64,000 nt of DNA from Kordiimonas sp. SCSIO 12603 (GTDB taxonomy: Bacteria; Pseudomonadota; Alphaproteobacteria; Sphingomonadales; Kordiimonadaceae): the NCBI RefSeq assembly GCF_024398035.1, contig NZ_CP073748.1:3029001-3093000 (forward strand). Direction: 5' to 3'. The position numbers and the translations under genes were made by a program. Below the pieces are notes generated by a model. It was given only the letters and a program-made list of their open reading frames with translations. It did no database searches and was not told the DNA's origin. This document shows positions 1 to 64,000 of the stretch, piece after piece; position 1 is the stretch's first letter; each line of letters begins with the position of its first letter.

Positions 1-1423
1 GGTTACCCGCCAGCTTCTCACGATTTCGGCCTAAAAAATCCCAATAGAGGTAATTGAAAGGGCAAGCATCTGTTCCATTCTTCTTGCTCACTTTATAGGA
101 GCAGTTACGGCAATAATCAGACATTTTGTTAATGTAACCACCGCCCGCCGCATATGGTTTGCTGGCAAGATAACCACCATCAGCAAACAAAATCATGCCG
201 GAAACATTGGGCAGTTCCACCCATTCATATGCATCAGCATAAACAACCAAAAACCACTCATTCACCTCTCGTGGATCAATCCCTGTAAGAAGTGCGAAAT
301 TACCAAGCACCATCAACCGCTGAATATGATGCGCGTAGGCGTTTTCTTTGGTTTCTGTAACACACTGCCTTAAGCAGTTCATTTTAGTTTGAGCTGTCCA
401 GTAAAACTCTGGCAACTTACGGTCCGCATTGAAGAAATTCTCGCCGGCATACTCCGGCATCTTAAGCCAGTAGATACCTCTGATATACTCCCGCCAGCCT
501 ATAATCTGGCGAATAAACCCTTCCACCGCATTAAGCGGGGCTTTCCTCTCGGCATCAGCATTTTCAGCCGCTTTGATGCACTCAAGTGGGTTTAACAAAC
601 CACAATTTAAATAGAAGCTTATGTGGGAATGATACATCCACGGTTCTCCCTCAACCATGGCATCTTGATAATCCCCAAAATTCTTAAGCCGCTCTTCTAT
701 GAATAGCCGGAGAACCTCTAGCGCCCCTTCACGGGTAACAGCGAAATAGAAAGGCTCAAGGTCACCAAAATGGTCAGCAAACCGCTTACTGACCATCTCA
801 ATAACCTCCGCGGTTATTTCATCAGGCTCACCATAATATGGCTTTGGGATATTCAGGCCTTCTTTTGGTGGCTTTCGGTTTTCAGCATCATAATTCCACT
901 GCCCCCCGGCTGGCGCACCATCATCCATAAGCACGGAATACCGCTGCCGCATTTCCCGGTAAAAATATTCCATCCGCAACTGCTTACGACCACTAGCCCA
1001 GATTTCAAAGTCTTCTGGTGACCGCAGAAAGCGAGTATCACTGCGTATTTCAACAGGAACCGAAAGATCATTTCCCCAGCTTTTCATATCCTCAAGAACA
1101 CGGTATTCACCGGGGAATGTTGTTACCACACAGTCAAGACCAGCATCACTGAGTGCACGGGAAACCTCCCCTTTCAGCGATCCTGTATTATCCGCATCAT
1201 CAAGCTTGATATAACGAACCTTGTAACCTTGTCCCGTCAGTTCAGCCGCAAAGTGGCGCATAGCTGAAAAAAGAAACGCAATCTTCTTTTTATGATGCTT
1301 CACATAAGTGGCTTCATCCCATACTTCGCACATCAGAATTACATCACGGGATTTATCCCAGCCTTCAAGGCATGAGATTTGATCAGATAATTGATCGCCA
1401 AGGATTACTCTGAGATGTTTCAT
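1..1423 (-). CDS. Cryptochrome/photolyase family protein, FeS-BCP type (partial, C-terminus off window)
   Basis: Reading leftward from an ATG at 1423, the frame stays open to the window edge (about 474 residues). It starts MKHLRVILGDQLSD, typical of the bacterial PhrB-like (6-4) photolyase family, which uses light and FAD to repair UV photoproducts. Late in the protein there is a Cys pair (MNCLKQC) and then a YCRNC...C cluster, matching the spacing of the cysteines that hold the [4Fe-4S] cluster in this family. The conserved GWREYIRGIYW and WVELPNVSGM segments near the FAD pocket are present. The last residues lie outside the window. The family call is from recognition of the translation; the exact lesion repaired is inferred. 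Confidence 0.88.
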   Translation of the reverse strand, partial: MKHLRVILGDQLSDQISCLEGWDKSRDVILMCEVWDEATYVKHHKKKIAFLFSAMRHFAAELTGQGYKVRYIKLDDADNTGSLKGEVSRALSDAGLDCVVTTFPGEYRVLEDMKSWGNDLSVPVEIRSDTRFLRSPEDFEIWASGRKQLRMEYFYREMRQRYSVLMDDGAPAGGQWNYDAENRKPPKEGLNIPKPYYGEPDEITAEVIEMVSKRFADHFGDLEPFYFAVTREGALEVLRLFIEERLKNFGDYQDAMVEGEPWMYHSHISFYLNCGLLNPLECIKAAENADAERKAPLNAVEGFIRQIIGWREYIRGIYWLKMPEYAGENFFNADRKLPEFYWTAQTKMNCLRQCVTETKENAYAHHIQRLMVLGNFALLTGIDPREVNEWFLVVYADAYEWVELPNVSGMILFADGGYLASKPYAAGGGYINKMSDYCRNCSYKVSKKNGTDACPFNYLYWDFLGRNREKLAGN

Positions 1424-1475
1424 AGCCTTGTGTACGGAATAATTACCCCTTCAGATGATCATTGGGTATAAAGAA

Positions 1476-1501
1476 AAAGCCGCGGCAACCACCGCGGCTT
1501 T
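1476..1501 (-). terminator. Intrinsic terminator after the acyl-CoA synthetase gene
   Basis: A perfect 10-bp stem (AAAGCCGCGG / CCGCGGCTTT) with a 6-nt loop. On the minus strand it is followed by a T-rich run, and it sits just past the stop of the leftward gene at 1529. Confidence 0.85.
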
Positions 1502-1528
1502 CTTATGCATCAGATCAGTTCACAAGAA

Positions 1529-3154
1529 CTAGGTGCCCGGTAGTTTATAGTCCTTGAACTGGTCACGAAGGTCTTTCTTGGAAATCTTACCTGTTGCTGT
1601 ATGCGGCAGTTCTTCAACCGTCACCACATCATCTGGCATCCACCATTTGGCGATTTTACCGTCCAAGTAAGCAAGCATTTCTTCCTTGGTTACCGTCTGG
1701 CCATCCTCTTCCACAATACAGAGAAGTGGGCGTTCATCCCATTTCGGGTGGTAAACACCAATCACGCCCGCTTCAGCGACACCAGGGTGCCCAACAGCTT
1801 CGTTTTCAAGGTCGATAGAGCTAATCCACTCACCACCAGACTTAATTACGTCTTTCGCGCGGTCGGTGATTTGCATAAAACCGTATTCATCCATCAAGGA
1901 TACATCGCCTGTATCGAACCAACCTTCATCATCGAGGGCTGTTTCACCGGAGCGGTAATATGATTCCACAATCCACGGGCCACGCACCATCAGGCGGCCT
2001 GATGATTTGCCGTCCCACGGCAGGTGATTACCATCATCATCCTTGATAGCCATCTCAACACCAAGAACCGGACGTCCCTGCTTACACTGCACATCCAGCT
2101 TTTCTTCGTTGCTAAGTTCAGCAACAGCTGAGTTTTCACTGCCTAAGCTACCTAACGGGCTACATTCTGTCATACCCCACGCGTGGTTCACACGTACACC
2201 GTAATCATCCTGGAAGGTTTGGATCATGCTACGCGGTACAGCAGAACCACCAATGGTCACATCCTTCAGCTCACCACAGTTAAGATCATTTTCTTTCAAG
2301 TAGCGAAGCATCTGCATCCATACAGTCGGCACAGCCGCCGTCATCGTCACTTTCTCGCGGATCAGCAGCATATGCAGTGTTTCTGGGTCATGATGAGGGC
2401 CGTTGAGCACAAGCTTCGAACCAGCAGCCAATGCCGCATAAGGAATACCCCAAGCATTCGCATGGAACATAGGCACCACTGGCAGAATAACTGTGTGCGC
2501 GCCGATGCTCAGAACATCTTTTTGAAGAACGGTCAGCGTGTGCAGGAAGTTAGAACGGTGTGAATATAGCACACCCTTCGGGTTGCCTGTTGTACCGGAT
2601 GTGTAACAAAGTCCGCACGCCGTATTTTCATCAAGCTGTGGCCATTCATAACTACCGTCTTCTGCTTCAACAAACTCTTCATAGCAGATCACGTTCGGCA
2701 AGCTGGTTTCTGGCATATGCTCACGGCCAACCATAATCACATAATGTTCGATTGTTTCCAGCATCGGCGCCAGCTTTTCAATAAGCGGCACAAACGTTAC
2801 ATCAAGGAAGAGGATTTTATCTTCCGCATGGTTCATGATGTAAATAAGTTGCTCAGGGAACAAACGCGGGTTCACTGTGTGTGTCACGCCGCCCATACCA
2901 GAACCTGCGAACCACAGCTCTACATGGCGGTGTGTGTTCCACGCCAGTGTTGCTACGCGGTCACCTTTTTCAATACCTAAACGCTCCATCGCCTGCGCAC
3001 ATTTGCGAGCGCGAAGAGCAAGATCTTTGAATGTATAACGAAATTCGCCGCCTTCCGGCAACATAGAAAACACTTCACGGTTTGGGTGATTAACTTCACC
3101 GCTTTCTAACAGTTTGGAAACCAACAATGGCCAATTCTGCATCTGTCCTAGCAC
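1529..3154 (-). CDS. Fatty-acid/acyl-CoA synthetase (AMP-binding, FadD/AlkK-like)
   Basis: 541 residues, full length for the adenylate-forming acyl-CoA synthetase family, which activates a carboxylic acid with ATP and joins it to CoA. The AMP-binding P-loop [11 protein letters not shown] is at about residues 184-194. The HAWGMTE adenine-binding motif, the TGD motif ([12 protein letters not shown]) and the C-terminal [11 protein letters not shown] and TATGKISK lysine motifs are all visible. The closest recognisable type is the medium/long-chain AlkK-like group, but chain length cannot be read from sequence. The start is a GTG at 3154 with GGGGAGGA just upstream; an internal ATG four codons later is less well placed. 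It is a single gene with its own terminator. Confidence 0.88.
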
Positions 3155-3378
3155 TATATCCTCCCCACTAGAAACTTCCTCCGATAAAACAATAGGCCGT
3201 GCAGATGTAAATTCAAATCCAATCGTACTGTTTTTTGAAATTTGTCCTTACGGCCTTATTGCCTATCGCTTCCTATGGCGAGTATCTGAACATTTATCAG
3301 ATTATGGTGCAAGCATGAGTTTACATAGCGCAGCATTTGATATGCTACGGAGAATGCCGGCTTTTAACAGAAAATTTC

Positions 3379-3837
3379 TTAGCGAGAGATTTTAACCTGC
3401 TGCGTTTTACCGTTCGTACGGTTCACGATAAGCAGTAAATCTTCACCGTCTTTTGTACGGAAACGAAGCAGAATTTCATAACCAGACAACGAAGAAGAGA
3501 TCAGCTCTGCCCCTTCTGGACGCTCAACTACAAGACCATCATAATTAATGGCATATTGAGAACCCGGTACAAACACGTTCTTTTCTGGTGTAGCAATCTG
3601 CCCAGCAGCGTTATCTAGAGCACTTGGGGTAGAGATGACTGCCTCTGAAACAAGCTGCTCTTCTTCAGGCTTTTTCTGATGGTCACCTGCAATAATTTTC
3701 ATGATGATCAGGCCAAGCATACCCACGATGCCAATACCCAGAATTACCACGACCATAATCAGCCACAGCGGTGCTTTTGGAGCTTCCTCTGCATTTTCTG
3801 CATTCTCAGGCGTGACATTTTGAGTATCTGAAGTCAT
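3379..3837 (-). CDS. Small single-span membrane protein of unknown function
   Basis: 152 residues. An acidic N-terminal tail (about 1-22) precedes one strongly hydrophobic helix (about 23-50, LWLIMVVVILGIGIVGMLGLIIM). A probably periplasmic or cytoplasmic soluble part of about 100 residues follows, with a beta-rich look (YEILLRFRTKDGEDLLLIVNRTNGK). It resembles short alphaproteobacterial DUF proteins (possibly DUF6476), but that assignment is from memory. It is divergent from the pseudouridine synthase gene with only 11 bp between start codons, so the two share a promoter region. A GGAG lies upstream of the ATG at 3837. Confidence 0.72.
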   Translation of the reverse strand: MTSDTQNVTPENAENAEEAPKAPLWLIMVVVILGIGIVGMLGLIIMKIIAGDHQKKPEEEQLVSEAVISTPSALDNAAGQIATPEKNVFVPGSQYAINYDGLVVERPEGAELISSSLSGYEILLRFRTKDGEDLLLIVNRTNGKTQQVKISR

Positions 3838-3848
3838 AACAGGTCTCC

Positions 3849-4829
3849 ATGAACGACTTACACGAAATACAAGTTCCAGCAGATAGTGCTGCTACACGGC
3901 TTGATAAGCTGCTTGCAGACGCAATGCCAGACATTTCTCGCTCACGGCTCAAAGCACTTATCAAAGAAGGCAATATTAGCCTGAACGGAAAAGCTGTCAC
4001 AAGCCCATCTGCAAAGGTAAAAGCAGGCGAGATATATTCTATCACAGTCCCCGAAGCAGAAGATGCTGAACCTCAGGCTGAAAACATACCGCTCGATGTG
4101 ATTTTTGAGGATGATCACCTGATTGTGGTGAACAAACCTGCAGGCATGGTGGTGCATCCTGCGCCCGGCAGCCCAACAGGTACACTTGTGAATGCCCTAT
4201 TGCATCACTGTGCAGGGTCTCTCAGCGGTATTGGCGGCGTGAAGCGCCCCGGTATTGTGCACCGTATTGATAAGGAAACCAGTGGCCTTCTGGTGATGGC
4301 AAAACACGATAAGGCCCATAACGGCCTTGCAGAACAGTTTGCTGACCATAGTATCGAACGCAAATACACAGCGGTGTGCAGAGGTTTTCCAAATCCGCTT
4401 AACGGCCATGTAGAAGGGAACATTGCCCGCCACCCTGTTGACCGCAAGCGTATGGCAGTTGCTGAAAACGGCGGCAAATGGGCCAAAACCCACTACCGCA
4501 CCATCAACACATTCGCGCAAGCAGGTCATGCTATCGCCACTGAAATTGAATGCCAGCTGGAAACAGGCCGCACGCATCAGGTACGCGTTCATATGGCGCA
4601 TATTGGCAATCCGCTGGTAGGTGATCCGGTTTACAACAAAAACAATAAAGTTTCCGCGCAGGTTAAAGGCAAACCGCGTGCAGCGCTTCAAAGCTTTAAC
4701 CGGCAGGCACTTCACGCCCGCTCGCTTGGTTTTATTCACCCTATTGAAGGTAAGCTCTTTAAATTTGAGAGCGAATTACCATATGATATGAAGGAACTAC
4801 TTGAAGCGCTGGATGCCTATCGGGTTTAG
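3849..4829 (+). CDS. rluD: 23S rRNA pseudouridine synthase, RluA/RluD family
   Basis: 326 residues, normal RluD length. The N-terminal S4 RNA-binding domain spans about residues 14-70 (TRLDKLLADAMPDISRSRLK). The catalytic domain has the HRIDKETSG motif with the catalytic Asp at about residue 141, and the GRTHQVRVH motif of RluA-family enzymes further on. These enzymes convert uridines of 23S rRNA (helix 69 for RluD) to pseudouridine. RluD rather than RluC is inferred from the S4 domain, the length and the position next to rpoH, an arrangement common in alphaproteobacteria. The start is the ATG at 3849, within the short divergent region shared with the small membrane protein. Confidence 0.87.
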   Translation: MNDLHEIQVPADSAATRLDKLLADAMPDISRSRLKALIKEGNISLNGKAVTSPSAKVKAGEIYSITVPEAEDAEPQAENIPLDVIFEDDHLIVVNKPAGMVVHPAPGSPTGTLVNALLHHCAGSLSGIGGVKRPGIVHRIDKETSGLLVMAKHDKAHNGLAEQFADHSIERKYTAVCRGFPNPLNGHVEGNIARHPVDRKRMAVAENGGKWAKTHYRTINTFAQAGHAIATEIECQLETGRTHQVRVHMAHIGNPLVGDPVYNKNNKVSAQVKGKPRAALQSFNRQALHARSLGFIHPIEGKLFKFESELPYDMKELLEALDAYRV

Positions 4830-4885
4830 CGTATAATAAGCGTGCAGTTTATCTGGCGTATAACAAAGTTGCTGTGAGGATTTTT

Positions 4886-5779
4886 ATGTCACAAAGTAAT
4901 TTGCCTACCTTGTCCCCTGAAGGAAGCCTTTCTTCATACCTTCAGGAAATTCGCAAATACCCAATGTTAGAAGCTGATCAGGAATATATGCTCGCCAAAG
5001 CATGGGCTGAGCATGAAGACAGTAAAGCTGCGCGCACTATGGTAACAAGCCACCTGCGCCTCGTAGCTAAAATTGCTATGGGTTACCGCGGTTACGGCCT
5101 TCCGGTTGCTGACCTGATTTCCGAGGGTAACGTAGGCATGATGCAAGCGGTGAAACGCTTTGACCCAGAAAAAGGTTTCCGTCTGGCAACATACGCAATG
5201 TGGTGGATTAGAGCCGCTATTCAGGAATATATCCTTCGTAGTTGGAGCCTGGTTAAAATCGGCACAACTGCCGCTCAGAAGAAACTATTCTTCAACCTGC
5301 GCCGCCTTAAAGGCCAGATTTCCGCAGTTGAGGAAGGTGACCTGACGCCTGAGAATGTAACTAAAATTGCTGAAAAGCTAGATGTTGCGGAAGATGACGT
5401 GGTTTCCATGAACCGCCGTATGAGCGCGCATGACCACTCCCTGAACGCTCCCCTTAAAGCCGACGCTGAAGGAGAATGGCAGGACTGGCTGGTTGATGAA
5501 AACCCCGATCAGGAAACGATCGTTGCGGATAACGAGGAACGGGACCAGCGCCTCAAGTTACTTACGGATGCTATGGAAAATCTGAACGAACGTGAACGTC
5601 ATATTCTTACAGAGCGCCGTTTGGCGGAACCTGCTAAAACGCTGGAAGAATTATCCCAACATTATGGTGTAAGCCGCGAACGCGTACGCCAGATTGAAGT
5701 GAGGGCGTTTGAAAAAGTGCAAAAAGCCATGCGATTGGCAGCTTCAGAAACCGGGATGGGCAATCTATCATCCCACTAA
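4886..5779 (+). CDS. rpoH: RNA polymerase heat-shock sigma factor RpoH (sigma-32)
   Basis: 297 residues from the ATG at 4886, which has GTGAGGA 6 nt upstream; an in-frame GTG at 4874 overlaps that ribosome-binding site and is less likely. Sigma region 2 (about 50-115, including the YAMWWIRAAIQEYILRSW segment) and region 4 (about 225-285, with the SRERVRQIE helix-turn-helix) are clear. The RpoH box QKKLFFNLR at about 131-139 distinguishes sigma-32 from other group 3 sigma factors. It directs transcription of chaperone and protease genes. It lies 56 bp after the pseudouridine synthase gene and ends in its own terminator. Alphaproteobacteria often carry more than one RpoH, so its share of the heat-shock response is unknown. 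Confidence 0.95.
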   Translation: MSQSNLPTLSPEGSLSSYLQEIRKYPMLEADQEYMLAKAWAEHEDSKAARTMVTSHLRLVAKIAMGYRGYGLPVADLISEGNVGMMQAVKRFDPEKGFRLATYAMWWIRAAIQEYILRSWSLVKIGTTAAQKKLFFNLRRLKGQISAVEEGDLTPENVTKIAEKLDVAEDDVVSMNRRMSAHDHSLNAPLKADAEGEWQDWLVDENPDQETIVADNEERDQRLKLLTDAMENLNERERHILTERRLAEPAKTLEELSQHYGVSRERVRQIEVRAFEKVQKAMRLAASETGMGNLSSH

Positions 5780-5782
5780 TAG

Positions 5783-5807
5783 AAAAGCCGGGTTTAGCCC
5801 GGCTTTT
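5783..5807 (+). terminator. Intrinsic terminator after rpoH
   Basis: AAAAGCCGGG / CCCGGCTTTT, 10-bp stem with a 5-nt loop and a T run on the plus strand, 4 bp after the rpoH stop. It is nearly symmetrical, so it may also stop leftward transcription from the converging gene at 5811. Confidence 0.9.
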
Positions 5808-5810
5808 TAT

Positions 5811-6374
5811 TTATCTCATTGATTGTTGAGCTTGCTGTTGCTGCTCTTCCTTGTCACCAAGCACTTCGTGCCCCCACAGTTCCACAAGCCCCTGCTTCTG
5901 TGCATTCAGTTTCTTGAGCTTATCTTGTGCCATCGCCTGTAAAAAGAAAGCCGCAGCCCAAGGGCCAAGGTAAATCAAGGCATGCCCAAGAACAGCAGCA
6001 CCCCACATCACCAAGATATTAATCGGATCAAATAAGATGTCCGAGATCAAGTGTGGCTGACTAAGTACCGTGTTGAACTTGAACAGAACCCCGGTAAGAT
6101 TGGCAAAGGCAACACATTGTAATTTAGCAGATTTATGCTCACCGCTGACCGTAAAAGCCATCACGAATGTAGGCAGCATTCCCGCACCAACCAGCATCGC
6201 CAATTCTACTTTAAAAAAGGCAAGTCCAGTAATCAGCATAATAAGCAGAGGTGTTACACCACTATATTCCTGATTGCCTCTTCTTCGGCGTCGACGAATA
6301 GTTTTTTTTGGTGCATCCACACCTTTTGCTGCACCCTTAACATTTTTCTTCAGTGCAGGGGTCTTCTTAGCCAT
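5811..6374 (-). CDS. Small multi-span membrane protein with Arg-rich N-terminus, partner of the kinase-like protein
   Basis: 187 residues. The N-terminus is strongly basic (about 1-33, including IRRRRRRG). Hydrophobic segments follow at about 40-58, 60-77 and 113-145, and the C-terminal cytoplasmic-looking tail is Gln-rich (KEEQQQQAQQ). I do not recognise a family. It starts 2 bp after the stop of the upstream kinase-like gene, and its GGTAGG ribosome-binding site overlaps that stop, so the two are almost certainly co-translated and likely act together at the inner membrane. It contains no visible enzymatic motif. Confidence 0.75.
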   Translation of the reverse strand: MAKKTPALKKNVKGAAKGVDAPKKTIRRRRRRGNQEYSGVTPLLIMLITGLAFFKVELAMLVGAGMLPTFVMAFTVSGEHKSAKLQCVAFANLTGVLFKFNTVLSQPHLISDILFDPINILVMWGAAVLGHALIYLGPWAAAFFLQAMAQDKLKKLNAQKQGLVELWGHEVLGDKEEQQQQAQQSMR

Positions 6375-6376
6375 AT

Positions 6377-8407
6377 CTACCTACCTCCAAAAAACGTAAA
6401 GAAACTGATCGTTACCAAACCAAAAAATGCAATCATACGAGCGGCCTGATAGCCACGCTTACGCGCCATGATATCTGTTGGCAAAATCTTACGCATCAAC
6501 TTGTTTTTCTCACGCTCAAGCTTACGGACCACATTGGTCGCTTGAGAAAACTCTCTAGCATCAAGAGCTTGTGTTTGAGTAAGCTTGATATCCGAAATAA
6601 GTTTGGCAATATCGCCAGATTTCTTAAGCTTCTCAACAGCAGTCTGTACCTGCTCTCTTCGTTTTTTATTTTTGAGTTCACGGATAGAAGGTGCCAAGCC
6701 ATCTACCAGTTTTTCACACAAGTGCGGCAACGCTTCTAACTTCAATCGTTTCTGCAACAAACCAAAGAAATCAGCTGTCAGTGTATTAAATTTAGCCGGA
6801 TTACTCTGAGATGCTGCCAGATTATTAAACTCACGCTCAAGATCCGTACCATGCGCTGCACAAAAAGCGGCCACATGGCGGTCCAGTAAAATATTTTTAC
6901 CGCCACCTACTGAAGAAAGCCTGTCAAGCGCCCTCATTAGCTGTGTTAAAGAACCAATCCAGACACTTTCAAAACGTGAACTAACACAAGGCATAATAGG
7001 ATTGAGTTCATAAAGAACCCGCTCCATACCACGACCAAGTTGTTTGCTGGGGCCATGATCCAGCGCTTTTTTAATGCTAACAGATTGTACCGCAAAATTT
7101 GGATTTCGTTCCGCGACAATTTCAGTAAGCGAATTAAGGATTTTCGCATCAAATATCTCTGATGCCGAAGTCATTGTTTCTCGATCATCACGCGAGAAAT
7201 ATTCAGCAATCAAGCCAGGAAACCCGGAAATATTCAGCGCCATTCCTTTGTAGTAAACCGGGCCTGTTGGGTGCAGGAACGAACATACCCGTGACACCAT
7301 GAAATGGTCATCTGACCTTGGTCCACCATATCCTTCTTCAGGTTTGACGTTGATTACCTTTTCCAAACGCTCTGTCATTATTTCATCACGAAGTGAAATC
7401 TGCGTCCATGCCGGAAAATCAATAGATTTTAAAAACTTGGCAGCATCAAGAGGGTTACGACCTAACGCATCAGCGAGCAACCGACGCTCCACATAAGCTA
7501 CCCCCATAAAGGTAGTAGGCTTGTTCATTGTCCATGTGGTCATGGTTGTCCGTTTGGGTTTCCCAACCCCTTCAAACCAATCAAGAATATCTTCAGCACT
7601 CCAGCGTTCATCTAGCGCATCAGCCATCAATCCTTTGGTTAAAGACCCCAAAGCCCCAGGCATTTCCTGACCACCGGCCAATGCCCAGTATGACCCCTGA
7701 TTTACCCGAGCCATCATCAGGCTGTCTCGACTACGATTTTTCAGTAGATCTTGCCCAAAGTACAAACACAGTAATGAAGCACCTAATTGGTAGAAATCAG
7801 CATTCACATCACCTTCACCGCGACAGCTTTGGTCAGCGAATGCTAGTTCGAGAGGCTCCAGTCCCGTCGGCAGTTTGTAACCGGCAGGAAAGCTATAGCT
7901 TTCTCCCAGCACAACTTCATCACTGCCAGGCTCGGCAAAGTACATGTTTGTTGGCGCAATATAACGGTGGACCAAACCGCGCTTATGCAGCTCAGCCAAT
8001 GCCTTCAAGAGAGAAAGTACAACATTATGTCTAAGCTTATTCGGATTAAGCTCAGGATTTAATGTGCCATCAGGCGACAATAATGCGCCGCCTGTAGGTC
8101 TTTTAAAGATAGTTACAAGGCGCTGTTTACGCCCCTTAACATCAACATTCATTAAACCGCGATCAACCGGGTTTACCGCGTTCGCTATCGGTCGCGATTT
8201 TAAGCTTTTATAAAATTCATTCCTGATAGGTACAGTGGGGTGATGTACGAGCCCATACAAAGCAACGTTGGGCTTCTCTTTGTCTTTCACCTCAAAAGCC
8301 AAACCACCATGCGAATTAAATTCCAACAATGGGGCTTTGGCATTTAATACATACCTATCGCCAAATGCCGTCTGCCCAGACGGTACCGGCGTTTTCTCTC
8401 CACTCAA
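6377..8407 (-). CDS. Membrane-anchored protein-kinase-like protein, probable pseudokinase
   Basis: 676 residues from a TTG at 8407 with AGAGGAA upstream. Residues about 16-285 follow a Ser/Thr kinase fold: the segment ALAELHKRGLVHRYIAPTNM (about 137-155) aligns with the HRDxKxxN catalytic loop, DFYQLGASLL (204-213) with the conserved DxxxLG helix, and DERWSAEDIL with subdomain XI. However, the HRD aspartate is Tyr (HRY, 147-149), the DFG position reads GES (168-170), and no VAIK-type lysine is evident around residue 50. Catalysis is therefore probably lost. A long helical region of about 370 residues follows, ending in a single hydrophobic helix (about 656-673) that would anchor the protein with its body in the cytoplasm. 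It forms a two-gene unit with the small membrane protein just downstream. Its function is unknown. Confidence 0.75.
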   Translation of the reverse strand: MSGEKTPVPSGQTAFGDRYVLNAKAPLLEFNSHGGLAFEVKDKEKPNVALYGLVHHPTVPIRNEFYKSLKSRPIANAVNPVDRGLMNVDVKGRKQRLVTIFKRPTGGALLSPDGTLNPELNPNKLRHNVVLSLLKALAELHKRGLVHRYIAPTNMYFAEPGSDEVVLGESYSFPAGYKLPTGLEPLELAFADQSCRGEGDVNADFYQLGASLLCLYFGQDLLKNRSRDSLMMARVNQGSYWALAGGQEMPGALGSLTKGLMADALDERWSAEDILDWFEGVGKPKRTTMTTWTMNKPTTFMGVAYVERRLLADALGRNPLDAAKFLKSIDFPAWTQISLRDEIMTERLEKVINVKPEEGYGGPRSDDHFMVSRVCSFLHPTGPVYYKGMALNISGFPGLIAEYFSRDDRETMTSASEIFDAKILNSLTEIVAERNPNFAVQSVSIKKALDHGPSKQLGRGMERVLYELNPIMPCVSSRFESVWIGSLTQLMRALDRLSSVGGGKNILLDRHVAAFCAAHGTDLEREFNNLAASQSNPAKFNTLTADFFGLLQKRLKLEALPHLCEKLVDGLAPSIRELKNKKRREQVQTAVEKLKKSGDIAKLISDIKLTQTQALDAREFSQATNVVRKLEREKNKLMRKILPTDIMARKRGYQAARMIAFFGLVTISFFTFFGGR

Positions 8408-8601
8408 GCGTATTTCCTCTCACATCCGCTGTGGCTTATAAGCTGTACCCCAAACAACGTATAAGTAGATTATATCACTAAGGAATTGCGTTCTTGTAGA
8501 TCAATCCAATTATTTCAACAACTCTCAAGCATTTGTCGGAACCCAGATCAATCCGCTTCCACTTACTATAAAAACACTAGTCGGGTTAATTTTTCCACAA
8601 A

Positions 8602-8635
8602 AAAAGCCGCCTAACCAATGGGTTAAACGGCTTTT
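8602..8635 (-). terminator. Intrinsic terminator after purA
   Basis: AAAAGCCG / CGGCTTTT outer stem with an inner, slightly mismatched CTAACC / GGGTTA extension and a T run on the minus strand, 21 bp past the purA stop. The rest of 8408-8656 is AT-rich, with no open frame or clear motif beyond the kinase-like gene's ribosome-binding site. Confidence 0.82.
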
Positions 8636-8656
8636 TATTAAAAATCTAGGGTTTTT

Positions 8657-9946
8657 CTACTTAAAAGGGTCTTTTACAAGTATAGTATCATCACGCTCAG
8701 GACTTGTTGAAAGCAACGCCACAGGCACCCCGATAAGCTCTTCAATACGGCGGATATACTTCACTGCTTTTGCAGGAAGGTCTGCCCAGCTACGCGCACC
8801 AAATGTTGTTTCATTCCAACCTTCTAGCGTTTCATACACTGGCTCAATGTTCGCCTGATCTTCCATACCGTACGGTAGGTAATCAATTACTTCGCCATTA
8901 TGCTTGTAGCCTACACAAACTTTAAGTTCTTCAAGGCCGTCCAGTACATCAAGCTTTGTAAGCGCGATACCAGTAACACCACCAACAGCAAGGCTCTGGC
9001 GAACAAGAACAGCGTCAAACCAACCACAGCGACGGCTACGACCTGTTACAGTACCAAACTCGTGGCCTTTTTCACCAAGGAATTGGCCAATTTCATTTTC
9101 CTGCTCTGTCGGGAATGGGCCGGAACCAACACGTGTTGTGTAGGCTTTAGTAATGCCAAGAACGTAATCTAGGCTATCAGGGCCAAGGCCTGTACCGCCA
9201 GCCGCCTGTCCAGCGATTGTGTTGGATGATGTAACAAACGGATATGTACCGTGATCAATATCAAGAAGTGTACCTTGCGCACCTTCAAACAGAATACGCT
9301 TACCTTCTTTTTCAGCGTCTTCAAGTGTACGCCATACATTGTTCATGTACGGAAGAATCTCACCCGCAATCTTCATAAGATCGTCAGTAATCTCTTTCGC
9401 ATCGATTGCGTCGTGGCCAAGACCTTTGCGAAGAGCATTATGGTGCGTCAGCGCTACTTCAAGGCGCGCTTCCACAAGCTCACGAGACTGAAGATCGCAA
9501 ATACGAAGTGCCCGGCGACCAACCTTATCTTCATAAGCTGGGCCAATACCACGGCGTGTTGTACCGATTTTAACACCCTTTGTTGCGTCTTCACGAAGCG
9601 CATCAAGCTCACGGTGATAAGGCATAATCAGCGTAGCGTTTGCAGCGATCTGAAGTGTTTTAGGGTTAATCTCAACTCCCTGACCACGAAGCGTATCGAT
9701 CTCTTTGAGAAGCGCCCACGGGTCAACAACAACACCGTTACCAATAACACTTACTTTACCGCCACGTACGATACCTGATGGTAGTAGTGATAGCTTATAA
9801 ACATTACCGTCGATCACAAGAGTATGGCCGGCATTATGACCACCTTGGAAACGTGCTACTACTTCTGCACGCTCACAGAGCCAATCAACAATTTTGCCCT
9901 TGCCTTCGTCGCCCCATTGGGTACCGACTACAACAACGTTGCCCAT
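8657..9946 (-). CDS. purA: Adenylosuccinate synthetase
   Basis: 429 residues, standard length. The enzyme joins aspartate to IMP using GTP, the first committed step to AMP. The N-terminal [11 protein letters not shown] phosphate-binding loop (about 8-18, with the catalytic Asp at 13), GHNAGHT, the [15 protein letters not shown] loop and the C-terminal SRRCGWFD and TSPERDDT motifs are all intact. It is the last gene of the leftward serC-serA-hisZ-purA cluster, 52 bp after hisZ, and is followed by a terminator. Confidence 0.97.
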
Positions 9947-9998
9947 GCCAAATTCCCTTCAAATAAGATTTGCCTCTGCTTACATTCCACTGAGAGGC

Positions 9999-11174
9999 TT
10001 AAATAGCGCTGATTGCGCCTTTCGCATAAACGTGGCTACACCCTAGCCGAGCCGCTTCTTTCTCGAAATCTGACCCATCTGTCAAGCCCTGAATCGTTCT
10101 AAAGCCCTCTTCGCGCAATTTCTTGCCCTCAGATGCATCCGTTCCTTTTGGAAGGTAAACCCTGCTAACAGGCTGTAATGGCTCAACTGCACCCATCAAA
10201 CTATCCAGATACACAGAAAAACCTGTTGCATCTTCTGCGTGCCCATCAGGATGAATAACCTGGTAGCGACCACCTCTTCCCAGCTCACTGGAACCACCTT
10301 TTGCGAATAAGGCGAAACCGATTCCCGTCTTATACTCAAAACCGTGGGTTTCGCATGGGTCGGCCGTAATCTGCATATCAGGCAGGCGCTCGCCAAGCAT
10401 TTCAACAAGTGATGCAAGGCGTTTTACAAGCTTGCCAGCTTCTCCATTCAATTCGAGAGCAGAAAGGACCTCGACTGCATCTTCAGCAGGTCCTGCTGCC
10501 GAAAGCAGTTTTTCAAAAATCGCACGAGGCTCTGGCGCTAATTCCGCCAGCGCCCCAATATCCTTGGCATCAAGTGCTTCAAGAACATGATCTTTTACAT
10601 TCAATTCTAGTCCAAAACCGTCGCAAAGCATCGCAGCAAGCGGTGCAATAGTTAGGTCAAGCGTGAGATCAGCAATTCCCACCGCCTCAAGAGCCTCAAC
10701 AGAAATAGCGATCACTTCAAGTTCCGCATCGATTGCATCGCTGCCGACAAGCTCCACACCAGCCTGAATGAACTGGCGATCAGGCCTGATCTGGCTGCCT
10801 TTAGTGCGCAATACACTACCGGCATATGCCAGCCTGAGCGGGCGTGGGCTATCGGCAAGACGAGTAGCCGCAAGACGTGCCATCTGAATGGTCATATCCG
10901 CCCTTACAGCCATCATACGCTGTGTGTCCGGATCCATCAGGCGGAACATTTGCTTGCCTTTAGTGGCACCGGCACCAACAAGCAGGCTGTCTTCATATTC
11001 CACAACCGGGGGAGAAACCCTGTCATGACCATGAGAAAGGAAGGTGTCCACAAGTTTACGTACTAGTGTTGCTTCCTGCTCAGCCTTTGGTGCAAGCTGA
11101 TCACGAAACCCTTCTGGCAACAATGCCTGACGGGCATATGCACTTCCCGCCACTTTCTTTGAAGGCCCATTCAT
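9999..11174 (-). CDS. hisZ: ATP phosphoribosyltransferase regulatory subunit HisZ
   Basis: 391 residues. This is a histidyl-tRNA-synthetase paralogue lacking the anticodon domain: the motif-2-like segment MMAVRADMTIQMARLA and the motif-3-like GIGFALFAKGG / ELGRGGRY remain. HisZ binds and regulates the short form of HisG, the first enzyme of histidine synthesis. The presence of HisZ implies a short-form hisG elsewhere in the genome; it is not in the window. It lies 32 bp after serA and 52 bp before purA. The other reading, a true HisRS, is unlikely because of the missing C-terminal domain and the poor motif match. Confidence 0.88.
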   Translation of the reverse strand: MNGPSKKVAGSAYARQALLPEGFRDQLAPKAEQEATLVRKLVDTFLSHGHDRVSPPVVEYEDSLLVGAGATKGKQMFRLMDPDTQRMMAVRADMTIQMARLAATRLADSPRPLRLAYAGSVLRTKGSQIRPDRQFIQAGVELVGSDAIDAELEVIAISVEALEAVGIADLTLDLTIAPLAAMLCDGFGLELNVKDHVLEALDAKDIGALAELAPEPRAIFEKLLSAAGPAEDAVEVLSALELNGEAGKLVKRLASLVEMLGERLPDMQITADPCETHGFEYKTGIGFALFAKGGSSELGRGGRYQVIHPDGHAEDATGFSVYLDSLMGAVEPLQPVSRVYLPKGTDASEGKKLREEGFRTIQGLTDGSDFEKEAARLGCSHVYAKGAISAI

Positions 11175-11206
11175 GGGGTTACTCCCTAATGTTTAAACGA
11201 ACGCCA

Positions 11207-12784
11207 TTAAAAGTTAAGGCGTTTTGCCTGACGTACATGCGCAAGTGCAGCCAATTGGTCAAGCACTATATCCTTAAGTGGTTGGTCAACCGCAACTAAT
11301 GCGACCGCCTCTTCGCCTTCAATACGGCGGCCAAGAGCAAATGTCGCTACGTTTACACCGTTATAACCAAGAAGTGACCCGAGGGCACCGATGAAGCCAG
11401 GTTTATCGTCATTCACGATATAGAGCATGCTAGGCGCAAGTTCTGCCTCAAGGCGTACACCATCCACATCCACAAGGCGCGGTGCACCGTTCGCAAACAG
11501 TGTGCCTGCAACAGTACGTTCACCACGATCTGTTTCAACGGTTAGGCGTACAAGGGTGTGATAGTCCCCTCCCCTGTCATGCTTCACTTCCGTGATTTGG
11601 ATATTACGTTCTTTGGCAATAACAGGTGCGTTCACCATATTCACGCTGCTCATTAGCGGAGACAAAAGACCTTCAAGCATCACAGCACTTAATGGGTTCG
11701 TATTAAGTGTTGCCGCATGGCCTTCATATTCAATAACCACACGCTTGAGACCTGTTTCTGTAATCTGGCCAGCAAATGCACCAACCTGCTCAACCAACGC
11801 CATATAAGGCTTCAACTTCGGTGCTTCTTCTGCGGTGATAGACGGCATATTCAGTGCGTTTGTAACGCCGCCTGTCAGAAGGTAATCAGACATCTGTTCA
11901 GCAATCTGCAGTGCCACATTTACCTGCGCTTCAGAGGTAGAAGCCCCAAGGTGCGGTGTACAAATAACCTTTTCATGGCCAAAAAGTGGGTTTTCTTTAG
12001 CAGGTTCCACTTCAAACACATCAAGCGCCGCGCCAGCTACTTTACCAGCATCCAAAGCATCAAGAAGGGCTGGCTCGTCCACCAGACCACCACGGGCACA
12101 GTTTACAATGCGCACGCCGTCCTTCATCTTCTTGAAAGCGTCTTTACCCACAACACCACGTGTCTGATCAGTAAGCGGCGTGTGAAGACTGATAACATCC
12201 GCGCGCTCAAACAGTTCATCGAGTTCGACTTTTGTAATACCCAGATCAGCTGCACGCTCCACCGCCAGATACGGGTCAAACGCAATAACCTTCATCTTCA
12301 GACCAAGAGCCCGGTCCGCAACCACGGAACCAATATTACCACAACCAATAAGACCAAGTGTTTTGCCTGTAAGTTCCATTCCCATGAACTTAGACTTTTC
12401 CCACTTACCTTCATGAGTAGACGCATTTGCCTGCGGAATTTGGCGGCAAAGCGCCATCATCATACTGATTGCATGTTCTGCTGTCGTGATAGAGTTACCA
12501 AACGGCGTATTCATTACCACCACACCGTTGTTTGTCGCCTCAGGGACATCGATGTTATCCACACCAATACCAGCTCGGCCAATAACCTTAAGGTTCTTTG
12601 CGGCCTTCAATACATTAGGCGTTACCTTAGTGGCGGAACGGATAGCAAGGCCATCGTAATCGCCGATAATTTCAATCAGCTCTTCTTTGCTCAGACCCGG
12701 CTTGAAATCAACTTCAACACCGCGCTCTTTGAATGTTTGCTCCGCAAGTGGGCTCATTTTGTCAGAAATCAGTACCTTAGGCAT
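11207..12784 (-). CDS. serA: D-3-phosphoglycerate dehydrogenase
   Basis: 525 residues, the long form with a C-terminal regulatory half. It oxidises 3-phosphoglycerate to 3-phosphohydroxypyruvate, the first step of serine synthesis. The NAD-binding motif GCGNIG is at about 147-152, the substrate Arg in NCARGGLVDE, and the catalytic Glu/His pair in the FEVEPAKE and CTPHLGAS segments. An intervening domain (about 320-445) and a C-terminal ACT domain (about 450-525, YIVNDDKPGFIGALG) suggest allosteric control by serine. It follows serC by 80 bp in the same transcript. Confidence 0.96.
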   Translation of the reverse strand: MPKVLISDKMSPLAEQTFKERGVEVDFKPGLSKEELIEIIGDYDGLAIRSATKVTPNVLKAAKNLKVIGRAGIGVDNIDVPEATNNGVVVMNTPFGNSITTAEHAISMMMALCRQIPQANASTHEGKWEKSKFMGMELTGKTLGLIGCGNIGSVVADRALGLKMKVIAFDPYLAVERAADLGITKVELDELFERADVISLHTPLTDQTRGVVGKDAFKKMKDGVRIVNCARGGLVDEPALLDALDAGKVAGAALDVFEVEPAKENPLFGHEKVICTPHLGASTSEAQVNVALQIAEQMSDYLLTGGVTNALNMPSITAEEAPKLKPYMALVEQVGAFAGQITETGLKRVVIEYEGHAATLNTNPLSAVMLEGLLSPLMSSVNMVNAPVIAKERNIQITEVKHDRGGDYHTLVRLTVETDRGERTVAGTLFANGAPRLVDVDGVRLEAELAPSMLYIVNDDKPGFIGALGSLLGYNGVNVATFALGRRIEGEEAVALVAVDQPLKDIVLDQLAALAHVRQAKRLNF

Positions 12785-12864
12785 GATCCAACCCTTTCAT
12801 AAAATCTCAAATCATTTGTTTGGGAAAGGCCGAGTGTCCCGACCTTGATCAGTCTAGGTGCCGA

Positions 12865-14025
12865 TTATTCGGCAAATGAAGCTTTCACTTCCGCATAGGC
12901 CCAATCGAGCCACTCGGTAAGAATAGCAAGATCGGAAGCATCGACAGTTGCACCTGCCCAGATACGCAGGCCCGGAGGTGCATCACGGTATGCGCCAATA
13001 TCAAAAGCCACACCTTCTTCATCCAGAAGAGCTGCGAGCTTCTTCGGCACTGCCGCTTGCGCCTCGGCATCCAGGCCTGCAAGCCAAGGATCTTTAACCT
13101 TCAGGCAAACTGAGGTGTTGGAGATCGTTGCTGCATCTTCCGCAAGCAGCGCCGCCCAATCAGATGTTTCCACCCAATCTGCAATGGCTTTAAGATTGGC
13201 TTCAGAACGCGCAATCAAACCTTTAAGACCACCAAGACCATCCGCCCATTCAAGCGCATCAATATAATCTTCCACACACAGCATGGATGGTGTGTTGATT
13301 GTGGCACCGGTGAAGATACCTTCAATCAGTTTTCCACCTTTCGTAAGGCGGAAAATTTTTGGCATAGGCCACGCAGGTGTATAGCTCTCAAGGCGTTCAA
13401 CAGCACGCGGGGAGAGAATAAGCACGCCGTGTGCACCCTCACCGCCCAGCACTTTCTGCCAGCTATAAGTGGTTACATCCAATTTGTCCCACGGTAGATC
13501 CATGGCGAATGCTGCCGACGTGGCATCACAAATTGTCAGGCCTTCACGGTCATCCTTGATCCAGTCAGCATTCGGAACTTTCACACCGGATGTTGTGCCA
13601 TTCCATGTGAACACGACATCGCGGTCAGTATCTACTGCGCCAAGATCAGGGAGTTTGCCGTAATCGGCTTCAAAAATTCTTACATCATCAAGCTTAAGCT
13701 GCTTGGAAACATCGGTTATCCAGCCCTTACCAAAGCTTTCCCACGCGAGCATATCAACACCGCGTGCACCGAGAAGCGACCATAATGCAGCTTCAACTGC
13801 ACCAGTATCAGACGCAGGCATAATGCCAATGCGGTAATCATCTGGTACACCAAGGATTTCACGAGTTTTTTCTAACGCATACGCGAGCCGAGCTTTACCG
13901 GGCTTAGAACGATGTGAACGCCCAAGAAGAGCGTTTTTAAGAACATCCTGTGTCCAACCAGGACGTTTAGCGCACGGACCAGAGCTAAACTCCGGACGCA
14001 CGGGTGCCTTTAGTGGCTTTGTCAT
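12865..14025 (-). CDS. serC: Phosphoserine aminotransferase
   Basis: 386 residues from the ATG at 14025. A longer frame reaches 14079, but the chosen ATG has GGAAGG 8 nt upstream and lies directly after the leader hairpins. The enzyme moves an amino group from glutamate to 3-phosphohydroxypyruvate. The [12 protein letters not shown]-terminal substrate segment (about 14-24) and the PLP lysine in [11 protein letters not shown] (Lys about 191) are present, and the CDATSAA segment supplies the PLP aspartate. It is the first gene of the serC-serA-hisZ-purA cluster. Confidence 0.95.
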
Positions 14026-14124
14026 GTCTCTAACCTTCCAGTTAGTTGCGCCTCGTTGGGGAGGCGTGTCCCAATACAAGTGCTGACCTCGCAGACAACT
14101 GCTTCCCAGTTGGGGGAAGTACCA
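14026..14124 (-). ncRNA. Candidate serC leader RNA (two hairpins, ribosome-binding site in the second)
   Basis: Between the predicted start site near 14124 and the serC ATG there are two stems. The upstream one is at 14048-14067 (GCGCCTC pairing with GAGGCGT). The second is at 14030-14045 (CTAAC pairing with GTTAG), with the GGAAGG ribosome-binding site in its loop, 4 nt before the ATG. This layout fits the serC motif described upstream of alphaproteobacterial serC-serA operons (an Rfam family, recalled rather than searched). A third small stem (CTTCCC / GGGAAG, 14102-14119) lies near the 5' end. Sequestration of the ribosome-binding site would give translational control. Confidence 0.68.
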
Positions 14125-14130
14125 AGGCCG

Positions 14131-14159
14131 GAGATATGTGAAATATTAGGAATAGTCAA
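14131..14159 (-). promoter_or_regulatory. Predicted sigma-70-type promoter for serC
   Basis: On the minus strand, TTGACT (14159-14154), a 17-bp spacer and TATCTC (14136-14131). It is placed to start transcription near 14124, just ahead of the leader hairpins. Prediction by consensus and spacing only. Confidence 0.5.
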
Positions 14160-14292
14160 CTAAGTATTTTTGAAAGATTTAAGAAGTTTTCTTGCAGTTA
14201 GTCAAAACAGCTTTGGAAACAAAGGGATTCTATTTCTGCGCCGTATCACTGAACGGGCCAACAATAACGTAAATCAGATTAAAGGCTTCAAG

Positions 14293-14817
14293 ATGCCACG
14301 TTCAGTGACTTTACCCGTAATAATCTCCACCGCTCTCGTAATCACCGCCTGTTCAAGCAAAAACGAACGGCCTGACAAACAGCAACACACCAGAAACATT
14401 GAAAGCCGGTATCAAGAATTTATACAGCGCTGGGATTTAGACACAGATGGTCTCGTCACCTGCAAAGATACTGTTAAGAAAAACAAAGCTCTATTTACAC
14501 AGTTGGATTTGGATAAAAACCTGACCGTCACCCGCCGGGAGTTCGGTGAAATCATGTTTCATGATAAAAGCTACCGTTTCATCCCCTTTGAACAAATAGA
14601 TAACAATGCTGACGGAGTAATCAGCAAAGCGGAATTTGCGAACACCCCAAATCATATCTTCACCCGTTTCGATAAAGACGGAAACTGCAATGTCTCAAAA
14701 CAAGAGTTCGCCATTGCCGCTAAAGAAATCGCATCAGAGAGACGACGCAGTAAGGGGCAAGGCAGAAGACCTGGAGGAAAAGGCGGTGGCCGCGGCAAGC
14801 CTCAAGGCACATTTTAA
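14293..14817 (+). CDS. EF-hand lipoprotein (first of a tandem pair)
   Basis: 174 residues from the ATG at 14293, preceded by AAAGG; an in-frame TTG at 14170 would add 41 residues ahead of the signal sequence and is rejected. A lipoprotein signal ends at VITAC with Cys20 as the lipid-attached residue. Four calcium-loop-like 12-residue segments follow at about 48-59, 72-83, 103-114 and 127-138. The third (DNNADGVISKAE) is the best canonical EF-hand, while the others depart at one or more ligand positions. The tail (about 150-174) is basic and Gly-rich. It is likely a periplasm-facing calcium-binding protein. Its neighbour at 14910 has the same architecture. Confidence 0.8.
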   Translation: MPRSVTLPVIISTALVITACSSKNERPDKQQHTRNIESRYQEFIQRWDLDTDGLVTCKDTVKKNKALFTQLDLDKNLTVTRREFGEIMFHDKSYRFIPFEQIDNNADGVISKAEFANTPNHIFTRFDKDGNCNVSKQEFAIAAKEIASERRRSKGQGRRPGGKGGGRGKPQGTF

Positions 14818-14909
14818 CCACACTTAATCGTTAGAGCAGGATGATTGTAAATACTGTTGACACACCCGCAGGTTTCCTGCTCCATTCATGGAAGTGATTA
14901 ATTATATGG

Positions 14910-15449
14910 TTGGCAACTGTGCATAAAAACAAGCTGTTCATTTCAATTTCTACCGCCTGCATTCTTCTTGGTGCTTGCAGCAAAAAGGATATTGATCCAA
15001 TTACCCAAATCCCACCTGCACGGGCGGAACAGATTTACAACCGTGTTGTTCGCGAGTGGGATGAGAATAAAGACGGCAAAGCCAGCTGCGAAGATGTCGC
15101 TGTTCGCCGAAGAGCTTTGTTTAAAGTCGTAGATGCAGATAAAAGCGGTGATCTATGGCCTGGTGAATACCGTTTAGCCAAATTTGAAGATCGTTCTTTC
15201 CATTTCTTTGAGTTCCCTAAAGCAGATGTGGACGAATCTGGCCGTATCGAACTTGATGAATTTATCGCTATTCCACCAAGCCGTTTCCAAGGCTTTGATG
15301 CTGACAGTGATTGTCTGATTTCGAAGGAAGAAGCTCTACGCGCTGAAATTGCTGCCATCAGAAGTGGGGAAAGACGTCGTTCTGCTAAATCAGAAAAGAA
15401 TAAGAAGAACGACGAAAAAGTAGAAGAACTGCTCCCTATTCCTGATTAG
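14910..15449 (+). CDS. EF-hand lipoprotein (second of a tandem pair)
   Basis: 179 residues if started at the TTG at 14910; a GTG three codons later (14919) is equally possible, and neither has a strong ribosome-binding site. The signal sequence ends in LLGAC, giving a lipidated Cys at about 23. Four EF-hand-like loops at about 51-62, 75-86, 106-117 and 130-141 have strong acidic positions (DENKDGKASCED, DADKSGDLWPGE, DVDESGRIELDE). The order and spacing match the preceding gene, so the pair looks like a tandem duplication. The C-terminus is charged and Lys-rich. No partner enzyme is adjacent: the next gene converges. Confidence 0.8.
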   Translation: MATVHKNKLFISISTACILLGACSKKDIDPITQIPPARAEQIYNRVVREWDENKDGKASCEDVAVRRRALFKVVDADKSGDLWPGEYRLAKFEDRSFHFFEFPKADVDESGRIELDEFIAIPPSRFQGFDADSDCLISKEEALRAEIAAIRSGERRRSAKSEKNKKNDEKVEELLPIPD

Positions 15450-15461
15450 GAAGCAGTTATA

Positions 15462-16637
15462 TTATCTAGCTGTGGCTGTATTTGCGGCCACTTGTGCTGT
15501 CCGGTGCACATCTTTTGCAAACTCTGCCCAGAATTCAGCGCCCAACTGATCAATTGAGCGTGTTTCCGCATTCATGAGCATCACATGGCCTACACCGTGT
15601 TTCTTTGAAAAGCCCACAAGACTGCGGAAACCGGCAACACCGCCTGCGTGAAGAACAATTTCTTCACCGCCAATCTGGTAAATTCGCCAGCCATAACCAT
15701 AATGCGCATCTTCAAGCACTGGCCGCCAAACGCGTTTGTTCATCTCGCGTTTGGTACGTATGCGCTTAGCTGTCACCATATTCAGAACTTCTTCACTAAG
15801 CACATCTGTGTTTGAGCCCATATGTGCCCGAACCCATTTAGCCAAATCAGTGATACTTGCATTCACACCGGCCGCGGGTGCCACATTATAGTAATTCTCT
15901 TTTACCCGGCTTCGGTACCACCCTTTACGTGTAAGAACATGTGGCTCCGCCCGGTTTGATGTTTTAAGGAAGCCTTGCAAGCCAAGAGAAGCAGTTTCCA
16001 TATTAAGTGGCTTTAGGATACGTTCCTCAACAAGCGCTTCATAGGGTTTACCTGTTCGCTTCTCAATCACTGGCTCGATGAAACTGAAAACAATATTCTG
16101 ATAACCGTAACAGTTCCCAGGCTTACAAATAGGTTTCAGCCTTTTAAAGCGCGGAATAATTTTCTGAAGAGACCAGCCATCCTCTAGCATGTTGTCATAT
16201 GCATTAGGCGTAAGCCCTGTGCTGTGGCTCAGCAGGTGGTCAATCGTGAGCTTTTCCGCGTGCCCCGGCGTCTTGAGCTTGAAGTTAGGCACATACATGG
16301 AAACTTTATCGTCCCACGAAAGTTTGCCTTCCGCTACCAAAAGTGCTGTTAAATCCGCAGCAAAGGTTTTGGAAACAGATGCCAGACGGAAAACTGTATT
16401 GCTATCAACAGGGTTTTGTGTGCCAAGACTGCGCCTGCCGTAACCCTTGGATTTAACAATTTTGCCGTCTTTAATAATCGCGTAAGCAGCCCCCGGTACT
16501 TTATGCTTCTTCACAGCAGCCCGGAATTTACTATCAAAATCAGTAATAGCATCAGCTGATACCGCCGATGTGGCAGTTCCCACCAATAGTGCTAAAGCCG
16601 AAATATGATTAACAATTTTCCCCACAAACTTTCTCAT
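15462..16637 (-). CDS. Secreted serine hydrolase, beta-lactamase/esterase fold (class C-like)
   Basis: 391 residues with a cleavable-looking signal peptide (about 1-28). The family signature is complete: SVSK with nucleophile Ser87 and Lys90, the YxN motif YQN at about 179-181, and an HAGG segment near the C-terminus in place of KTG. This family includes D-amino-acid peptidases, esterases and class C beta-lactamases; the motif set alone does not decide which, and a true beta-lactamase role is not implied. It is the last gene of the leftward cluster that starts at pal, 9 bp after the alpha/beta hydrolase. Confidence 0.85.
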   Translation of the reverse strand: MRKFVGKIVNHISALALLVGTATSAVSADAITDFDSKFRAAVKKHKVPGAAYAIIKDGKIVKSKGYGRRSLGTQNPVDSNTVFRLASVSKTFAADLTALLVAEGKLSWDDKVSMYVPNFKLKTPGHAEKLTIDHLLSHSTGLTPNAYDNMLEDGWSLQKIIPRFKRLKPICKPGNCYGYQNIVFSFIEPVIEKRTGKPYEALVEERILKPLNMETASLGLQGFLKTSNRAEPHVLTRKGWYRSRVKENYYNVAPAAGVNASITDLAKWVRAHMGSNTDVLSEEVLNMVTAKRIRTKREMNKRVWRPVLEDAHYGYGWRIYQIGGEEIVLHAGGVAGFRSLVGFSKKHGVGHVMLMNAETRSIDQLGAEFWAEFAKDVHRTAQVAANTATAR

Positions 16638-16646
16638 ATACGTCGA

Positions 16647-17408
16647 TCAACTACTCAAAAACCTAATAACAGCACGTGCGAACATATCCGGCTTTTCTGC
16701 ATGAAGCCAATGTCCTGTATTTTCTATTGTGCGAACAGCAGCTTGTGGAAACAAGCTTAAAATTGCATCACGGTGTTCCGCCTGCACATATTCTGAATTT
16801 CCACCGCGCATAAACAGCACTGGCTTTTCAAACGGTCCGCCATGCATTGCCGCTGCAATGTTATGATACTCATCAACAATTGCCCGAAGGTTCACACGCC
16901 ATGCCCATGTACCTTCTTCTGTTCTGCGCCAATTCGTAAGGAGGAATGAAAGAACCGCAGGCTCACTTTCATAAGCCATTAAAATTTCTTCAGCACCTTT
17001 GCGAGATTGTGGGCTCTGCTCAGCCACTTCCTGCATACCTTTGAGGATACTATCGTGATGCGCACCGTATTTTACTGGTGCAATATCACCCACAATCAGC
17101 TTCTTAACACGGTCAGGATAGGAAAGTGCAAGTTGCATAGCGGCTTTGCCGCCCATTGAATGCCCGAGCACATAAGCTTCACTGATGCCTTCCTTGTCCA
17201 TCACACGGATAACATCCTCAGCCATTTCAGAATAACTCATACCGCCATCGTGCGGGCTGCGACCATGGTTGCGCATATCAACAGAGATAACTTGGTACTG
17301 TTCTTCAAATAATCGCGCGATACCACCAAGATTATCCGCTGATCCGAACAAGCCGTGCAATAGCAATAATGGTTCGCCCTCGCCTCTTATTCTGTAGAAA
17401 AGATCCAT
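16647..17408 (-). CDS. Alpha/beta hydrolase (YbfF-like esterase)
   Basis: 253 residues. The nucleophile elbow GHSMGG places the catalytic Ser at about 84, LLHGLFGSADN supplies the oxyanion-hole HG motif, and a late GHWLHAEKP gives the catalytic His. The N-terminal pattern and the DMRNHGRSPH segment match the YbfF acyl-esterase group. The cellular substrate is unknown. It starts 3 bp after thiD, so it is co-transcribed, though no thiamine role is suggested. Confidence 0.85.
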   Translation of the reverse strand: MDLFYRIRGEGEPLLLLHGLFGSADNLGGIARLFEEQYQVISVDMRNHGRSPHDGGMSYSEMAEDVIRVMDKEGISEAYVLGHSMGGKAAMQLALSYPDRVKKLIVGDIAPVKYGAHHDSILKGMQEVAEQSPQSRKGAEEILMAYESEPAVLSFLLTNWRRTEEGTWAWRVNLRAIVDEYHNIAAAMHGGPFEKPVLFMRGGNSEYVQAEHRDAILSLFPQAAVRTIENTGHWLHAEKPDMFARAVIRFLSS

Positions 17409-17411
17409 ACT

Positions 17412-18212
17412 CTAACTCCGAACATAGGCATGACCGAGAGGCCCATGCCCGGCACCTAACTGAGGGGCCATTTTAATAGCATCATAAACAAAGGAATGTG
17501 CCGCGAAAAAGGCATCCTCTACGGCTTCACCTTTTGAAAGTTCTGCAGCCATAACACTTGCAAACGTACAGCCCGTGCCGTGGGTATGACGTGTATCAAT
17601 TTTTTCCGCTTCGGCTAAATATTCATCGCCGTCTGCAGTTACCAGTAAATCGGTTAACTTATCAACTTTAAGGTGCCCACCTTTCATACAAACCGAACGT
17701 GCACCAAGCTCTAGAATTTTTTCGGCGGCTTTACGCATATCGTCAACACCACCGATTTTCATATCCGCCAGCACTTCTGCTTCAGGGATATTAGGAGTTA
17801 CTACCGTCGCACGAGGCAGTAGCTCGGCCTTCATTGCTTCAACTGCTTCAGCCTTTAAAAGTCGGTCCCCGGATGTTGCCACCATCACTGGGTCCACCAC
17901 CAATTGGCCTTTATAGGCTTCATCAGCAAGAGAGATCGTCACCGCATTAATAAGACCTGCATCATGAAGCATACCTGTTTTCAGGCAATCTGCGCCAATA
18001 TCAGACAGTACAGATTTAATCTGCGCTTTCACGAAATCGGGATCAATGGGCAACACATCCGTTACACCGAGTGTATTTTGAACGGTTAGCGCCGTAATAG
18101 CTGATGCTGCATATGCTCCCATCATGGTCACAGCTTTAATATCTGCCTGAATTCCAGCACCACCAGATGGGTCCGAACCCGCAATAATTAAAACTCGACC
18201 ATTTTGCGGCAT
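17412..18212 (-). CDS. thiD: Hydroxymethylpyrimidine/phosphomethylpyrimidine kinase
   Basis: 266 residues. It phosphorylates HMP and then HMP-P in thiamine synthesis. The N-terminal GSDPSGGAGIQAD motif (about 12-24) and the C-terminal THGTGCTF anion-hole motif of the ribokinase-like family are both present, with VDPVMVATSG between them. Its ATG shares one base with the glmM stop (TAATG), implying coupled translation with glmM. No other thi gene is near and no TPP riboswitch is seen. Confidence 0.93.
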   Translation of the reverse strand: MPQNGRVLIIAGSDPSGGAGIQADIKAVTMMGAYAASAITALTVQNTLGVTDVLPIDPDFVKAQIKSVLSDIGADCLKTGMLHDAGLINAVTISLADEAYKGQLVVDPVMVATSGDRLLKAEAVEAMKAELLPRATVVTPNIPEAEVLADMKIGGVDDMRKAAEKILELGARSVCMKGGHLKVDKLTDLLVTADGDEYLAEAEKIDTRHTHGTGCTFASVMAAELSKGEAVEDAFFAAHSFVYDAIKMAPQLGAGHGPLGHAYVRS

Positions 18213-19555
18213 TATACTGCAGCCTCAACTTCACGGCAGATGCTATCAACAACCTGCTCTACAAGTTGGGCATCGTCACCTTCTGCCATCACGCGTACAA
18301 GGGGTTCCGTGCCTGACTTACGGATAACAAGGCGTCCAGAACCGTTCAAACGCGCTTCTGCATCAGCGATACTTGCTTTCACATTATCGGCCTCTAGTGG
18401 ATCACCACCACTGTAGCGAACATTCTTTAGAAGCTGAGGCACTCGATCAAACTGTTTACAGGCTTTGGAAGCCTTGAGGCCAGACTGTTTGATCTCTGTC
18501 ATTACCTGTAAGGCAGATACAAGCCCATCGCCCGTTGTACAGAAATCACTGAGCACCACATGACCAGATTGTTCACCGCCAACATTAAAGCCGGATTTAC
18601 GCATTTCTTCGACAACATACCGGTCACCAACTTTGGTACGCGCCAGCATTAGACCTTCAGATTCCAGAAGGCGTTCAAGACCAAGGTTTGACATAACCGT
18701 AGCAACAAGCCCACTTCCTTTCAGAATACCGCGCTTGTGCCAGTTACGGGTGATAAGTGCCATAATCTGATCACCATCAATGATCTCGCCATTTTCGTCA
18801 CAAAGGATCAAACGGTCTGCATCACCGTCCAGAGCAATACCAAGATCGGCTCCTTCTGCGACAACCCGTTTACACATTTCTTCAGGGTGCGTAGAGCCAC
18901 ACTTTTCATTAATATTAAAACCGTCAGGGCGAACACCCATTGCAATAACTTCTGCGCCCAATTCCCACAACACGGTTGGCGCTACCTTATAGGCCGCACC
19001 ATTTGCACAATCGACAACAACTTTAAGTCCTTCAAAACGTACACCAGCCGGAACAGTCGCTTTAGCAAACTCCACATAACGACCTCTAGCATCCTCGAGC
19101 CGCTGCGCGCTCCCGAGCCGTTCCGCAGGCACCAATACATCATTGGTTTCGCCGTCAATGATGCTTTCGATTTCCAGCTCTTGTTCATCACACAGCTTGA
19201 AGCCGTCAGGGCCAAAGAATTTAATACCATTATCATAATGAGGGTTATGGCTCGCTGAGATCATCACGCCTAGATCAGCCCGCAGAGACTTCACCAGCAT
19301 AGCAACTGCCGGGGTTGGCATTGGGCCAACCATAATCACATCCATACCTGCAGCTACAAAACCTGAGGCAAGTGCCGGTTCGAGCATATAACCGGAACGG
19401 CGGGTATCCTTACCAATTACCACCCGGTGTACATGGTCACCGCGGCGGAAAACCCGGCCCGCCGCCAAACCAATTTTCAGTGCCATATCAGGTGTTAATG
19501 CACCTTGATTGACTGTTCCTCGAATACCATCCGTACCAAAATATTTACGGCTCAT
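18212..19555 (-). CDS. glmM: Phosphoglucosamine mutase
   Basis: 447 residues. It converts glucosamine-6-phosphate to glucosamine-1-phosphate for peptidoglycan and LPS precursors. The active-site phosphoserine loop MISASHNP has Ser at about 102. The metal-binding DGDADR segment, the GEQSGH sugar-binding motif and the C-terminal RKSGTEP phosphate-binding motif all match GlmM rather than other phosphohexomutases. The order folP-glmM behind ftsH is the usual one in proteobacteria. It lies 50 bp after folP and overlaps thiD by one base. Confidence 0.96.
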
Positions 19556-19605
19556 TGAGTGTCCTCAAATCAATAAATTAAAATTTCAGAGTGATTCTAA
19601 CAGCA

Positions 19606-20733
19606 TCAATTCATTGCGTCTAGAATTGCTGCATCTTTGAAGGCCTGAACCATAGCAAGGGCCTGTTTTGTTTCAGCCACATCATGCACACGCACGATTT
19701 GAGCCCCTAATTCCGAGGCTTTCATTGCTGCTGCCAAAGAACCCGGCATACGCTTTGAAGCATCTTCCTCGCCAGAGATCGCACCAATAAAACTTTTGCG
19801 GGATGCGCCAAAAAGAATGGGAAGACCAAGTGCGTGAAGAAGCGGTAAACCATTAATCAAGGCTATATTATCCTGCACCATTCGCTTCCCAAAGCCGATA
19901 CCGGGGTCAAGGATCAAACGGCTACGATCTATCCCTGCATGCTCACAGATACGAACCCGTTCTTCCAGATAATCATACACATCAAGAAGTGTGTCAGAAT
20001 ATGTTGGATTATCCTGCATGGTCTTTGGATCACCCTGCGAATGCATCAAAATAATCGGCGCGCCTGATTTCGCAGCTACACGAAGGCTTTCACCATCATA
20101 GGAAAGCGCCGTCACATCATTGATGATATGAGCGCCTGCCTCGGTTGCTTTTTCCATTACAAAAGAATGCCGCGTATCAATGGAAAGCAGAATGCCGTCA
20201 GCCTGCAAAGCTTCAATCACAGGCACTACACGATCAGCTTCTTCACCTTCCCAGACAGGATTAGCGCCCGGCCGTGTGCTTTCACCACCGATATCAATGA
20301 TATCCGCACCTTCAGCAATGAGCTTTCTTGCATGCCGAACTGCAGCGTCAGGGTCGATGAACTTCCCACCATCAGAAAAACTATCTGGCGTTACATTGAG
20401 CACACCCATAATGCGCGGACGCGTGTAAGCCAGCGTTTTATCTGTATTCGGGATTTGAAGTGGCGCGCGAGGCGTTTGATAATTACGTAGTTGTTTAGTG
20501 ATCTCGTCTGCCACATATTCTGGCAGCGCAGGCAGAGTATCTTTCAAATCACTATATGAAAGACGAATATCACAAAGCTTGTTCCCCTCTTCACGAGCAA
20601 TGACACGAAAACCAGCGATCATCATGCCAGTTCCCGCAAACGGGCAAGCGTTTTCATCCCCATAAACGAAACCAGCGGGTACGAGATAAATTCTCGCCCC
20701 GCCGGACAGATTTTTCAAAAGCTCAATGCTCAC
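19606..20733 (-). CDS. folP: Dihydropteroate synthase with N-terminal extension
   Basis: 375 residues, about 100 longer than the common enzyme. The DHPS core begins at about residue 107 with RIMGVLNVTPDSFSDGG, followed by the DIGGESTRPGA pterin motif and the C-terminal RVHDV segment. It condenses hydroxymethyldihydropterin diphosphate with p-aminobenzoate in folate synthesis. The first roughly 100 residues hold no motif I can name; similar N-terminal additions occur in some alphaproteobacterial DHPS proteins (from memory). It starts 6 bp after ftsH. Confidence 0.93.
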   Translation of the reverse strand: MSIELLKNLSGGARIYLVPAGFVYGDENACPFAGTGMMIAGFRVIAREEGNKLCDIRLSYSDLKDTLPALPEYVADEITKQLRNYQTPRAPLQIPNTDKTLAYTRPRIMGVLNVTPDSFSDGGKFIDPDAAVRHARKLIAEGADIIDIGGESTRPGANPVWEGEEADRVVPVIEALQADGILLSIDTRHSFVMEKATEAGAHIINDVTALSYDGESLRVAAKSGAPIILMHSQGDPKTMQDNPTYSDTLLDVYDYLEERVRICEHAGIDRSRLILDPGIGFGKRMVQDNIALINGLPLLHALGLPILFGASRKSFIGAISGEEDASKRMPGSLAAAMKASELGAQIVRVHDVAETKQALAMVQAFKDAAILDAMN

Positions 20734-20739
20734 TGAAGC

Positions 20740-22650
20740 TTAGCCTTCAGGCTGAGGTTCGCCGTGGCTTGCGCCAGTTGTTGGAACACCTGTTGAAGCA
20801 GCCGGTGGCACAGTAGGTGTGTTGTCCGGTTTCTTCGGCGCCTGACGAATTTCTTCACCATTGATCAGTGCTTTAAGTTCGTCACCAGTCAATGTTTCAT
20901 ATTCAAGAAGAGCTTCACCAATCAAGTTCAATTGATCCCGGTTTTCGGTCAAGATTTTCCTTGCCCGCTCATAGCCTTCATCCACGAAGCGCTTAATTTC
21001 TGAATCAATAAGCATGGCTGTCTCTTCAGAAATATTTTTCTGCTGCGAAACAGAATGACCAAGGAAAACTTCCTGTTCATTTGCCGCCAACTGGATTGGG
21101 CCAAGTTTATCAGACATACCCCACTGGGTAACCATTTTACGGGCGAGATCAGTAGCACTTTGAATATCACCAGAAGCGCCTGAAGAAACTTCGTCATACC
21201 CAAACACGATTTCCTCAGCAACACGTCCGCCCATAGCCATAGCCAAATGGTCATGCATTTTCTGGCGGCGGAAACTGTATTCATCTCGCTCTGGCAAGCT
21301 CATAACCATACCAAGAGCACGCCCACGCGGAATAATTGTTGCCTTATGGATCGGATCCAGATGTGTACAGTGAAGCGATACCAAAGCATGCCCACCTTCA
21401 TGGTAAGCTGTCATGGTTTTTTCTTCTTCCGTCATCACCATAGAACGACGTTCAGCACCCATCATAACCTTGTCTTTTGCGTCTTCAAATTCCTGCATAG
21501 CAACAATTTTCTTACCGCGACGAGCCGCAAGAAGCGCTGCCTCGTTCACAAGGTTCATAAGGTCAGCACCCGAGAAACCTGGTGTGCCACGTGCAATTGT
21601 GTTCACATTCACATCTGGTGCAAGCGGCACCTTCTTGATGTGAACACCAAGGATTTTCTCACGGCCGTCAATATCAGGGTTCGGTACAACAACCTGACGG
21701 TCAAAACGGCCTGGACGAAGAAGCGCAGGATCAAGTACATCAGGGCGGTTTGTTGCCGCTACGATGATAATACCTTCATTGGCTTCAAAACCATCCATTT
21801 CAACAAGAAGCTGGTTCAGTGTCTGCTCGCGCTCATCGTTACCGCCACCAAGACCTGCGCCACGATGGCGACCTACAGCATCGATTTCATCGATAAAGAT
21901 GATACATGGCGCGTTTTTCTTCGCCTGTTCGAACATATCGCGTACACGGCTTGCACCAACACCCACGAACATTTCTACGAAATCAGAACCTGAGATCGTG
22001 AAAAATGGAACATTCGCTTCGCCAGCAATTGCACGAGCAAGAAGTGTTTTACCAGTGCCTGGAGGGCCCACAAGAAGCGCACCCTTAGGAATTTTACCGC
22101 CAAGGCGCTGGAACTTCTGCGGATCTTTAAGAAAATCAACGATCTCCTCAAGTTCTTCCTGAGCTTCTTCAATACCAGCAACATCTTCAAAGGTTACGCG
22201 GCCTTGCTTTTCTGTAAGCAAGCGTGCACGGCTTTTACCAAAGCCCATGGCACCACCGCCACCGCCTTTGCCCTGCATCTGGCGCATGAAGAAGATCCAG
22301 ATACCAATGATCAGAAGGAAAGGAAGCACAGAGATAAGCATACTTGTGAAGATGCTTTGCTCTTCCTTGATTTCTTTCACATCAACACTGTGTTCCTGAA
22401 GCGTATCATAAAGCTTCGGGTAGAAAACCGGCTTCACAGCTGTTTTCAGCTCGCCACTAGCGCCTCTGAAGGAGATTGTTTGCCCGGTAATTTCTGCGCT
22501 TTTAACCTGGCCGTTCTCAACTTCAGTAAGGAACTGAGAAAAACTAACTTCCTGAGAGCGACCTGCGCCACCTTGGAAAGCCTGGAAAAGCACTATAAGA
22601 CCAAGGATAATCGCGCCCCAGACCAGTGCATTTCTCGTCAAACCATTCAC
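20740..22650 (-). CDS. ftsH: ATP-dependent zinc metalloprotease FtsH
   Basis: 636 residues. Two membrane helices (about 8-25 and 105-123) flank a periplasmic domain. The AAA+ module has Walker A GPPGTGKT (about 195-202), Walker B IIFIDEID and the second region of homology [19 protein letters not shown]. The M41 protease motif reads HEGGH (417-421), with Gly in place of the commoner Ala at position 3; both zinc histidines and the catalytic Glu are kept. FtsH degrades membrane proteins and, in many proteobacteria, RpoH and LpxC. The tail after about 600 is Pro/Thr-rich. Confidence 0.97.
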
Positions 22651-22785
22651 TTTACTGCCTTTCCTATGCTGTCATGCCTTCTTATAATTTTCCGGCATAC
22701 TGCGAGCCTTCAGGCCCGACTTTAAGAATACTCTTACAAATAAGCTCAAAAGCCCACTCTACAAGGGCTTATATATACTAAACCG

Positions 22786-24042
22786 TCACTTTTTATCCAA
22801 AATATTTCGCTTCAACGAAATTCGAATATCCGCATTTTCCAAATCATCATAGCCCAACTCTGGAACCAGCCGCAAATTATCCCCCCGATAAACTGCAGGC
22901 CAGGCAAGCAAAGCCTGCCGCGGAACTGAAACTTGATCAAAGCCTAGATGGTTTTCCTTCAGAAAACGTAAACCCGCTTCACCCAGTTTTCCAATAGTTA
23001 GCCCCGCAATATCACCCTTCGCTGTAAAAGAAAACCTGTTATCCCAGTTTCCTTCAGGTAACAAAGGTTTGATCGTTTCAATCTGCCTTTGCTCTCGGCA
23101 GATAAGTATTTTGCCATCCTTCTGTGGCACAAACTGGGCACCTGAAAGCGTCGCACCATTAAAGTCAGAAGAACCCAGTTCAATTTTCAGCCGGCAAAGT
23201 CTTTCGTATCTAGGGCCATATATCTGCCCACCAATGAACATGCAGACACGTGATAATCCACGAAGTACAATTTCGTCAGGTGCTGTATCAAGAGCTTTCA
23301 AGTCCAGGAAAGCAAACCCAAACCGTTCTGAAAGAGCCGCCCTCAACCACTGGCCTTCATAAAATGATAAAGCATCCTGCGCTTGCTGCATTCTATGAAC
23401 AGTATCCACAAGCCGGTCTGTATTAAGACCGTCAAGTGGCGGCTTCTCAAGCATAGCACGCGCTTTCGCACGGCCATATTTTTCAGATTGATTGCTAGGG
23501 TCTTCGATCCATTCAATCTTTTGCTCGTTAAGATACTCTACGAGTTCTGCCTTCGCATAGTTCAGTAAAGGCCGAATAAGTTTAACGCCGTTATCCAATT
23601 GTCTGGACGCTTTCATACCAGAAAGGCCGTATACTCCGCTCCCCCTTGCCAAGCGCAGCAGAAAGGTTTCCGCTTGATCATCTTTGTGATGAGCGACCGC
23701 CAGAAATGGGTATCCGTGCCTCCGGCACCATGTCTCCATAAGAGCATAACGGGCTTCTCGGGCTTCCGCCTGTATGTTCCCCTCGGGCTTATCTCCTTCC
23801 CAGGTAAGGATTGTATGCGGCACCCCTAGCCTCTCACATAAAGAAGCGACATAACACGCTTCATCCCGAGCTTCCTTACGCAAGCCGTGATCTACCGTAA
23901 GGACAGTAACATCGAAATGCCTGTAACTTAAATAAAGAAGCGCAAGGCTATCCGCTCCTCCAGAAACGGCAATAGCCAGCTTGGCACCCTTTTCGATACC
24001 AAGCTGGCTATAGTTTTCGATAATATTGTTCTGGTTTACCAT
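22786..24042 (-). CDS. tilS: tRNA(Ile)-lysidine synthetase
   Basis: 418 residues. It modifies C34 of the tRNA reading AUA to lysidine, using ATP and lysine. The PP-loop motif SGGADS lies at about 27-32, followed by the family segment VDHGLR and the AHHKDDQAET motif. A C-terminal tRNA-binding region of about 200 residues is present but divergent. It starts 17 bp after cpoB and is followed by 135 bp before ftsH, room for a separate ftsH promoter. Confidence 0.95.
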   Translation of the reverse strand: MVNQNNIIENYSQLGIEKGAKLAIAVSGGADSLALLYLSYRHFDVTVLTVDHGLRKEARDEACYVASLCERLGVPHTILTWEGDKPEGNIQAEAREARYALMETWCRRHGYPFLAVAHHKDDQAETFLLRLARGSGVYGLSGMKASRQLDNGVKLIRPLLNYAKAELVEYLNEQKIEWIEDPSNQSEKYGRAKARAMLEKPPLDGLNTDRLVDTVHRMQQAQDALSFYEGQWLRAALSERFGFAFLDLKALDTAPDEIVLRGLSRVCMFIGGQIYGPRYERLCRLKIELGSSDFNGATLSGAQFVPQKDGKILICREQRQIETIKPLLPEGNWDNRFSFTAKGDIAGLTIGKLGEAGLRFLKENHLGFDQVSVPRQALLAWPAVYRGDNLRLVPELGYDDLENADIRISLKRNILDKK

Positions 24043-24059
24043 ACGTAAAAATACGGCCT

Positions 24060-24929
24060 TTAATTACAGCGCGCTTGCTCCGCTAATCTTGAAGCACGCG
24101 TTTTCAAACGCCCGGAGGCTTTATCTTCTACGCGGCGGAATTCCAGCAGCGCATTACAGGCATCACCCGCACTATCCAATTTGATAAGTACGTCAGCCAA
24201 ATCCACAAGCGCTTCGGCGCGTTTATTGTGATTGGGATGTTCCTCAATCAAAGCAAGAAAGTTCTGCGCGGCATTAGCGTTTTTACCCTGTTGCAAATAA
24301 ATACGCCCAAGCCAAAACTTAGCATTCCCAACAAGCGGGTTACCTGCATTCACTTCCATGAACTTCTCCATAGCGATCTGACCACTATCAAGGTCATTCT
24401 TCCGGATAAAGTTGAAAGCATAATCATATTGGGCCGCGGCATCGCCGTCAGGAAGTTCAATAACAACAGCAGGCTCTGTTACAGCCGCCACTTCCGGTGT
24501 GGCAGCGGCAGGGGCTTCTTCCGTCGAGGCTGATGGTAAAGCATTTGATGCACCGACAGGCTGCTGTGTTGCTGCCTTAGCAATATCAGCACGTTGCAAA
24601 GCCATTTCCTGCTGAACAAGTTCCAGCGTTTGAGAAAGCTGGCGCTGTCTATACTCAAATTCTTCCATACGGCCAGTGAGACGGCGGATTTGTTCTTCCA
24701 GTGTACCCATTCTTGCAGAAATATCTGCAATCACGCGGTTACCACCAGCCTGAGCTGGAGCAACACCATCTGGTGTTTCACCGAGACGAACCTGAAGTGC
24801 ACGAATTTTACGCTCAAGCACTTCAATACGAGCACTATTAACACTGTTAGACTGCGCCTGCACTTCTACCGAACCAAAAATGCTAGTCGCACCAATTATA
24901 CAAGAAAGGGCAAAGGCTTTAACCGTCAT
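24060..24929 (-). CDS. cpoB: Tol-Pal system-associated protein CpoB (YbgF)
   Basis: 289 residues with an N-terminal signal peptide (about 1-25). A predicted coiled coil covers about 30-110 (IEVLERKIRALQVRL ... RMEEFEYRQRQLSQTLE), then an Ala/Pro-rich linker and tetratricopeptide repeats at about 165-285 (YDYAFNFIRKNDLDSGQ...). CpoB is periplasmic and links peptidoglycan synthesis with Tol-Pal-driven outer-membrane constriction. It follows pal, which supports the call. A terminator-like hairpin lies between pal and cpoB, so readthrough or a separate promoter is needed. Confidence 0.92.
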   Translation of the reverse strand: MTVKAFALSCIIGATSIFGSVEVQAQSNSVNSARIEVLERKIRALQVRLGETPDGVAPAQAGGNRVIADISARMGTLEEQIRRLTGRMEEFEYRQRQLSQTLELVQQEMALQRADIAKAATQQPVGASNALPSASTEEAPAAATPEVAAVTEPAVVIELPDGDAAAQYDYAFNFIRKNDLDSGQIAMEKFMEVNAGNPLVGNAKFWLGRIYLQQGKNANAAQNFLALIEEHPNHNKRAEALVDLADVLIKLDSAGDACNALLEFRRVEDKASGRLKTRASRLAEQARCN

Positions 24930-24979
24930 TTAAACTCTCCTCAGCGCCATCATACAAAGAATTACGTTTATAAAAAGAC

Positions 24980-25010
24980 AGCCCCGCCCCGGAAATCCGG
25001 GCACGGGGCT
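24980..25010 (-). terminator. Terminator-like hairpin between pal and cpoB
   Basis: AGCCCCG / CGGGGCT outer stem and CCCGG / CCGGG inner stem around a 4-nt loop, with a CTTTTTAT tract on the minus strand after it. It is a strong structure inside an otherwise leftward cluster, so it may attenuate pal transcription and lower cpoB and tilS relative to pal. Confidence 0.75.
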
Positions 25011-25038
25011 CTTATTCATTACGCCGTTAATTTAGTTC

Positions 25039-25581
25039 TTAGCGGAACTTAACAACGCCGCGACGGTTTTTCGCGAAATCACCTGGCGCTACTGGGCGCT
25101 CTTTACCGTAGCTGATTGTTTCCATGCGTGTTGCAGGAACACCAAGTGCTACAAGGTAATTTTTAACCGCTGTTGCACGGCGTTCACCTAGCGCAAGGTT
25201 ATATTCGCGTGTACCACGCTCATCGCAGTGACCTTCAATACGAACACGAACACCACGGTTGTGGTTTAGCCATTCAGCTTGCTTTGCTAGAATGCCGCGT
25301 GCTGCTGAAGAAAGTTCTGAACTGTCATACGCAAAAAGAACACGATCAGCACCAGCAAATTCTTCGAAACCTTCTGGAGTTGCATTATTAAGTGGATCAG
25401 CAACAATCTCTGTATTGTTCACCGCATCAGGACGACCGCCATTATCTGTAGTCGTATCTACTGTCTCAGTAGGTGCCTGTGTTGATGTATCAACAAAGTC
25501 ATCATCTTTTTTGGAACAAGCTGCAAGAACTAGAGCTGCAGCCGAAATAAGTGCGATATTCTTGCCCAGGCGTAAGGACAT
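25039..25581 (-). CDS. pal: Peptidoglycan-associated lipoprotein Pal
   Basis: 180 residues from the ATG at 25581, which has GAGGGAG upstream; a 12-codon longer frame to 25617 would put extra residues before the signal sequence. The lipoprotein signal ends at VLAAC (Cys about 22). An acidic linker then leads to a C-terminal OmpA-like peptidoglycan-binding domain (about 75-180), with EGHCDERGTREYNLALGERRA and the ISYGKERP motif. Pal tethers the outer membrane to peptidoglycan and works with TolB. tolB, tolQ, tolR and tolA are not next to it. Confidence 0.96.
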   Translation of the reverse strand: MSLRLGKNIALISAAALVLAACSKKDDDFVDTSTQAPTETVDTTTDNGGRPDAVNNTEIVADPLNNATPEGFEEFAGADRVLFAYDSSELSSAARGILAKQAEWLNHNRGVRVRIEGHCDERGTREYNLALGERRATAVKNYLVALGVPATRMETISYGKERPVAPGDFAKNRRGVVKFR

Positions 25582-25680
25582 AATTGTTGCTCCCTCCAAT
25601 GGATCGGGTTCCCCCATGGAATAAAATACTAAAAGCCGCTCCCTACCCGTATATACATGGAGAGAAGCTCATTTGAAGGC

Positions 25681-25709
25681 ACTATAGAACGCGTTTTCTA
25701 AGTTATCAA
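25681..25709 (-). promoter_or_regulatory. Predicted strong sigma-70-type promoter for pal
   Basis: On the minus strand, TTGATA (25709-25704), a 17-bp spacer and TATAGT (25686-25681). The predicted start near 25674 gives a leader of about 90 nt before the pal ATG. Consensus match and spacing only. Confidence 0.65.
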
Positions 25710-25781
25710 GCGGTGAAAAGTTGGCAAATGCTTGTTTATTCGTGAATTTTCCGTGAAATGGATTTTAGTTTATTATCCTAG

Positions 25782-26420
25782 TCACGGCAAAAGGACACTC
25801 CCGAGAGTGACGAGAGCAAATAAGCCAATGACAGCGGCAGACACATGATTGATCTTCACAAGAAGCTTATCATTAATTTTCTCTCGGAATTTCTGGGCCA
25901 TAACCACCAATATTGCCCACCATGCCGCAGCGCCTAAGAATACACCTGAAGTGAGCATAATAGCATTCATATTCAGCCACCAGCTTTCAGCATTTCCCAG
26001 ACTACCAAGGCCCGCAAGGGTATAAAGCCCAACAAATCCGAGGAAAACACCGGGGTTTGTAAGTGTTAAAACGAGGGAACCAAACATTCCTCGCTTAACA
26101 CCACCCTGTTTCGGCGTACGGTCAATATGCGGATGGGCTTTCCAGATACGGTAAGCAAAGACAAGCATGATAATGCCGCCCACAATCTTGAGCGACATTT
26201 CATGTTCTTCGATCATATCGAAAATTGCATTCAATCCAAAAGCTGCGAGTGCAGCATAAAATGCATCACCAAAAGCACCCCCAAGCCCAATAAAAAAGCC
26301 ATCTGACGCTTTTCCAAAAAGCGCCCGGCGTAGCACGATAATATTAATGGGACCAACAGGCGCAGAAAGCGCAATACCGAACCCTAATCCCCAAAGTAGA
26401 TATCCGATAGGCTCCATCAT
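25782..26420 (-). CDS. LysE/RhtB-family amino-acid exporter
   Basis: 212 residues with about six hydrophobic segments. The N-terminal signature GIALSAPVGPINIIVLRRAL and the GLGGAFGDAFYAALAAFG segment are typical of the LysE family of inner-membrane amino-acid and small-metabolite exporters. The substrate cannot be told from sequence. Two adjacent ATGs (26420 and 26417) are possible. It lies between pyrC and pal, occupying the place where tolB is found in many relatives, and seems to be transcribed alone or with pyrC. Confidence 0.85.
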   Translation of the reverse strand: MMEPIGYLLWGLGFGIALSAPVGPINIIVLRRALFGKASDGFFIGLGGAFGDAFYAALAAFGLNAIFDMIEEHEMSLKIVGGIIMLVFAYRIWKAHPHIDRTPKQGGVKRGMFGSLVLTLTNPGVFLGFVGLYTLAGLGSLGNAESWWLNMNAIMLTSGVFLGAAAWWAILVVMAQKFREKINDKLLVKINHVSAAVIGLFALVTLGSVLLP

Positions 26421-26553
26421 AAATGCTTACGCGCTTTCAGTTCTTTCTTGGAAACGAATCGATTGCTTTCTTGCAACATCAACTAATCCACTTTCAAACG
26501 GCGCTTTTTACCATAAACAATAGGGCTAACCGATGCTGATAATACAAATAATA

Positions 26554-27657
26554 TTATTCGAAATTGCCATCAACAAAACCAGCAAACCGCCACGCCAAGG
26601 TTTCACCAGCGTGGAAAGGAATAATCTCCGTACCATCAGCTTCAATAGCTGTAACTGCAATATTATCCGATCTTTCAAGAACAATTTTACGTTCATTCAC
26701 TGGAAGCCCATAAAATTTCGGGCCATTCAAAGAAGAAAAAGCTTCCAATTTATCCAAAGCGCCCTCTTCCTCAAAAGTTTTTGCATAACTTTCCATGGCA
26801 TAAGGTGCATTAAATACACCAGCGCAACCGCATGAAGTTTCCTTACTTGCCACCACATGTGGCGCAGAATCTGTACCAAGGAAAAACTTAGCAGAACCGG
26901 ATGTAGCTGCACGCCTAAGTGCCAGCCTATGCTTTTCCCTCTTTATAATTGGAAGGCAATAGAAATGAGGTTTTATACCACCGACCAACATTGCATTGCG
27001 GTTATATTCAAGGTGTTGCGGTGTAATGGTTGCGGCAACATTCACACCCGCGCTTTCAACAAATTCAGCCGCTTCTTGAGTTGTAATATGTTCAAATACT
27101 ACCTTAAGCGCAGGAAAATCTGCAATGACATGCACCATTGTACGCTCAATAAACACCGCTTCGCGGTCAAACACATCAATGTCGTGATCAGTTACCTCGC
27201 CGTGAACTAATAACGGCATGCCAATGCGTTGCATCACTTCAAGTACAGGGTATATGTTTTTAATATCCGTAACACCGTGTGCCGAATTTGTTGTGGCGTT
27301 CGCTGGGTATAATTTACAAGCCGTAAACACACCCTTAGCAAAACCATTTTCCACTTCAGCGGCTTTAATAGAATCTGTTAAATAGCATGTCATCAAAGGT
27401 GTGAAATCCACGCCTTCTGGTGTTGCAGCGATAATCCGGTTTCGGTAATCCTCTGCAGCACTTATTGTACTTACCGGAGGTGATAAGTTTGGCATAACAA
27501 TCGCCCGGGCAAATTGCCGTGCCGTATATGGTACTACAGCCTGCAGCATTGCATCATCACGCAAGTGCACATGCCAATCATCCGGCTGGCGCATCACCAA
27601 GCGGTCCAGAGAATTACTATTATTAGTTTGGGCAGTATCAGACTGTGACAAATTCAT
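26554..27657 (-). CDS. pyrC: Dihydroorotase (class II, PyrC type)
   Basis: 367 residues. It closes carbamoyl-aspartate to dihydroorotate in pyrimidine synthesis. The metal-binding HVHLRD motif is at about 29-34, the carboxylated lysine lies in the [15 protein letters not shown] segment, further His ligands are in VHGEVTD and FEHITT, and the catalytic Asp is in GTDSAPH. This is the E. coli-like short dihydroorotase, not the PyrC/AllB long type. The N-terminus is about 15 residues longer than usual, so an internal start at 27591 is possible, though it has no better ribosome-binding site. Confidence 0.94.
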
Positions 27658-27853
27658 GATTGTAACTTCGCTAAAATAACAGAATGCTCATGAAGGTTGT
27701 TGTAACCAGATTGCCCTTCATTTACAACTTGAAACCTATAGTTAAATAGCCATTTATCATGCGAACAATAAGAAGCTGTACAGGCTTAACCAACCCTAGT
27801 CTCATTTATGAATAATATCCGTTCAGATACCGCCTAAACAGGAAGCCCTAACC

Positions 27854-28642
27854 ATGACTACAGAAATACTTGAGCTTAAGAACCGTGCTGTTATTCGCAT
27901 TTCAGGTCCTGACGCAAAAGAGTTTTTAAATGGGTTGGTGACGAACGATGTAACTCAGGCAAGCGATACACAAGCAGTTTATGCAGCGCTTTTAACCCCG
28001 CAAGGCAAGTTTTTTTACGATATGCTCATTACGCAAGGCAGCGAAGGGCTTTTACTTGATATTGAAGCCAAAACCAAAGCTGATCTGTTACGCCGTTTAA
28101 TGATGTACAAGCTCAGGGCGCAAGTGGAAATAACAGAAACAGACCTGAAGGTATGGGCCCTATTCGGTGGTGAAGCTGATACGGGTACTTCTTTTCAAGA
28201 TCCGCGACATAAAGCCTTACACAAGCGCGTTCTGGCAAACACAAACCCTGCGGCAGGTGCAAATGATTTACCGTATTTAAAATATGAAGAGCGCCGTATC
28301 CGCCACGGTATACCTGATGGCAGTAGAGATATTCTTACAGAAAAATACTTCTGGCTTGAAACAAATGCTGAAGCGCTGAACGGTGTATCTTTCAGCAAAG
28401 GCTGTTATGTGGGGCAGGAACTGACCGCACGGATGAAGCACCGTACAACACTGAAGAAAATGATTGTCCCTGTGGAATTGACAAGTGGCACGTTTGAAAC
28501 AGGCGATGCAATTACAACAGCTGATGGCAGTAAAGCTGGTGAGATCAGAACGCATTCTGGTGATTATGCTCTCGCCTACCTGAAACTTGAGCACCGGGAA
28601 GCAGAGTTGAAAACTGAAGGAGCTACTTTCAGAGCTCTTTAG
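27854..28642 (+). CDS. ygfZ: Folate-binding protein YgfZ (iron-sulfur cluster maintenance)
   Basis: 262 residues related to the GcvT aminomethyltransferase fold. The diagnostic YgfZ motif KGCYVGQE is at about 182-189. YgfZ binds tetrahydrofolate and helps certain Fe-S enzymes keep their clusters. It diverges from pyrC across 196 bp that contain no other recognisable feature. Its 3' end overlaps the converging PAS_5 gene by 4 bp. Confidence 0.9.
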   Translation: MTTEILELKNRAVIRISGPDAKEFLNGLVTNDVTQASDTQAVYAALLTPQGKFFYDMLITQGSEGLLLDIEAKTKADLLRRLMMYKLRAQVEITETDLKVWALFGGEADTGTSFQDPRHKALHKRVLANTNPAAGANDLPYLKYEERRIRHGIPDGSRDILTEKYFWLETNAEALNGVSFSKGCYVGQELTARMKHRTTLKKMIVPVELTSGTFETGDAITTADGSKAGEIRTHSGDYALAYLKLEHREAELKTEGATFRAL

Positions 28643-29097
28643 ATTGGGGCAATGACAACAATTATCTTGTTGAGCAGGCCATCATCATCCTGGAAGCCAA
28701 AAACACCGCGATACACTTCCTTAAACTGCTTATCGGCAATAGGGAGTGTATTCTGCGAAAAGAGAGGCCCTTCCCCTCTTTCAACAATACGGAATTCTTC
28801 AAGGCGCTGTTCGGTAGCTTCAGGTGGCAGATCATCCCCTAGAAACTTACCTTCATACTTCACACCGAAAAGTGTCTCGCACCCGGAGCCACTGATTTTG
28901 TAAAAAAACTGCCCATCTGGCTGCTTTTCAAGCATCAAAACCCACGGCAACACCTCTGCAATACTCATAGGTGAGAAATCAGCCCATTTCACGAGGCTAC
29001 CTGAGACAAGCTTGCTTTCCCAGAAGGCCCGAAAAAGGCTAACGGGGTGCTCACTTGGAATTTCTTCCGATGGGATATGTTTAAAATAAGGAACCAT
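28639..29097 (-). CDS. PAS_5-domain protein (first of two)
   Basis: 152 residues, almost all one alphaproteobacterial PAS_5-type domain (IPSEHPVSLFRAFWESK ... WVLMLEKQPDGQFFYKISGSGCETLFG ... YRGVFGF). No output domain is attached. The family is common in alphaproteobacteria, and most members have no known ligand. A GAGAGG ribosome-binding site lies upstream of the ATG at 29097. It lies next to a paralogue at 29165 and converges with ygfZ. Confidence 0.78.
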   Translation of the reverse strand: MVPYFKHIPSEEIPSEHPVSLFRAFWESKLVSGSLVKWADFSPMSIAEVLPWVLMLEKQPDGQFFYKISGSGCETLFGVKYEGKFLGDDLPPEATEQRLEEFRIVERGEGPLFSQNTLPIADKQFKEVYRGVFGFQDDDGLLNKIIVVIAPI

Positions 29098-29164
29098 GTG
29101 CCTCTCAATATACGTTAGTAGGCAGTCTTAATTGAGAAAAGTTGACAGAGTTTTAAATGCGGCT

Positions 29165-29653
29165 TTACGCCACACGTATATCTTGAGGGGCTACTACCGC
29201 TACAATGCGGGAAACGGGATTATCTTCACCAGAAAAACCAAAAAGACCGCGGTAAACAGTTTTATGCGCTTTTTCCGCGTATGGTAGCGATGCCTGGCTC
29301 AACTTAGGCGCGCCACCTGCCTCAACTTCCTGAAATTCACGAGTTACCCGCTCAAAAAAATCGTCGGGGAGTGTATTAGTACCCAATAACTCACCCTGCA
29401 AATCAAGCCCAAAAAGCTGCTCAACACTCGTACCCGCAAACTTATAGCGATACCGCTGGCCGAATTCTTTCTCAAACACCATCATCCACGGAACAATCCC
29501 GGGGTGATTGTTTGCCTTAAAAGTCGTCCATAAGGGAAAACCCTCGTCAGCTTTCAAACCAGTCCACAACTGGTGAAATTTGCCGACAGGATGAGACGCG
29601 GGGATTTGGTCTATTGTTAGATACTCTATCCTGGTCAAGGTCTTTACGCCCAT
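29165..29653 (-). CDS. PAS_5-domain protein (second of two)
   Basis: 162 residues from the ATG at 29653. The frame continues up to 29731, but that stretch would translate the ppdK terminator, and the paralogue's N-terminus aligns near the internal ATG, so the shorter form is preferred despite a weak ribosome-binding site. The domain pattern (DQIPASHPVGKFHQLW ... WMMVFEKEFGQRYRYKFAGTSVEQLFG ... YRGLFGFSG) is clearly similar to its neighbour at 28639, so the two are probably a tandem duplication that has diverged. The ligand and partner are unknown. Confidence 0.75.
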   Translation of the reverse strand: MGVKTLTRIEYLTIDQIPASHPVGKFHQLWTGLKADEGFPLWTTFKANNHPGIVPWMMVFEKEFGQRYRYKFAGTSVEQLFGLDLQGELLGTNTLPDDFFERVTREFQEVEAGGAPKLSQASLPYAEKAHKTVYRGLFGFSGEDNPVSRIVAVVAPQDIRVA

Positions 29654-29702
29654 ATTTATTGTTGGCGCGTACCATAAGGATATATGACCATTTTTGTAAA
29701 CA

Positions 29703-29728
29703 AAAAGCCCCACCGAAGTGAGGCTTTT
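29703..29728 (-). terminator. Intrinsic terminator after ppdK
   Basis: AAAAGCC-CAC / GTG-GGCTTTT stem with one mismatch and a 4-nt loop, with CTTTTTGTTT on the minus strand, just after the ppdK stop. Confidence 0.8.
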
Positions 29729-29747
29729 CAATCATTGCGATAAGGTT

Positions 29748-32408
29748 TTAACCTTTAAGAGCAGCTTGCGCTGCAGCAAGGCGTGCAATCGGCACCCGGA
29801 ACGGTGAGCAAGATACATAATCCAGCCCCACACCGTGGCAGAATTCCACCGATGCAGGGTCGCCGCCATGCTCGCCACAAATACCGAGCTTAAGGTTTTC
29901 TTTGGTTGAACGCCCACGCTCAGCACCAAGTTTTACAAGCTCACCAACACCGTCCTGGTCGATAGACACAAACGGGTCCTGTGCGAAGATATCTTTCTTC
30001 ACATATTCATCAAGGAAACGACCCGCATCATCACGACTGATACCAATAGCTGTCTGTGTAAGGTCATTTGTACCGAAGGAGAAGAAATCAGCAGAGTTTG
30101 CAATCTTCGCCGCCTGAAGTGCCGCGCGCGGCAGCTCAATCATTGTACCAACGAGATAATCAACTGATTTACCTTTTTCAGCGAACACTTCACCAGCCAC
30201 CGCTTCAACACGCTCACGCAGCATCGCCAGTTCTTTCTCCGTCGCCACAAGCGGGATCATAATCTCTGGTACAACAGTTTCTCCTGTATCGCCTTCAACT
30301 TCGATCGCAGCTTCGAAAATAGCCCGTGCCTGCATCTCGTAAATCTCAGGGTATGTGATACCAAGACGGCAACCACGGTGGCCCAGCATTGGGTTAAATT
30401 CATGCAGGTCAGACGCACGGCGCTTAAGGACAGTCGCGTCCACACCCATTGCATCAGCTACGTCCGCAAATTCGTTTTCCTCACGCGGCATGAATTCATG
30501 CAGTGGCGGGTCAAGTAAGCGAATTGTTACTGGCAGACCGTGCATAATCTTGAAGATTTCAACAAAATCACCACGCTGCATCGGCAGCAGCTTCGCAAGC
30601 GCTTCCTTGCGGCCACGCAGGTCTTCCGCAAGGATCATCTGGCGAACAGCAACAATACGCTCCCCTTCAAAGAACATATGCTCTGTGCGGCAAAGGCCAA
30701 TGCCTTCTGCACCAAACTCACGCGCTGTGGAGGTATCATTTGGTGTATCAGCGTTTGTACGAACCTTAAGCGTACGGTGTGCATCTGCCCACGTCATAAG
30801 TTTTGCAAAATCGCCAGAAAGTTCAGGCTGGAGAGTTTTCACTTCACCCACCATCACTTCACCAGAACCACCATCAATCGTGATAATATCGCCAGCTTTA
30901 ATCTCACGGCCCATGCAGGTCATTACACCGGCTTTGCCGTCAATACGGAGCTGACCAGCACCAGATACACAAGCCCGGCCCATACCGCGCGCAACCACAG
31001 CTGCGTGGCTTGTCATGCCGCCCCGTGCAGTAAGAATACCGCGCGCCGCATGCATGCCGTGAATATCTTCCGGTGATGTTTCCACACGGCAAAGGATCAC
31101 ATCCTCACCGTTCTTGGCCATTGCCTCTGCTTCATCACTATCGAACACTACTTTACCAGAAGCAGCGCCCGGGGATGCAGGCAGGCCTCGTGTGTAAATA
31201 TCGCGCGGTGCATCTGGGTCAAGCGTTGGGTGTAGAAGCTGATCAAGAGATGCTGGCTCAACCCGCATCACCGCTGTTTTTTCGTCAATCAGGCCTTCTT
31301 CAACCATTTCGACAGCAATCTTCAGCGCAGCTTTCGCCGTGCGCTTACCGCTGCGAGTTTGAAGCATCCAAAGTTTGCCGCGCTGCACTGTGAACTCAAT
31401 GTCCTGCATATCGCGGTAATGCTTCTCAAGCTTCTCGAACACATCAGCAAGCTGACCGTATACCTCTGGCATACTTTCTTCCATGGAAGGCTTGTCATTA
31501 CCTGCATCAACACGTGCTTTTTTCGTTAGGTTCTGCGGTGTACGGATACCCGCCACAACATCTTCACCCTGCGCGTTAATCAGATACTCACCATAATATT
31601 CGTTTGTGCCGTCTGATGGATCACGGGTGAAAGCAACACCTGTCGCAGATGTTTCACCCATGTTACCAAACACCATTGCCTGCACGTTTACGGCTGTACC
31701 CCATTCCTCAGGGATATTATTGAGCTTGCGGTAAACCTTCGCACGTTCAATGCGCCAGCTGCCGAATACTGCATTAATAGCGCCCCAAAGCTGCTCTTTC
31801 ACATCCTGCGGGAATGGTTTGCCAAGCTCTTCTTCAGTTTTTGCCTTAAACGCAGCCGCAAGTTCTTTCCAGTCGTCTGCATCCAGATCCGTATCCAGAT
31901 CAACGCCTTTTTCTTCCTTGTGGATATCAATCAGTTCTTCAAAGTGATAGTGATCAACACCAAGAACTACATCGGAATACATCTGGATAAAGCGGCGGTA
32001 GCTGTCCCATGCGAAACGTGGGTTTTCACTGTTGGCAGCCAAGCCCTGCACTGTTTCGTCATTCAAGCCGAGGTTGAGAACCGTATCCATCATACCCGGC
32101 ATGGAAACCCGTGCGCCAGACCGAACAGAAACAAGAAGCGGGTTTGAAGCATCGCCAAATTTGGCGCCTACGCTAGCTTCAATTTGTGCGATCGCGGCAT
32201 CAAGCTCACCTTCAAGCTCTGCCGGATAGCTATGACCATTATCATAATAATATGTGCAGACTTCAGTTGTGATGGTAAGGCCAGGAGGAACCGGCAAGCC
32301 GAGAGAGGCCATCTCAGCAAGGTTAGCACCTTTTCCACCTAGTAGATTTTTCATGTCGGCACGGCCTTCCGCCGCACCATCACCGAAGCTATAAACCCAT
32401 TTGGTCAT
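29748..32408 (-). CDS. ppdK: Pyruvate, phosphate dikinase
   Basis: 886 residues, full length. It interconverts pyruvate, ATP and phosphate with phosphoenolpyruvate, AMP and diphosphate. The N-terminal nucleotide-binding part begins with KNLLGGKGANLAEM, the swivelling phosphohistidine domain has GGMTSHAAVVARGMG with the catalytic His, and the C-terminal PEP/pyruvate barrel has GLCRTEHMFF and the CGEHGGDPASVEF motif with the catalytic Cys. The Thr two residues before the His is the usual target of the PDRP regulatory protein, which is not in the window. It could serve gluconeogenesis or glycolysis depending on the cell's other enzymes. Confidence 0.97.
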   Translation of the reverse strand: MTKWVYSFGDGAAEGRADMKNLLGGKGANLAEMASLGLPVPPGLTITTEVCTYYYDNGHSYPAELEGELDAAIAQIEASVGAKFGDASNPLLVSVRSGARVSMPGMMDTVLNLGLNDETVQGLAANSENPRFAWDSYRRFIQMYSDVVLGVDHYHFEELIDIHKEEKGVDLDTDLDADDWKELAAAFKAKTEEELGKPFPQDVKEQLWGAINAVFGSWRIERAKVYRKLNNIPEEWGTAVNVQAMVFGNMGETSATGVAFTRDPSDGTNEYYGEYLINAQGEDVVAGIRTPQNLTKKARVDAGNDKPSMEESMPEVYGQLADVFEKLEKHYRDMQDIEFTVQRGKLWMLQTRSGKRTAKAALKIAVEMVEEGLIDEKTAVMRVEPASLDQLLHPTLDPDAPRDIYTRGLPASPGAASGKVVFDSDEAEAMAKNGEDVILCRVETSPEDIHGMHAARGILTARGGMTSHAAVVARGMGRACVSGAGQLRIDGKAGVMTCMGREIKAGDIITIDGGSGEVMVGEVKTLQPELSGDFAKLMTWADAHRTLKVRTNADTPNDTSTAREFGAEGIGLCRTEHMFFEGERIVAVRQMILAEDLRGRKEALAKLLPMQRGDFVEIFKIMHGLPVTIRLLDPPLHEFMPREENEFADVADAMGVDATVLKRRASDLHEFNPMLGHRGCRLGITYPEIYEMQARAIFEAAIEVEGDTGETVVPEIMIPLVATEKELAMLRERVEAVAGEVFAEKGKSVDYLVGTMIELPRAALQAAKIANSADFFSFGTNDLTQTAIGISRDDAGRFLDEYVKKDIFAQDPFVSIDQDGVGELVKLGAERGRSTKENLKLGICGEHGGDPASVEFCHGVGLDYVSCSPFRVPIARLAAAQAALKG

Positions 32409-32511
32409 TTAAAGCAGTCCTTAGTCGCGTATCCCATTATCCCTTTGGAATACGCCTATAGTACTTTAGGGCCTGCTTATTATTGTGTTCAGACCCCGGT
32501 TTAAAACATAT

Positions 32512-32531
32512 CGCAGAGCCTGAACTCTGCG
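32512..32531 (-). terminator. Possible terminator after glyS
   Basis: CGCAGAG / CTCTGCG perfect 7-bp stem with a 6-nt loop directly past the glyS stop. The tail on the minus strand is only weakly T-rich (ATATGTTTT). Confidence 0.45.
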
Positions 32532-32533
32532 AC

Positions 32534-34591
32534 CTAGCCCTCAATCAGGCCAAAATCAGCAACAGTATTTACTGCTGCACGAATTTCAGTAAGGAGCGCG
32601 AGGCGATTAGCCCGCACATCCGCGTCATCCGCATTTACAATTACCTTATCGAAGAAAGCATCGATCGGCGCTCTAAGTGTAGATAGAGCACTCATAGCTT
32701 TTTCAAAGTCTTCAGCTTCCAGTGCTTCTGAGGCACCCGCTTTCGCGCTTACAAGCGCTTCACCCAGTGCTTTCTCTTCAGCCAGTTCAAACTTTGAAGC
32801 ATCGACGCTCGCATCGAAGGCCTTGCCTTCTTTCTTCTCTTCCGCTTTCAGGATGTTCGCCGCACGCTTATAACCCGCAAGTAGGTTTGTACCGTCATCG
32901 GTTGCAAGGAATGTTGAGAGCGCTGCTACACGGTTCAGGATACGAACAAGATCATCATCACCATCTGCAAACACAGCATCGATTAGATCGTGGCGTACGC
33001 CTTTATCACGCTGCTGTACCTTCAAGCGATCACCAAAGAAGGCGAGAAGATCAGCTGTTACATCCTGAAGTTCGACATTCGAATATGTGCCTGCTGTTGC
33101 TTTGAAAACATCAGTAAGCGGAACGCGCACGCCGTTCTCCGTAATCAAACGGATCACACCAAGAGCAGACCGGCGCAGAGCGAATGGATCTTTGGAACCC
33201 GTTGGTTTCTGGTCAATACCGAAGAAACCAACAAGCGTATCCAGCTTTTCTGCAAGTGCTACAGCAATTGAAACTGGCGCTGACGGGCAAGCGTCAGATG
33301 GGCCTGCAGGTGCATAATGATCACGAATAGCATCGGCTACCGCATCCGTTTCACCTTGCTTCTGCGCATAATAGCGGCCCATAGCGCCCTGTACTTCAGG
33401 GAACTCATAAACCATGTTGGAAACTAGATCTGCTTTCGCAAGCTCAGTTGCTCGTTCAGCTTCTGCTTTATCAGCATCGACAAACTCAGCAAGATAGCCT
33501 GCTAATTTTGTCATGCGCTCAACACGATCAGACACAAGACCAAGGTCTTTGTGGAATACGATCTCTTTAAGGGCTGGCAGGTTATCATCCAGCTTGCGCT
33601 TCAAATCCTGATCCCAGAAGAATTTCGCATCCGCGAGGCGCGCACTTACTACGCGCTGATTACCGTTCGTTACCGCGGAGCCATCATCAGAAGGTTCCAA
33701 GTTCGCAGTGAAGATAAACTTGTTCGCAAGCTTGCCAGTGGCAGGGTCGCGGGTTACGAAATATTTCTGATCCTTCCGCATGGTCAGGATCAACACTTCT
33801 TCCGGCACCTCAAGGAAAGCAGGATCAAATGCGCCAATCATCGGTACAGGCCACTCAACAAGGCCAGCTACTTCAGTGAGCAAACCACGGTCTTCAACAA
33901 GTTCAAGCCCGGCGGCCTGAGCAAGCGTTTGCGCTGTATCATAAATCAGTGTCTCGCGGCGTGTGGCATCAAGCACAACTTTATGCTCAAGAAGCTTGGC
34001 TTTATAATCCGCAAAATCAGAAACCGTAAATTCATCCGGCGCCATAAAGCGGTGACCGCGAGTGGTGTTACCAGCCCGGTAACCTTCAACTTCCAGTTCA
34101 ACCGTCTCGCCGCCAAGCACACAAAGGATACTGTGAAGCGGGCGAACCCACTTAAGGGACCCACTACCCCAGCGCTGAGACTTTGGCCACGGGAAATTAC
34201 GCACGGCGTTTTCAACTGCTTCTGCGATTACTTCCGTTGCAGCACGGCCCGGCTTTTCGATTTTCGCGAAGAAGAAAGTGCCTTTCTTTTCCTCGCGCTC
34301 TTCAAGTTGATCACGGGTTACACCAGCACCGCGCATGAAACCTTCAAGCGCTTTCTCTGGCGCGTCCACACGTGGGCCGCGGCGTTCTTCGCTGATATCC
34401 GGTGTTGCAGCAGGCAGATTTGTTACACTAAGCGCAAGACGGCGCGGTGTTGAATAAGCGTCGGCCACATCAAAGGTCAGGCCAGCTTCCTTAAGCGTGC
34501 TTGTTACTATTTTTTTCAGATCATCAGCAGCTTTGCCTTGCATACGCGCAGGAATTTCTTCTGAAAATAGTTCGATTAGAAGATCAGCCAT
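32534..34591 (-). CDS. glyS: Glycine-tRNA ligase beta subunit
   Basis: 685 residues from the ATG at 34591, chosen because GGGAG lies upstream and MADLLIELFSEEIPARMQ is the usual N-terminus; a longer frame to 34624 would overlap glyQ. The beta subunit of the bacterial tetrameric GlyRS binds tRNA(Gly), and together with GlyQ it makes glycyl-tRNA. It starts 2 bp after glyQ. Its C-terminal DALR-like anticodon-binding region covers roughly 580-685. Confidence 0.96.
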   Translation of the reverse strand: MADLLIELFSEEIPARMQGKAADDLKKIVTSTLKEAGLTFDVADAYSTPRRLALSVTNLPAATPDISEERRGPRVDAPEKALEGFMRGAGVTRDQLEEREEKKGTFFFAKIEKPGRAATEVIAEAVENAVRNFPWPKSQRWGSGSLKWVRPLHSILCVLGGETVELEVEGYRAGNTTRGHRFMAPDEFTVSDFADYKAKLLEHKVVLDATRRETLIYDTAQTLAQAAGLELVEDRGLLTEVAGLVEWPVPMIGAFDPAFLEVPEEVLILTMRKDQKYFVTRDPATGKLANKFIFTANLEPSDDGSAVTNGNQRVVSARLADAKFFWDQDLKRKLDDNLPALKEIVFHKDLGLVSDRVERMTKLAGYLAEFVDADKAEAERATELAKADLVSNMVYEFPEVQGAMGRYYAQKQGETDAVADAIRDHYAPAGPSDACPSAPVSIAVALAEKLDTLVGFFGIDQKPTGSKDPFALRRSALGVIRLITENGVRVPLTDVFKATAGTYSNVELQDVTADLLAFFGDRLKVQQRDKGVRHDLIDAVFADGDDDLVRILNRVAALSTFLATDDGTNLLAGYKRAANILKAEEKKEGKAFDASVDASKFELAEEKALGEALVSAKAGASEALEAEDFEKAMSALSTLRAPIDAFFDKVIVNADDADVRANRLALLTEIRAAVNTVADFGLIEG

Positions 34592-34593
34592 GA

Positions 34594-35478
34594 TTATAGC
34601 TCCCACCCGTTTTTCTTGATCCATGCTTCACAGCAGCCCTTCGCGAGATCACGCACGCGGCCGATATAGGCCTGACGTTCCGTTACCGAGATCACCCCGC
34701 GGGCATCAAGTAGGTTGAAAGTATGGCTTGATTTAATGCACTGCTCATAGGCTGGCAGCGGCAGTTCTGCTTCAATCAGCTTCGCGCATTCATCCTGTGC
34801 GCGCTTGAACTCTTCAAACAGTTTTTCAGTGTTGGCATGTTCAAAGTTATAGGCGGATTGCTCACGCTCATTTTCTTGGTACACGTCGCCGTATGTTACG
34901 CCGGCACCGTTGAAATCAAGATCATAAACATTATCCACGCCCTGCACGAACATGGCCAGACGCTCAAGTCCGTAGGTTAGCTCACCTGAAACCGGCTTAC
35001 ATTCGAAACCACCAACTTGCTGGAAATATGTGTATTGGCTTACTTCCATGCCGTCACACCATACTTCCCAGCCAAGACCCCACGCACCAAGGGTTGGGCT
35101 TTCCCAGTCATCTTCCACAAAACGGATATCATGCAGCTTGGCATCAATCCCGATAGCTTTAAGGCTGCCGAGATAAAGCTCCTGCATATTTTCAGGGGAC
35201 GGCTTAAGGATTACCTGAAACTGGTAATAATGCTGCAAACGCATTGGGTTTTCACCGTAGCGACCATCTGTTGGGCGGCGACAAGGTTGCACATAGGCAG
35301 CTTTCCAGCCCTCAGGGCCCAGTGCGCGCAGCGTGGTTGCAGGGTGGAATGTACCCGCGCCCATTTCCAGATCATATGGCTGAAGGATAACACAGCCCTG
35401 CTTCGCCCAATAATCTTGGAGCGTCAGGATCATTTGCTGGAAAGGCATGCCGCCTTTATTCTGGGATTTATCTGTCAT
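34594..35478 (-). CDS. glyQ: Glycine-tRNA ligase alpha subunit
   Basis: 294 residues. This is the catalytic class II subunit of bacterial-type GlyRS. The motifs [51 protein letters not shown]-like (here [12 protein letters not shown]) and GLERLAMF are all present. It is the first gene of the glyQ-glyS pair and is preceded by a good predicted promoter. Confidence 0.97.
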
Positions 35479-35525
35479 TTTGGTCGCTTTAAAAAACCGA
35501 ATCTTTACGTAAAATATTGCGGTGC

Positions 35526-35554
35526 AAACTAGCCGCAGGCTAAGGGGTGGTCAA
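35526..35554 (-). promoter_or_regulatory. Predicted sigma-70-type promoter for glyQS
   Basis: On the minus strand, TTGACC (35554-35549), a 17-bp spacer and TAGTTT (35531-35526), about 45 bp upstream of the glyQ ATG. Confidence 0.55.
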
Positions 35555-35613
35555 GGTTGGAAACCAAGGTTTTTTGGTTTCATTTGTTACCGCCTGATCT
35601 CACCTCCGAACAA

Positions 35614-35644
35614 GGGCACATTTCCGGGCACACTTTTGGGCACA
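35614..35644. repeat. Three direct GGGCACA heptamers at a 12-bp period
   Basis: Copies at 35614-35620, 35626-35632 and 35638-35644, exactly 12 bp apart, in the 182-bp gap between glyQ and map. A related GGGCGCA occurs just inside map. No terminator function is evident. Confidence 0.6.
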
Positions 35645-35660
35645 GGAAACGCGCAAAAAC

Positions 35661-36401
35661 CTATTGAGTCACAACAATGGGCGCACCTTTGGTCACAACA
35701 AATGTGTGCTCAAACTGTGCCCCGAAACCACCTTCGGCGAGACGAAGGGTCCAACCATCCGCATCCTCCACATAGTGGCGGCTTTCTGTGGTCAGGAACG
35801 GTTCGATCGTGATCACCTGACCTTCAACAAGCTTCTCTTTATCTCTTGGGTAATAAAGGTTTGGTACTGTTGGTTCTTCGTGAATCCAGCCGCCCACACC
35901 GTGGCCGTTAAGTCCTTCAATTATCTTATAATTATGCTTATAGGCTTCTTTCTGAACCGCCTTACCAACCACATTTACAGGCTGTCCGGCACGCGCCGCG
36001 AACATCGCCTTCCGCTGTGCATCTTTGGTAACATCCAGAAGCTTTTGAAGATCTGGTGAGATTTTACCAATGGCAAAACTCTCGCCAGTATCCGCGAAAA
36101 CACCATCTTTTTCTGCGGAAACATCAATGTTTACTAGCTGCCCTTCAACAAGCGGCTGATCCCCCGGAATACCGTGCGCCACCGCATCATGAACGGAAAT
36201 ACATGTCTGTCCCGGAAAATTATACGCAAGAATTGGTGCCGAACGCGCACCCCGTTCGGCGAACATTTTTTCTGCAATCGCATCAAGTTCCAAAGGTGTA
36301 ACACCTGGGCGCACAGCTTCACCCATCACCGTTCTTACATCTCTGCAGATCGCACCAATCTCTTTTAATTTTTCGAGCGCTTCCGGCCCATCGATGATCA
36401 T
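35661..36401 (-). CDS. map: Methionine aminopeptidase, type I
   Basis: 246 residues, type I length. It removes the N-terminal Met from new proteins. The metal ligands can be placed in NIDVSAEKDGVFADTG (two Asp), NGHGVGGWIHEEP (His and the following Glu region) and TIEPFL with a late Glu; the substrate His is in ISVHDAVAHGIPG. It is a single gene, leftward, upstream of glyQ. Confidence 0.95.
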   Translation of the reverse strand: MIIDGPEALEKLKEIGAICRDVRTVMGEAVRPGVTPLELDAIAEKMFAERGARSAPILAYNFPGQTCISVHDAVAHGIPGDQPLVEGQLVNIDVSAEKDGVFADTGESFAIGKISPDLQKLLDVTKDAQRKAMFAARAGQPVNVVGKAVQKEAYKHNYKIIEGLNGHGVGGWIHEEPTVPNLYYPRDKEKLVEGQVITIEPFLTTESRHYVEDADGWTLRLAEGGFGAQFEHTFVVTKGAPIVVTQ

Positions 36402-36422
36402 AAAACTATCTCAATCAAATAC

Positions 36423-36746
36423 TTACAGTTCACCACGCTCGCGAATACGCTCATGGTGCTGGATAACTTCCCTGATAATGAAGTTCAAAAACTTCTCACT
36501 GAACTCTGGGTCAAGGTTGGCGGATTTCGCCAAATCACGTAGACGCTCCACCTGCAACTTTTCCCGGCTCGGATCAGCAGGCGGCAGGTCATGCTCACGC
36601 TTATAAAACCCAACAGCCTTCGTAATCTTGAAACGTTCAGCCAACATAAACACAAGAGATGCATCAATATTATCGATGCTTTCTCTATATTCCCGCAGTT
36701 GCTGTTTTTGCTCTTCCGTTATTTCTTTTTTTGCTTCACCTGACAC
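36423..36746 (-). CDS. Chorismate mutase, AroQ type
   Basis: 107 residues from a GTG at 36746, chosen because GGAGGA lies just upstream; a TTG five codons earlier overlaps that ribosome-binding site. The all-helical AroQ pattern is clear: LREYRESIDNIDASLVFMLAERFKITKAVGFYK, then PSREKLQVERLRDLAK and FLNFIIREVIQHHERI. It rearranges chorismate to prephenate on the way to Phe and Tyr. It is a free-standing mutase without a dehydratase or dehydrogenase fusion. It is 21 bp upstream of map and downstream of the S49 peptidase in the same direction. Confidence 0.88.
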   Translation of the reverse strand: MSGEAKKEITEEQKQQLREYRESIDNIDASLVFMLAERFKITKAVGFYKREHDLPPADPSREKLQVERLRDLAKSANLDPEFSEKFLNFIIREVIQHHERIRERGEL

Positions 36747-36767
36747 AGGCTTCCTCCACAATACTCT

Positions 36768-37643
36768 TTACAGCCCGAACCTATTCCAGAACATGCGCTC
36801 TTCAATCGCCGAAAGCATCCCCTTCGGCATATCGTGAAGCACCCCCAAATCTGTATCCTCACCACCACCAAGGCCTAAAAGAGACCCAAGGCGTGGCTTT
36901 CTATCACTTAGTACACGCAGTCTTACTTCTTTCCCGAACCGGGAATGTAGAACCGAACGCACATCGCCAATGCCGTCAATCAGCCCAAGTTTGACAGCTT
37001 CAGCGCCAGTGAATACATCACCAGAAAACAGTTTACCGCGTAATCCCTTAAGACGTTTACCGCGCCTGTCACGAACAAGTTTCTTAAACTGCTCATGAAT
37101 TTCATGCTGGATTTCCTTCAGGCGCGTAACGTCTTCTTCTTTTTCCTCCTGAAACGCATCAAGCATAGCTTTACTCTCGCCGGAGGTATGTAGCCTGCGC
37201 TCCACTCCCAGCTTTTTCATAGCCTCTGTGAAACCAAACCCGCTGGAAATCACACCGATACTGCCGACAATAGAGCTTTCATTAGCGTATATCTCATCGC
37301 CCGCTAGTGCGATCATATAGCCGCCAGACGCTGCTACATCTTCAGCAAATGCCAGCACAGGCACATGCTTTTCATCTGCCAAATCGCGAATGCGTTTATT
37401 GATAAGAGAAGACTGAACAGGAGAACCGCCAGGTGAATTAATAAGAAGCGCAACCGCAGACACACCATTGATAGCAAAGGCCTGTTCAATCTGCCTTGCG
37501 GCAGAGGCCATACTAATGCCTTGCTTGAAACGACCACCGGGACCGATAACGCCGTACAGCCTTAAAACAGCTACAACTGGCGGCGGATCGCCAAAGATCG
37601 CACGGCGTAGTGAATATAGAATTTTACCTAGCTTTTTGAGCAT
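36768..37643 (-). CDS. S49-family peptidase (SppA-like)
   Basis: 291 residues, the short form of the signal-peptide-peptidase A family. The LINSPGGSPVQSSLINKRI segment carries the general-base lysine region, and VAASGGYMIALAGDEIYANESSIVGSIGV holds the nucleophilic Ser. There is no convincing N-terminal membrane helix, unlike E. coli SppA, so it may be soluble or peripheral. It is in line with the chorismate mutase and map genes. Confidence 0.87.
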   Translation of the reverse strand: MLKKLGKILYSLRRAIFGDPPPVVAVLRLYGVIGPGGRFKQGISMASAARQIEQAFAINGVSAVALLINSPGGSPVQSSLINKRIRDLADEKHVPVLAFAEDVAASGGYMIALAGDEIYANESSIVGSIGVISSGFGFTEAMKKLGVERRLHTSGESKAMLDAFQEEKEEDVTRLKEIQHEIHEQFKKLVRDRRGKRLKGLRGKLFSGDVFTGAEAVKLGLIDGIGDVRSVLHSRFGKEVRLRVLSDRKPRLGSLLGLGGGEDTDLGVLHDMPKGMLSAIEERMFWNRFGL

Positions 37644-37694
37644 TAACGGCGCCTTAAAAGAAAATTCCCCACTTGCTTACCTGTTTTCAGGCGT

Positions 37695-38489
37695 TCACGC
37701 AAAATCTTTCAACTCAAGCTGCTTTCCATCCCATAAAACTGCTTTGGCCTCTGGCGTATAGCGTTCAACCTCACCATGGAGTGGGATACCTGGCAAAATA
37801 GTTGCTGCACCCCGCACCCCTTTGCGCCCCTGAATGATAACACGCTTAGCATGCACCCCAACGCGCGGCCAAAGAGGCATAATCTTCAATTCGCCAACTC
37901 TGCGGTGTAGATGCGCAATAATTTCATCAACCCTATCAGCACGGTAAACAATAGAAATTGTGCCCTTCACCTTGGCTTTATATACACAGAACCGCATCCA
38001 GTCCTTAAGCGTGGTGCCTAAATCCATGTGCGCGAGCCCTTTATTTTCAGAAGGTGGCCTGATGCCGTGACCCTCTGCAAGGTACGGCGGGTTGACCATC
38101 ACATGGTCATATTGCCCTTCTTCATCGCTTAGGTCGGTAATACATGCTTTGTGAATTTGTACGTTTTCTTCCAATCCATTGAAGACAACGTTGCGGCGCG
38201 CGTATGAGATCATTTCATCTTCACGTTCAACACCATTCACATAAACCCCAGACACACGACGCGCCAAACAAATAGCAGCACCGCCTGTACCCACTCCGCC
38301 CTCAAGAATACGTTGTCCAGCTTTGGCTGGCACAGATGCTGCGAGCATCACAGTATCCATTGAAATGCGGTATCCGGAAGCAGGTTGAATAAGACGAACA
38401 TTACCGCCGAGGAAATCATCTATTGTTTCCCCTTCTTCAGGCATAGTCTCGGCAAATTGTTTAGCAACGATATCTGACAGTTTTTCCAC
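37695..38489 (-). CDS. tRNA1(Val) A37 N6-methyltransferase-like protein
   Basis: 264 residues. A class I SAM-dependent methyltransferase with ILEGGVGTGGAAICLA as the SAM-binding motif I (about 62-77) and MVNPPYLAEG as the NPPY motif of N6-adenine or glutamine methyltransferases. The arrangement fits the TrmN6/YfiC group that methylates A37 of tRNA1(Val), but other N6-adenine targets are possible. It is divergent from the polyprenyl synthase gene, a pairing often seen in alphaproteobacteria. Confidence 0.82.
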   Translation of the reverse strand: MEKLSDIVAKQFAETMPEEGETIDDFLGGNVRLIQPASGYRISMDTVMLAASVPAKAGQRILEGGVGTGGAAICLARRVSGVYVNGVEREDEMISYARRNVVFNGLEENVQIHKACITDLSDEEGQYDHVMVNPPYLAEGHGIRPPSENKGLAHMDLGTTLKDWMRFCVYKAKVKGTISIVYRADRVDEIIAHLHRRVGELKIMPLWPRVGVHAKRVIIQGRKGVRGAATILPGIPLHGEVERYTPEAKAVLWDGKQLELKDFA

Positions 38490-38666
38490 AAATTTTCCGC
38501 GAAATTTGAAACTTTGTATTTATTCAATAAATTGTAATCAATTTTATCACGGGATCAATCAAGGTGGTAACCTTTCTTTTACCGCGATAACCTTGCGTTA
38601 ATGGTGAAGCAGCTATATGTTCGCCGCAACAAAAATCTATCGAAGTATAGGCATAACGGTAACATC

Positions 38667-39701
38667 ATGGCTAGTAACAACGTTGTATCTCTGGAAGATC
38701 ACCAAAATGCGGACAAAACAGTAACCGCAATCGAGAAAATGCAAAGCCTCGTGGCTGATCAGATGCAGCTCGTGAATGATACCATCCTTAAGCGGATGGA
38801 CAGCCCCGTTGCCCTTATCCCTGAGCTTGCAGGTCACCTGATCAACTCTGGTGGCAAACGCTTACGTCCTATGCTTACACTTGCTTCTTCAAAACTGCTC
38901 GCTTACGAAGGCAAAAAACAGATTGGTCTTGCTACGGCTGTTGAATTTATTCACACAGCTACACTACTTCACGATGACGTTGTAGACGAAAGCAAATTGC
39001 GCCGTGGTAAAAAACCAGCCAACCTTATTTGGGGCAACCAAGCCACCGTGCTTGTTGGCGATTTCCTGTTCAGCCGTGCGTTTGAGTTGATGGTTGAAAG
39101 CGATAGTTTGCGAGTTCTTCAAATTCTATCCAACACCTCTGCCGTTATCACTGAGGGTGAAGTACTACAGTTAACTGTCGCGAACGACCTTTCAACAACG
39201 GAAGAAACATACCTTCAGGTTATCACCGCTAAAACAGCAGTACTTTTTGCAGCTGCTTGTGAGGTTGCTGGTGTTATCTCTGAAGAACATGGTGAAGAGG
39301 CTGAAAAGGCACTTGAAGCATACGGCAAGTATCTAGGCATTGCCTTCCAGCTCGTAGATGATGCACTTGATTACAACGCCAAACGCGCAACGCTTGGTAA
39401 GGAAATTGGTGACGATTTCCGCGAAGGCAAGATTACATTGCCTGTTATTCTTGCATATCGTCGTGGTTCGGATGAAGAACGTGAATTCTGGAAACGCACC
39501 ATCCAAAAGCTAAAACAAGAGGATGGTGATCTAGAGCATGCTCTAGAACTTCTAACACAGCACGGTACTATCAACGATACTATTGAGAGAGCCCGCCATT
39601 ATGGCGCTATGGCAAAGGATGCACTTGCAATTTTCAAAGATAGTGAAGCAAAAAATTGCATGCTCGGCATTGTAGATTTCTGTATCGAACGCGCTTATTA
39701 G
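38667..39701 (+). CDS. ispB: Polyprenyl diphosphate synthase (long-chain, IspB-like)
   Basis: 344 residues from the ATG at 38667; the frame is open from 38601, but the extra residues look unlike a conserved N-terminus and the ribosome-binding site is weak for either. The two aspartate-rich motifs of trans-prenyl synthases are present: DDVVDE (about 103-108) and DDALDY, with the RRGKKPANLIWGNQATVLVGD segment between. It makes the side chain of ubiquinone; chain length (C40 or C50) cannot be decided here. Confidence 0.91.
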   Translation: MASNNVVSLEDHQNADKTVTAIEKMQSLVADQMQLVNDTILKRMDSPVALIPELAGHLINSGGKRLRPMLTLASSKLLAYEGKKQIGLATAVEFIHTATLLHDDVVDESKLRRGKKPANLIWGNQATVLVGDFLFSRAFELMVESDSLRVLQILSNTSAVITEGEVLQLTVANDLSTTEETYLQVITAKTAVLFAAACEVAGVISEEHGEEAEKALEAYGKYLGIAFQLVDDALDYNAKRATLGKEIGDDFREGKITLPVILAYRRGSDEEREFWKRTIQKLKQEDGDLEHALELLTQHGTINDTIERARHYGAMAKDALAIFKDSEAKNCMLGIVDFCIERAY

Positions 39702-39779
39702 TCGCACCTGTATAGTTAAAGTAGAATTACTCTTCAACATTTGCTAAGTTTTGCACTTGCTGATTTGGGGAAGAGTATA

Positions 39780-40553
39780 GTGCGTCTTATCATTGCCTTT
39801 TTATTAAGTGCGACTTTCGTCTCTTTTTCTGTTTGGTCAAACGACCAAACAGTCAGATTAACAGTTGGAAACTGGCGCCCTTTTATTGAGCAAAAAGATC
39901 AAACCGCACAAGGTATCGCCATTTCTGTTGTAGAAGCTGCTTTTAAAGAAGCTAATTATTCAGTCGAATGGGGGTTCTTTCCTTGGGGTCGCGCTTACGC
40001 GCTCGGGAAAATTGGTACATGGGATGGTTCGGCCGTATGGTATCATTCTGAAAACCGTGCCAATGATTTCTTGTATTCAGATCCAGTCTTCACCTTTCAA
40101 GAGGCTCTTGTGTGTCATCAAGACGTGCAGGCAGAATGGCAAACGTTCGAAGATATTCTAACACACCGCATAGGCACTGTGATGTTCAGTGAACATCCTT
40201 ACATTGGTGATTATTTGAAGAATGCGAATAAATCGCCCATTCGTTTCCCCACATATCAAACTTTATATAATAGCTTAATCTCCAAACGCATTGACTGCAT
40301 CCTCATCAACCCAGTTGCTCATACATACTTTCTGGATGAAATATTCCCCAGCCAAAAAATCACTTTAAACATAGCTTCAAAAGCGTTCCCTTTGGCGCAC
40401 ACAAGCTTGATTATTTCAAAAAACGCTGAGAATGCTGAAGAACTTATTAAATCCTTCAACAAGGGCTTACAGAAAATACGCAATTCAGGCTTATATGCTG
40501 AAATAATAAATCGTTTCCCTTACTTTGTAGCGGAAAATACTTTATCTAAATAA
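39780..40553 (+). CDS. Family-3 extracellular solute-binding-like protein
   Basis: 257 residues from a GTG at 39780 with GGGGAAGAG 6 nt upstream; an in-frame TTG at 39741 is rejected. A signal peptide of about 18-20 residues leads to a two-lobed SBP_bac_3-like fold (VGNWRPFIEQ ... GIAISVVEAAFKEANYSVEWGFFPWGRAYA). Such proteins bind amino acids or similar small molecules in the periplasm. No permease or ATPase is adjacent, so it may serve a sensor or a distant transporter. The gene is more AT-rich than ispB before it and begins a three-gene block of similar composition. Confidence 0.78.
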   Translation: MRLIIAFLLSATFVSFSVWSNDQTVRLTVGNWRPFIEQKDQTAQGIAISVVEAAFKEANYSVEWGFFPWGRAYALGKIGTWDGSAVWYHSENRANDFLYSDPVFTFQEALVCHQDVQAEWQTFEDILTHRIGTVMFSEHPYIGDYLKNANKSPIRFPTYQTLYNSLISKRIDCILINPVAHTYFLDEIFPSQKITLNIASKAFPLAHTSLIISKNAENAEELIKSFNKGLQKIRNSGLYAEIINRFPYFVAENTLSK

Positions 40554-40579
40554 CAACACTTCAGCAGACTGATAAAAGA

Positions 40580-41548
40580 ATGCCATTACCGCACTTAACA
40601 CTTCATATTGGGCACCCTAAATCTGGCTCCACAACGCTTCAGTCATTTTTATTCCAAAACTGGAAATCTATAGCCGAACAAGGGCTTCATATGCCGAGTG
40701 CATCAATGTCAGTGGCCTCGTCTCAAACTCCATCCGGCAATACTCTTCAAAAACTTGAAGCCTTAAATAAAGTCAAAGATGCCAATCCCATTCGTGATTG
40801 GATAACTGAAATACAACGACATCAAGAAACCCCTCGCCTGCTTATCTCTTCCGAAATCATGGCTGGATTTGGCTTCCCAAAACTGTTTGCACAAGCAGCA
40901 GAGCTCGCGAACTTCCAGATTATCTATTATATCAGGCGACAAGATAAACTCCTTTTATCAGCTTGGAAGCAGTGGGCACTGAAGCGCGGCCTATCTCTAG
41001 ACGAGTTAATCGATAAACGCATCAATGATATGCAACCGAACTTTATAGGCACTATTACAAGGTGGCGAAAAGCTATCCCAAACGCGACATTCCATATCAG
41101 GTTTATTGACCCAGAATTCTTATATTCAAACGACTTAATCAACGATTTTTGTCAAGCTGCGGATATTGACCAAACACACTTACAAAGACCTAAGTCTCAC
41201 CTGAACATGAGTCCTGATGGTAGAATATTAAGCTTTCTTAGCCGCCATTCTTATCTTTTTAAATCAGCTCACGACCATGCCCCCATGGCTTTTCTACAAA
41301 ACGAAAAACAAGGCGGCGATAAAATCGGGTACGGACTAACTCAAGAGCAATTCGACAAAATATATCAACATTACGAACCTCAAAACCAGGAATTGCTTAA
41401 GTTATTTCATCCAGAAATGGCAGGAACGCCCGTAATTAAAAAAGAAAGCGCTCCTATATGGGACCGCGCAACCGGATTCAGTGTAGAGGAAGAACGTTCA
41501 TATTTAGGAAATGACCTTATCAACAGGCTATTCAAGGCATGCCAATAA
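40580..41548 (+). CDS. Sulfotransferase-like protein
   Basis: 322 residues. The N-terminal HIGHPKSGSTTLQ segment (about 9-21) matches the 5'-phosphosulfate-binding loop of PAPS-dependent sulfotransferases. A second supporting segment, IIYYIRRQDKLLLSAWKQW, resembles the 3'-phosphate-binding Arg region. The acceptor is unknown. Its stop overlaps the modA start (TAATG), so the two are translationally coupled, and it is 26 bp after the solute-binding protein gene. Confidence 0.75.
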   Translation: MPLPHLTLHIGHPKSGSTTLQSFLFQNWKSIAEQGLHMPSASMSVASSQTPSGNTLQKLEALNKVKDANPIRDWITEIQRHQETPRLLISSEIMAGFGFPKLFAQAAELANFQIIYYIRRQDKLLLSAWKQWALKRGLSLDELIDKRINDMQPNFIGTITRWRKAIPNATFHIRFIDPEFLYSNDLINDFCQAADIDQTHLQRPKSHLNMSPDGRILSFLSRHSYLFKSAHDHAPMAFLQNEKQGGDKIGYGLTQEQFDKIYQHYEPQNQELLKLFHPEMAGTPVIKKESAPIWDRATGFSVEEERSYLGNDLINRLFKACQ

Positions 41549-42309
41549 TGAAACACCTGCTCTCCATAGGCCTTGCTATCTTCTGCATTTATGCTCCCTT
41601 TAATTTTGTAAGAGCAGATGAAAAAGATCTCACAATATTTGCAGCTGCCAGTACCCAAAATGCCTTGATAGAACTAGCTTCAGCATACCCTACAACTGAA
41701 AAAATTAATCTTTCTTTTGGTGGGAGCGCCATCATGGCGCGACAAATTAATGCTGGCGCGCAAACAGATATTTTCATTTCCGCGAATAGAGAATGGGTTC
41801 AATATCTAAAAGATAGCAAAAAACTGCAGGCTAATCCCACCACTCTCGTAGGCAATCGTTTAGTATTAGCTGGCACAAAAAACAGACACTTACCCAATCT
41901 CACCATCCTTGACAGTTCAAAGCTCATTGAGTTAGTCGGCGACACCAAACTAGCTACCCCTAACCCACAAACTGCACCTGCTGGTCAATATGTAAAGCGC
42001 TACCTTCAGTCTATTGACGCATGGAGCCTACTTAAAGGCAAGATGGCATTCAGTCCAAATGTAAGGCAAACGCTCAGGCTAATTGAATATGGTGGTTTAC
42101 CAGGCTTTATATATAGCTCTGACGCACACATAAGTGCCAATGTTCGTGTTCTTTACGAAATCCCTAAAGATATGAACAGTCCCATAGAATATGTGGCGGC
42201 GCCAATTACCGATAACGAAAAAACGAACGCCTTTATCAATTTCCTGAAATCACCAATTGCTGCCCAAATATGGGAAAAATACGGATTTATAACAATTGCA
42301 TCAAATTGA
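41548..42309 (+). CDS. modA: Molybdate-type periplasmic binding protein (orphan ModA)
   Basis: 253 residues from the ATG at 41548 (an ATG three codons earlier is also possible). A signal peptide of about 23 residues precedes LTIFAAASTQNAL, the N-terminal ModA oxyanion-binding signature, then LSFGGSAIMARQINAGAQTDIFISA and a late ATPNPQTAPAG segment that also contributes ligands. ModA binds molybdate or tungstate for the ModBC importer. modB and modC are not adjacent. Coupling to a sulfotransferase-like gene is unusual and raises the possibility of a different oxyanion ligand. Confidence 0.8.
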   Translation: MKHLLSIGLAIFCIYAPFNFVRADEKDLTIFAAASTQNALIELASAYPTTEKINLSFGGSAIMARQINAGAQTDIFISANREWVQYLKDSKKLQANPTTLVGNRLVLAGTKNRHLPNLTILDSSKLIELVGDTKLATPNPQTAPAGQYVKRYLQSIDAWSLLKGKMAFSPNVRQTLRLIEYGGLPGFIYSSDAHISANVRVLYEIPKDMNSPIEYVAAPITDNEKTNAFINFLKSPIAAQIWEKYGFITIASN

Positions 42310-42328
42310 AACTAAACATCGAGTTTCA
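42307..42328. repeat. Inverted repeat upstream of the sigma-54-type promoter
   Basis: TGAAACT and AGTTTCA, 7-bp arms with an 8-bp spacer, centred about 118 bp before the predicted start site. It could be an enhancer site for a sigma-54 activator or merely a weak hairpin after modA, whose stop codon it overlaps. Confidence 0.4.
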
Positions 42329-42409
42329 TTTCAGATCATACATGCTTCATTTTGATACATAAATTTCTTTAAACTGATAAAAACCTATATTTTCCGCCAT
42401 TTCAAAAAC

Positions 42410-42425
42410 TGGCACAGTGGTTGCT
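42410..42425 (+). promoter_or_regulatory. Sigma-54 (RpoN) -24/-12 promoter
   Basis: TGGCAC-N5-TTGCT with exactly 10 bp between the GG and GC dinucleotides, matching the RpoN consensus (TGGCAC-N5-TTGCW) at every specified position. The predicted start is near 42436. RpoN promoters need an activator ATPase, so the transcript below should be conditionally expressed. Confidence 0.7.
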
Positions 42426-42432
42426 ATTCTTT

Positions 42433-42519
42433 ATGCAAACCGATTATCCGGCTGCCACCGATTTCGGTTTAGATCAAGGTTGCTCTAGCTGCCACTTGCA
42501 GCAGCCCAGTGATGAATAG
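42433..42519 (+). CDS. Possible 28-residue peptide with a CxxCH motif
   Basis: A short frame from the ATG at 42433 to the TAG at 42517-42519 encodes a peptide ending in DQGCSSCHLQQPSDE. The CSSCH segment resembles a heme-attachment or metal-binding motif. The weak points are that the ATG lies at or slightly before the RpoN start site predicted at about 42436, and there is no good ribosome-binding site. It is listed as a possibility, alternative to a purely non-coding transcript. Confidence 0.3.
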   Translation: MQTDYPAATDFGLDQGCSSCHLQQPSDE

Positions 42520-42577
42520 CCAACTGCCCAGATTTGCCCCCAAGCAATCCGAACTGGACAGTTGGCTTTTTCTTTTC
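42436..42577 (+). ncRNA. Candidate structured small RNA under an RpoN promoter
   Basis: About 140 nt from the predicted RpoN start to the end of a strong terminator. Visible stems are ACCGA / TCGGT and CTGC / GCAG, with a possible enclosing GGCTGC / GCAGCC pairing. The terminator hairpin is separate and complete. I do not recognise a known RNA family (6S, SRP and common riboswitches were considered). No larger gene fits between modA and the MBL gene. Confidence 0.5.
42518..42577 (+). terminator. Strong intrinsic terminator of the RpoN-driven transcript
   Basis: AGCCAACTG (42518-42526) pairs with CAGTTGGCT (42559-42567) and the inner CCAG pairs with CTGG across a 1x1 mismatch. A TTTTTCTTTTCT tract follows. 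It stands 58 bp before the MBL-fold gene, so that gene needs its own promoter or antitermination. Confidence 0.85.
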
Positions 42578-42634
42578 TCTAGTTGACTTTCCAAGAAACT
42601 GATACAGCTCTCTTCATAAGTTTGTGAGGCAGAT

Positions 42635-43543
42635 ATGAGTGTAGAATTCAAACAGGATTTTTCCGCGGAGTATGGAATACCAGAACAAATGACCAAACGG
42701 GTCACTCGCGTTCTGTGTAACAATCCCAGTCCATTTACCTATACAGGTACAGGAACCTATCTTGTTGGTGCCGAAAATAACCTTGCGGTTATTGATCCCG
42801 GCCCCTTTGATACCGAACACGGGGAAGCTATTTTGAAAGCTGCAAATGGCCGACCTATCTCTCATATCTTCGTAACCCACAGCCATATAGACCACTCCCC
42901 TCTTTCAGCATGGCTTTCTGAAAAAACTGACGCACCAATCTATGCGTTCGGCCCACACGGTACTGGGCGCGCAGGAGGCCTTCAGGAAGAAGAAGTCGAA
43001 GCCGGAGCTGATAAAGAATTCATGCCGGACCACACCATCACAGATGGCGACACCTTCTCAGGCTCTGACTGGACGCTAAAGGCCATTCACACCCCCGGTC
43101 ATACCGCCAATCATATGTGCTTTCTTCTTAAGGAGGAAAAACTCATGTTTGTTGGTGATCACGTTATGGGATGGGCTACAACAGTAATCGCACCACCTGA
43201 TGGTGATGTAAGAAAATATATAGAAAGTCTAAAAAAAATAGCAGAAGAGGATGTTGAGAAACTCATCCCTACCCACGGCCCATGGGTGGAAAATCCAAAA
43301 CCTTTCATCCGCGGCATCGTTACTCACCGTAAAATGCGTGAAGGGCAAATATTAAAGTGCCTTGAAGATGGAGCTAGTACTATCGATATACTAGTGGCTC
43401 GTATGTACAAGGACGTGGATAAACGCCTGCACCCAGCTGCAGCTCGCTCTGTATTCGGGCACATTATTGCGCTCGTTGATGAAGGTAGAATTTCCTGTGA
43501 AGGATCACCACGCCTTTCAAGTACATATAGCTTAGCTGGCTAG
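42635..43543 (+). CDS. MBL-fold metallo-hydrolase (LACTB2-like)
   Basis: 302 residues. The metal-binding motif THSHIDH (His82, His84, Asp86, His87) is intact, with further ligands in TPGHTANH and FVGDHVMGW and the late PTHGP. A C-terminal winged-helix-like part (about 240-300) is typical of the LACTB2 group, whose human member is an endoribonuclease. The bacterial substrate is unknown. A GAGGCAGAT ribosome-binding region precedes the ATG. It lies between the RpoN-driven transcript and nadA. Confidence 0.87.
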   Translation: MSVEFKQDFSAEYGIPEQMTKRVTRVLCNNPSPFTYTGTGTYLVGAENNLAVIDPGPFDTEHGEAILKAANGRPISHIFVTHSHIDHSPLSAWLSEKTDAPIYAFGPHGTGRAGGLQEEEVEAGADKEFMPDHTITDGDTFSGSDWTLKAIHTPGHTANHMCFLLKEEKLMFVGDHVMGWATTVIAPPDGDVRKYIESLKKIAEEDVEKLIPTHGPWVENPKPFIRGIVTHRKMREGQILKCLEDGASTIDILVARMYKDVDKRLHPAAARSVFGHIIALVDEGRISCEGSPRLSSTYSLAG

Positions 43544-43624
43544 TTGAAATATCTTGTTTGCGTTTGGTACACACCCCTTGTATTTATGCTGCCAAATGTA
43601 CGAAGTACGTCTTAGGAGACAACC

Positions 43625-44617
43625 ATGAACTTGGTAAACACACCAGTAGTAGACCCTACCCTTGATGTGGTCGAAGAAATTAAACGCCTGCGCAAAGAAA
43701 AAAACGCAGTTATTTTGGCGCATTATTATCAAGCTGGTGAAATTCAAGACATTGCAGATTTTGTAGGTGACAGCCTCGATCTTTCTCGTAAAGCAGCTGA
43801 GACGGACGCAGATGTTATTGTGTTCTGTGGCGTGCGCTTCATGGCGGAAGTGGCGAAAATCCTAAGCCCGGAGAAAACAGTAGTTCTACCTGATCTGGAA
43901 GCTGGCTGTAGCCTGGAAGATAGCTGCCCACCTGATGAATTTGAAAAATTTGTAAAAGCGAACCCAGATCATCTGGTTCTTAGTTACATCAACTGCTCAG
44001 CAGCTGTTAAAGCACACACGGATATTATCGTGACCAGCTCTAACGCTGAAAGTATCGTATCCCAAATTCCTGAAGACCAAAAAATCATCTTCGCACCGGA
44101 CCGTCACCTCGGCGGCTACTTGTCTCGTAAATTGGGCCGCGACATGCTTCTTTGGCAGGGTACATGTATGGTGCACGAACTGTTCAGTGAGAAAGAGCTG
44201 ATCAAACTGAAAGCAAAACACCCGAACGCGCCAGTTGCTGCACACCCGGAGTGCCCTGACCAGATTGTTCAACACGCTGACCACGTTGGCTCAACAAGCT
44301 CTATCCTGAAGTTTGTGACCGAACATGAAGCTGACACCATGATCATTGCCACAGAACCTGGCATTATCCACCAAATGGAAAAAGCAGCACCGCATAAAAC
44401 ATTCATCGGCGCACCGGGTGCTGACGGCAACTGTAACTGTAATGTTTGTCCTTATATGGCACTGAACACGATGGATAAGCTATATCTTTGCCTGCGTGAT
44501 CTTGGGCCGGAAATCAATCTGGATGAAGAGACTCGCATCAAAGCGGAAAAGCCTCTACGTCGCATGCTGGAAATGAGCCCAACATTCGCGCCGCAGCCAC
44601 CAAAAGAAAACCTGTAA
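43625..44617 (+). CDS. nadA: Quinolinate synthase A
   Basis: 330 residues. It condenses iminoaspartate with dihydroxyacetone phosphate to quinolinate, the start of the NAD ring. LAHYYQAGEIQDIADFVGDSL is the N-terminal signature, and the [4Fe-4S] cysteines are found in SYINCSA, GNCNCNVCPYM and the upstream FCGVRFMAE segment. nadC follows 18 bp later. The nadB or nadX gene that makes the iminoaspartate is not in the window. Confidence 0.96.
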   Translation: MNLVNTPVVDPTLDVVEEIKRLRKEKNAVILAHYYQAGEIQDIADFVGDSLDLSRKAAETDADVIVFCGVRFMAEVAKILSPEKTVVLPDLEAGCSLEDSCPPDEFEKFVKANPDHLVLSYINCSAAVKAHTDIIVTSSNAESIVSQIPEDQKIIFAPDRHLGGYLSRKLGRDMLLWQGTCMVHELFSEKELIKLKAKHPNAPVAAHPECPDQIVQHADHVGSTSSILKFVTEHEADTMIIATEPGIIHQMEKAAPHKTFIGAPGADGNCNCNVCPYMALNTMDKLYLCLRDLGPEINLDEETRIKAEKPLRRMLEMSPTFAPQPPKENL

Positions 44618-44635
44618 ACAACAAGGTAAAATCAC

Positions 44636-45478
44636 GTGACCATGTTTCCGCTGTCTAACCGAGAAGTTGAAGCCTTCATTGATAGTGCCTTCGCTGAAGA
44701 TATCGCCACAGGTGATGTAACAGCAGAAACGGTAATCCCGGTCGATGCTATGCTAAAAGCAAGCATGAATGCTCGGGAAAATATGGTGGTAGCAGGCCTG
44801 CCGCTTATTGAGCCTATTTTCAAACGCCTTGACCCTAACTGTAAGTTCACGTTTGAAGCCAAAGATGGTGACAAGCTCTCTGCTGGCACTAATATCCTGA
44901 CCGTCCACGGTACAGCGCGAGCACTACTCTCTGCTGAGCGCACAGCCCTTAACATCGTTCAGCATCTTTCAGGTATCGCAACACTCACTCGGCAGTATGT
45001 TGACTTAATTGAAGGCACGTCTGCGACCTTGCTCGATACGCGTAAAACCATTCCTGGCCTCAGAAAACTTGGCAAATACGCCACAGCTATGGGTGGCGGT
45101 AAAAACCACCGCATGGGTCTTTTTGACGCTGTCATGATCAAAGACAATCATATCGCTGTAGCTGGCAGTGTTGAAAAAGCCATTGAAGGTGCAAAAGCTG
45201 CTGGCAGAAAAGATATTCAAGTTGAATGTGACACGCTGGAACAAGTGAAAGAGGCCGTTGAAGCAGGCGCAAACAGCCTGCTTCTGGATAATATGCCACC
45301 TGCGGTCCTTAGGGAAGCACTGAAAATTGTGGATGGTCGTATTAGCTGTGAAGCTTCAGGCGGTGTGAATTTAAAAACTATCCGAGCCATTGCTGAAACA
45401 GGCGTGAATTACATTTCTGTAGGACGCCTCACACAGTCCGCCCCAGCGGTTGATATTGGCTTAGATTTCTCTCTTTGA
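44636..45478 (+). CDS. nadC: Nicotinate-nucleotide pyrophosphorylase (quinolinate phosphoribosyltransferase)
   Basis: 280 residues from a GTG at 44636 with AAGGT 9 nt upstream; an ATG two codons later is a possible alternative. It converts quinolinate and PRPP to nicotinate mononucleotide. LLDTRKTIPGLRKLGKYA is the family signature, and the GGGKNHRMGLFDAVMIKDNHI stretch carries the Lys, His and Arg active-site residues. It is directly downstream of nadA. Confidence 0.96.
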   Translation: MTMFPLSNREVEAFIDSAFAEDIATGDVTAETVIPVDAMLKASMNARENMVVAGLPLIEPIFKRLDPNCKFTFEAKDGDKLSAGTNILTVHGTARALLSAERTALNIVQHLSGIATLTRQYVDLIEGTSATLLDTRKTIPGLRKLGKYATAMGGGKNHRMGLFDAVMIKDNHIAVAGSVEKAIEGAKAAGRKDIQVECDTLEQVKEAVEAGANSLLLDNMPPAVLREALKIVDGRISCEASGGVNLKTIRAIAETGVNYISVGRLTQSAPAVDIGLDFSL

Positions 45479-45555
45479 GATCAATTAAAATTTATAATTG
45501 CTTTCAATAAACCTATATTTTAGTTTTTTCCTCACTGCCAAGGGGGAATATAAAA

Positions 45556-46011
45556 ATGAGCGCTCACCAAATTCAACAACCTGCACCTTTAACCAGAATA
45601 GATCAAAAAGCCAAAAGCTGGCTTTTCATTGCATATCTCGGCTTAGGTTTGAGTTTAGGATATGCACTATTTAGTGCAATCTCAATTTTGATCATTTTTA
45701 TCCTCAAAAACGATATTAGCCAATCCAGATTCCATAACCACTTTGCAAATATCACTCTAATCTTCATCGTTCAGTTATTTGTTACGCTTTTGGGAATATT
45801 TTTTGTACTCAATAGCTTCATCGAGTCCTACACAAACATACTTAATGACGAAGGTATGCTTGAAAGAGCACGCCCCTTTCTAATATATTTAGGTCTTTAT
45901 TTACTAACAACAATTTGGGCGCTTTATAGAATTATTAAAGGACTGATTAAGCTTTCTGCTAATGAAGCTTATAAAACATCCAAGCCACGCAAATTCAGCC
46001 CCTATAATTAG
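45556..46011 (+). CDS. Small integral membrane protein (DUF4870-like)
   Basis: 151 residues with three or four hydrophobic helices at about 23-50, 64-90 and 108-125 and a short basic tail. The closing pattern YLLTTIWALYRIIKGLIKLS resembles DUF4870-type membrane proteins, but I would not assign the family without a search. AAGGGGGAAT precedes the ATG. It sits between nadC and the converging M48 lipoprotein gene and is AT-rich for the window. Confidence 0.68.
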   Translation: MSAHQIQQPAPLTRIDQKAKSWLFIAYLGLGLSLGYALFSAISILIIFILKNDISQSRFHNHFANITLIFIVQLFVTLLGIFFVLNSFIESYTNILNDEGMLERARPFLIYLGLYLLTTIWALYRIIKGLIKLSANEAYKTSKPRKFSPYN

Positions 46012-46016
46012 CGCCC

Positions 46017-46808
46017 CTATCTATTTCCATAAATAGCCAGGTATTCAGGCATTCGGCCTTCAATTCGAGCAATACGCTTATCATCAGATGGGTGGGTAGA
46101 CAGGAACGTTGGCTGGTCGCCACCACCCTCCTTAAGGCGTGCCATCTTGCGCCATAACTGAGCTGCAGCCCTCGGGTTATAGCCTGCGCGTGCCATATAA
46201 ATGGTTCCTACATGATCTGCTTCTAGTTCCATATTACGGCTATGAGGAAGTGCGACAAAACCTTGTGCTGCCATTGAGCCTAAAGCCACAGCGAGTTGAG
46301 CATTTTTTTCATTCTCAGTTGTCGCACCAACCACAGCACCAAGGCCAACAATCGCGAGCTGCTGCGCCTGTGCTCTGCTCACCTGTTCAGCGCCGTGACG
46401 GAGTATAGCATGTGCCGCTTCATGCCCAAGTACGGCTGCCAGTTCTTCATCAGTCAGATTGTCAATCATCTTGCTGTAAACAGCTACCTTGCCACCCGGC
46501 AAAGCCCACGCATTCAGAACCGGTTCATCGATAACAATGAATTCCCAGTTGAGGTCAGGCTTATCAGAAACACGTACGATGCGTTCACCAATACGGCGTA
46601 CTCGTTCTACATCACGCCCTGATGTACGAACGTTCCCGTTGCTCTTCTTCACTTCATTAAGTGCCTGAAGGCCGAGCTCTTCATCCTGGCTTGCAGGAAT
46701 GGTGATAAATTGGGAGCGCCCAGTTACTTCATTTGTTGTAACACAGGCGGAAAGGCAAAGAGCCATGCAAGCGGCGATAAAGGCTTTGATACGCACGAGA
46801 TATCCCAT
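46017..46808 (-). CDS. M48-family metallopeptidase lipoprotein
   Basis: 263 residues. A lipoprotein signal ends at LSAC (Cys22). The zinc motif HEAAH is at about 129-133, followed by HGAEQVSRAQ and a later LEADHVGTIYMARAGY that supplies the third ligand Glu. This matches the periplasmic M48 group (LoiP/YcaL/BepA-like) that processes or clears outer-membrane proteins. The length of 263 and the lack of tetratricopeptide repeats favour LoiP/YcaL over BepA. It is transcribed alone. Confidence 0.88.
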   Translation of the reverse strand: MGYLVRIKAFIAACMALCLSACVTTNEVTGRSQFITIPASQDEELGLQALNEVKKSNGNVRTSGRDVERVRRIGERIVRVSDKPDLNWEFIVIDEPVLNAWALPGGKVAVYSKMIDNLTDEELAAVLGHEAAHAILRHGAEQVSRAQAQQLAIVGLGAVVGATTENEKNAQLAVALGSMAAQGFVALPHSRNMELEADHVGTIYMARAGYNPRAAAQLWRKMARLKEGGGDQPTFLSTHPSDDKRIARIEGRMPEYLAIYGNR

Positions 46809-46862
46809 CAGTTTCTGATTCGACTATAGATAAGGATACCAGAGCTGGCCTCAAAACAAACA

Positions 46863-46894
46863 AAAACCGACGAACCATCTGGCTCGTCGGTTTT
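46863..46894 (-). terminator. Intrinsic terminator after rpmF
   Basis: AAAACCGACGA / TCGTCGGTTTT, an 11-bp perfect stem extended by CC / GG, with T-runs on both strands, 29 bp past the rpmF stop. Confidence 0.88.
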
Positions 46895-46923
46895 CATAAA
46901 CTCAATTGAGTTACAAAAGGGAT

Positions 46924-47109
46924 TTAGTAATCGCCTTTTGGCTCAAGAATTTGCTTACCACGGTACATACCTGTCTTCAGGTCGATGTGGTGGCGAAGCT
47001 TGTATTCACCTGTGTGTGTATCTTCCTGAAAGTTAACTGCTTTCAGAGCATCGTGTGAACGACGCATACCACGGCGAGAACGAGTGATCTTACTCTTAGG
47101 AACTGCCAT
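46924..47109 (-). CDS. rpmF: 50S ribosomal protein L32
   Basis: 61 residues. The start [22 protein letters not shown] is the bL32 signature. The usual zinc cysteines are absent, as in many proteobacterial L32 proteins. It is a single gene with its own terminator. In many bacteria rpmF precedes plsX and fabH, but here it is followed by an M48 lipoprotein gene. The 264 bp between rpmF and the M14 peptidase gene must hold both divergent promoters; nothing else is seen there. Confidence 0.95.
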
Positions 47110-47373
47110 TTTTCTAACCTTTTCACTAACCGGGGTTAGCTATTCAGCACCGCCGGGTAAATTTAAAAGCCCACCAATTGGCGAGCTAATTGAATTCGAG
47201 GCGCGCAACATAAGGCGAACCTCATTAAAAAGCAAGGGATAAGTCACACCTGCGGCGCGATCCCGTTCTTGGGCGCACGGATAATTGATTCTTCCACCCT
47301 TTTCAAGCTGTAAATAAGTGTTTATCGATCTATTTGATGATTAGACCACGAATTCTGGCTCTAGGGGGACATA

Positions 47374-50067
47374 ATGAAAAACTATCTGAAGGGCGCATTA
47401 GCCGCTACAGCGCTTATAAGCAGCCTAAGTGCAGCAACCATCGCTACCGATGATTATGAGTATTGGCCAAATGCACAGTACCAGACGAGCATTCCGACAC
47501 TTGAAAGCGTTTTAGGCTATAAAAGCGGCGAACGTATCACCACTCACGCTGATATGATTCGCTATTTCGAAGCACTAGCTAAGGCCGCACCTGACCATAT
47601 TAAGTTATTTGATTACGGCGAAACATGGGAAGGCCGCCGTCTTATTTATCTTGCAATCTCAAGCCCGGAAAACATTGCCAAACTCGATACTTTCAAAGCT
47701 GGCATGCAGGCACTTTCAGACCCTAGAAAAACCTCAAGCGCAGAAGCTAAGAAGCTAATTGATGATCTGCCGTCTTCTACATGGCTCGCATACAGTGTGC
47801 ATGGGAACGAGATATCTTCCACAGATGCCGCTATGATGACAGCATACCACTTACTTGCATCTGGTGGTGATGAGCGTGTTCCAGAAATTCTAGACAACAG
47901 CATTGTCTTTATTAACCCCCTTCAGAATCCTGATGGCCGGGACCGCTTCATCAACCGTTTCCGCACAGCCCTTGGTATGGAAGCAGATAGCGATCCAATT
48001 TCCGCTGAACACAACGAGCCATGGCCGTCCGGGCGTACAAACCACTATTTGTTTGATATGAACCGTGATTGGATTTCACTCACACAGCCCGAAACCAAAG
48101 GCCATGTGAAAGCGCTGCAGGAATGGTACCCTCTGGTGTTTGTTGACCTTCACGAAATGGGTGGTAACAGCACTTATTATTTCGCACCTGAAGCTGATCC
48201 ATATAATCCGCACCTTTCCGGCGAGCAGCGTGAAAGCCTTTATCTATTTGGTAAAAATAACGCCAAATGGTTTGATAATTTTGGCTACAGCTATTTCACA
48301 CGCGATATTTTTGATGCTTTCTATCCAGGGTACGGTGCCAGCTGGCCAGCTTATTACGGCGCCATTTCCATGACATATGAACAAGCCTCCTCTCGTGGAC
48401 TAGTTTACCGCCGCAGTAACGGTACAGACCTTGAGTATCGCCAGACGGTTCGCCAGCACTTTATAACTTCTATGGCAACAGCAGAAACCACCGCAAAGAA
48501 CAGAGAAAAGTTCCTTACAAACTTCTGGGACTATCAGGTTTCAGCCATTGATGAAGCCAAGAAAGATAAAAAGAACCGTTCTTATATTTTCCCTGCGTCA
48601 AGAGACAAAGCAGCTAATCGTAAGCTCGCTGGCGTACTCTCCGCGCAAGGTATTGAAGTGCAACAAGCTACGTCAAATTTCAACGCCTGCGGCAACACAT
48701 ACCAACCGGGTGCCTTCATTGTTGATAGTGCGCAGCCACGTAAGCGCATGATCCGCACGCTACTTGATCCACAGGTAAACATGAGCGCAGAGTGGGTAAA
48801 AGAACAGGAACGCCGCCGAGCGAAAAACATTGGCCATGATATCTATGACGTAACCGCATGGTCACTGCCTATTATGTATAATGTGGAAATGGATATTTGC
48901 AGCAAAGCTGTCAATGCTTCTTCTACACCAGCAGGTGAAACACTAATCAATACAGCTAGTGTTAATACAACAGAAGCCTCTGTCGCCTATCTGGTACCTT
49001 GGAACGACATGGCTGCAGGCCGCCTTCTTACCTCTGCCCTGCGTAAAGGGCTTCGCGTTAAGATTATCGACGAAGGCTTTAAGAAAGACGGTAAAGATTA
49101 TCCTGCTGGTACATTGATCTTTGATGTCTCTAAAAACACAGAGACACTGGGCCCAGACCTTAAAGCAATCGCAGAAGCTACAGGAGCTGAAGTTGTTGGT
49201 GTCAATTCAAGCTGGGTTGATAACGGGCAAGATTTAGGTAGCCGTTCAGTGAACGAACTGGTTGCCCCTAAAGTTGCCATCGCATGGGATGAACCAACCA
49301 GCCAATATTCCGCAGGAAACACACGCTTTGTGGTCGAACGCCAATTTGGTTACCCAGTAACAGCTATTCGTCCTGCCCAGCTTTCTCGTGCTGATCTATC
49401 GCGTTATCAGGTTATCATTCTGCCATCCTCTTGGGGTGGTTACCAATCCGCTCTCGGAAAACGCGGTGCCTCGAATCTGAAAGACTGGGTGCGTAAAGGC
49501 GGGGTCCTCATCGGTACGGGCACTGCCGTTCGCTATCTCTCAGATAAAGATGTAGGCATGCTTTCAATTCAACGTGAAGCGCAGGTAAAAGAAAAAGACG
49601 CTGGCAAAGAAAAGAAACTTAAAAACGGCCGTGTAGAAGGAACTATTTTCAATAGCCTGGAAGAAATGCAGGCAGCAGTTGAACCGACAAACGAAAGCCC
49701 AGATAGTGTCCCTGGTGTATTGGTACGTGCATCTGTTGATAAAGACCACTGGCTGTCATCTGGCCTGCCAGATACCTTAAATGTTCTTATTCGCGGGAGT
49801 GACATCTATACGCCAGCACAACTTAATAGCGGTCGAAATGTCGCTTGGTTTGAAGGGTCCGACGCCCTTCTCGCCAGTGGACACCTTTGGGAAGAAAACC
49901 GCAAGCAATATGCCTATAAACCATTTGTTGTTAGCGAACGCATGGGGCGCGGCCATGTTATTGGATTTACACAAGATCCAACAGTACGTGCCTATCTTGA
50001 TGGCCTGAACATGGTGTTCTTTAACGCCATCTTCCACGGTGCCGCACAATCAAGCCCGCTACGTTAG
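47374..50067 (+). CDS. Secreted M14-family zinc carboxypeptidase, large form
   Basis: 897 residues with a signal peptide (about 1-24). The M14 domain covers about 40-380. Zinc ligands are His143 and Glu146 in the HGNE motif, with the third His in VFVDLHEMGG, and the catalytic Glu lies in MTYEQASSRG. The rest (about 400-890) is a C-terminal part with a glutamine-amidotransferase-like alpha/beta look (VIILPSSWGGYQSAL ... GRGHVIGFTQDP) but no recognised catalytic triad. It is likely a periplasmic or secreted peptidase acting on peptides. AGGGGGAC precedes the ATG. It is followed after 9 bp by a secreted partner gene. Confidence 0.87.
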   Translation: MKNYLKGALAATALISSLSAATIATDDYEYWPNAQYQTSIPTLESVLGYKSGERITTHADMIRYFEALAKAAPDHIKLFDYGETWEGRRLIYLAISSPENIAKLDTFKAGMQALSDPRKTSSAEAKKLIDDLPSSTWLAYSVHGNEISSTDAAMMTAYHLLASGGDERVPEILDNSIVFINPLQNPDGRDRFINRFRTALGMEADSDPISAEHNEPWPSGRTNHYLFDMNRDWISLTQPETKGHVKALQEWYPLVFVDLHEMGGNSTYYFAPEADPYNPHLSGEQRESLYLFGKNNAKWFDNFGYSYFTRDIFDAFYPGYGASWPAYYGAISMTYEQASSRGLVYRRSNGTDLEYRQTVRQHFITSMATAETTAKNREKFLTNFWDYQVSAIDEAKKDKKNRSYIFPASRDKAANRKLAGVLSAQGIEVQQATSNFNACGNTYQPGAFIVDSAQPRKRMIRTLLDPQVNMSAEWVKEQERRRAKNIGHDIYDVTAWSLPIMYNVEMDICSKAVNASSTPAGETLINTASVNTTEASVAYLVPWNDMAAGRLLTSALRKGLRVKIIDEGFKKDGKDYPAGTLIFDVSKNTETLGPDLKAIAEATGAEVVGVNSSWVDNGQDLGSRSVNELVAPKVAIAWDEPTSQYSAGNTRFVVERQFGYPVTAIRPAQLSRADLSRYQVIILPSSWGGYQSALGKRGASNLKDWVRKGGVLIGTGTAVRYLSDKDVGMLSIQREAQVKEKDAGKEKKLKNGRVEGTIFNSLEEMQAAVEPTNESPDSVPGVLVRASVDKDHWLSSGLPDTLNVLIRGSDIYTPAQLNSGRNVAWFEGSDALLASGHLWEENRKQYAYKPFVVSERMGRGHVIGFTQDPTVRAYLDGLNMVFFNAIFHGAAQSSPLR

Positions 50068-50076
50068 GAGAGTAAA

Positions 50077-50766
50077 ATGAAAAAATTCCTTATCGGCCTC
50101 ACACTCTTGGGAGGCCTTAGCCTCCCGAGTATCGCAGATGATTACTGGGTAACGCAGTTAAGGGCTGCACCGGGTAAGTTCCCTGCCCTCCTAGAGTTAA
50201 TTAAAAAGACAGATTGGCAAGCTATTGACGGCTCCACCCCTCTTATGATGCGCCACAGTCAGGGCAACCACTGGGATGTTATGCTTCTTGGCAAGCACGA
50301 AGAAAACTGTGCTACAGCGTGCATTGAGGCAACTGCAACATTTGAAAAGCAGGTACGGAACCTTGCAGATTCTGAAGTGAGTTTCTTAGCAACATCTGAA
50401 ACCAATTGGGATGACTTGCAAAAAGAAGCCTCAGGTAAAGGCCTCTACCATATTGAAATGTTCAATGCCGCAGCCGGTAAACATGAAGCGCTTTTGCGCC
50501 AACGCAAGATTGAAAACAAATATCTAGGCCTCACCGGTCAAGTAGAGAATGCCATCTTCCAGGTTACATTTGGGACGGACGTAGATATTTTCACCATTGG
50601 TTTCCATGATAGCCTCAGCAGTTTTGCTGCAGGTGGCCCCGAAAGCCCAAAAGCTGGCGAAAAGGCAGCCGTTGACGCAGGCTTTAAAAACCGTGCTGAT
50701 ATCAGTTTCCACCTCCGCGAACTTATTGTTAGCCACCACGACACATTAGCCGGGCCTGTAAAATAA
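50077..50766 (+). CDS. Secreted protein with a duplicated dimeric-alpha/beta-barrel-like domain
   Basis: 229 residues. A signal peptide (about 1-20) precedes two similar halves: YWVTQLRAAPGKFPALLELIKK (about 23-44) and YHIEMFNAAAGKHEALLRQR (about 128-147). Each resembles the start of a NIPSNAP or monooxygenase-type ferredoxin-like unit. The function is unknown. It is co-transcribed with the M14 peptidase gene and overlaps ghrA by one base (TAATG). Confidence 0.7.
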   Translation: MKKFLIGLTLLGGLSLPSIADDYWVTQLRAAPGKFPALLELIKKTDWQAIDGSTPLMMRHSQGNHWDVMLLGKHEENCATACIEATATFEKQVRNLADSEVSFLATSETNWDDLQKEASGKGLYHIEMFNAAAGKHEALLRQRKIENKYLGLTGQVENAIFQVTFGTDVDIFTIGFHDSLSSFAAGGPESPKAGEKAAVDAGFKNRADISFHLRELIVSHHDTLAGPVK

Positions 50767-51701
50767 TGCGTATTCTGTTTTATCTTGACGATTACCCTCA
50801 TGAAATCTGGCGAGATGCGTTACTTGCTGAAAACCCTGATCTGGAGTTCAGAAGCTACCCAGATTGGGGCTCACCTGAGGACGGCCCAGCCTATGCTCTT
50901 GTATGGGAACCAAAACCGGGTCTACTGAAAGATTATCCAAACATTCAGGCTATTTTTTCAATGGGAGCCGGGATTGATCATCTTACACGTGACCCTCAGC
51001 TACCTAAAGATACCCCTATCATCCGCATGGGTGATGATGGCCTTAAAGAAGGCATGGCAGAATTTATGGCAATGAGTGTACTTATGCATCACAGACAAAT
51101 GCCTTATCTTCTGGAACAGCAAAAGGCGAAAAACTGGGCTCGTGTGTTTGCCCCTGCCGCCAAAGATGTTCAGGTGGGTATCATGGGATATGGCGCACTT
51201 GGCAAAGCAGCTGCAGAGAAGCTCAAGCCTTTTGGCTATAATCTGGTTTCATGGTCGAGAACGGCCAAAACACCTGAAGAAGGTATCAAACATTATTCCG
51301 GCACTGAAACCATTGATGAATTTCTTTCTGGCTCCAACATCCTTGTATGTCTACTGCCTGAAACTAAAGAAACAATCAATCTACTCAACAAAGAACGCCT
51401 TCTAAAGCTTCCGCAAGGTGCTTCCATCATCAATGGCGGTCGAGGCGGTCTCATTGACCTTGATGCTCTCGAAGAAGTGATGACTAGTGGTCATATAGAA
51501 AGTGCAACCCTAGATGTATTCCCCAAAGAACCTCTAAACACCGATCATCCACTTTGGCATCAGGAAAAACTTATTATTACACCTCATGTTGCGGCTATTA
51601 CACGCCCAGATACGGCAGCTAACTATGTAGTTAGAAACATAAAAAGGCTGGAAAATGGGGAAGAACCAGAAAATAAGTTAGACCTAAATCGCGGATACTG
51701 A
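50766..51701 (+). CDS. ghrA: Glyoxylate/hydroxypyruvate reductase A-like 2-hydroxyacid dehydrogenase
   Basis: 311 residues, GhrA length. The NAD(P)-binding motif GYGALGKAAAEKL is at about 140-152, the substrate Arg lies in NGGRGGLIDLDAL, and the catalytic His in TPHVAAITRP. The N-terminal FYLDDYPHEIWRDAL is typical of GhrA. It reduces glyoxylate or hydroxypyruvate; the preference is not decided. It is the third gene of a unit headed by the M14 peptidase, with its ATG overlapping the stop of the preceding gene. Confidence 0.85.
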   Translation: MRILFYLDDYPHEIWRDALLAENPDLEFRSYPDWGSPEDGPAYALVWEPKPGLLKDYPNIQAIFSMGAGIDHLTRDPQLPKDTPIIRMGDDGLKEGMAEFMAMSVLMHHRQMPYLLEQQKAKNWARVFAPAAKDVQVGIMGYGALGKAAAEKLKPFGYNLVSWSRTAKTPEEGIKHYSGTETIDEFLSGSNILVCLLPETKETINLLNKERLLKLPQGASIINGGRGGLIDLDALEEVMTSGHIESATLDVFPKEPLNTDHPLWHQEKLIITPHVAAITRPDTAANYVVRNIKRLENGEEPENKLDLNRGY

Positions 51702-51785
51702 CTTTCTTTTCTAGAAACGAATACCTATATAAACCTTTAAGACTGCATTTTTATGCAAGATATAGATTAAGGATTAGAGAGCCGT

Positions 51786-52766
51786 ATGGCCTATATTGAA
51801 GTTGTTGCTGGTTTAGTATTGCTTGTTGTAGCCGGCGATCTTCTCGTGCGAGGTGCTGTATCAATTGCCCAAAACGCCGGGATTTCAAAACTTATAATTG
51901 GTTTGACCATCGTTGCTTTCGGCACCAGTGCGCCTGAACTCTTTGTTGGCGTAGATGCTGTGCTTGGCGGCTCGCCCTCTCTTGCTCTTGGTAATGTTGT
52001 TGGTTCCAATATCGCGAACGTGCTTCTTGTTGTTGGTCTTCCTGCAATGATTGCCCCTATGACATGTGATGCACCACGCCTTGGCCGTAACCTAAGCATT
52101 ATGCTATTAGCTACAGCCTTGTTTATGGGTGTAGCCTTCACCGGTGAGATTGCATGGCCACAAGGAATTATCCTTATTGCTGGCCTTACAGCATTTCTTG
52201 TTTACTCAGGGATGCGGGCTCGCCATGGCTGCGAAGCAGAGTCTGGCTTCGACGGCATGGAAGAGTTAAACGAAGAACCAGAAAGCTACGGAAAATCCTT
52301 CCTTCTTGTAGTAGCGGGTCTGTTTGGATTGGCTTTTGGTGCCGACCTACTCGTTGCCGGATCTGTTGATATCGCTCGTGACTTTGGCGTTTCAGAAGCA
52401 GTGATTGGGCTTACACTCGTTGCTCTTGGAACTAGCTTACCTGAGCTAGTAACAGCTCTTGTAGCAGCAGTTCGTGGTCACTGCGATGTAGCTGTCGGTA
52501 ATGTTATTGGGTCTAACATTTTCAACCTTCTTGGCATCATGGGTGTTACTTCACTCTTTGGTACTGTGCCTGTTCCTGATAGCTTTATGGAAGTTGATTT
52601 ATGGGTGATGCTAGGTGCAAGCATGTTGCTTATCCCATTTTGCCGGATGCGTTCCCGAGTTGGAAGGTTCTCCGGTATGATCATGGTAATTATGTATATT
52701 GGGTATATGGTATATCTGGCGAATAACGGTGACAGTGCATCAGTAATGGGCCTTCACTTTGAGTAA
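51786..52766 (+). CDS. Calcium/sodium antiporter, CaCA family (YrbG-like)
   Basis: 326 residues with about ten membrane helices in two homologous halves. The alpha-repeat motifs are visible twice: FGTSAPELFVG with GNVVGSNIANVL in the first half, and LGTSLPELVTA with GNVIGSNIFNLLG in the second. The internal duplication is characteristic of the family. It exchanges Na+ for Ca2+ across the inner membrane. Its 3' end overlaps the SDR gene by 8 bp. Confidence 0.92.
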   Translation: MAYIEVVAGLVLLVVAGDLLVRGAVSIAQNAGISKLIIGLTIVAFGTSAPELFVGVDAVLGGSPSLALGNVVGSNIANVLLVVGLPAMIAPMTCDAPRLGRNLSIMLLATALFMGVAFTGEIAWPQGIILIAGLTAFLVYSGMRARHGCEAESGFDGMEELNEEPESYGKSFLLVVAGLFGLAFGADLLVAGSVDIARDFGVSEAVIGLTLVALGTSLPELVTALVAAVRGHCDVAVGNVIGSNIFNLLGIMGVTSLFGTVPVPDSFMEVDLWVMLGASMLLIPFCRMRSRVGRFSGMIMVIMYIGYMVYLANNGDSASVMGLHFE

Positions 52767-53523
52767 ATCACCGTACAGTGCCGCTCTTGTCACAGGTGCC
52801 AGTCATAGAATTGGTAAACATATAGCCCTGTCGCTCGCTGAACTTGGCTATGACGTTGCTGTACACTATCATGGTTCAGAAGAAGCAGCAGCTGAAGTTG
52901 CTGATGCTATCTGTGATATGGGTAGAAAAGCAGTAACCGTTAGAGCTGACCTCGCTGATGAAATAGCGACAGGGTCTTTGCTTGCACGCGCAAGTGATAT
53001 GCTCGGCACACCAATCGATATTTTAGTGAATAACGCATCGCTTTTTGAAAAAGATGATATCCGTTCTTTCACCACAGAAAGCTGGAATGCACATCATGCA
53101 GTGAATTTGTTAGCCCCAGTATTACTTATACAAAAACTGGCGCAAACACTGCCAGCAAAGCAAAAAGCAGCTGTTATCAATTTAATTGATCAACGAGTTT
53201 TAAAACTGAACCCACAGTATTATTCCTATACGTCATCAAAAGCAGCGCTTTGGAACGCAACCCGCACTGGGGCACAGGCTCTGGCACCGAATATTCGTGT
53301 GAATGCCATCAGCCCGGGTCCAACACTTGCTAACACTAGGCAATCAAAAGAAGAATTCGCACAGGAAGCTGCAAAAGTGTTACTACAGCAAGGCCCTGCC
53401 CTGGATGAAATTTCAAATGCTGTGCGTTTTTTACTTGAGACTCCGTCAATGACAGGGCAGATGGTTACCCTAGATGGCGGCCAGCATTTGGCTTGGCGTA
53501 CAGAAGATATTCTTGAGGACTGA
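52759..53523 (+). CDS. SDR-family oxidoreductase, pteridine-reductase/FolM-like
   Basis: 254 residues from a TTG at 52759 that overlaps the antiporter stop. The nucleotide-binding motif is TGASHRIG (TGxxxRxG as in pteridine reductases, not the common TGxxxGxG), with NNAS at the fourth strand and the catalytic pair YSYTSSK. The stop is followed 2 bp later by folB, supporting a role in pteridine or folate metabolism, such as dihydromonapterin or dihydrofolate reduction. Confidence 0.82.
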   Translation: MSKSPYSAALVTGASHRIGKHIALSLAELGYDVAVHYHGSEEAAAEVADAICDMGRKAVTVRADLADEIATGSLLARASDMLGTPIDILVNNASLFEKDDIRSFTTESWNAHHAVNLLAPVLLIQKLAQTLPAKQKAAVINLIDQRVLKLNPQYYSYTSSKAALWNATRTGAQALAPNIRVNAISPGPTLANTRQSKEEFAQEAAKVLLQQGPALDEISNAVRFLLETPSMTGQMVTLDGGQHLAWRTEDILED

Positions 53524-53525
53524 CC

Positions 53526-53951
53526 ATGGCACATGATGATGTAAAACCAGCAGCATCACTTTCACATTTACCTTATGCGGATGCTACACGATCTGTTCGC
53601 CATGTTTTTGTGCGTGACTATGTAACAGATGCCGAAATTGGTGTTTGGGAACACGAAAAAGATACGCGCCAGAAAGTCCGTATTAACGTCGATCTTTCTG
53701 TTCTTGAAAATAATGATCACCATGGTGACCAATTAGATAAAGTTGTCTGCTACAACGACATCGTTCTTAATATTCAGAAGATCATTTCACAAGGGCACAT
53801 TAATCTTGTTGAAACTCTAGCTGAAGAAATCGCAACAATGACGCTGGTTGATAATCGAGTTATCGGCACACGCGTACGTGTGGAAAAACTTGAAGCGGTT
53901 GAAGGCGCTGCAAGCGTAGGTGTAGAGATTGAACGCCATAGATATAGTTAA
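53526..53951 (+). CDS. folB: Dihydroneopterin aldolase
   Basis: 141 residues, slightly long for FolB because of about 20 extra residues at the N-terminus. The core has VRDYVTDAEIGVWEHEKDTRQKVRINVDL, VCYNDIV, and the LVETLAEEIA segment with the active-site Glu, then RVRVEKLEAV. It splits dihydroneopterin in folate synthesis. It is adjacent to a FolM-like reductase and is followed by a terminator. Confidence 0.87.
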   Translation: MAHDDVKPAASLSHLPYADATRSVRHVFVRDYVTDAEIGVWEHEKDTRQKVRINVDLSVLENNDHHGDQLDKVVCYNDIVLNIQKIISQGHINLVETLAEEIATMTLVDNRVIGTRVRVEKLEAVEGAASVGVEIERHRYS

Positions 53952-53971
53952 CCAATTAGTAACAATTGGTT
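53950..53971 (+). terminator. Intrinsic terminator after folB
   Basis: AACCAATT / AATTGGTT stem with a 6-nt loop followed by TTTTTC. It overlaps the folB stop. Confidence 0.75.
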
Positions 53972-54005
53972 TTTTCTAAGCGTTTCCTTATTCATAGCCA
54001 GAAAA

Positions 54006-54248
54006 GTTGTGCACAACGAATCATTCGCTGCCACACCCCCTATATGCATACAAGATGACAAATTTATTTTTGATGCAATAATGTGTTTTTTATTTCTTGA
54101 CCCCTTTAAAAACAACAACTTAGCAAAATTGCCTAAAAAATAGGCAATTTATTAGAAGCCAAGTGTTACAGCCATGTTGCATTACATACCCATATCTTTC
54201 CCACAAGGTTATCCACAGCTGAAGTGGAAATCTTTCAAGTTATTCACA
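54006..54248. promoter_or_regulatory. AT-rich region with DnaA boxes between folB and uvrC
   Basis: The 373-bp gap at 53952-54324 contains a perfect DnaA box TTATCCACA (54209-54217), a one-base variant TTATTCACA (54240-54248) in the same orientation and 31 bp away, and a perfect palindrome GTTGTGCACAAC (54006-54017) whose core is one base off a DnaA box on each strand. In between lies a strongly AT-rich stretch (about 54058-54155). It may be a DnaA-controlled promoter for uvrC or part of a replication origin. Confidence 0.4.
54126..54150. repeat. Perfect inverted repeat
   Basis: AAATTGCCTA / TAGGCAATTT, 10-bp arms around an all-A pentamer. The T-tail is poor on either strand, so a terminator role is weak; it lies within the AT-rich DnaA-box region. 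Confidence 0.5.
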
Positions 54249-54324
54249 AAGCTTAATTCGTTCATTGATTCTCGAGGACGATTCCGTCAAAAATGAAACC
54301 TAAATCTGTGCAAGGTAAACCAAA

Positions 54325-56178
54325 GTGACCCAAACCAATCTATCTGCTGGGATTTCTGTAATCCGAGAACAAGTGAAGACAGCGCCGACAGCGCCTGGGG
54401 TTTACCGGATGCTGAGTGAGCACGGTGATGTACTTTACGTGGGTAAAGCAAAAAGCATTAAAAAAAGAATTGTTTCCTACACTCAGGTTAACAGGCTTAC
54501 CATCAGGTTGCAGCGTATGGTCGCTCAAACAGCGTCTATGGTGTTTGTAACCACTCGCACAGAGGGAGAAGCCCTTCTCCTTGAGGCATCTCTGATCAAA
54601 CGATACAAACCGCAGTTCAATGTGCTTTTGAAAGATGATAAATCTTTCCCATACATTCTTTTGCGGGAAGACCATGAATGGCCTCAGATTTCCAAACATA
54701 GAGGTGCCAGAAAGCATAAAGGCCAATATTACGGGCCATTTGCCAATGTAAGTTCAGTAAATCGCACTCTCAATACCCTTCAAAAAGTTTTCCAGCTTCG
54801 AAGCTGTAGCGACAACACATTGGAAACCAGAAGCCGAGTATGCATGCTCTATCAGATCAAACGCTGTTCAGGCCCATGTGTTGATAAAGTTAGTAAAAAA
54901 GACTATGGCGATATGGTTGCTGAAACCCGCGCGTTTCTGGAAGGCAAATCATCCGAAATCCAAAAGAAGTTCGCCGCCTCCATGCAAGAAGCCAGCAAAG
55001 CAATGGAATATGAAGTTGCAGCTGTATACCGCGACCGCCTGAATGCTCTTACTCAAATTCAAAGCCACCAATCAATCGTCAATGCGATGGTTGAAGAAGC
55101 TGATGTTATCGCAGCTGAAGAAGTAGCAGGCCGTATCGCTATTCAGGTATTCTTTTTCCGCGCAGGGCAAAACTGGGGTCACCGGGCTTATTTCCCCAAG
55201 CATGACAAAAGCGATGATATAGAAACTGTCCTCTCCGCTTTTATCTCGCAGTTCTACGATAACAAGCCTGCCCCCAAGCTTATTCTTACCTCTCATAAGT
55301 TACCTGATACAAAACTTCTATCAGAAGCACTGTCGGAACGCATGGAACGCAAGGTAGAGATAACGGTACCAGCTAGAGGGAAAAAAGCTGAGGTGATAGC
55401 TGAAGCACGCCGTAATGCCAAAGAAGCTCTTGAGCGTCATATGGCAGAAAGTGCGAGCCAGGCCAAACTGCTCGAAGGTGTTGCCGAAGCGTTTGATATG
55501 GATGAAGCCCCTCAGCGTATTGAAGTGTATGATAACAGCCATATTCAAGGAACCAACGCAGTTGGTGGTATGATTGTCGCTGGTCCCGATGGCTTTATGA
55601 AAAACAGTTACCGCAAGTTTAACATCAAGGACGAAGATCTTACGCCTGGGGATGACTTTGGCATGATGCGGGAGGTGATGCGGCGGCGTTTCTCTCGTCT
55701 TCTCAAAGAAGATGCGACCCGGGAACGAGGTCATTGGCCAGATCTTCTATTGATTGATGGTGGTAAAGGTCAACTTTCATCCGTTATGGAGATCATCGAA
55801 GAACTTGGCGTAACCGATGTTACTATTGTTGCCATCTCCAAAGGGCCGGACAGAAATGCTGGACGTGAGCAATTCCATATGCCGGGTAAAGAAACCTTCA
55901 TGATGCCACATACAGATGCAGTACTTTATTATCTTCAACGCCTGCGCGACGAAGCTCATAGATTTGCCATCGGGAGCCATAGAGCCCGTAGAAAGAGTGA
56001 TATTAAAAAATCGCCACTTGATGAAATTCCAGGTGTTGGCCCAAAGCGCAAAAAGGCTCTCCTCCATCACTTTGGTTCAGCAAAAGCGGTGATTGATGCA
56101 GACGTAAAAGATTTGACGAACGTGGACGGTGTTTCAAAAGCCATGGCCCAGCAGATTTATGATCATTTTCATGATTAA
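54325..56178 (+). CDS. uvrC: Excinuclease ABC subunit C
   Basis: 617 residues from a GTG at 54325 with AAGG 9 nt upstream. The N-terminal GIY-YIG nuclease domain (about 20-100, GVYRMLSEHGDVLYVGKAKSIKKRI) makes the 3' incision, a UVR motif (about 205-240) contacts UvrB, and the RNase H-like C-terminal domain (about 390-540, IEVYDNSHIQGTNAVGGM) makes the 5' incision. A helix-hairpin-helix pair ends the protein (IPGVGPKRKKALL). The order uvrC-pgsA-moaD-moaE is common in alphaproteobacteria. No LexA box of the alphaproteobacterial type (GTTC-N7-GTTC) was found upstream. Confidence 0.96.
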   Translation: MTQTNLSAGISVIREQVKTAPTAPGVYRMLSEHGDVLYVGKAKSIKKRIVSYTQVNRLTIRLQRMVAQTASMVFVTTRTEGEALLLEASLIKRYKPQFNVLLKDDKSFPYILLREDHEWPQISKHRGARKHKGQYYGPFANVSSVNRTLNTLQKVFQLRSCSDNTLETRSRVCMLYQIKRCSGPCVDKVSKKDYGDMVAETRAFLEGKSSEIQKKFAASMQEASKAMEYEVAAVYRDRLNALTQIQSHQSIVNAMVEEADVIAAEEVAGRIAIQVFFFRAGQNWGHRAYFPKHDKSDDIETVLSAFISQFYDNKPAPKLILTSHKLPDTKLLSEALSERMERKVEITVPARGKKAEVIAEARRNAKEALERHMAESASQAKLLEGVAEAFDMDEAPQRIEVYDNSHIQGTNAVGGMIVAGPDGFMKNSYRKFNIKDEDLTPGDDFGMMREVMRRRFSRLLKEDATRERGHWPDLLLIDGGKGQLSSVMEIIEELGVTDVTIVAISKGPDRNAGREQFHMPGKETFMMPHTDAVLYYLQRLRDEAHRFAIGSHRARRKSDIKKSPLDEIPGVGPKRKKALLHHFGSAKAVIDADVKDLTNVDGVSKAMAQQIYDHFHD

Positions 56179-56257
56179 GTTTGCCGGATGATTGACCTTA
56201 GCGCTTTAATCGCTATGGTGTGCGAAAGACAGTAAAGCATTAGGAATACCCGCGCTT

Positions 56258-56809
56258 ATGTGGAATTTGCCAAACATTTTAACAATGTCACGGATCGTTG
56301 TGATCCCTGTTCTTGTGGCTTCATTTTTTATGGAGCAACCGCTAGGCAGCCACGTCGCGTTTGTTACCTTTGCCCTAGCAGGCATCACTGACTTTTTTGA
56401 CGGCTATCTTGCACGCGCCACTGGCAGTGTTTCAAAGATCGGCCAATTCCTTGACCCAATCGCTGACAAACTCATGGTCGGTGCAGTCATTATCATGCTC
56501 GTTTTTGCAGGCTGGGTAGACGGCATTCATGTTGTGGCGGCTGTGATTATAATGTGCCGGGAATTACTTGTATCTGGCCTTAGGGAATTCCTCGCAGGCA
56601 TTCAGGTGAGCGTACCCGTAACCATGCTCGCTAAATGGAAAACAACCGTACAAATGCTGGCCCTTGGTTCACTTACATGGTCCAAAGGTGCTATCGCATT
56701 TGGAATTCCTGCACAGGAAATTGGTATCGTTGCCCTCTGGATTGCAGCAGTTCTAACACTATATACAGGTCTTGATTATCTTCGGGTTGGCCTAAAACAT
56801 ATGGTGTAA
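56258..56809 (+). CDS. pgsA: CDP-diacylglycerol-glycerol-3-phosphate 3-phosphatidyltransferase
   Basis: 183 residues with several membrane helices. The CDP-alcohol phosphotransferase motif DGYLARATGSVSKIGQFLDP-IADK holds all three to four required Asp residues. It makes phosphatidylglycerophosphate, the precursor of phosphatidylglycerol and cardiolipin. It starts 79 bp after uvrC and is followed 2 bp later by moaD. Confidence 0.94.
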   Translation: MWNLPNILTMSRIVVIPVLVASFFMEQPLGSHVAFVTFALAGITDFFDGYLARATGSVSKIGQFLDPIADKLMVGAVIIMLVFAGWVDGIHVVAAVIIMCRELLVSGLREFLAGIQVSVPVTMLAKWKTTVQMLALGSLTWSKGAIAFGIPAQEIGIVALWIAAVLTLYTGLDYLRVGLKHMV

Positions 56810-56811
56810 GA

Positions 56812-57063
56812 ATGCAGATCCTCTATTTCGCGAGCATCCGTGAGCAAATTGGCAAAAGTGAAGAAACTATCAGCAAGCCTGATGGCGTAGAAACGATTGC
56901 TGATCTGGTTGCACATTTGAGAAGCTTCAGCGAAGGTCACCACAACGCTCTTGAAAGCATGATGTTTGTTCGGATTGCAGTAAACCAAGTACATGCGCAG
57001 GCTGATCATCCCGTAAGCGATACTGATGAGATCGCCTTCTTTCCTCCGGTTACAGGCGGCTGA
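56812..57063 (+). CDS. moaD: Molybdopterin synthase sulfur-carrier subunit
   Basis: 83 residues with a ubiquitin-like fold and the required C-terminal Gly-Gly (FFPPVTGG), whose thiocarboxylate donates sulfur to the pterin precursor. It starts 2 bp after pgsA and is followed 1 bp later by moaE. Confidence 0.93.
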   Translation: MQILYFASIREQIGKSEETISKPDGVETIADLVAHLRSFSEGHHNALESMMFVRIAVNQVHAQADHPVSDTDEIAFFPPVTGG

Positions 57064-57064
57064 T

Positions 57065-57517
57065 ATGCAGCCCCAAATCTCAGTACAGCTAGACGATTTT
57101 GATATCGGAAATGAGATTAATCAACTAAAAGCAGATAATCACGATATCGGCGCTGTTGTCAGCTTTGTTGGTACAGTACGCGATTTAGCGGATGGTCTTA
57201 CATCCATGACGCTCGAACATTATCCCGCAATGACCGAAGCCGAACTCAATCGAATTGCAAAAGAAGCTAAAGAGCGCTGGCCACTTGAAGGCTGCCGTAT
57301 CATTCACAGGTTCGGCGAATTATTCCCCGGCGACAATATCGTTCTGGTGATTACAGCTTCCGCACACAGGCAAGCAGCGTTCGACGCAGCTAACTTTATT
57401 ATGGACTTTCTTAAAACCAACGCACCATTTTGGAAGAAAGAAACCACATCTAAAGGTGCTAAATGGGTGGATGCCAAAGACGCAGATGATAAAGCGCTCG
57501 AGCGCTGGCAAAAATAG
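57065..57517 (+). CDS. moaE: Molybdopterin synthase catalytic subunit
   Basis: 150 residues from the ATG at 57065; a frame reaching back to 57026 would overlap moaD and is rejected. GAVVSFVGTVRD, MTLEHYPAMTEAEL, the HRFGELFPGD segment and the active-site WKKE lysines are all present. It converts precursor Z to molybdopterin with MoaD. With the orphan modA in the same window, it shows a molybdenum-using cell. Confidence 0.95.
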   Translation: MQPQISVQLDDFDIGNEINQLKADNHDIGAVVSFVGTVRDLADGLTSMTLEHYPAMTEAELNRIAKEAKERWPLEGCRIIHRFGELFPGDNIVLVITASAHRQAAFDAANFIMDFLKTNAPFWKKETTSKGAKWVDAKDADDKALERWQK

Positions 57518-57523
57518 TTTCTT

Positions 57524-57946
57524 CTATAGCGAATGCCAGGTTTGCTTAAGGCCAATTAAATGTATAAGGCCAAAGACTAATACGATCAGTGAACTCCATG
57601 TCCAGAAAGCTGGGCTAGGCAACTGTTCCTCAGGCCTAAAAACTGGAATTAGAGCTAAAGCACGTAAGAGGAAAATAGCGGTAATCCCAGCGAGCGCATA
57701 CTTCACCAAGGGTAACTTTATATTCACACCAGCACCCGCAAGGGCATAAAGCCCGAAGGCAGATAGCACACCCGCAATGAATAGAGTGATAAAAGTAGGA
57801 TAGTTGCTCCCTTCCTCGGCGAGCTTTGCCATCTGTTCACCTGCACCAAAAAAGCGGTACCAAGGTGCACCAAAATAGATAATTAGCAAATGGGTAAAAG
57901 CCGCGCTGAAATTAAGGGCAGCCGCAATCAATAAGTATCTGTTCAT
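57524..57946 (-). CDS. Four-helix membrane protein of unknown function
   Basis: 140 residues with about four hydrophobic helices (about 4-24, 48-70, 80-98 and 110-132). It has no recognised motif beyond the membrane pattern. It converges with moaE and lies between it and the ftsZ terminator region. It could be transcribed by readthrough from the division cluster or alone. Confidence 0.68.
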   Translation of the reverse strand: MNRYLLIAAALNFSAAFTHLLIIYFGAPWYRFFGAGEQMAKLAEEGSNYPTFITLFIAGVLSAFGLYALAGAGVNIKLPLVKYALAGITAIFLLRALALIPVFRPEEQLPSPAFWTWSSLIVLVFGLIHLIGLKQTWHSL

Positions 57947-58018
57947 ATGTATCCCTCACATCACCTACACACTTTATCAGGTTCATTTGAAATGATCACT
58001 GCGGCATATGGACATAAA

Positions 58019-58045
58019 AAAAGCCGGATAAGAAATCCGGCTTTT
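58019..58045 (-). terminator. Intrinsic terminator after ftsZ
   Basis: AAAAGCCGGAT / ATCCGGCTTTT, an 11-bp stem with a 5-nt loop and a T run on the minus strand, 21 bp beyond the ftsZ stop. It closes the division cluster, so lpxC is not part of it here. Confidence 0.88.
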
Positions 58046-58065
58046 CGATTAACTTTCAGCTCAGT

Positions 58066-59670
58066 TTAATTTTGCTGACGGCGCAAGAAACTAGGGATTT
58101 CTAGCTGATCCTTATCCGCTGTTTTAGGGGCGGAACGATCTTCTTCAGTTACCCCACCAAGAGAAGAAGTTGTTTCAACGGCTTCTGGCTCCGTATTTAC
58201 ACGCTCAGATGCGCTTACTTCTGTGTTTCCGCCTCTTAGACCAGCAGTCATCACCTGAAACAGGCTACGCTTCTGTGGTGTAGAAGGTTCTGGCTTAGGT
58301 TCTTCTTCAACCTTAGGCTCAGCCGTATATGCATCCACAAGAGGTGCTTCTGCCTGTCCCGCAGGCGGAGCAAGTGTCTCTTTTGGCATCATAGGTGCCT
58401 CTGCAACAAAAGCATCCGCTTGCTCAGCTTTCGCTAGCGCCTTTTCCTCCAGGTCTTCAGCTTCCCTTGGCATTTCTGGCTGCTCAGATACAGCTTGCTC
58501 AGCACGGTCATCTAAAGATGCCTGTACCTCGCCTAGAATATCAGCAACGGATTTCTCTTCTTCCATAGGAATAGCATCATGCTCTTCCACTGTTTCAGCA
58601 ACCTCGGCAGCCTCTTCTGCCTCTTCAGCAGCAGTTTCTTCTACGATTGGTTCTGGCGCCGGCTCAGGCTTGCGCACGGGCACTGGAATTTCAATATTCT
58701 GTGCTCCGCCCTCAATACCTGTAGCGACAACAGAGACACGAAGTTTACCTTCAAGGTCTTGGTTAAAAGCAGAACCGAATACGATAAGCGCATCTGGGTC
58801 CACCTGCTCACGCACCATATTTACGGCTTCATCAACTTCATACAGCGTCATATCCATCCCGCCTGTAACGTTGATGATCACACCTTTAGCACCCTTTAAG
58901 GAAGCTTCCTCAAGAAGTGGATTAGAAATAGCTGCGGCGGCGGCATCCTGTGCACGGGTTTCACCTTCCGCTTCCCCCGTACCCATCATGGCTTTGCCCA
59001 TTTCAGACATAACTGTACGAACGTCAGCAAAATCAAGGTTGATCAAACCGGGCATAACCATAAGGTCTGTAATACCACGAACACCGGAATGTAGCACTTC
59101 ATCAGCCATATTAAAGGCATCTGCGAAAGTCGTACGCTCGTTCGCTACACGGAACAGATTTTGGTTCGGGATAATAATCAGCGTATCAACATTCTGGGCA
59201 AGTTCAGCGATACCACTGTCTGCAATCTTTGCACGGCGGCCACCTTCAAACTGGAACGGTCGTGTCACAACGCCGACTGTAAGGATACCTTTTTCACGAG
59301 CACGACGAGCAATAACCGGCGCAGCACCTGTGCCCGTACCGCCGCCCATACCGGCCGTTACAAACGCCATATGGCAACCATTTAAGGTTTCATCAATTGA
59401 ATCAACTGCCTCTTCCGCCGCTGCAGCACCAATTTTAGGCTGCGCGCCAGCACCAAGACCTTGAGTGATCTCTATACCCAGCTGGATACGGTTATCAGCA
59501 GCAGATGCAGCAAGTGACTGCGCGTCTGTATTTGCAACGACAAAATCAACGCCTTGTAACTGCGCTGAAATCATATTATTTACGGCGTTACAGCCCGCAC
59601 CACCAACACCCACAACCGCAATGCGCGGTGTAATTTCTGTTAGCTCTGTATTTCCAAATTCAATCGACAT
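58066..59670 (-). CDS. ftsZ: Cell division GTPase FtsZ
   Basis: 534 residues. The GTPase domain has the tubulin signature [10 protein letters not shown] (about 109-118), the N-terminal [12 protein letters not shown] and the T7-loop [11 protein letters not shown]. After about residue 320 a long linker, very rich in Glu, Ala and Pro, extends for about 190 residues and ends in the conserved C-terminal peptide IPSFLRRQ that binds FtsA and other partners. Long linkers are usual in alphaproteobacterial FtsZ. It follows ftsA by 74 bp. Confidence 0.97.
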
Positions 59671-59744
59671 TGCCCGAATACCTCCGTTGATTTCTTTCTA
59701 ACCTGCTACGCGTGGCAATGCCAGTGTTTGCAGCACGTATTTCA

Positions 59745-61004
59745 TCAGAAACTTTCTTTTATCCAGCGCATTACCCGGCTAAACGCGCCGCCTTGGGGAA
59801 TATCGCCTGCTTGTTTGTCTTGTTTAAAAATTTGCTGAGGTGTTTTAGCCGCATATTCCAGCAAACCAACAGCCACTGCAAAGTTAGGGGATTGCCCGGC
59901 CACAGGAAGCCCTGAAACCTTTTGAGGACGGCCAATACGCACATGACGCCCGAGGATACGGCATGCAAGATCCCGGACAGCTTCACACTGCGCTGAACCA
60001 CCAGTGATAACTACCCGCCGTCCTGCAACACCCGAAAAACCTGACTGATCAAGACGATCAGCAATTGTTGTAAAAAGAAGCTCAAGTTCTTTCTCAACAA
60101 CAGATGTAAGCGCGCTACGTTTCATGCGCACAACACGGTCAGATCCCACTTCACCAACTTGCGGTACTTCAATCTCAATATGCTCGTCCGTTGCGTCAAC
60201 TCGCGCGCAGCCATGAAATGTTTTGAGCCGTTCCGCTTCATCAAATGGTGTTAACAGATTCCGAGCAACTTGCTCAGTAATCTGAGCGCCACCAATGGGC
60301 AGAATTTCAGAATGGACCAGAGCCCCTTGGGCATAGACAGAAATACCCGTGGTGCCCCCGCCTAGATCAATACAGGCAGCACCCATTTTCATTTCATCAT
60401 CAACAAGTGAGGAAAGTCCCGCAGCATAAGGGGCAAGCACCACACTCCGAACATTCAGATGAGCCCTGCGCACACAGGCCTCCAGATTTTTAAGAGGGCC
60501 TGCTGATACAGTTACTGCCAGGACGGCCAGCCCCAGCTTTTTACCGTACATCCCAACTGGAGGCTTGGTACCATAATTACCATCCACCGCGTAAGCCGCA
60601 GGAAAGGCATGTAACAATCCATCCTCGTCAAAATCTATTTGCTCTTTAGCCTCTGCAATTGCTTGATCAACATCAGCCTGTGTCACGGCATGACCAGCAA
60701 CATCTACCTCAACTTCAATTACTCTCGTTTGCGGTTCACCACCAGAGAAGCTGAGAATTACGTCGCTTACCGTCGTACCTGCCATTTTCTCTGCTTGATC
60801 AACAGAGGCACGGATCGCTTTCTCAGTAAGTTCCATATCAACTATGGCACCACCAACAACACCGCCGTTACAGGCCCGGTTACCAACGCCACGTACCACA
60901 TAAGATCCATCAGGGGAAAAATCAGCAATCAGGCACGCTACTTTACTTGATCCAACATCAAGTGCAGCGATTGTTCCTTCCATTACGTCATCTAATATCT
61001 TCAT
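59745..61004 (-). CDS. ftsA: Cell division protein FtsA
   Basis: 419 residues, an actin-like ATPase. ALDVGSSKVACLIAD is the phosphate-1 motif, the SHS2/1C subdomain lies at about 85-165, IDLGGGTTGISVY is the phosphate-2 motif and VVITGGSAQCEAV the adenosine motif. The C-terminal amphipathic helix (RVMRWIKESF) attaches it to the membrane. It anchors FtsZ filaments. It is 20 bp after ftsQ. Confidence 0.96.
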   Translation of the reverse strand: MKILDDVMEGTIAALDVGSSKVACLIADFSPDGSYVVRGVGNRACNGGVVGGAIVDMELTEKAIRASVDQAEKMAGTTVSDVILSFSGGEPQTRVIEVEVDVAGHAVTQADVDQAIAEAKEQIDFDEDGLLHAFPAAYAVDGNYGTKPPVGMYGKKLGLAVLAVTVSAGPLKNLEACVRRAHLNVRSVVLAPYAAGLSSLVDDEMKMGAACIDLGGGTTGISVYAQGALVHSEILPIGGAQITEQVARNLLTPFDEAERLKTFHGCARVDATDEHIEIEVPQVGEVGSDRVVRMKRSALTSVVEKELELLFTTIADRLDQSGFSGVAGRRVVITGGSAQCEAVRDLACRILGRHVRIGRPQKVSGLPVAGQSPNFAVAVGLLEYAAKTPQQIFKQDKQAGDIPQGGAFSRVMRWIKESF

Positions 61005-61024
61005 AGATCCATCACTCTATACAA

Positions 61025-61804
61025 TCAGGTTGCCCACTCTTTACCGTCCATCATACGGCGGCCCGTTGGGGTTACGCGCACTACTACACGATCAGCAACA
61101 CGCATATCTAATACGCTAATCTCCCGTGCAAGGAAATTGTGAGCAGCCTCCAGCCTTACAAACTTATCCCATGCGGCATCACCGTTATAATCCGTCAGAA
61201 ATTCCTCAGGGAGTTTCAAACGAATACCATTATCAAAAATAATATCCCAGCGTCGTTCACCAACGAATACAGCTGTTTTCACCCTATCCGATAAATCACC
61301 TGCTGTTTCCAACTTCGAGAACAACGTTTCGATATGCGCAGGTGCTGCTTCCCCCACAACAAGAGGTAGATGACTAAACTCGTGCAGGCCGCGAGCAGTA
61401 ATAACTACGCCGTCTGGGTCAATCAACCTAACAACACCCTCTTGTTGCCACAGGGCAAACGCTTCACGTTCGGTGATAGAAACCTTAATCTCTCCTGGGA
61501 AAATACGGCTCACTTTAGCTTGTTTAACCCAAGGCAGAGTCTCAATGCGTTCTTTAATCATAACGAGATCAACTGACAGGATCGGCACACCATCATCAAT
61601 ATCAAGAACAGCGAGCACATCGTTGTAAGCCGTACGCTCAGCACCACTCACCGAAAGCTGAGATAATTCAAAACCTGCCTGACGGGTGGTTTCGTAGAAC
61701 CAGCTTTCCGTTACAGATCTTGCAAACAGCATTACTGACGCAACCAGCAAAATAAAGGTAAAAAGCGACAATCCATAACGATGCTGTTTAACAAAAGCTG
61801 TCAT
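61025..61804 (-). CDS. ftsQ: Cell division protein FtsQ
   Basis: 259 residues. One membrane helix at about 13-32 follows a short cytoplasmic tail, then a POTRA domain (about 43-115, LSVSGAERTAYNDVLAVLDIDDGVPILSVDL split across it) and the FtsQ beta domain with SITEREAFALWQ and DMRVADRVVVR. It recruits FtsB and FtsL. Its ATG overlaps the murB stop (TAATG). Confidence 0.93.
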   Translation of the reverse strand: MTAFVKQHRYGLSLFTFILLVASVMLFARSVTESWFYETTRQAGFELSQLSVSGAERTAYNDVLAVLDIDDGVPILSVDLVMIKERIETLPWVKQAKVSRIFPGEIKVSITEREAFALWQQEGVVRLIDPDGVVITARGLHEFSHLPLVVGEAAPAHIETLFSKLETAGDLSDRVKTAVFVGERRWDIIFDNGIRLKLPEEFLTDYNGDAAWDKFVRLEAAHNFLAREISVLDMRVADRVVVRVTPTGRRMMDGKEWAT

Positions 61805-62712
61805 TAGTTCGCCTCCCCAATTCGCTGGATTTCCCAGTGAAGATCAACGCCTGAATTGGCTTTCACACGCGTGCGCACTGTCTCCCCAAGTTCCTCAATC
61901 TCAGCAGCTGTAGCTCCGCCGTGATTAATAAGGAAGTTACAGTGTTTTTCTGAAACCTGGGCGTCGCCGATTTGAAGCCCTCGGCAGCCAGCTTCGTCAA
62001 TAAGCTTCCATGCATGGGTGCCCTCTGGGTTTTTAAACGTACTACCGCCAGTACGAGTACCGATGGGCTGGCTCTCTGAGCGCGCATTTGTGATCTCGTC
62101 CATACGCTTCTGTATCTCAGCAGGATCACCATCCTTTACTTGAAACGATGCTCCTAAAAAGATCAAGTCTGCTGGCAAAGCTGTTTTGCGGTAACTGAAG
62201 TCAAAATCATCCAATTTGAACTCGTGCATATGCCCATACCGATCAACGGCATGAGAATGCAACAGAACATCCTTGATCTCACGGCCGTAAGCACCTGCAT
62301 TCATTCGTAATGCACCGCCGACTGTTCCTGGTACCCCCACCATGAATTCAAGTCCTGTTTTACCCGCTTTCTGTGCTTCTCGCGCAACATGTACATCCAT
62401 TGTTCCAGCAAGAGCTTTCAGTACATTTCCTTGAATAAGGGTGCCTGAAAAGCCTCTGCCCAGCCGGATAACAATCCCCCTAACACCACCATCTCGTACA
62501 AGTAAATTAGAGCCAACACCTACCACGGTAATTGGTATTTCACTGGGCACATGGCGTAGAAAGGTTTGTAAATCTGCTTCATCCGCGGGTTCAAATAAAA
62601 TATCAGCCGGCCCACCGGTTCTGAACCAGCTGAGACGCGCAAGATCGGCGCCTTCCTTGAGGCGTCCTTTCAAATGCGGCATATCTTCCAAGAATGAATA
62701 AGCAGTTGTCAT
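61804..62712 (-). CDS. murB: UDP-N-acetylenolpyruvoylglucosamine reductase
   Basis: 302 residues. A flavoprotein that reduces the enolpyruvyl group to make UDP-MurNAc. WFRTGGPADILFEP, VVGVGSNLLVRDGGVRG, the GVPGTVGGALRMNAGAYG FAD motif and GSTFKNPEG (active-site Ser) are all present. It is the shorter type I/II form. It is 3 bp after murC and overlaps ftsQ, leaving no room for ddl. Confidence 0.96.
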   Translation of the reverse strand: MTTAYSFLEDMPHLKGRLKEGADLARLSWFRTGGPADILFEPADEADLQTFLRHVPSEIPITVVGVGSNLLVRDGGVRGIVIRLGRGFSGTLIQGNVLKALAGTMDVHVAREAQKAGKTGLEFMVGVPGTVGGALRMNAGAYGREIKDVLLHSHAVDRYGHMHEFKLDDFDFSYRKTALPADLIFLGASFQVKDGDPAEIQKRMDEITNARSESQPIGTRTGGSTFKNPEGTHAWKLIDEAGCRGLQIGDAQVSEKHCNFLINHGGATAAEIEELGETVRTRVKANSGVDLHWEIQRIGEAN

Positions 62713-62715
62713 GAT

Positions 62716-64000
62716 TTAGGACCCTAACTGCTCAGGCAAATCATGAGCCCATTTGGTGATAGACCCGGCACCAAGACAAATAACAGCATCACCAGCTTCG
62801 GCATATTTGCCGACCACTGCAGCCAAATCGTCAGGCCCATTTACTACGTCAACAAGCCTATGACCATGAGTACGGATGCCTTCAGCAAGGCTATCACGAT
62901 TAATGCCCTCTATTGGTTGTTCACCTGCTTCATATACAGGTGCAACAAGCACTACATCTGCATCATTAAAACAGGTACAGAACTCTTCGAATAAACTTTC
63001 AAGACGCGTATATCTATGAGGCTGTGCAACTGCAATAACCTTACCTTCAAAACTCTCGCGCGCAGCTTTCAGTACAGCGCCAATCTCTACCGGGTGATGA
63101 CCATAGTCATCGATCACTGTCACACCGTTCGCCTCGCCAGTTTTAGTAAACCTGCGTTTTACACCACCAAAGCTTTCAAATGCTTTGCGGAGTGTTTCAT
63201 CTTCCACATACATCTCAAGGCCAACACAAATAGCCGCGAGTGCATTTTGAATATTATGATCCCCTGGCATTGGAAGCTTAATACCTTGAATAACCCGGCC
63301 ATCTGCATTCGCCGTTTCTCTCAAACGCACATCGAAAGTAACAGCGCCGGAGGATGGTCTAATATTTACCGCTTGCACATCAGCTTGGGCGCTCAATCCG
63401 TAAGTGATGAACTTCCGGTCTTGGATATTTGCGATTAACCCTTGCACCTCTGGGTGATCAACACACAGTACCGCTGCACCATAAAATGGGACACGTTCGA
63501 GAAATGTTTTAAAGGCTTCCTTTTCCGCTTCAAACGTGCCGTAGAAATCTAGATGTTCAGCATCCAGATTGGTAACAACAGCAATTGTTGCAGGAAGCTT
63601 CACGAAAGTACCGTCACTTTCGTCGGCTTCTACAACCATCCAATCCCCTTCACCAAGGCGAGCATTTGTACCGTAGCTGTTGATAATACCGCCATTGATC
63701 ACAGTCGGGTCGATACCAGCAGCTTCAAGAACGGTTGCGACCATGGATGTGGTTGTTGTTTTACCGTGAGTACCGGCAACTGATACACACCACTTAAGGC
63801 GCATAAGCTCGGCAAGCATTTCAGCACGACGTACGACCGGGATAGAGCGAATTCGAGCTTCAATCACTTCAGGATTGTCAGCTTTAATAGCGGTAGATAC
63901 CACCAGCACCTGTGCATCTGCAACATTCTCAGCCTTCTGGCCGACCATCACCCTTATTCCCAGCTTCTGTAGACGTTCAACATTGGGATTAGCACTTATA
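62716..64000 (-). CDS. murC: UDP-N-acetylmuramate-L-alanine ligase (partial, N-terminus off window)
   Basis: About 428 residues are in the window; the frame is open through 64000, so an apparent start at 63951 is internal. Residues read [25 protein letters not shown] at the right edge, then the ATP-binding [16 protein letters not shown] motif, the central [10 protein letters not shown] segment with the substrate His, and the C-terminal ligand-binding part (ICLGAGSIT). It adds L-Ala to UDP-MurNAc. The N-terminal UDP-binding start lies outside the window. Confidence 0.95.

Follow-up and report, generated by a model that had tools for sequence, protein, structure and literature searches.

In Enterobacteriaceae, the sibling sRNAs GlmY and GlmZ are controlled by GlrR/QseF, sigma-54, IHF and several enhancer sites, and the GlrR site, TGTC-N10-GACA, spans 18 bp. 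Other regulatory RNAs are sponges that bind protein, CsrB and RsmZ through GGA loops and CrcZ through CA-rich motifs, and CrcZ and CrcY are driven by CbrB together with sigma-54. Qrr1-5 of Vibrionaceae are governed by LuxO and sigma-54, and Qrr RNAs pair with mRNAs of the luxR/hapR type under quorum control. The published sites are TTGCAWWWTGCAA for LuxO and TTCTCANNNTGMDWN for SypG, as given in the available part of PMC10162802. In V. cholerae LuxO, alanine changes at 11 residues abolished binding, and several of these residues are common to the NtrC family (available sections of PMC11407668). In Neisseria, the sibling sRNAs NgncR_162/163 act on riboswitch-controlled gcvT and pair at its ribosome-binding region, according to the accessible text of PMC13104608. 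Within the open-licence PMC literature, sRNA work on Kordiimonas was not found, and passages on LuxO/Qrr in Alphaproteobacteria mention Qrr as a comparison.

Analysis of a Kordiimonas genome (G000; 3.85 Mb, a single contig) points to what is probably a real gene for a trans-acting sRNA of ~140 nt, here called sRNA-A, which would be driven by a LuxO-like protein and sigma-54, be paired with a sibling, sRNA-B, and act through loop seeds; what the sequence itself displays is the match to a promoter, the sites ahead of it, the paired stems with their loops, the terminator, the sibling and the conservation. In the window (the whole stretch of 64,000 nt that was analysed), a sequence match to the sigma-54 promoter TGGCAC-N5-TTGCT is present at 42410..42425 on the plus strand (TGGCAC-AGTGG-TTGCT), as the first-pass annotation had reported, and RpoN is encoded in the same genome. 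This pattern has nine matches in the 3.85-Mb genome vs five for the reversed pattern, so by itself the match is close to what chance would give; the sRNA-A element goes beyond chance because it is conserved, with covariance-model matches across Kordiimonas and retained promoter boxes. The -24 box reads TGGCAY at 19/19 Kordiimonas sRNA-A loci, and the -12 box reads TTGC at 15/19. Another perfect RpoN match in this genome (G000:C1:3297070-3297085, minus strand; L011) has no listed frame of at least 60 codons for more than 1 kb downstream, where GGA-rich sequence is found; it may mark a further non-coding transcript, or be due to chance.

With the start placed ~12 nt past the GC of the -12 box, the predicted sRNA-A transcript covers 42436..42577 on the plus strand (~140 nt; match to covariance model R1 at 42426-42581, 54.9 bits). 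The paired segments noted earlier were borne out, since 42435-42577 folds at -48 kcal/mol with a z of -3.96 vs dinucleotide shuffles. Hairpin 1 (AAACCGA/TCGGTTT; 42437..42470, plus strand), with an apical mini-hairpin on top, is supported by folding and by covariation, helix 1 showing both-side changes at 7/7 pairs and, across the 20 sequences of the model-fitted alignment, pairing in 98.5% of cells. Its loop motif, GG-CUGCCA-CC (42450..42459, plus strand), is found in hairpin 1 of 17/19 sRNA-A copies. Hairpin 2 (GGTTGCT/AGCAGCC; 42478..42506, plus strand), recognised by folding, has weaker support and is looser (model helix 3, with 71.6% of cells paired in 20 sequences); it carries loop motif 2, GCUGCCAC (42488..42495, plus strand), and the second CUGCCA occurs in 16/19 copies. 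Hairpin 3 is a Rho-independent terminator (42518..42577, plus strand) with 9-bp arms, AGCCAACTG/CAGTTGGCT, at 42518-42526 and 42559-42567, an inner stem CCAG/CTGG, a C-rich loop and a T-rich tail, in agreement with the strong two-part terminator described before. In addition to the sequence, covariation supports this hairpin (helix 5, 98.8% paired, both-side changes at 10/13 pairs; 20 sequences, model-fitted). Hairpin 1 and the terminator are firm, and hairpin 2 is less so. The first RNAalifold consensus was dropped because it paired a loop with DNA of the -24 box, which lies outside the transcript, and the structure used thereafter was hand-drawn from single-sequence folds.

CUGCCA is present twice in 14/19 sRNA-A copies, once in 5/19 and in no case absent (0/19). 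The first is missing in L027 and L031 and the second in L017, L028 and L032; L032 and L017 have (U)UUUGCCUGAU there instead. Around CUGCCA, both apical closing pairs are mostly G-C and become A-U in one to two sequences. Moreover, the B-type motif UGCCUGA occurs in 4/19 sRNA-A copies; in L032 and L017 it takes the second-loop position, and in L021 and L022 it lies in the linker. This exchange of motifs counts in favour of the proposed sRNA pair. No Rfam family matched sRNA-A in the window at the gathering threshold, in keeping with the earlier remark that the RNA resembles no recognised family. The comparison also took in L103, L188 and L211 (gathering threshold) and L083 and L195 (E<=2), again with no family matched; the search at E<=2 returned a single chance-level match, outside the element. 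The sole Rfam match at the gathering threshold in the window is the serC leader RNA (RF00517, 63.9 bits) at 14025-14076 on the minus strand.

By blastn, the DNA of sRNA-A was recognisable in only three of 40 genomes (its own; G016, 98%; and G011, 57 bases), and the element, comprising TGGCAY, hairpins and terminator, was read upstream of the hydrolase matches in Kordiimonas loci. R1, a covariance model of the transcript built on seven seeds with the promoter excluded, was run against 196 genomes of the order and at E<=0.01 matched 18/19 of those from Kordiimonas (seven of the 18 being seeds); the nineteenth, G017, was matched with an E of 2e-6 in a smaller search. These E-values are rough by the search tool's own statement. 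Three genomes outside Kordiimonas reached E<=0.01 with R1, of which G021 alone is convincing (E 1.9e-5, same locus); its locus has three consecutive loops with GCUGCCAC. Weak R1 matches in G019, G094 and L057 were set aside without reading, and opposite-strand matches at the same loci were set aside as mirror images. In an unfitted MAFFT alignment of the seven seeds, 14/29 pairs change on both sides and 89.2% of cells pair, a level reached by 0/500 shuffles, with slid versions giving at most six pairs. The R1-fitted alignment of 20 sequences, which is biased toward the model structure, showed both-side changes at 26/29 pairs with 92.6% of cells paired (0/500 shuffles; slid versions at most ten pairs). 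The first-pass annotation had named conservation of promoter and stems in close relatives, together with a covariance-model search, as tests of its RpoN-driven small RNA; promoter, stems and locus recur in 19/19 Kordiimonas genomes, which argues for such an RNA.

The flanking genes served as synteny markers. Upstream is a modA-like solute-binding protein gene (Pfam SBP_bac_11; 41539..42309, plus strand), and downstream is an MBL-fold hydrolase gene (Lactamase_B; 42635..43543, plus strand), which is probably not the regulated gene. The hydrolase was matched at E<=1e-60 in 40/40 genomes, its own genome counted, with 97% identity to Kordiimonas laminariae and 69% to K. marina. The element had been described as wedged between an orphan modA and this hydrolase; the SBP_bac_11 neighbour is indeed there, and the order modA-like gene, sRNA region, MBL hydrolase and nadA-like gene was also read in L025, L032 and L039. 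The neighbour gene order is uninformative on the function of sRNA-A.

Three 17-bp enhancer-like dyads of the form TGTYYCA-N3-TGRRACA lie upstream of sRNA-A at approximately -113, -88 and -67 from the -24 box, all on the plus strand: site 1, TGCATCAAATTGAAACT (42297..42313), which matches 11/14 consensus letters and overlaps the stop codon of the modA-like gene; the degenerate site 2, AGTTTCATTTCAGATCA (42322..42338; 10/14 letters); and site 3, TGCTTCATTTTGATACA (42343..42359; 12/14 letters). The coordinates first given for the element, 42410-42577, hold for promoter and RNA but leave out these sites at 42297-42359. In L018 and L020, the dyads stand ~ten bases farther upstream. The best site per distance range reached at least 10/14 letters at 19/19, 18/19 and 18/19 sRNA-A loci for sites 1, 2 and 3, respectively, vs ~5% of mononucleotide shuffles per range, which preserve single-base composition only; this count is partly circular because the consensus was derived from the sRNA-A loci themselves. 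As for other promoter matches in the window's genome, the eight remaining TGGCAC matches do not fit the first site pattern, and the nine TGGCAT-N5-TTGC sites have no upstream enhancer-like site of at least 11/14. Additionally, YAANNNNTTGATW, a site like those of the integration-host-factor (IHF) type, stands at -30/-31; as a raw count, at least 8/9 of its letters are found in 14/19 sRNA-A loci, and 6/9 in the window's genome.

Related arrangements were seen at the same locus in two other genomes. Upstream of the hydrolase in G024, which belongs to another family of the order (L043), an RpoN promoter and two enhancer-like sites accompany a different RNA with repeated TTAGACACCTT, which may represent a third loop type. 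In G023, of the same family as the window's genome (L033), an RpoN promoter and enhancer-like sites are followed by an RNA without CUGCCA loops.

An exact dyad in G018 led to the discovery of sRNA-B, which was afterwards located in G000. At the G018 locus, upstream sites of the same type and an RpoN promoter precede an RNA with a terminator and two hairpins whose loops read UUUUGCCUGAG, and the whole stands upstream of an acyltransferase-like gene. In the window's genome, sRNA-B lies at G000:C1:2137135-2137264, with the RpoN box TTGGCACGCTTAATGC and sites at -90 and -108; its fold has a z of -6.64, and the gene after it encodes a Pfam Acyltransferase. The transcript-only model R2, built on seven seeds, matched 19/19 Kordiimonas genomes, five from elsewhere in the family, in other genera (G019, G020, G021, G071 and G076), and G029, from another family. 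R2 matches in eight genomes outside L188-L212 were dropped; L213, L214 and L216 proved on reading to be without the loop motif, and those in G158, G180, G100, G040 and G038 were dropped unread. Opposite-strand R2 matches in G018, G010, G014 and G015 were also dropped.

The sequence UUGCCUGA stands in 49 of the 50 loops at the 25 sRNA-B loci. In the structure of sRNA-B, both-side changes were found at 14/31 pairs (0/500 shuffles; slid versions at most four). Because R2 was built without promoter sequence, these loci provide a fair test of the promoter code. At least two sites of at least 11/14 were present at 24/25 loci (17/18 of the non-seed loci) vs 0.14% of shuffles. The -24 box reads TGGYAY in 24/25 loci, L205 being the deviating one, and the -12 box, imperfect at 4/19 sRNA-A loci, is likewise imperfect at 9/25 sRNA-B loci, where another TGC takes the place of the TTGC found in 16/25. 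In total, 24/25 loci combine TGGYAY at -24 with TGC at -12.

The genome encodes nine full enhancer-binding proteins, two further weak matches being uncounted. Two are closest to LuxO among the named enhancer-binding families, with NCBIfam LuxO scores of 598 and 556 bits vs 402 and 379 for the next family, and the PDB top match for both is 5EP0, LuxO. These scores fall below the 800-bit cut-off of the LuxO equivalog (Vibrio), and the proteins are therefore called LuxO-like, not LuxO. The first (G000:C1:502883-504331) was strongly matched, at 64-100% identity, in 19/19 Kordiimonas genomes and in 5/5 other family genomes searched, and the second (E<=1e-105) in 8/19 Kordiimonas; this conservation count took in only the LuxO-like proteins among the nine. 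In a manual alignment following the numbering in the available part of PMC11407668, the first protein keeps 8/11 critical residues, the changes I to V and I to L being conservative and N410 being K. In addition, the sRNA-A and sRNA-B sites have the CA-N3-TG centre in common with the LuxO and SypG sites given in the accessible portion of PMC10162802. Because of its resemblance to LuxO, its conservation, the residues that it keeps and this common site centre, we propose, with moderate confidence, the first LuxO-like protein as the candidate activator of both sRNAs. The first-pass annotation is supported as to the promoter, the sRNA and the lack of a known family, but missed the duplicated CUGCCA loops, the sibling RNA and the LuxO-like regulator.

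By eye, LuxO-type dyads (TGYYGC/TGCR) were seen in 9/24 promoters of the first LuxO-like gene, and a LuxO-type site above threshold was absent in 13/24, the window's genome included; the background for such dyads is 0.15 to 0.33 sites per region in shuffles. In G024, an RpoN promoter with similar sites stands at the locus, yet a LuxO-like match at E<=1e-105 was not obtained; conversely, G022 and G023 encode the LuxO-like protein and lack a match to sRNA-B. The idea that the RNAs feed back on the LuxO-like gene was considered and rejected: short loop complements lie near its start in 6/24 orthologues, at positions that are not shared. Among plasmids, named LuxO relatives were sought and eight records obtained, none from Vibrio; these were left unused. 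The second LuxO-like protein is encoded at L110 (G000:C1:1682000-1698000) beside an H-NOX (haem-NO-binding) gene and an Hpt-domain hybrid kinase, an arrangement that resembles the Vibrio H-NOX/LuxO wiring. An RpoN promoter at this H-NOX operon has a perfect LuxO site, TTGCAATATGCAA, upstream, and an adjoining exosortase/polysaccharide-export cluster contains an RpoN-like promoter (L182) with TTGCATTTTGCGA upstream.

From these elements we infer a circuit, including transcription itself, the identity of the activator, pairing as the way of acting and a role of Hfq, in which a signal would pass through a kinase to a LuxO-like protein and a sigma-54 promoter, yielding sRNA-A and sRNA-B, whose loops would act on targets. 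An enhancer-binding protein in its phosphorylated state, for which the LuxO-like G000:C1:502883-504331 is the likeliest candidate, would occupy the tandem upstream sites and remodel sigma-54 polymerase at TGGCAC-N5-TTGC, and transcription of sRNA-A would stop at the strong terminator. Acting jointly with the co-regulated sRNA-B, sRNA-A would present UGCC-core loops, which read CUGCCA in sRNA-A and UUGCCUGA in sRNA-B and mostly come in twos, as repeated seeds that may pair with target mRNAs, probably with Hfq; mRNAs bearing UGGCAG or UCAGGCAA would be the partners expected under loop pairing.

For seeds, the loops are short, with 6 to 8 letters that do not vary, and 5/19 sRNA-A copies have a single CUGCCA. 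The main rival to pairing is titration of a protein, in which the UGCC loops would sequester a regulator and both RNAs would be sponges rather than pairing sRNAs. A sponge would fit the two near-identical loops that 14/19 sRNA-A copies and sRNA-B have, and the three loops of G021, as would stems that vary and closing pairs that switch from G-C to A-U while the loop is unchanged. However, the loops of A and B have just UGCC in common, and the conserved run of sRNA-B, which spans at least eight letters with stem positions included, is more like a linear seed. We prefer pairing because this run is longer in sRNA-B, and consider the sponge reading unlikely. As to the activator, the sites might be bound by a different member of the set of nine, such as the uncharacterised protein at C1:1124079, and the system would then not be LuxO-type. 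This is a possible but doubtful alternative: nine such proteins are encoded, with conservation counted for the LuxO-like ones only, G024 has the sites without a close LuxO-like protein, and the kept DNA-contact residues are partly NtrC-family-wide (available part of PMC11407668), whereas the CA-N3-TG dyad resembles the LuxO and SypG sites (available part of PMC10162802), the LuxO-like protein is found in 19/19 Kordiimonas, and 8/11 critical residues of V. cholerae LuxO are kept (PMC11407668, same sections).

Two further readings concern the nature of the transcript. The hydrolase start lies 58 nt past the element here and, by eye, close behind it in most relatives, as would suit a leader or attenuator of the MBL-hydrolase gene with a conditional terminator. 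In K. marina (G012, L016/L044), however, a long reading frame separates sRNA-A from the hydrolase, ~1.4 kb further on, the sibling stands at an unrelated locus, and the terminator stem is 98.8% paired, making a leader very improbable. The transcript might also be the mRNA for a 28-residue CxxCH peptide, encoded by a 28-codon ATG ORF at 42433..42519 on the plus strand; a three-base gap in the sister species G016 (L002) preserves the frame and would then reflect coding. This product was rejected and is hardly credible, because an ATG ORF of at least 20 codons is present within the transcript at only 3/19 Kordiimonas loci, the ATG lies at ~+1 with no ribosome-binding site seen, and the stems covary. 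The earlier observation that no full gene lies between promoter and terminator thus stands.

Under the preferred reading of loop pairing, targets of sRNA-B were searched for with the word CTCAGGCAAA, the exact loop complement, in G000, G018 and G013. Complement sites numbered 23, 24 and 19, respectively, and those of the reversed pattern 0, 0 and 1. For the own genome, an order-3 Markov model predicts 11.5 sites of the complement and 1.6 of the reversed word, and the 23 observed sites thus represent an approximately twofold excess. By manual count, 42/60 complement sites outside the sRNAs in the three genomes lie within sense frames of more than 400 nt, and no target for sRNA-B was found among these 60 sites. 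The loop complement CUCAGGCAAAA is identical to the core that glycine aptamers conserve. Rfam identified two glycine aptamers among 17/60 sites, G000 L256 and G013 L240, both by eye upstream of gcvT-like frames and with a core exactly complementary to the sRNA-B loop. None was found among eight tested of 22 complement sites in G018, which argues against the riboswitch idea. Duplexes formed by the two B loops and the G000 leader do not stand out in energy, since 92 and 229 of 4000 windows drawn at random from the own genome did as well or better; for segments of sRNA-A, this was true of 1155, 2215 and 1439 of 4000 windows. The complementarity of the sRNA-B loop to the glycine-riboswitch core is a weak lead. 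We speculated further that Kordiimonadales independently evolved a Qrr-like circuit, with a LuxO-family activator and interchangeable UGCC-loop siblings, in which the UUUUGCCUGAG loops of sRNA-B pair with the CUCAGGCAAAA core of the gcvT glycine riboswitch and override it at the ligand-binding core; taken as a whole, this scenario is improbable.

If the proposed circuit is true, Qrr-style enhancer-controlled sibling sRNAs exist in Alphaproteobacteria too, with unrelated RNA sequences, and this would indicate how frequently such circuits arise around LuxO-type regulators. The system would also be small and open to genetic tests, with two RNAs, one promoter code and one candidate activator.

Among the described systems, Qrr1-5 are similar in their sigma-54 promoter, LuxO/SypG-type upstream sites, dispersed sibling sRNAs and terminator. 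Unlike in Qrr, the Kordiimonas sites read TGTYYCA-N3-TGRRACA, not the LuxO site TTGCAWWWTGCAA, a perfect copy of which sits at the separate H-NOX operon; the loops are CUGCCA and UUGCCUGA, the host is alphaproteobacterial, and no Qrr Rfam match was obtained in the window, at L103, L188 and L211 or at L083 and L195. GlmY/GlmZ are likewise siblings with sigma-54 and several enhancer sites, and the IHF-like site at -30/-31 of the sRNA-A loci adds to the likeness; however, the Kordiimonas site has 17 bp and an N3 centre vs the 18 bp of GlrR, no Rfam model matched either RNA, and the IHF-like site is poor (6/9) in the window's genome. With CrcZ/CrcY and CsrB/RsmZ, sRNA-A and sRNA-B share the pattern of an enhancer-driven RNA with repeated short motifs, but the Kordiimonas repeats are small UGCC hairpin loops whose conserved letters, CUGCCA or UUGCCUGA, contain no GGA or CA-rich motif. 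NgncR_162/163 are also siblings, with a possible gcvT link here; in Neisseria, pairing is at the ribosome-binding region, as described in the accessible text of PMC13104608, whereas the hint in Kordiimonas is aptamer-core complementarity only. Judging by sequence, we infer that sRNA-A and sRNA-B form a new pair of sigma-54-controlled trans-acting sibling sRNAs, Qrr- or GlmY/GlmZ-like in working but not members of either family, and they look like a previously undescribed relative, by working style, of the RNAs with which some bacteria coordinate group behaviour.
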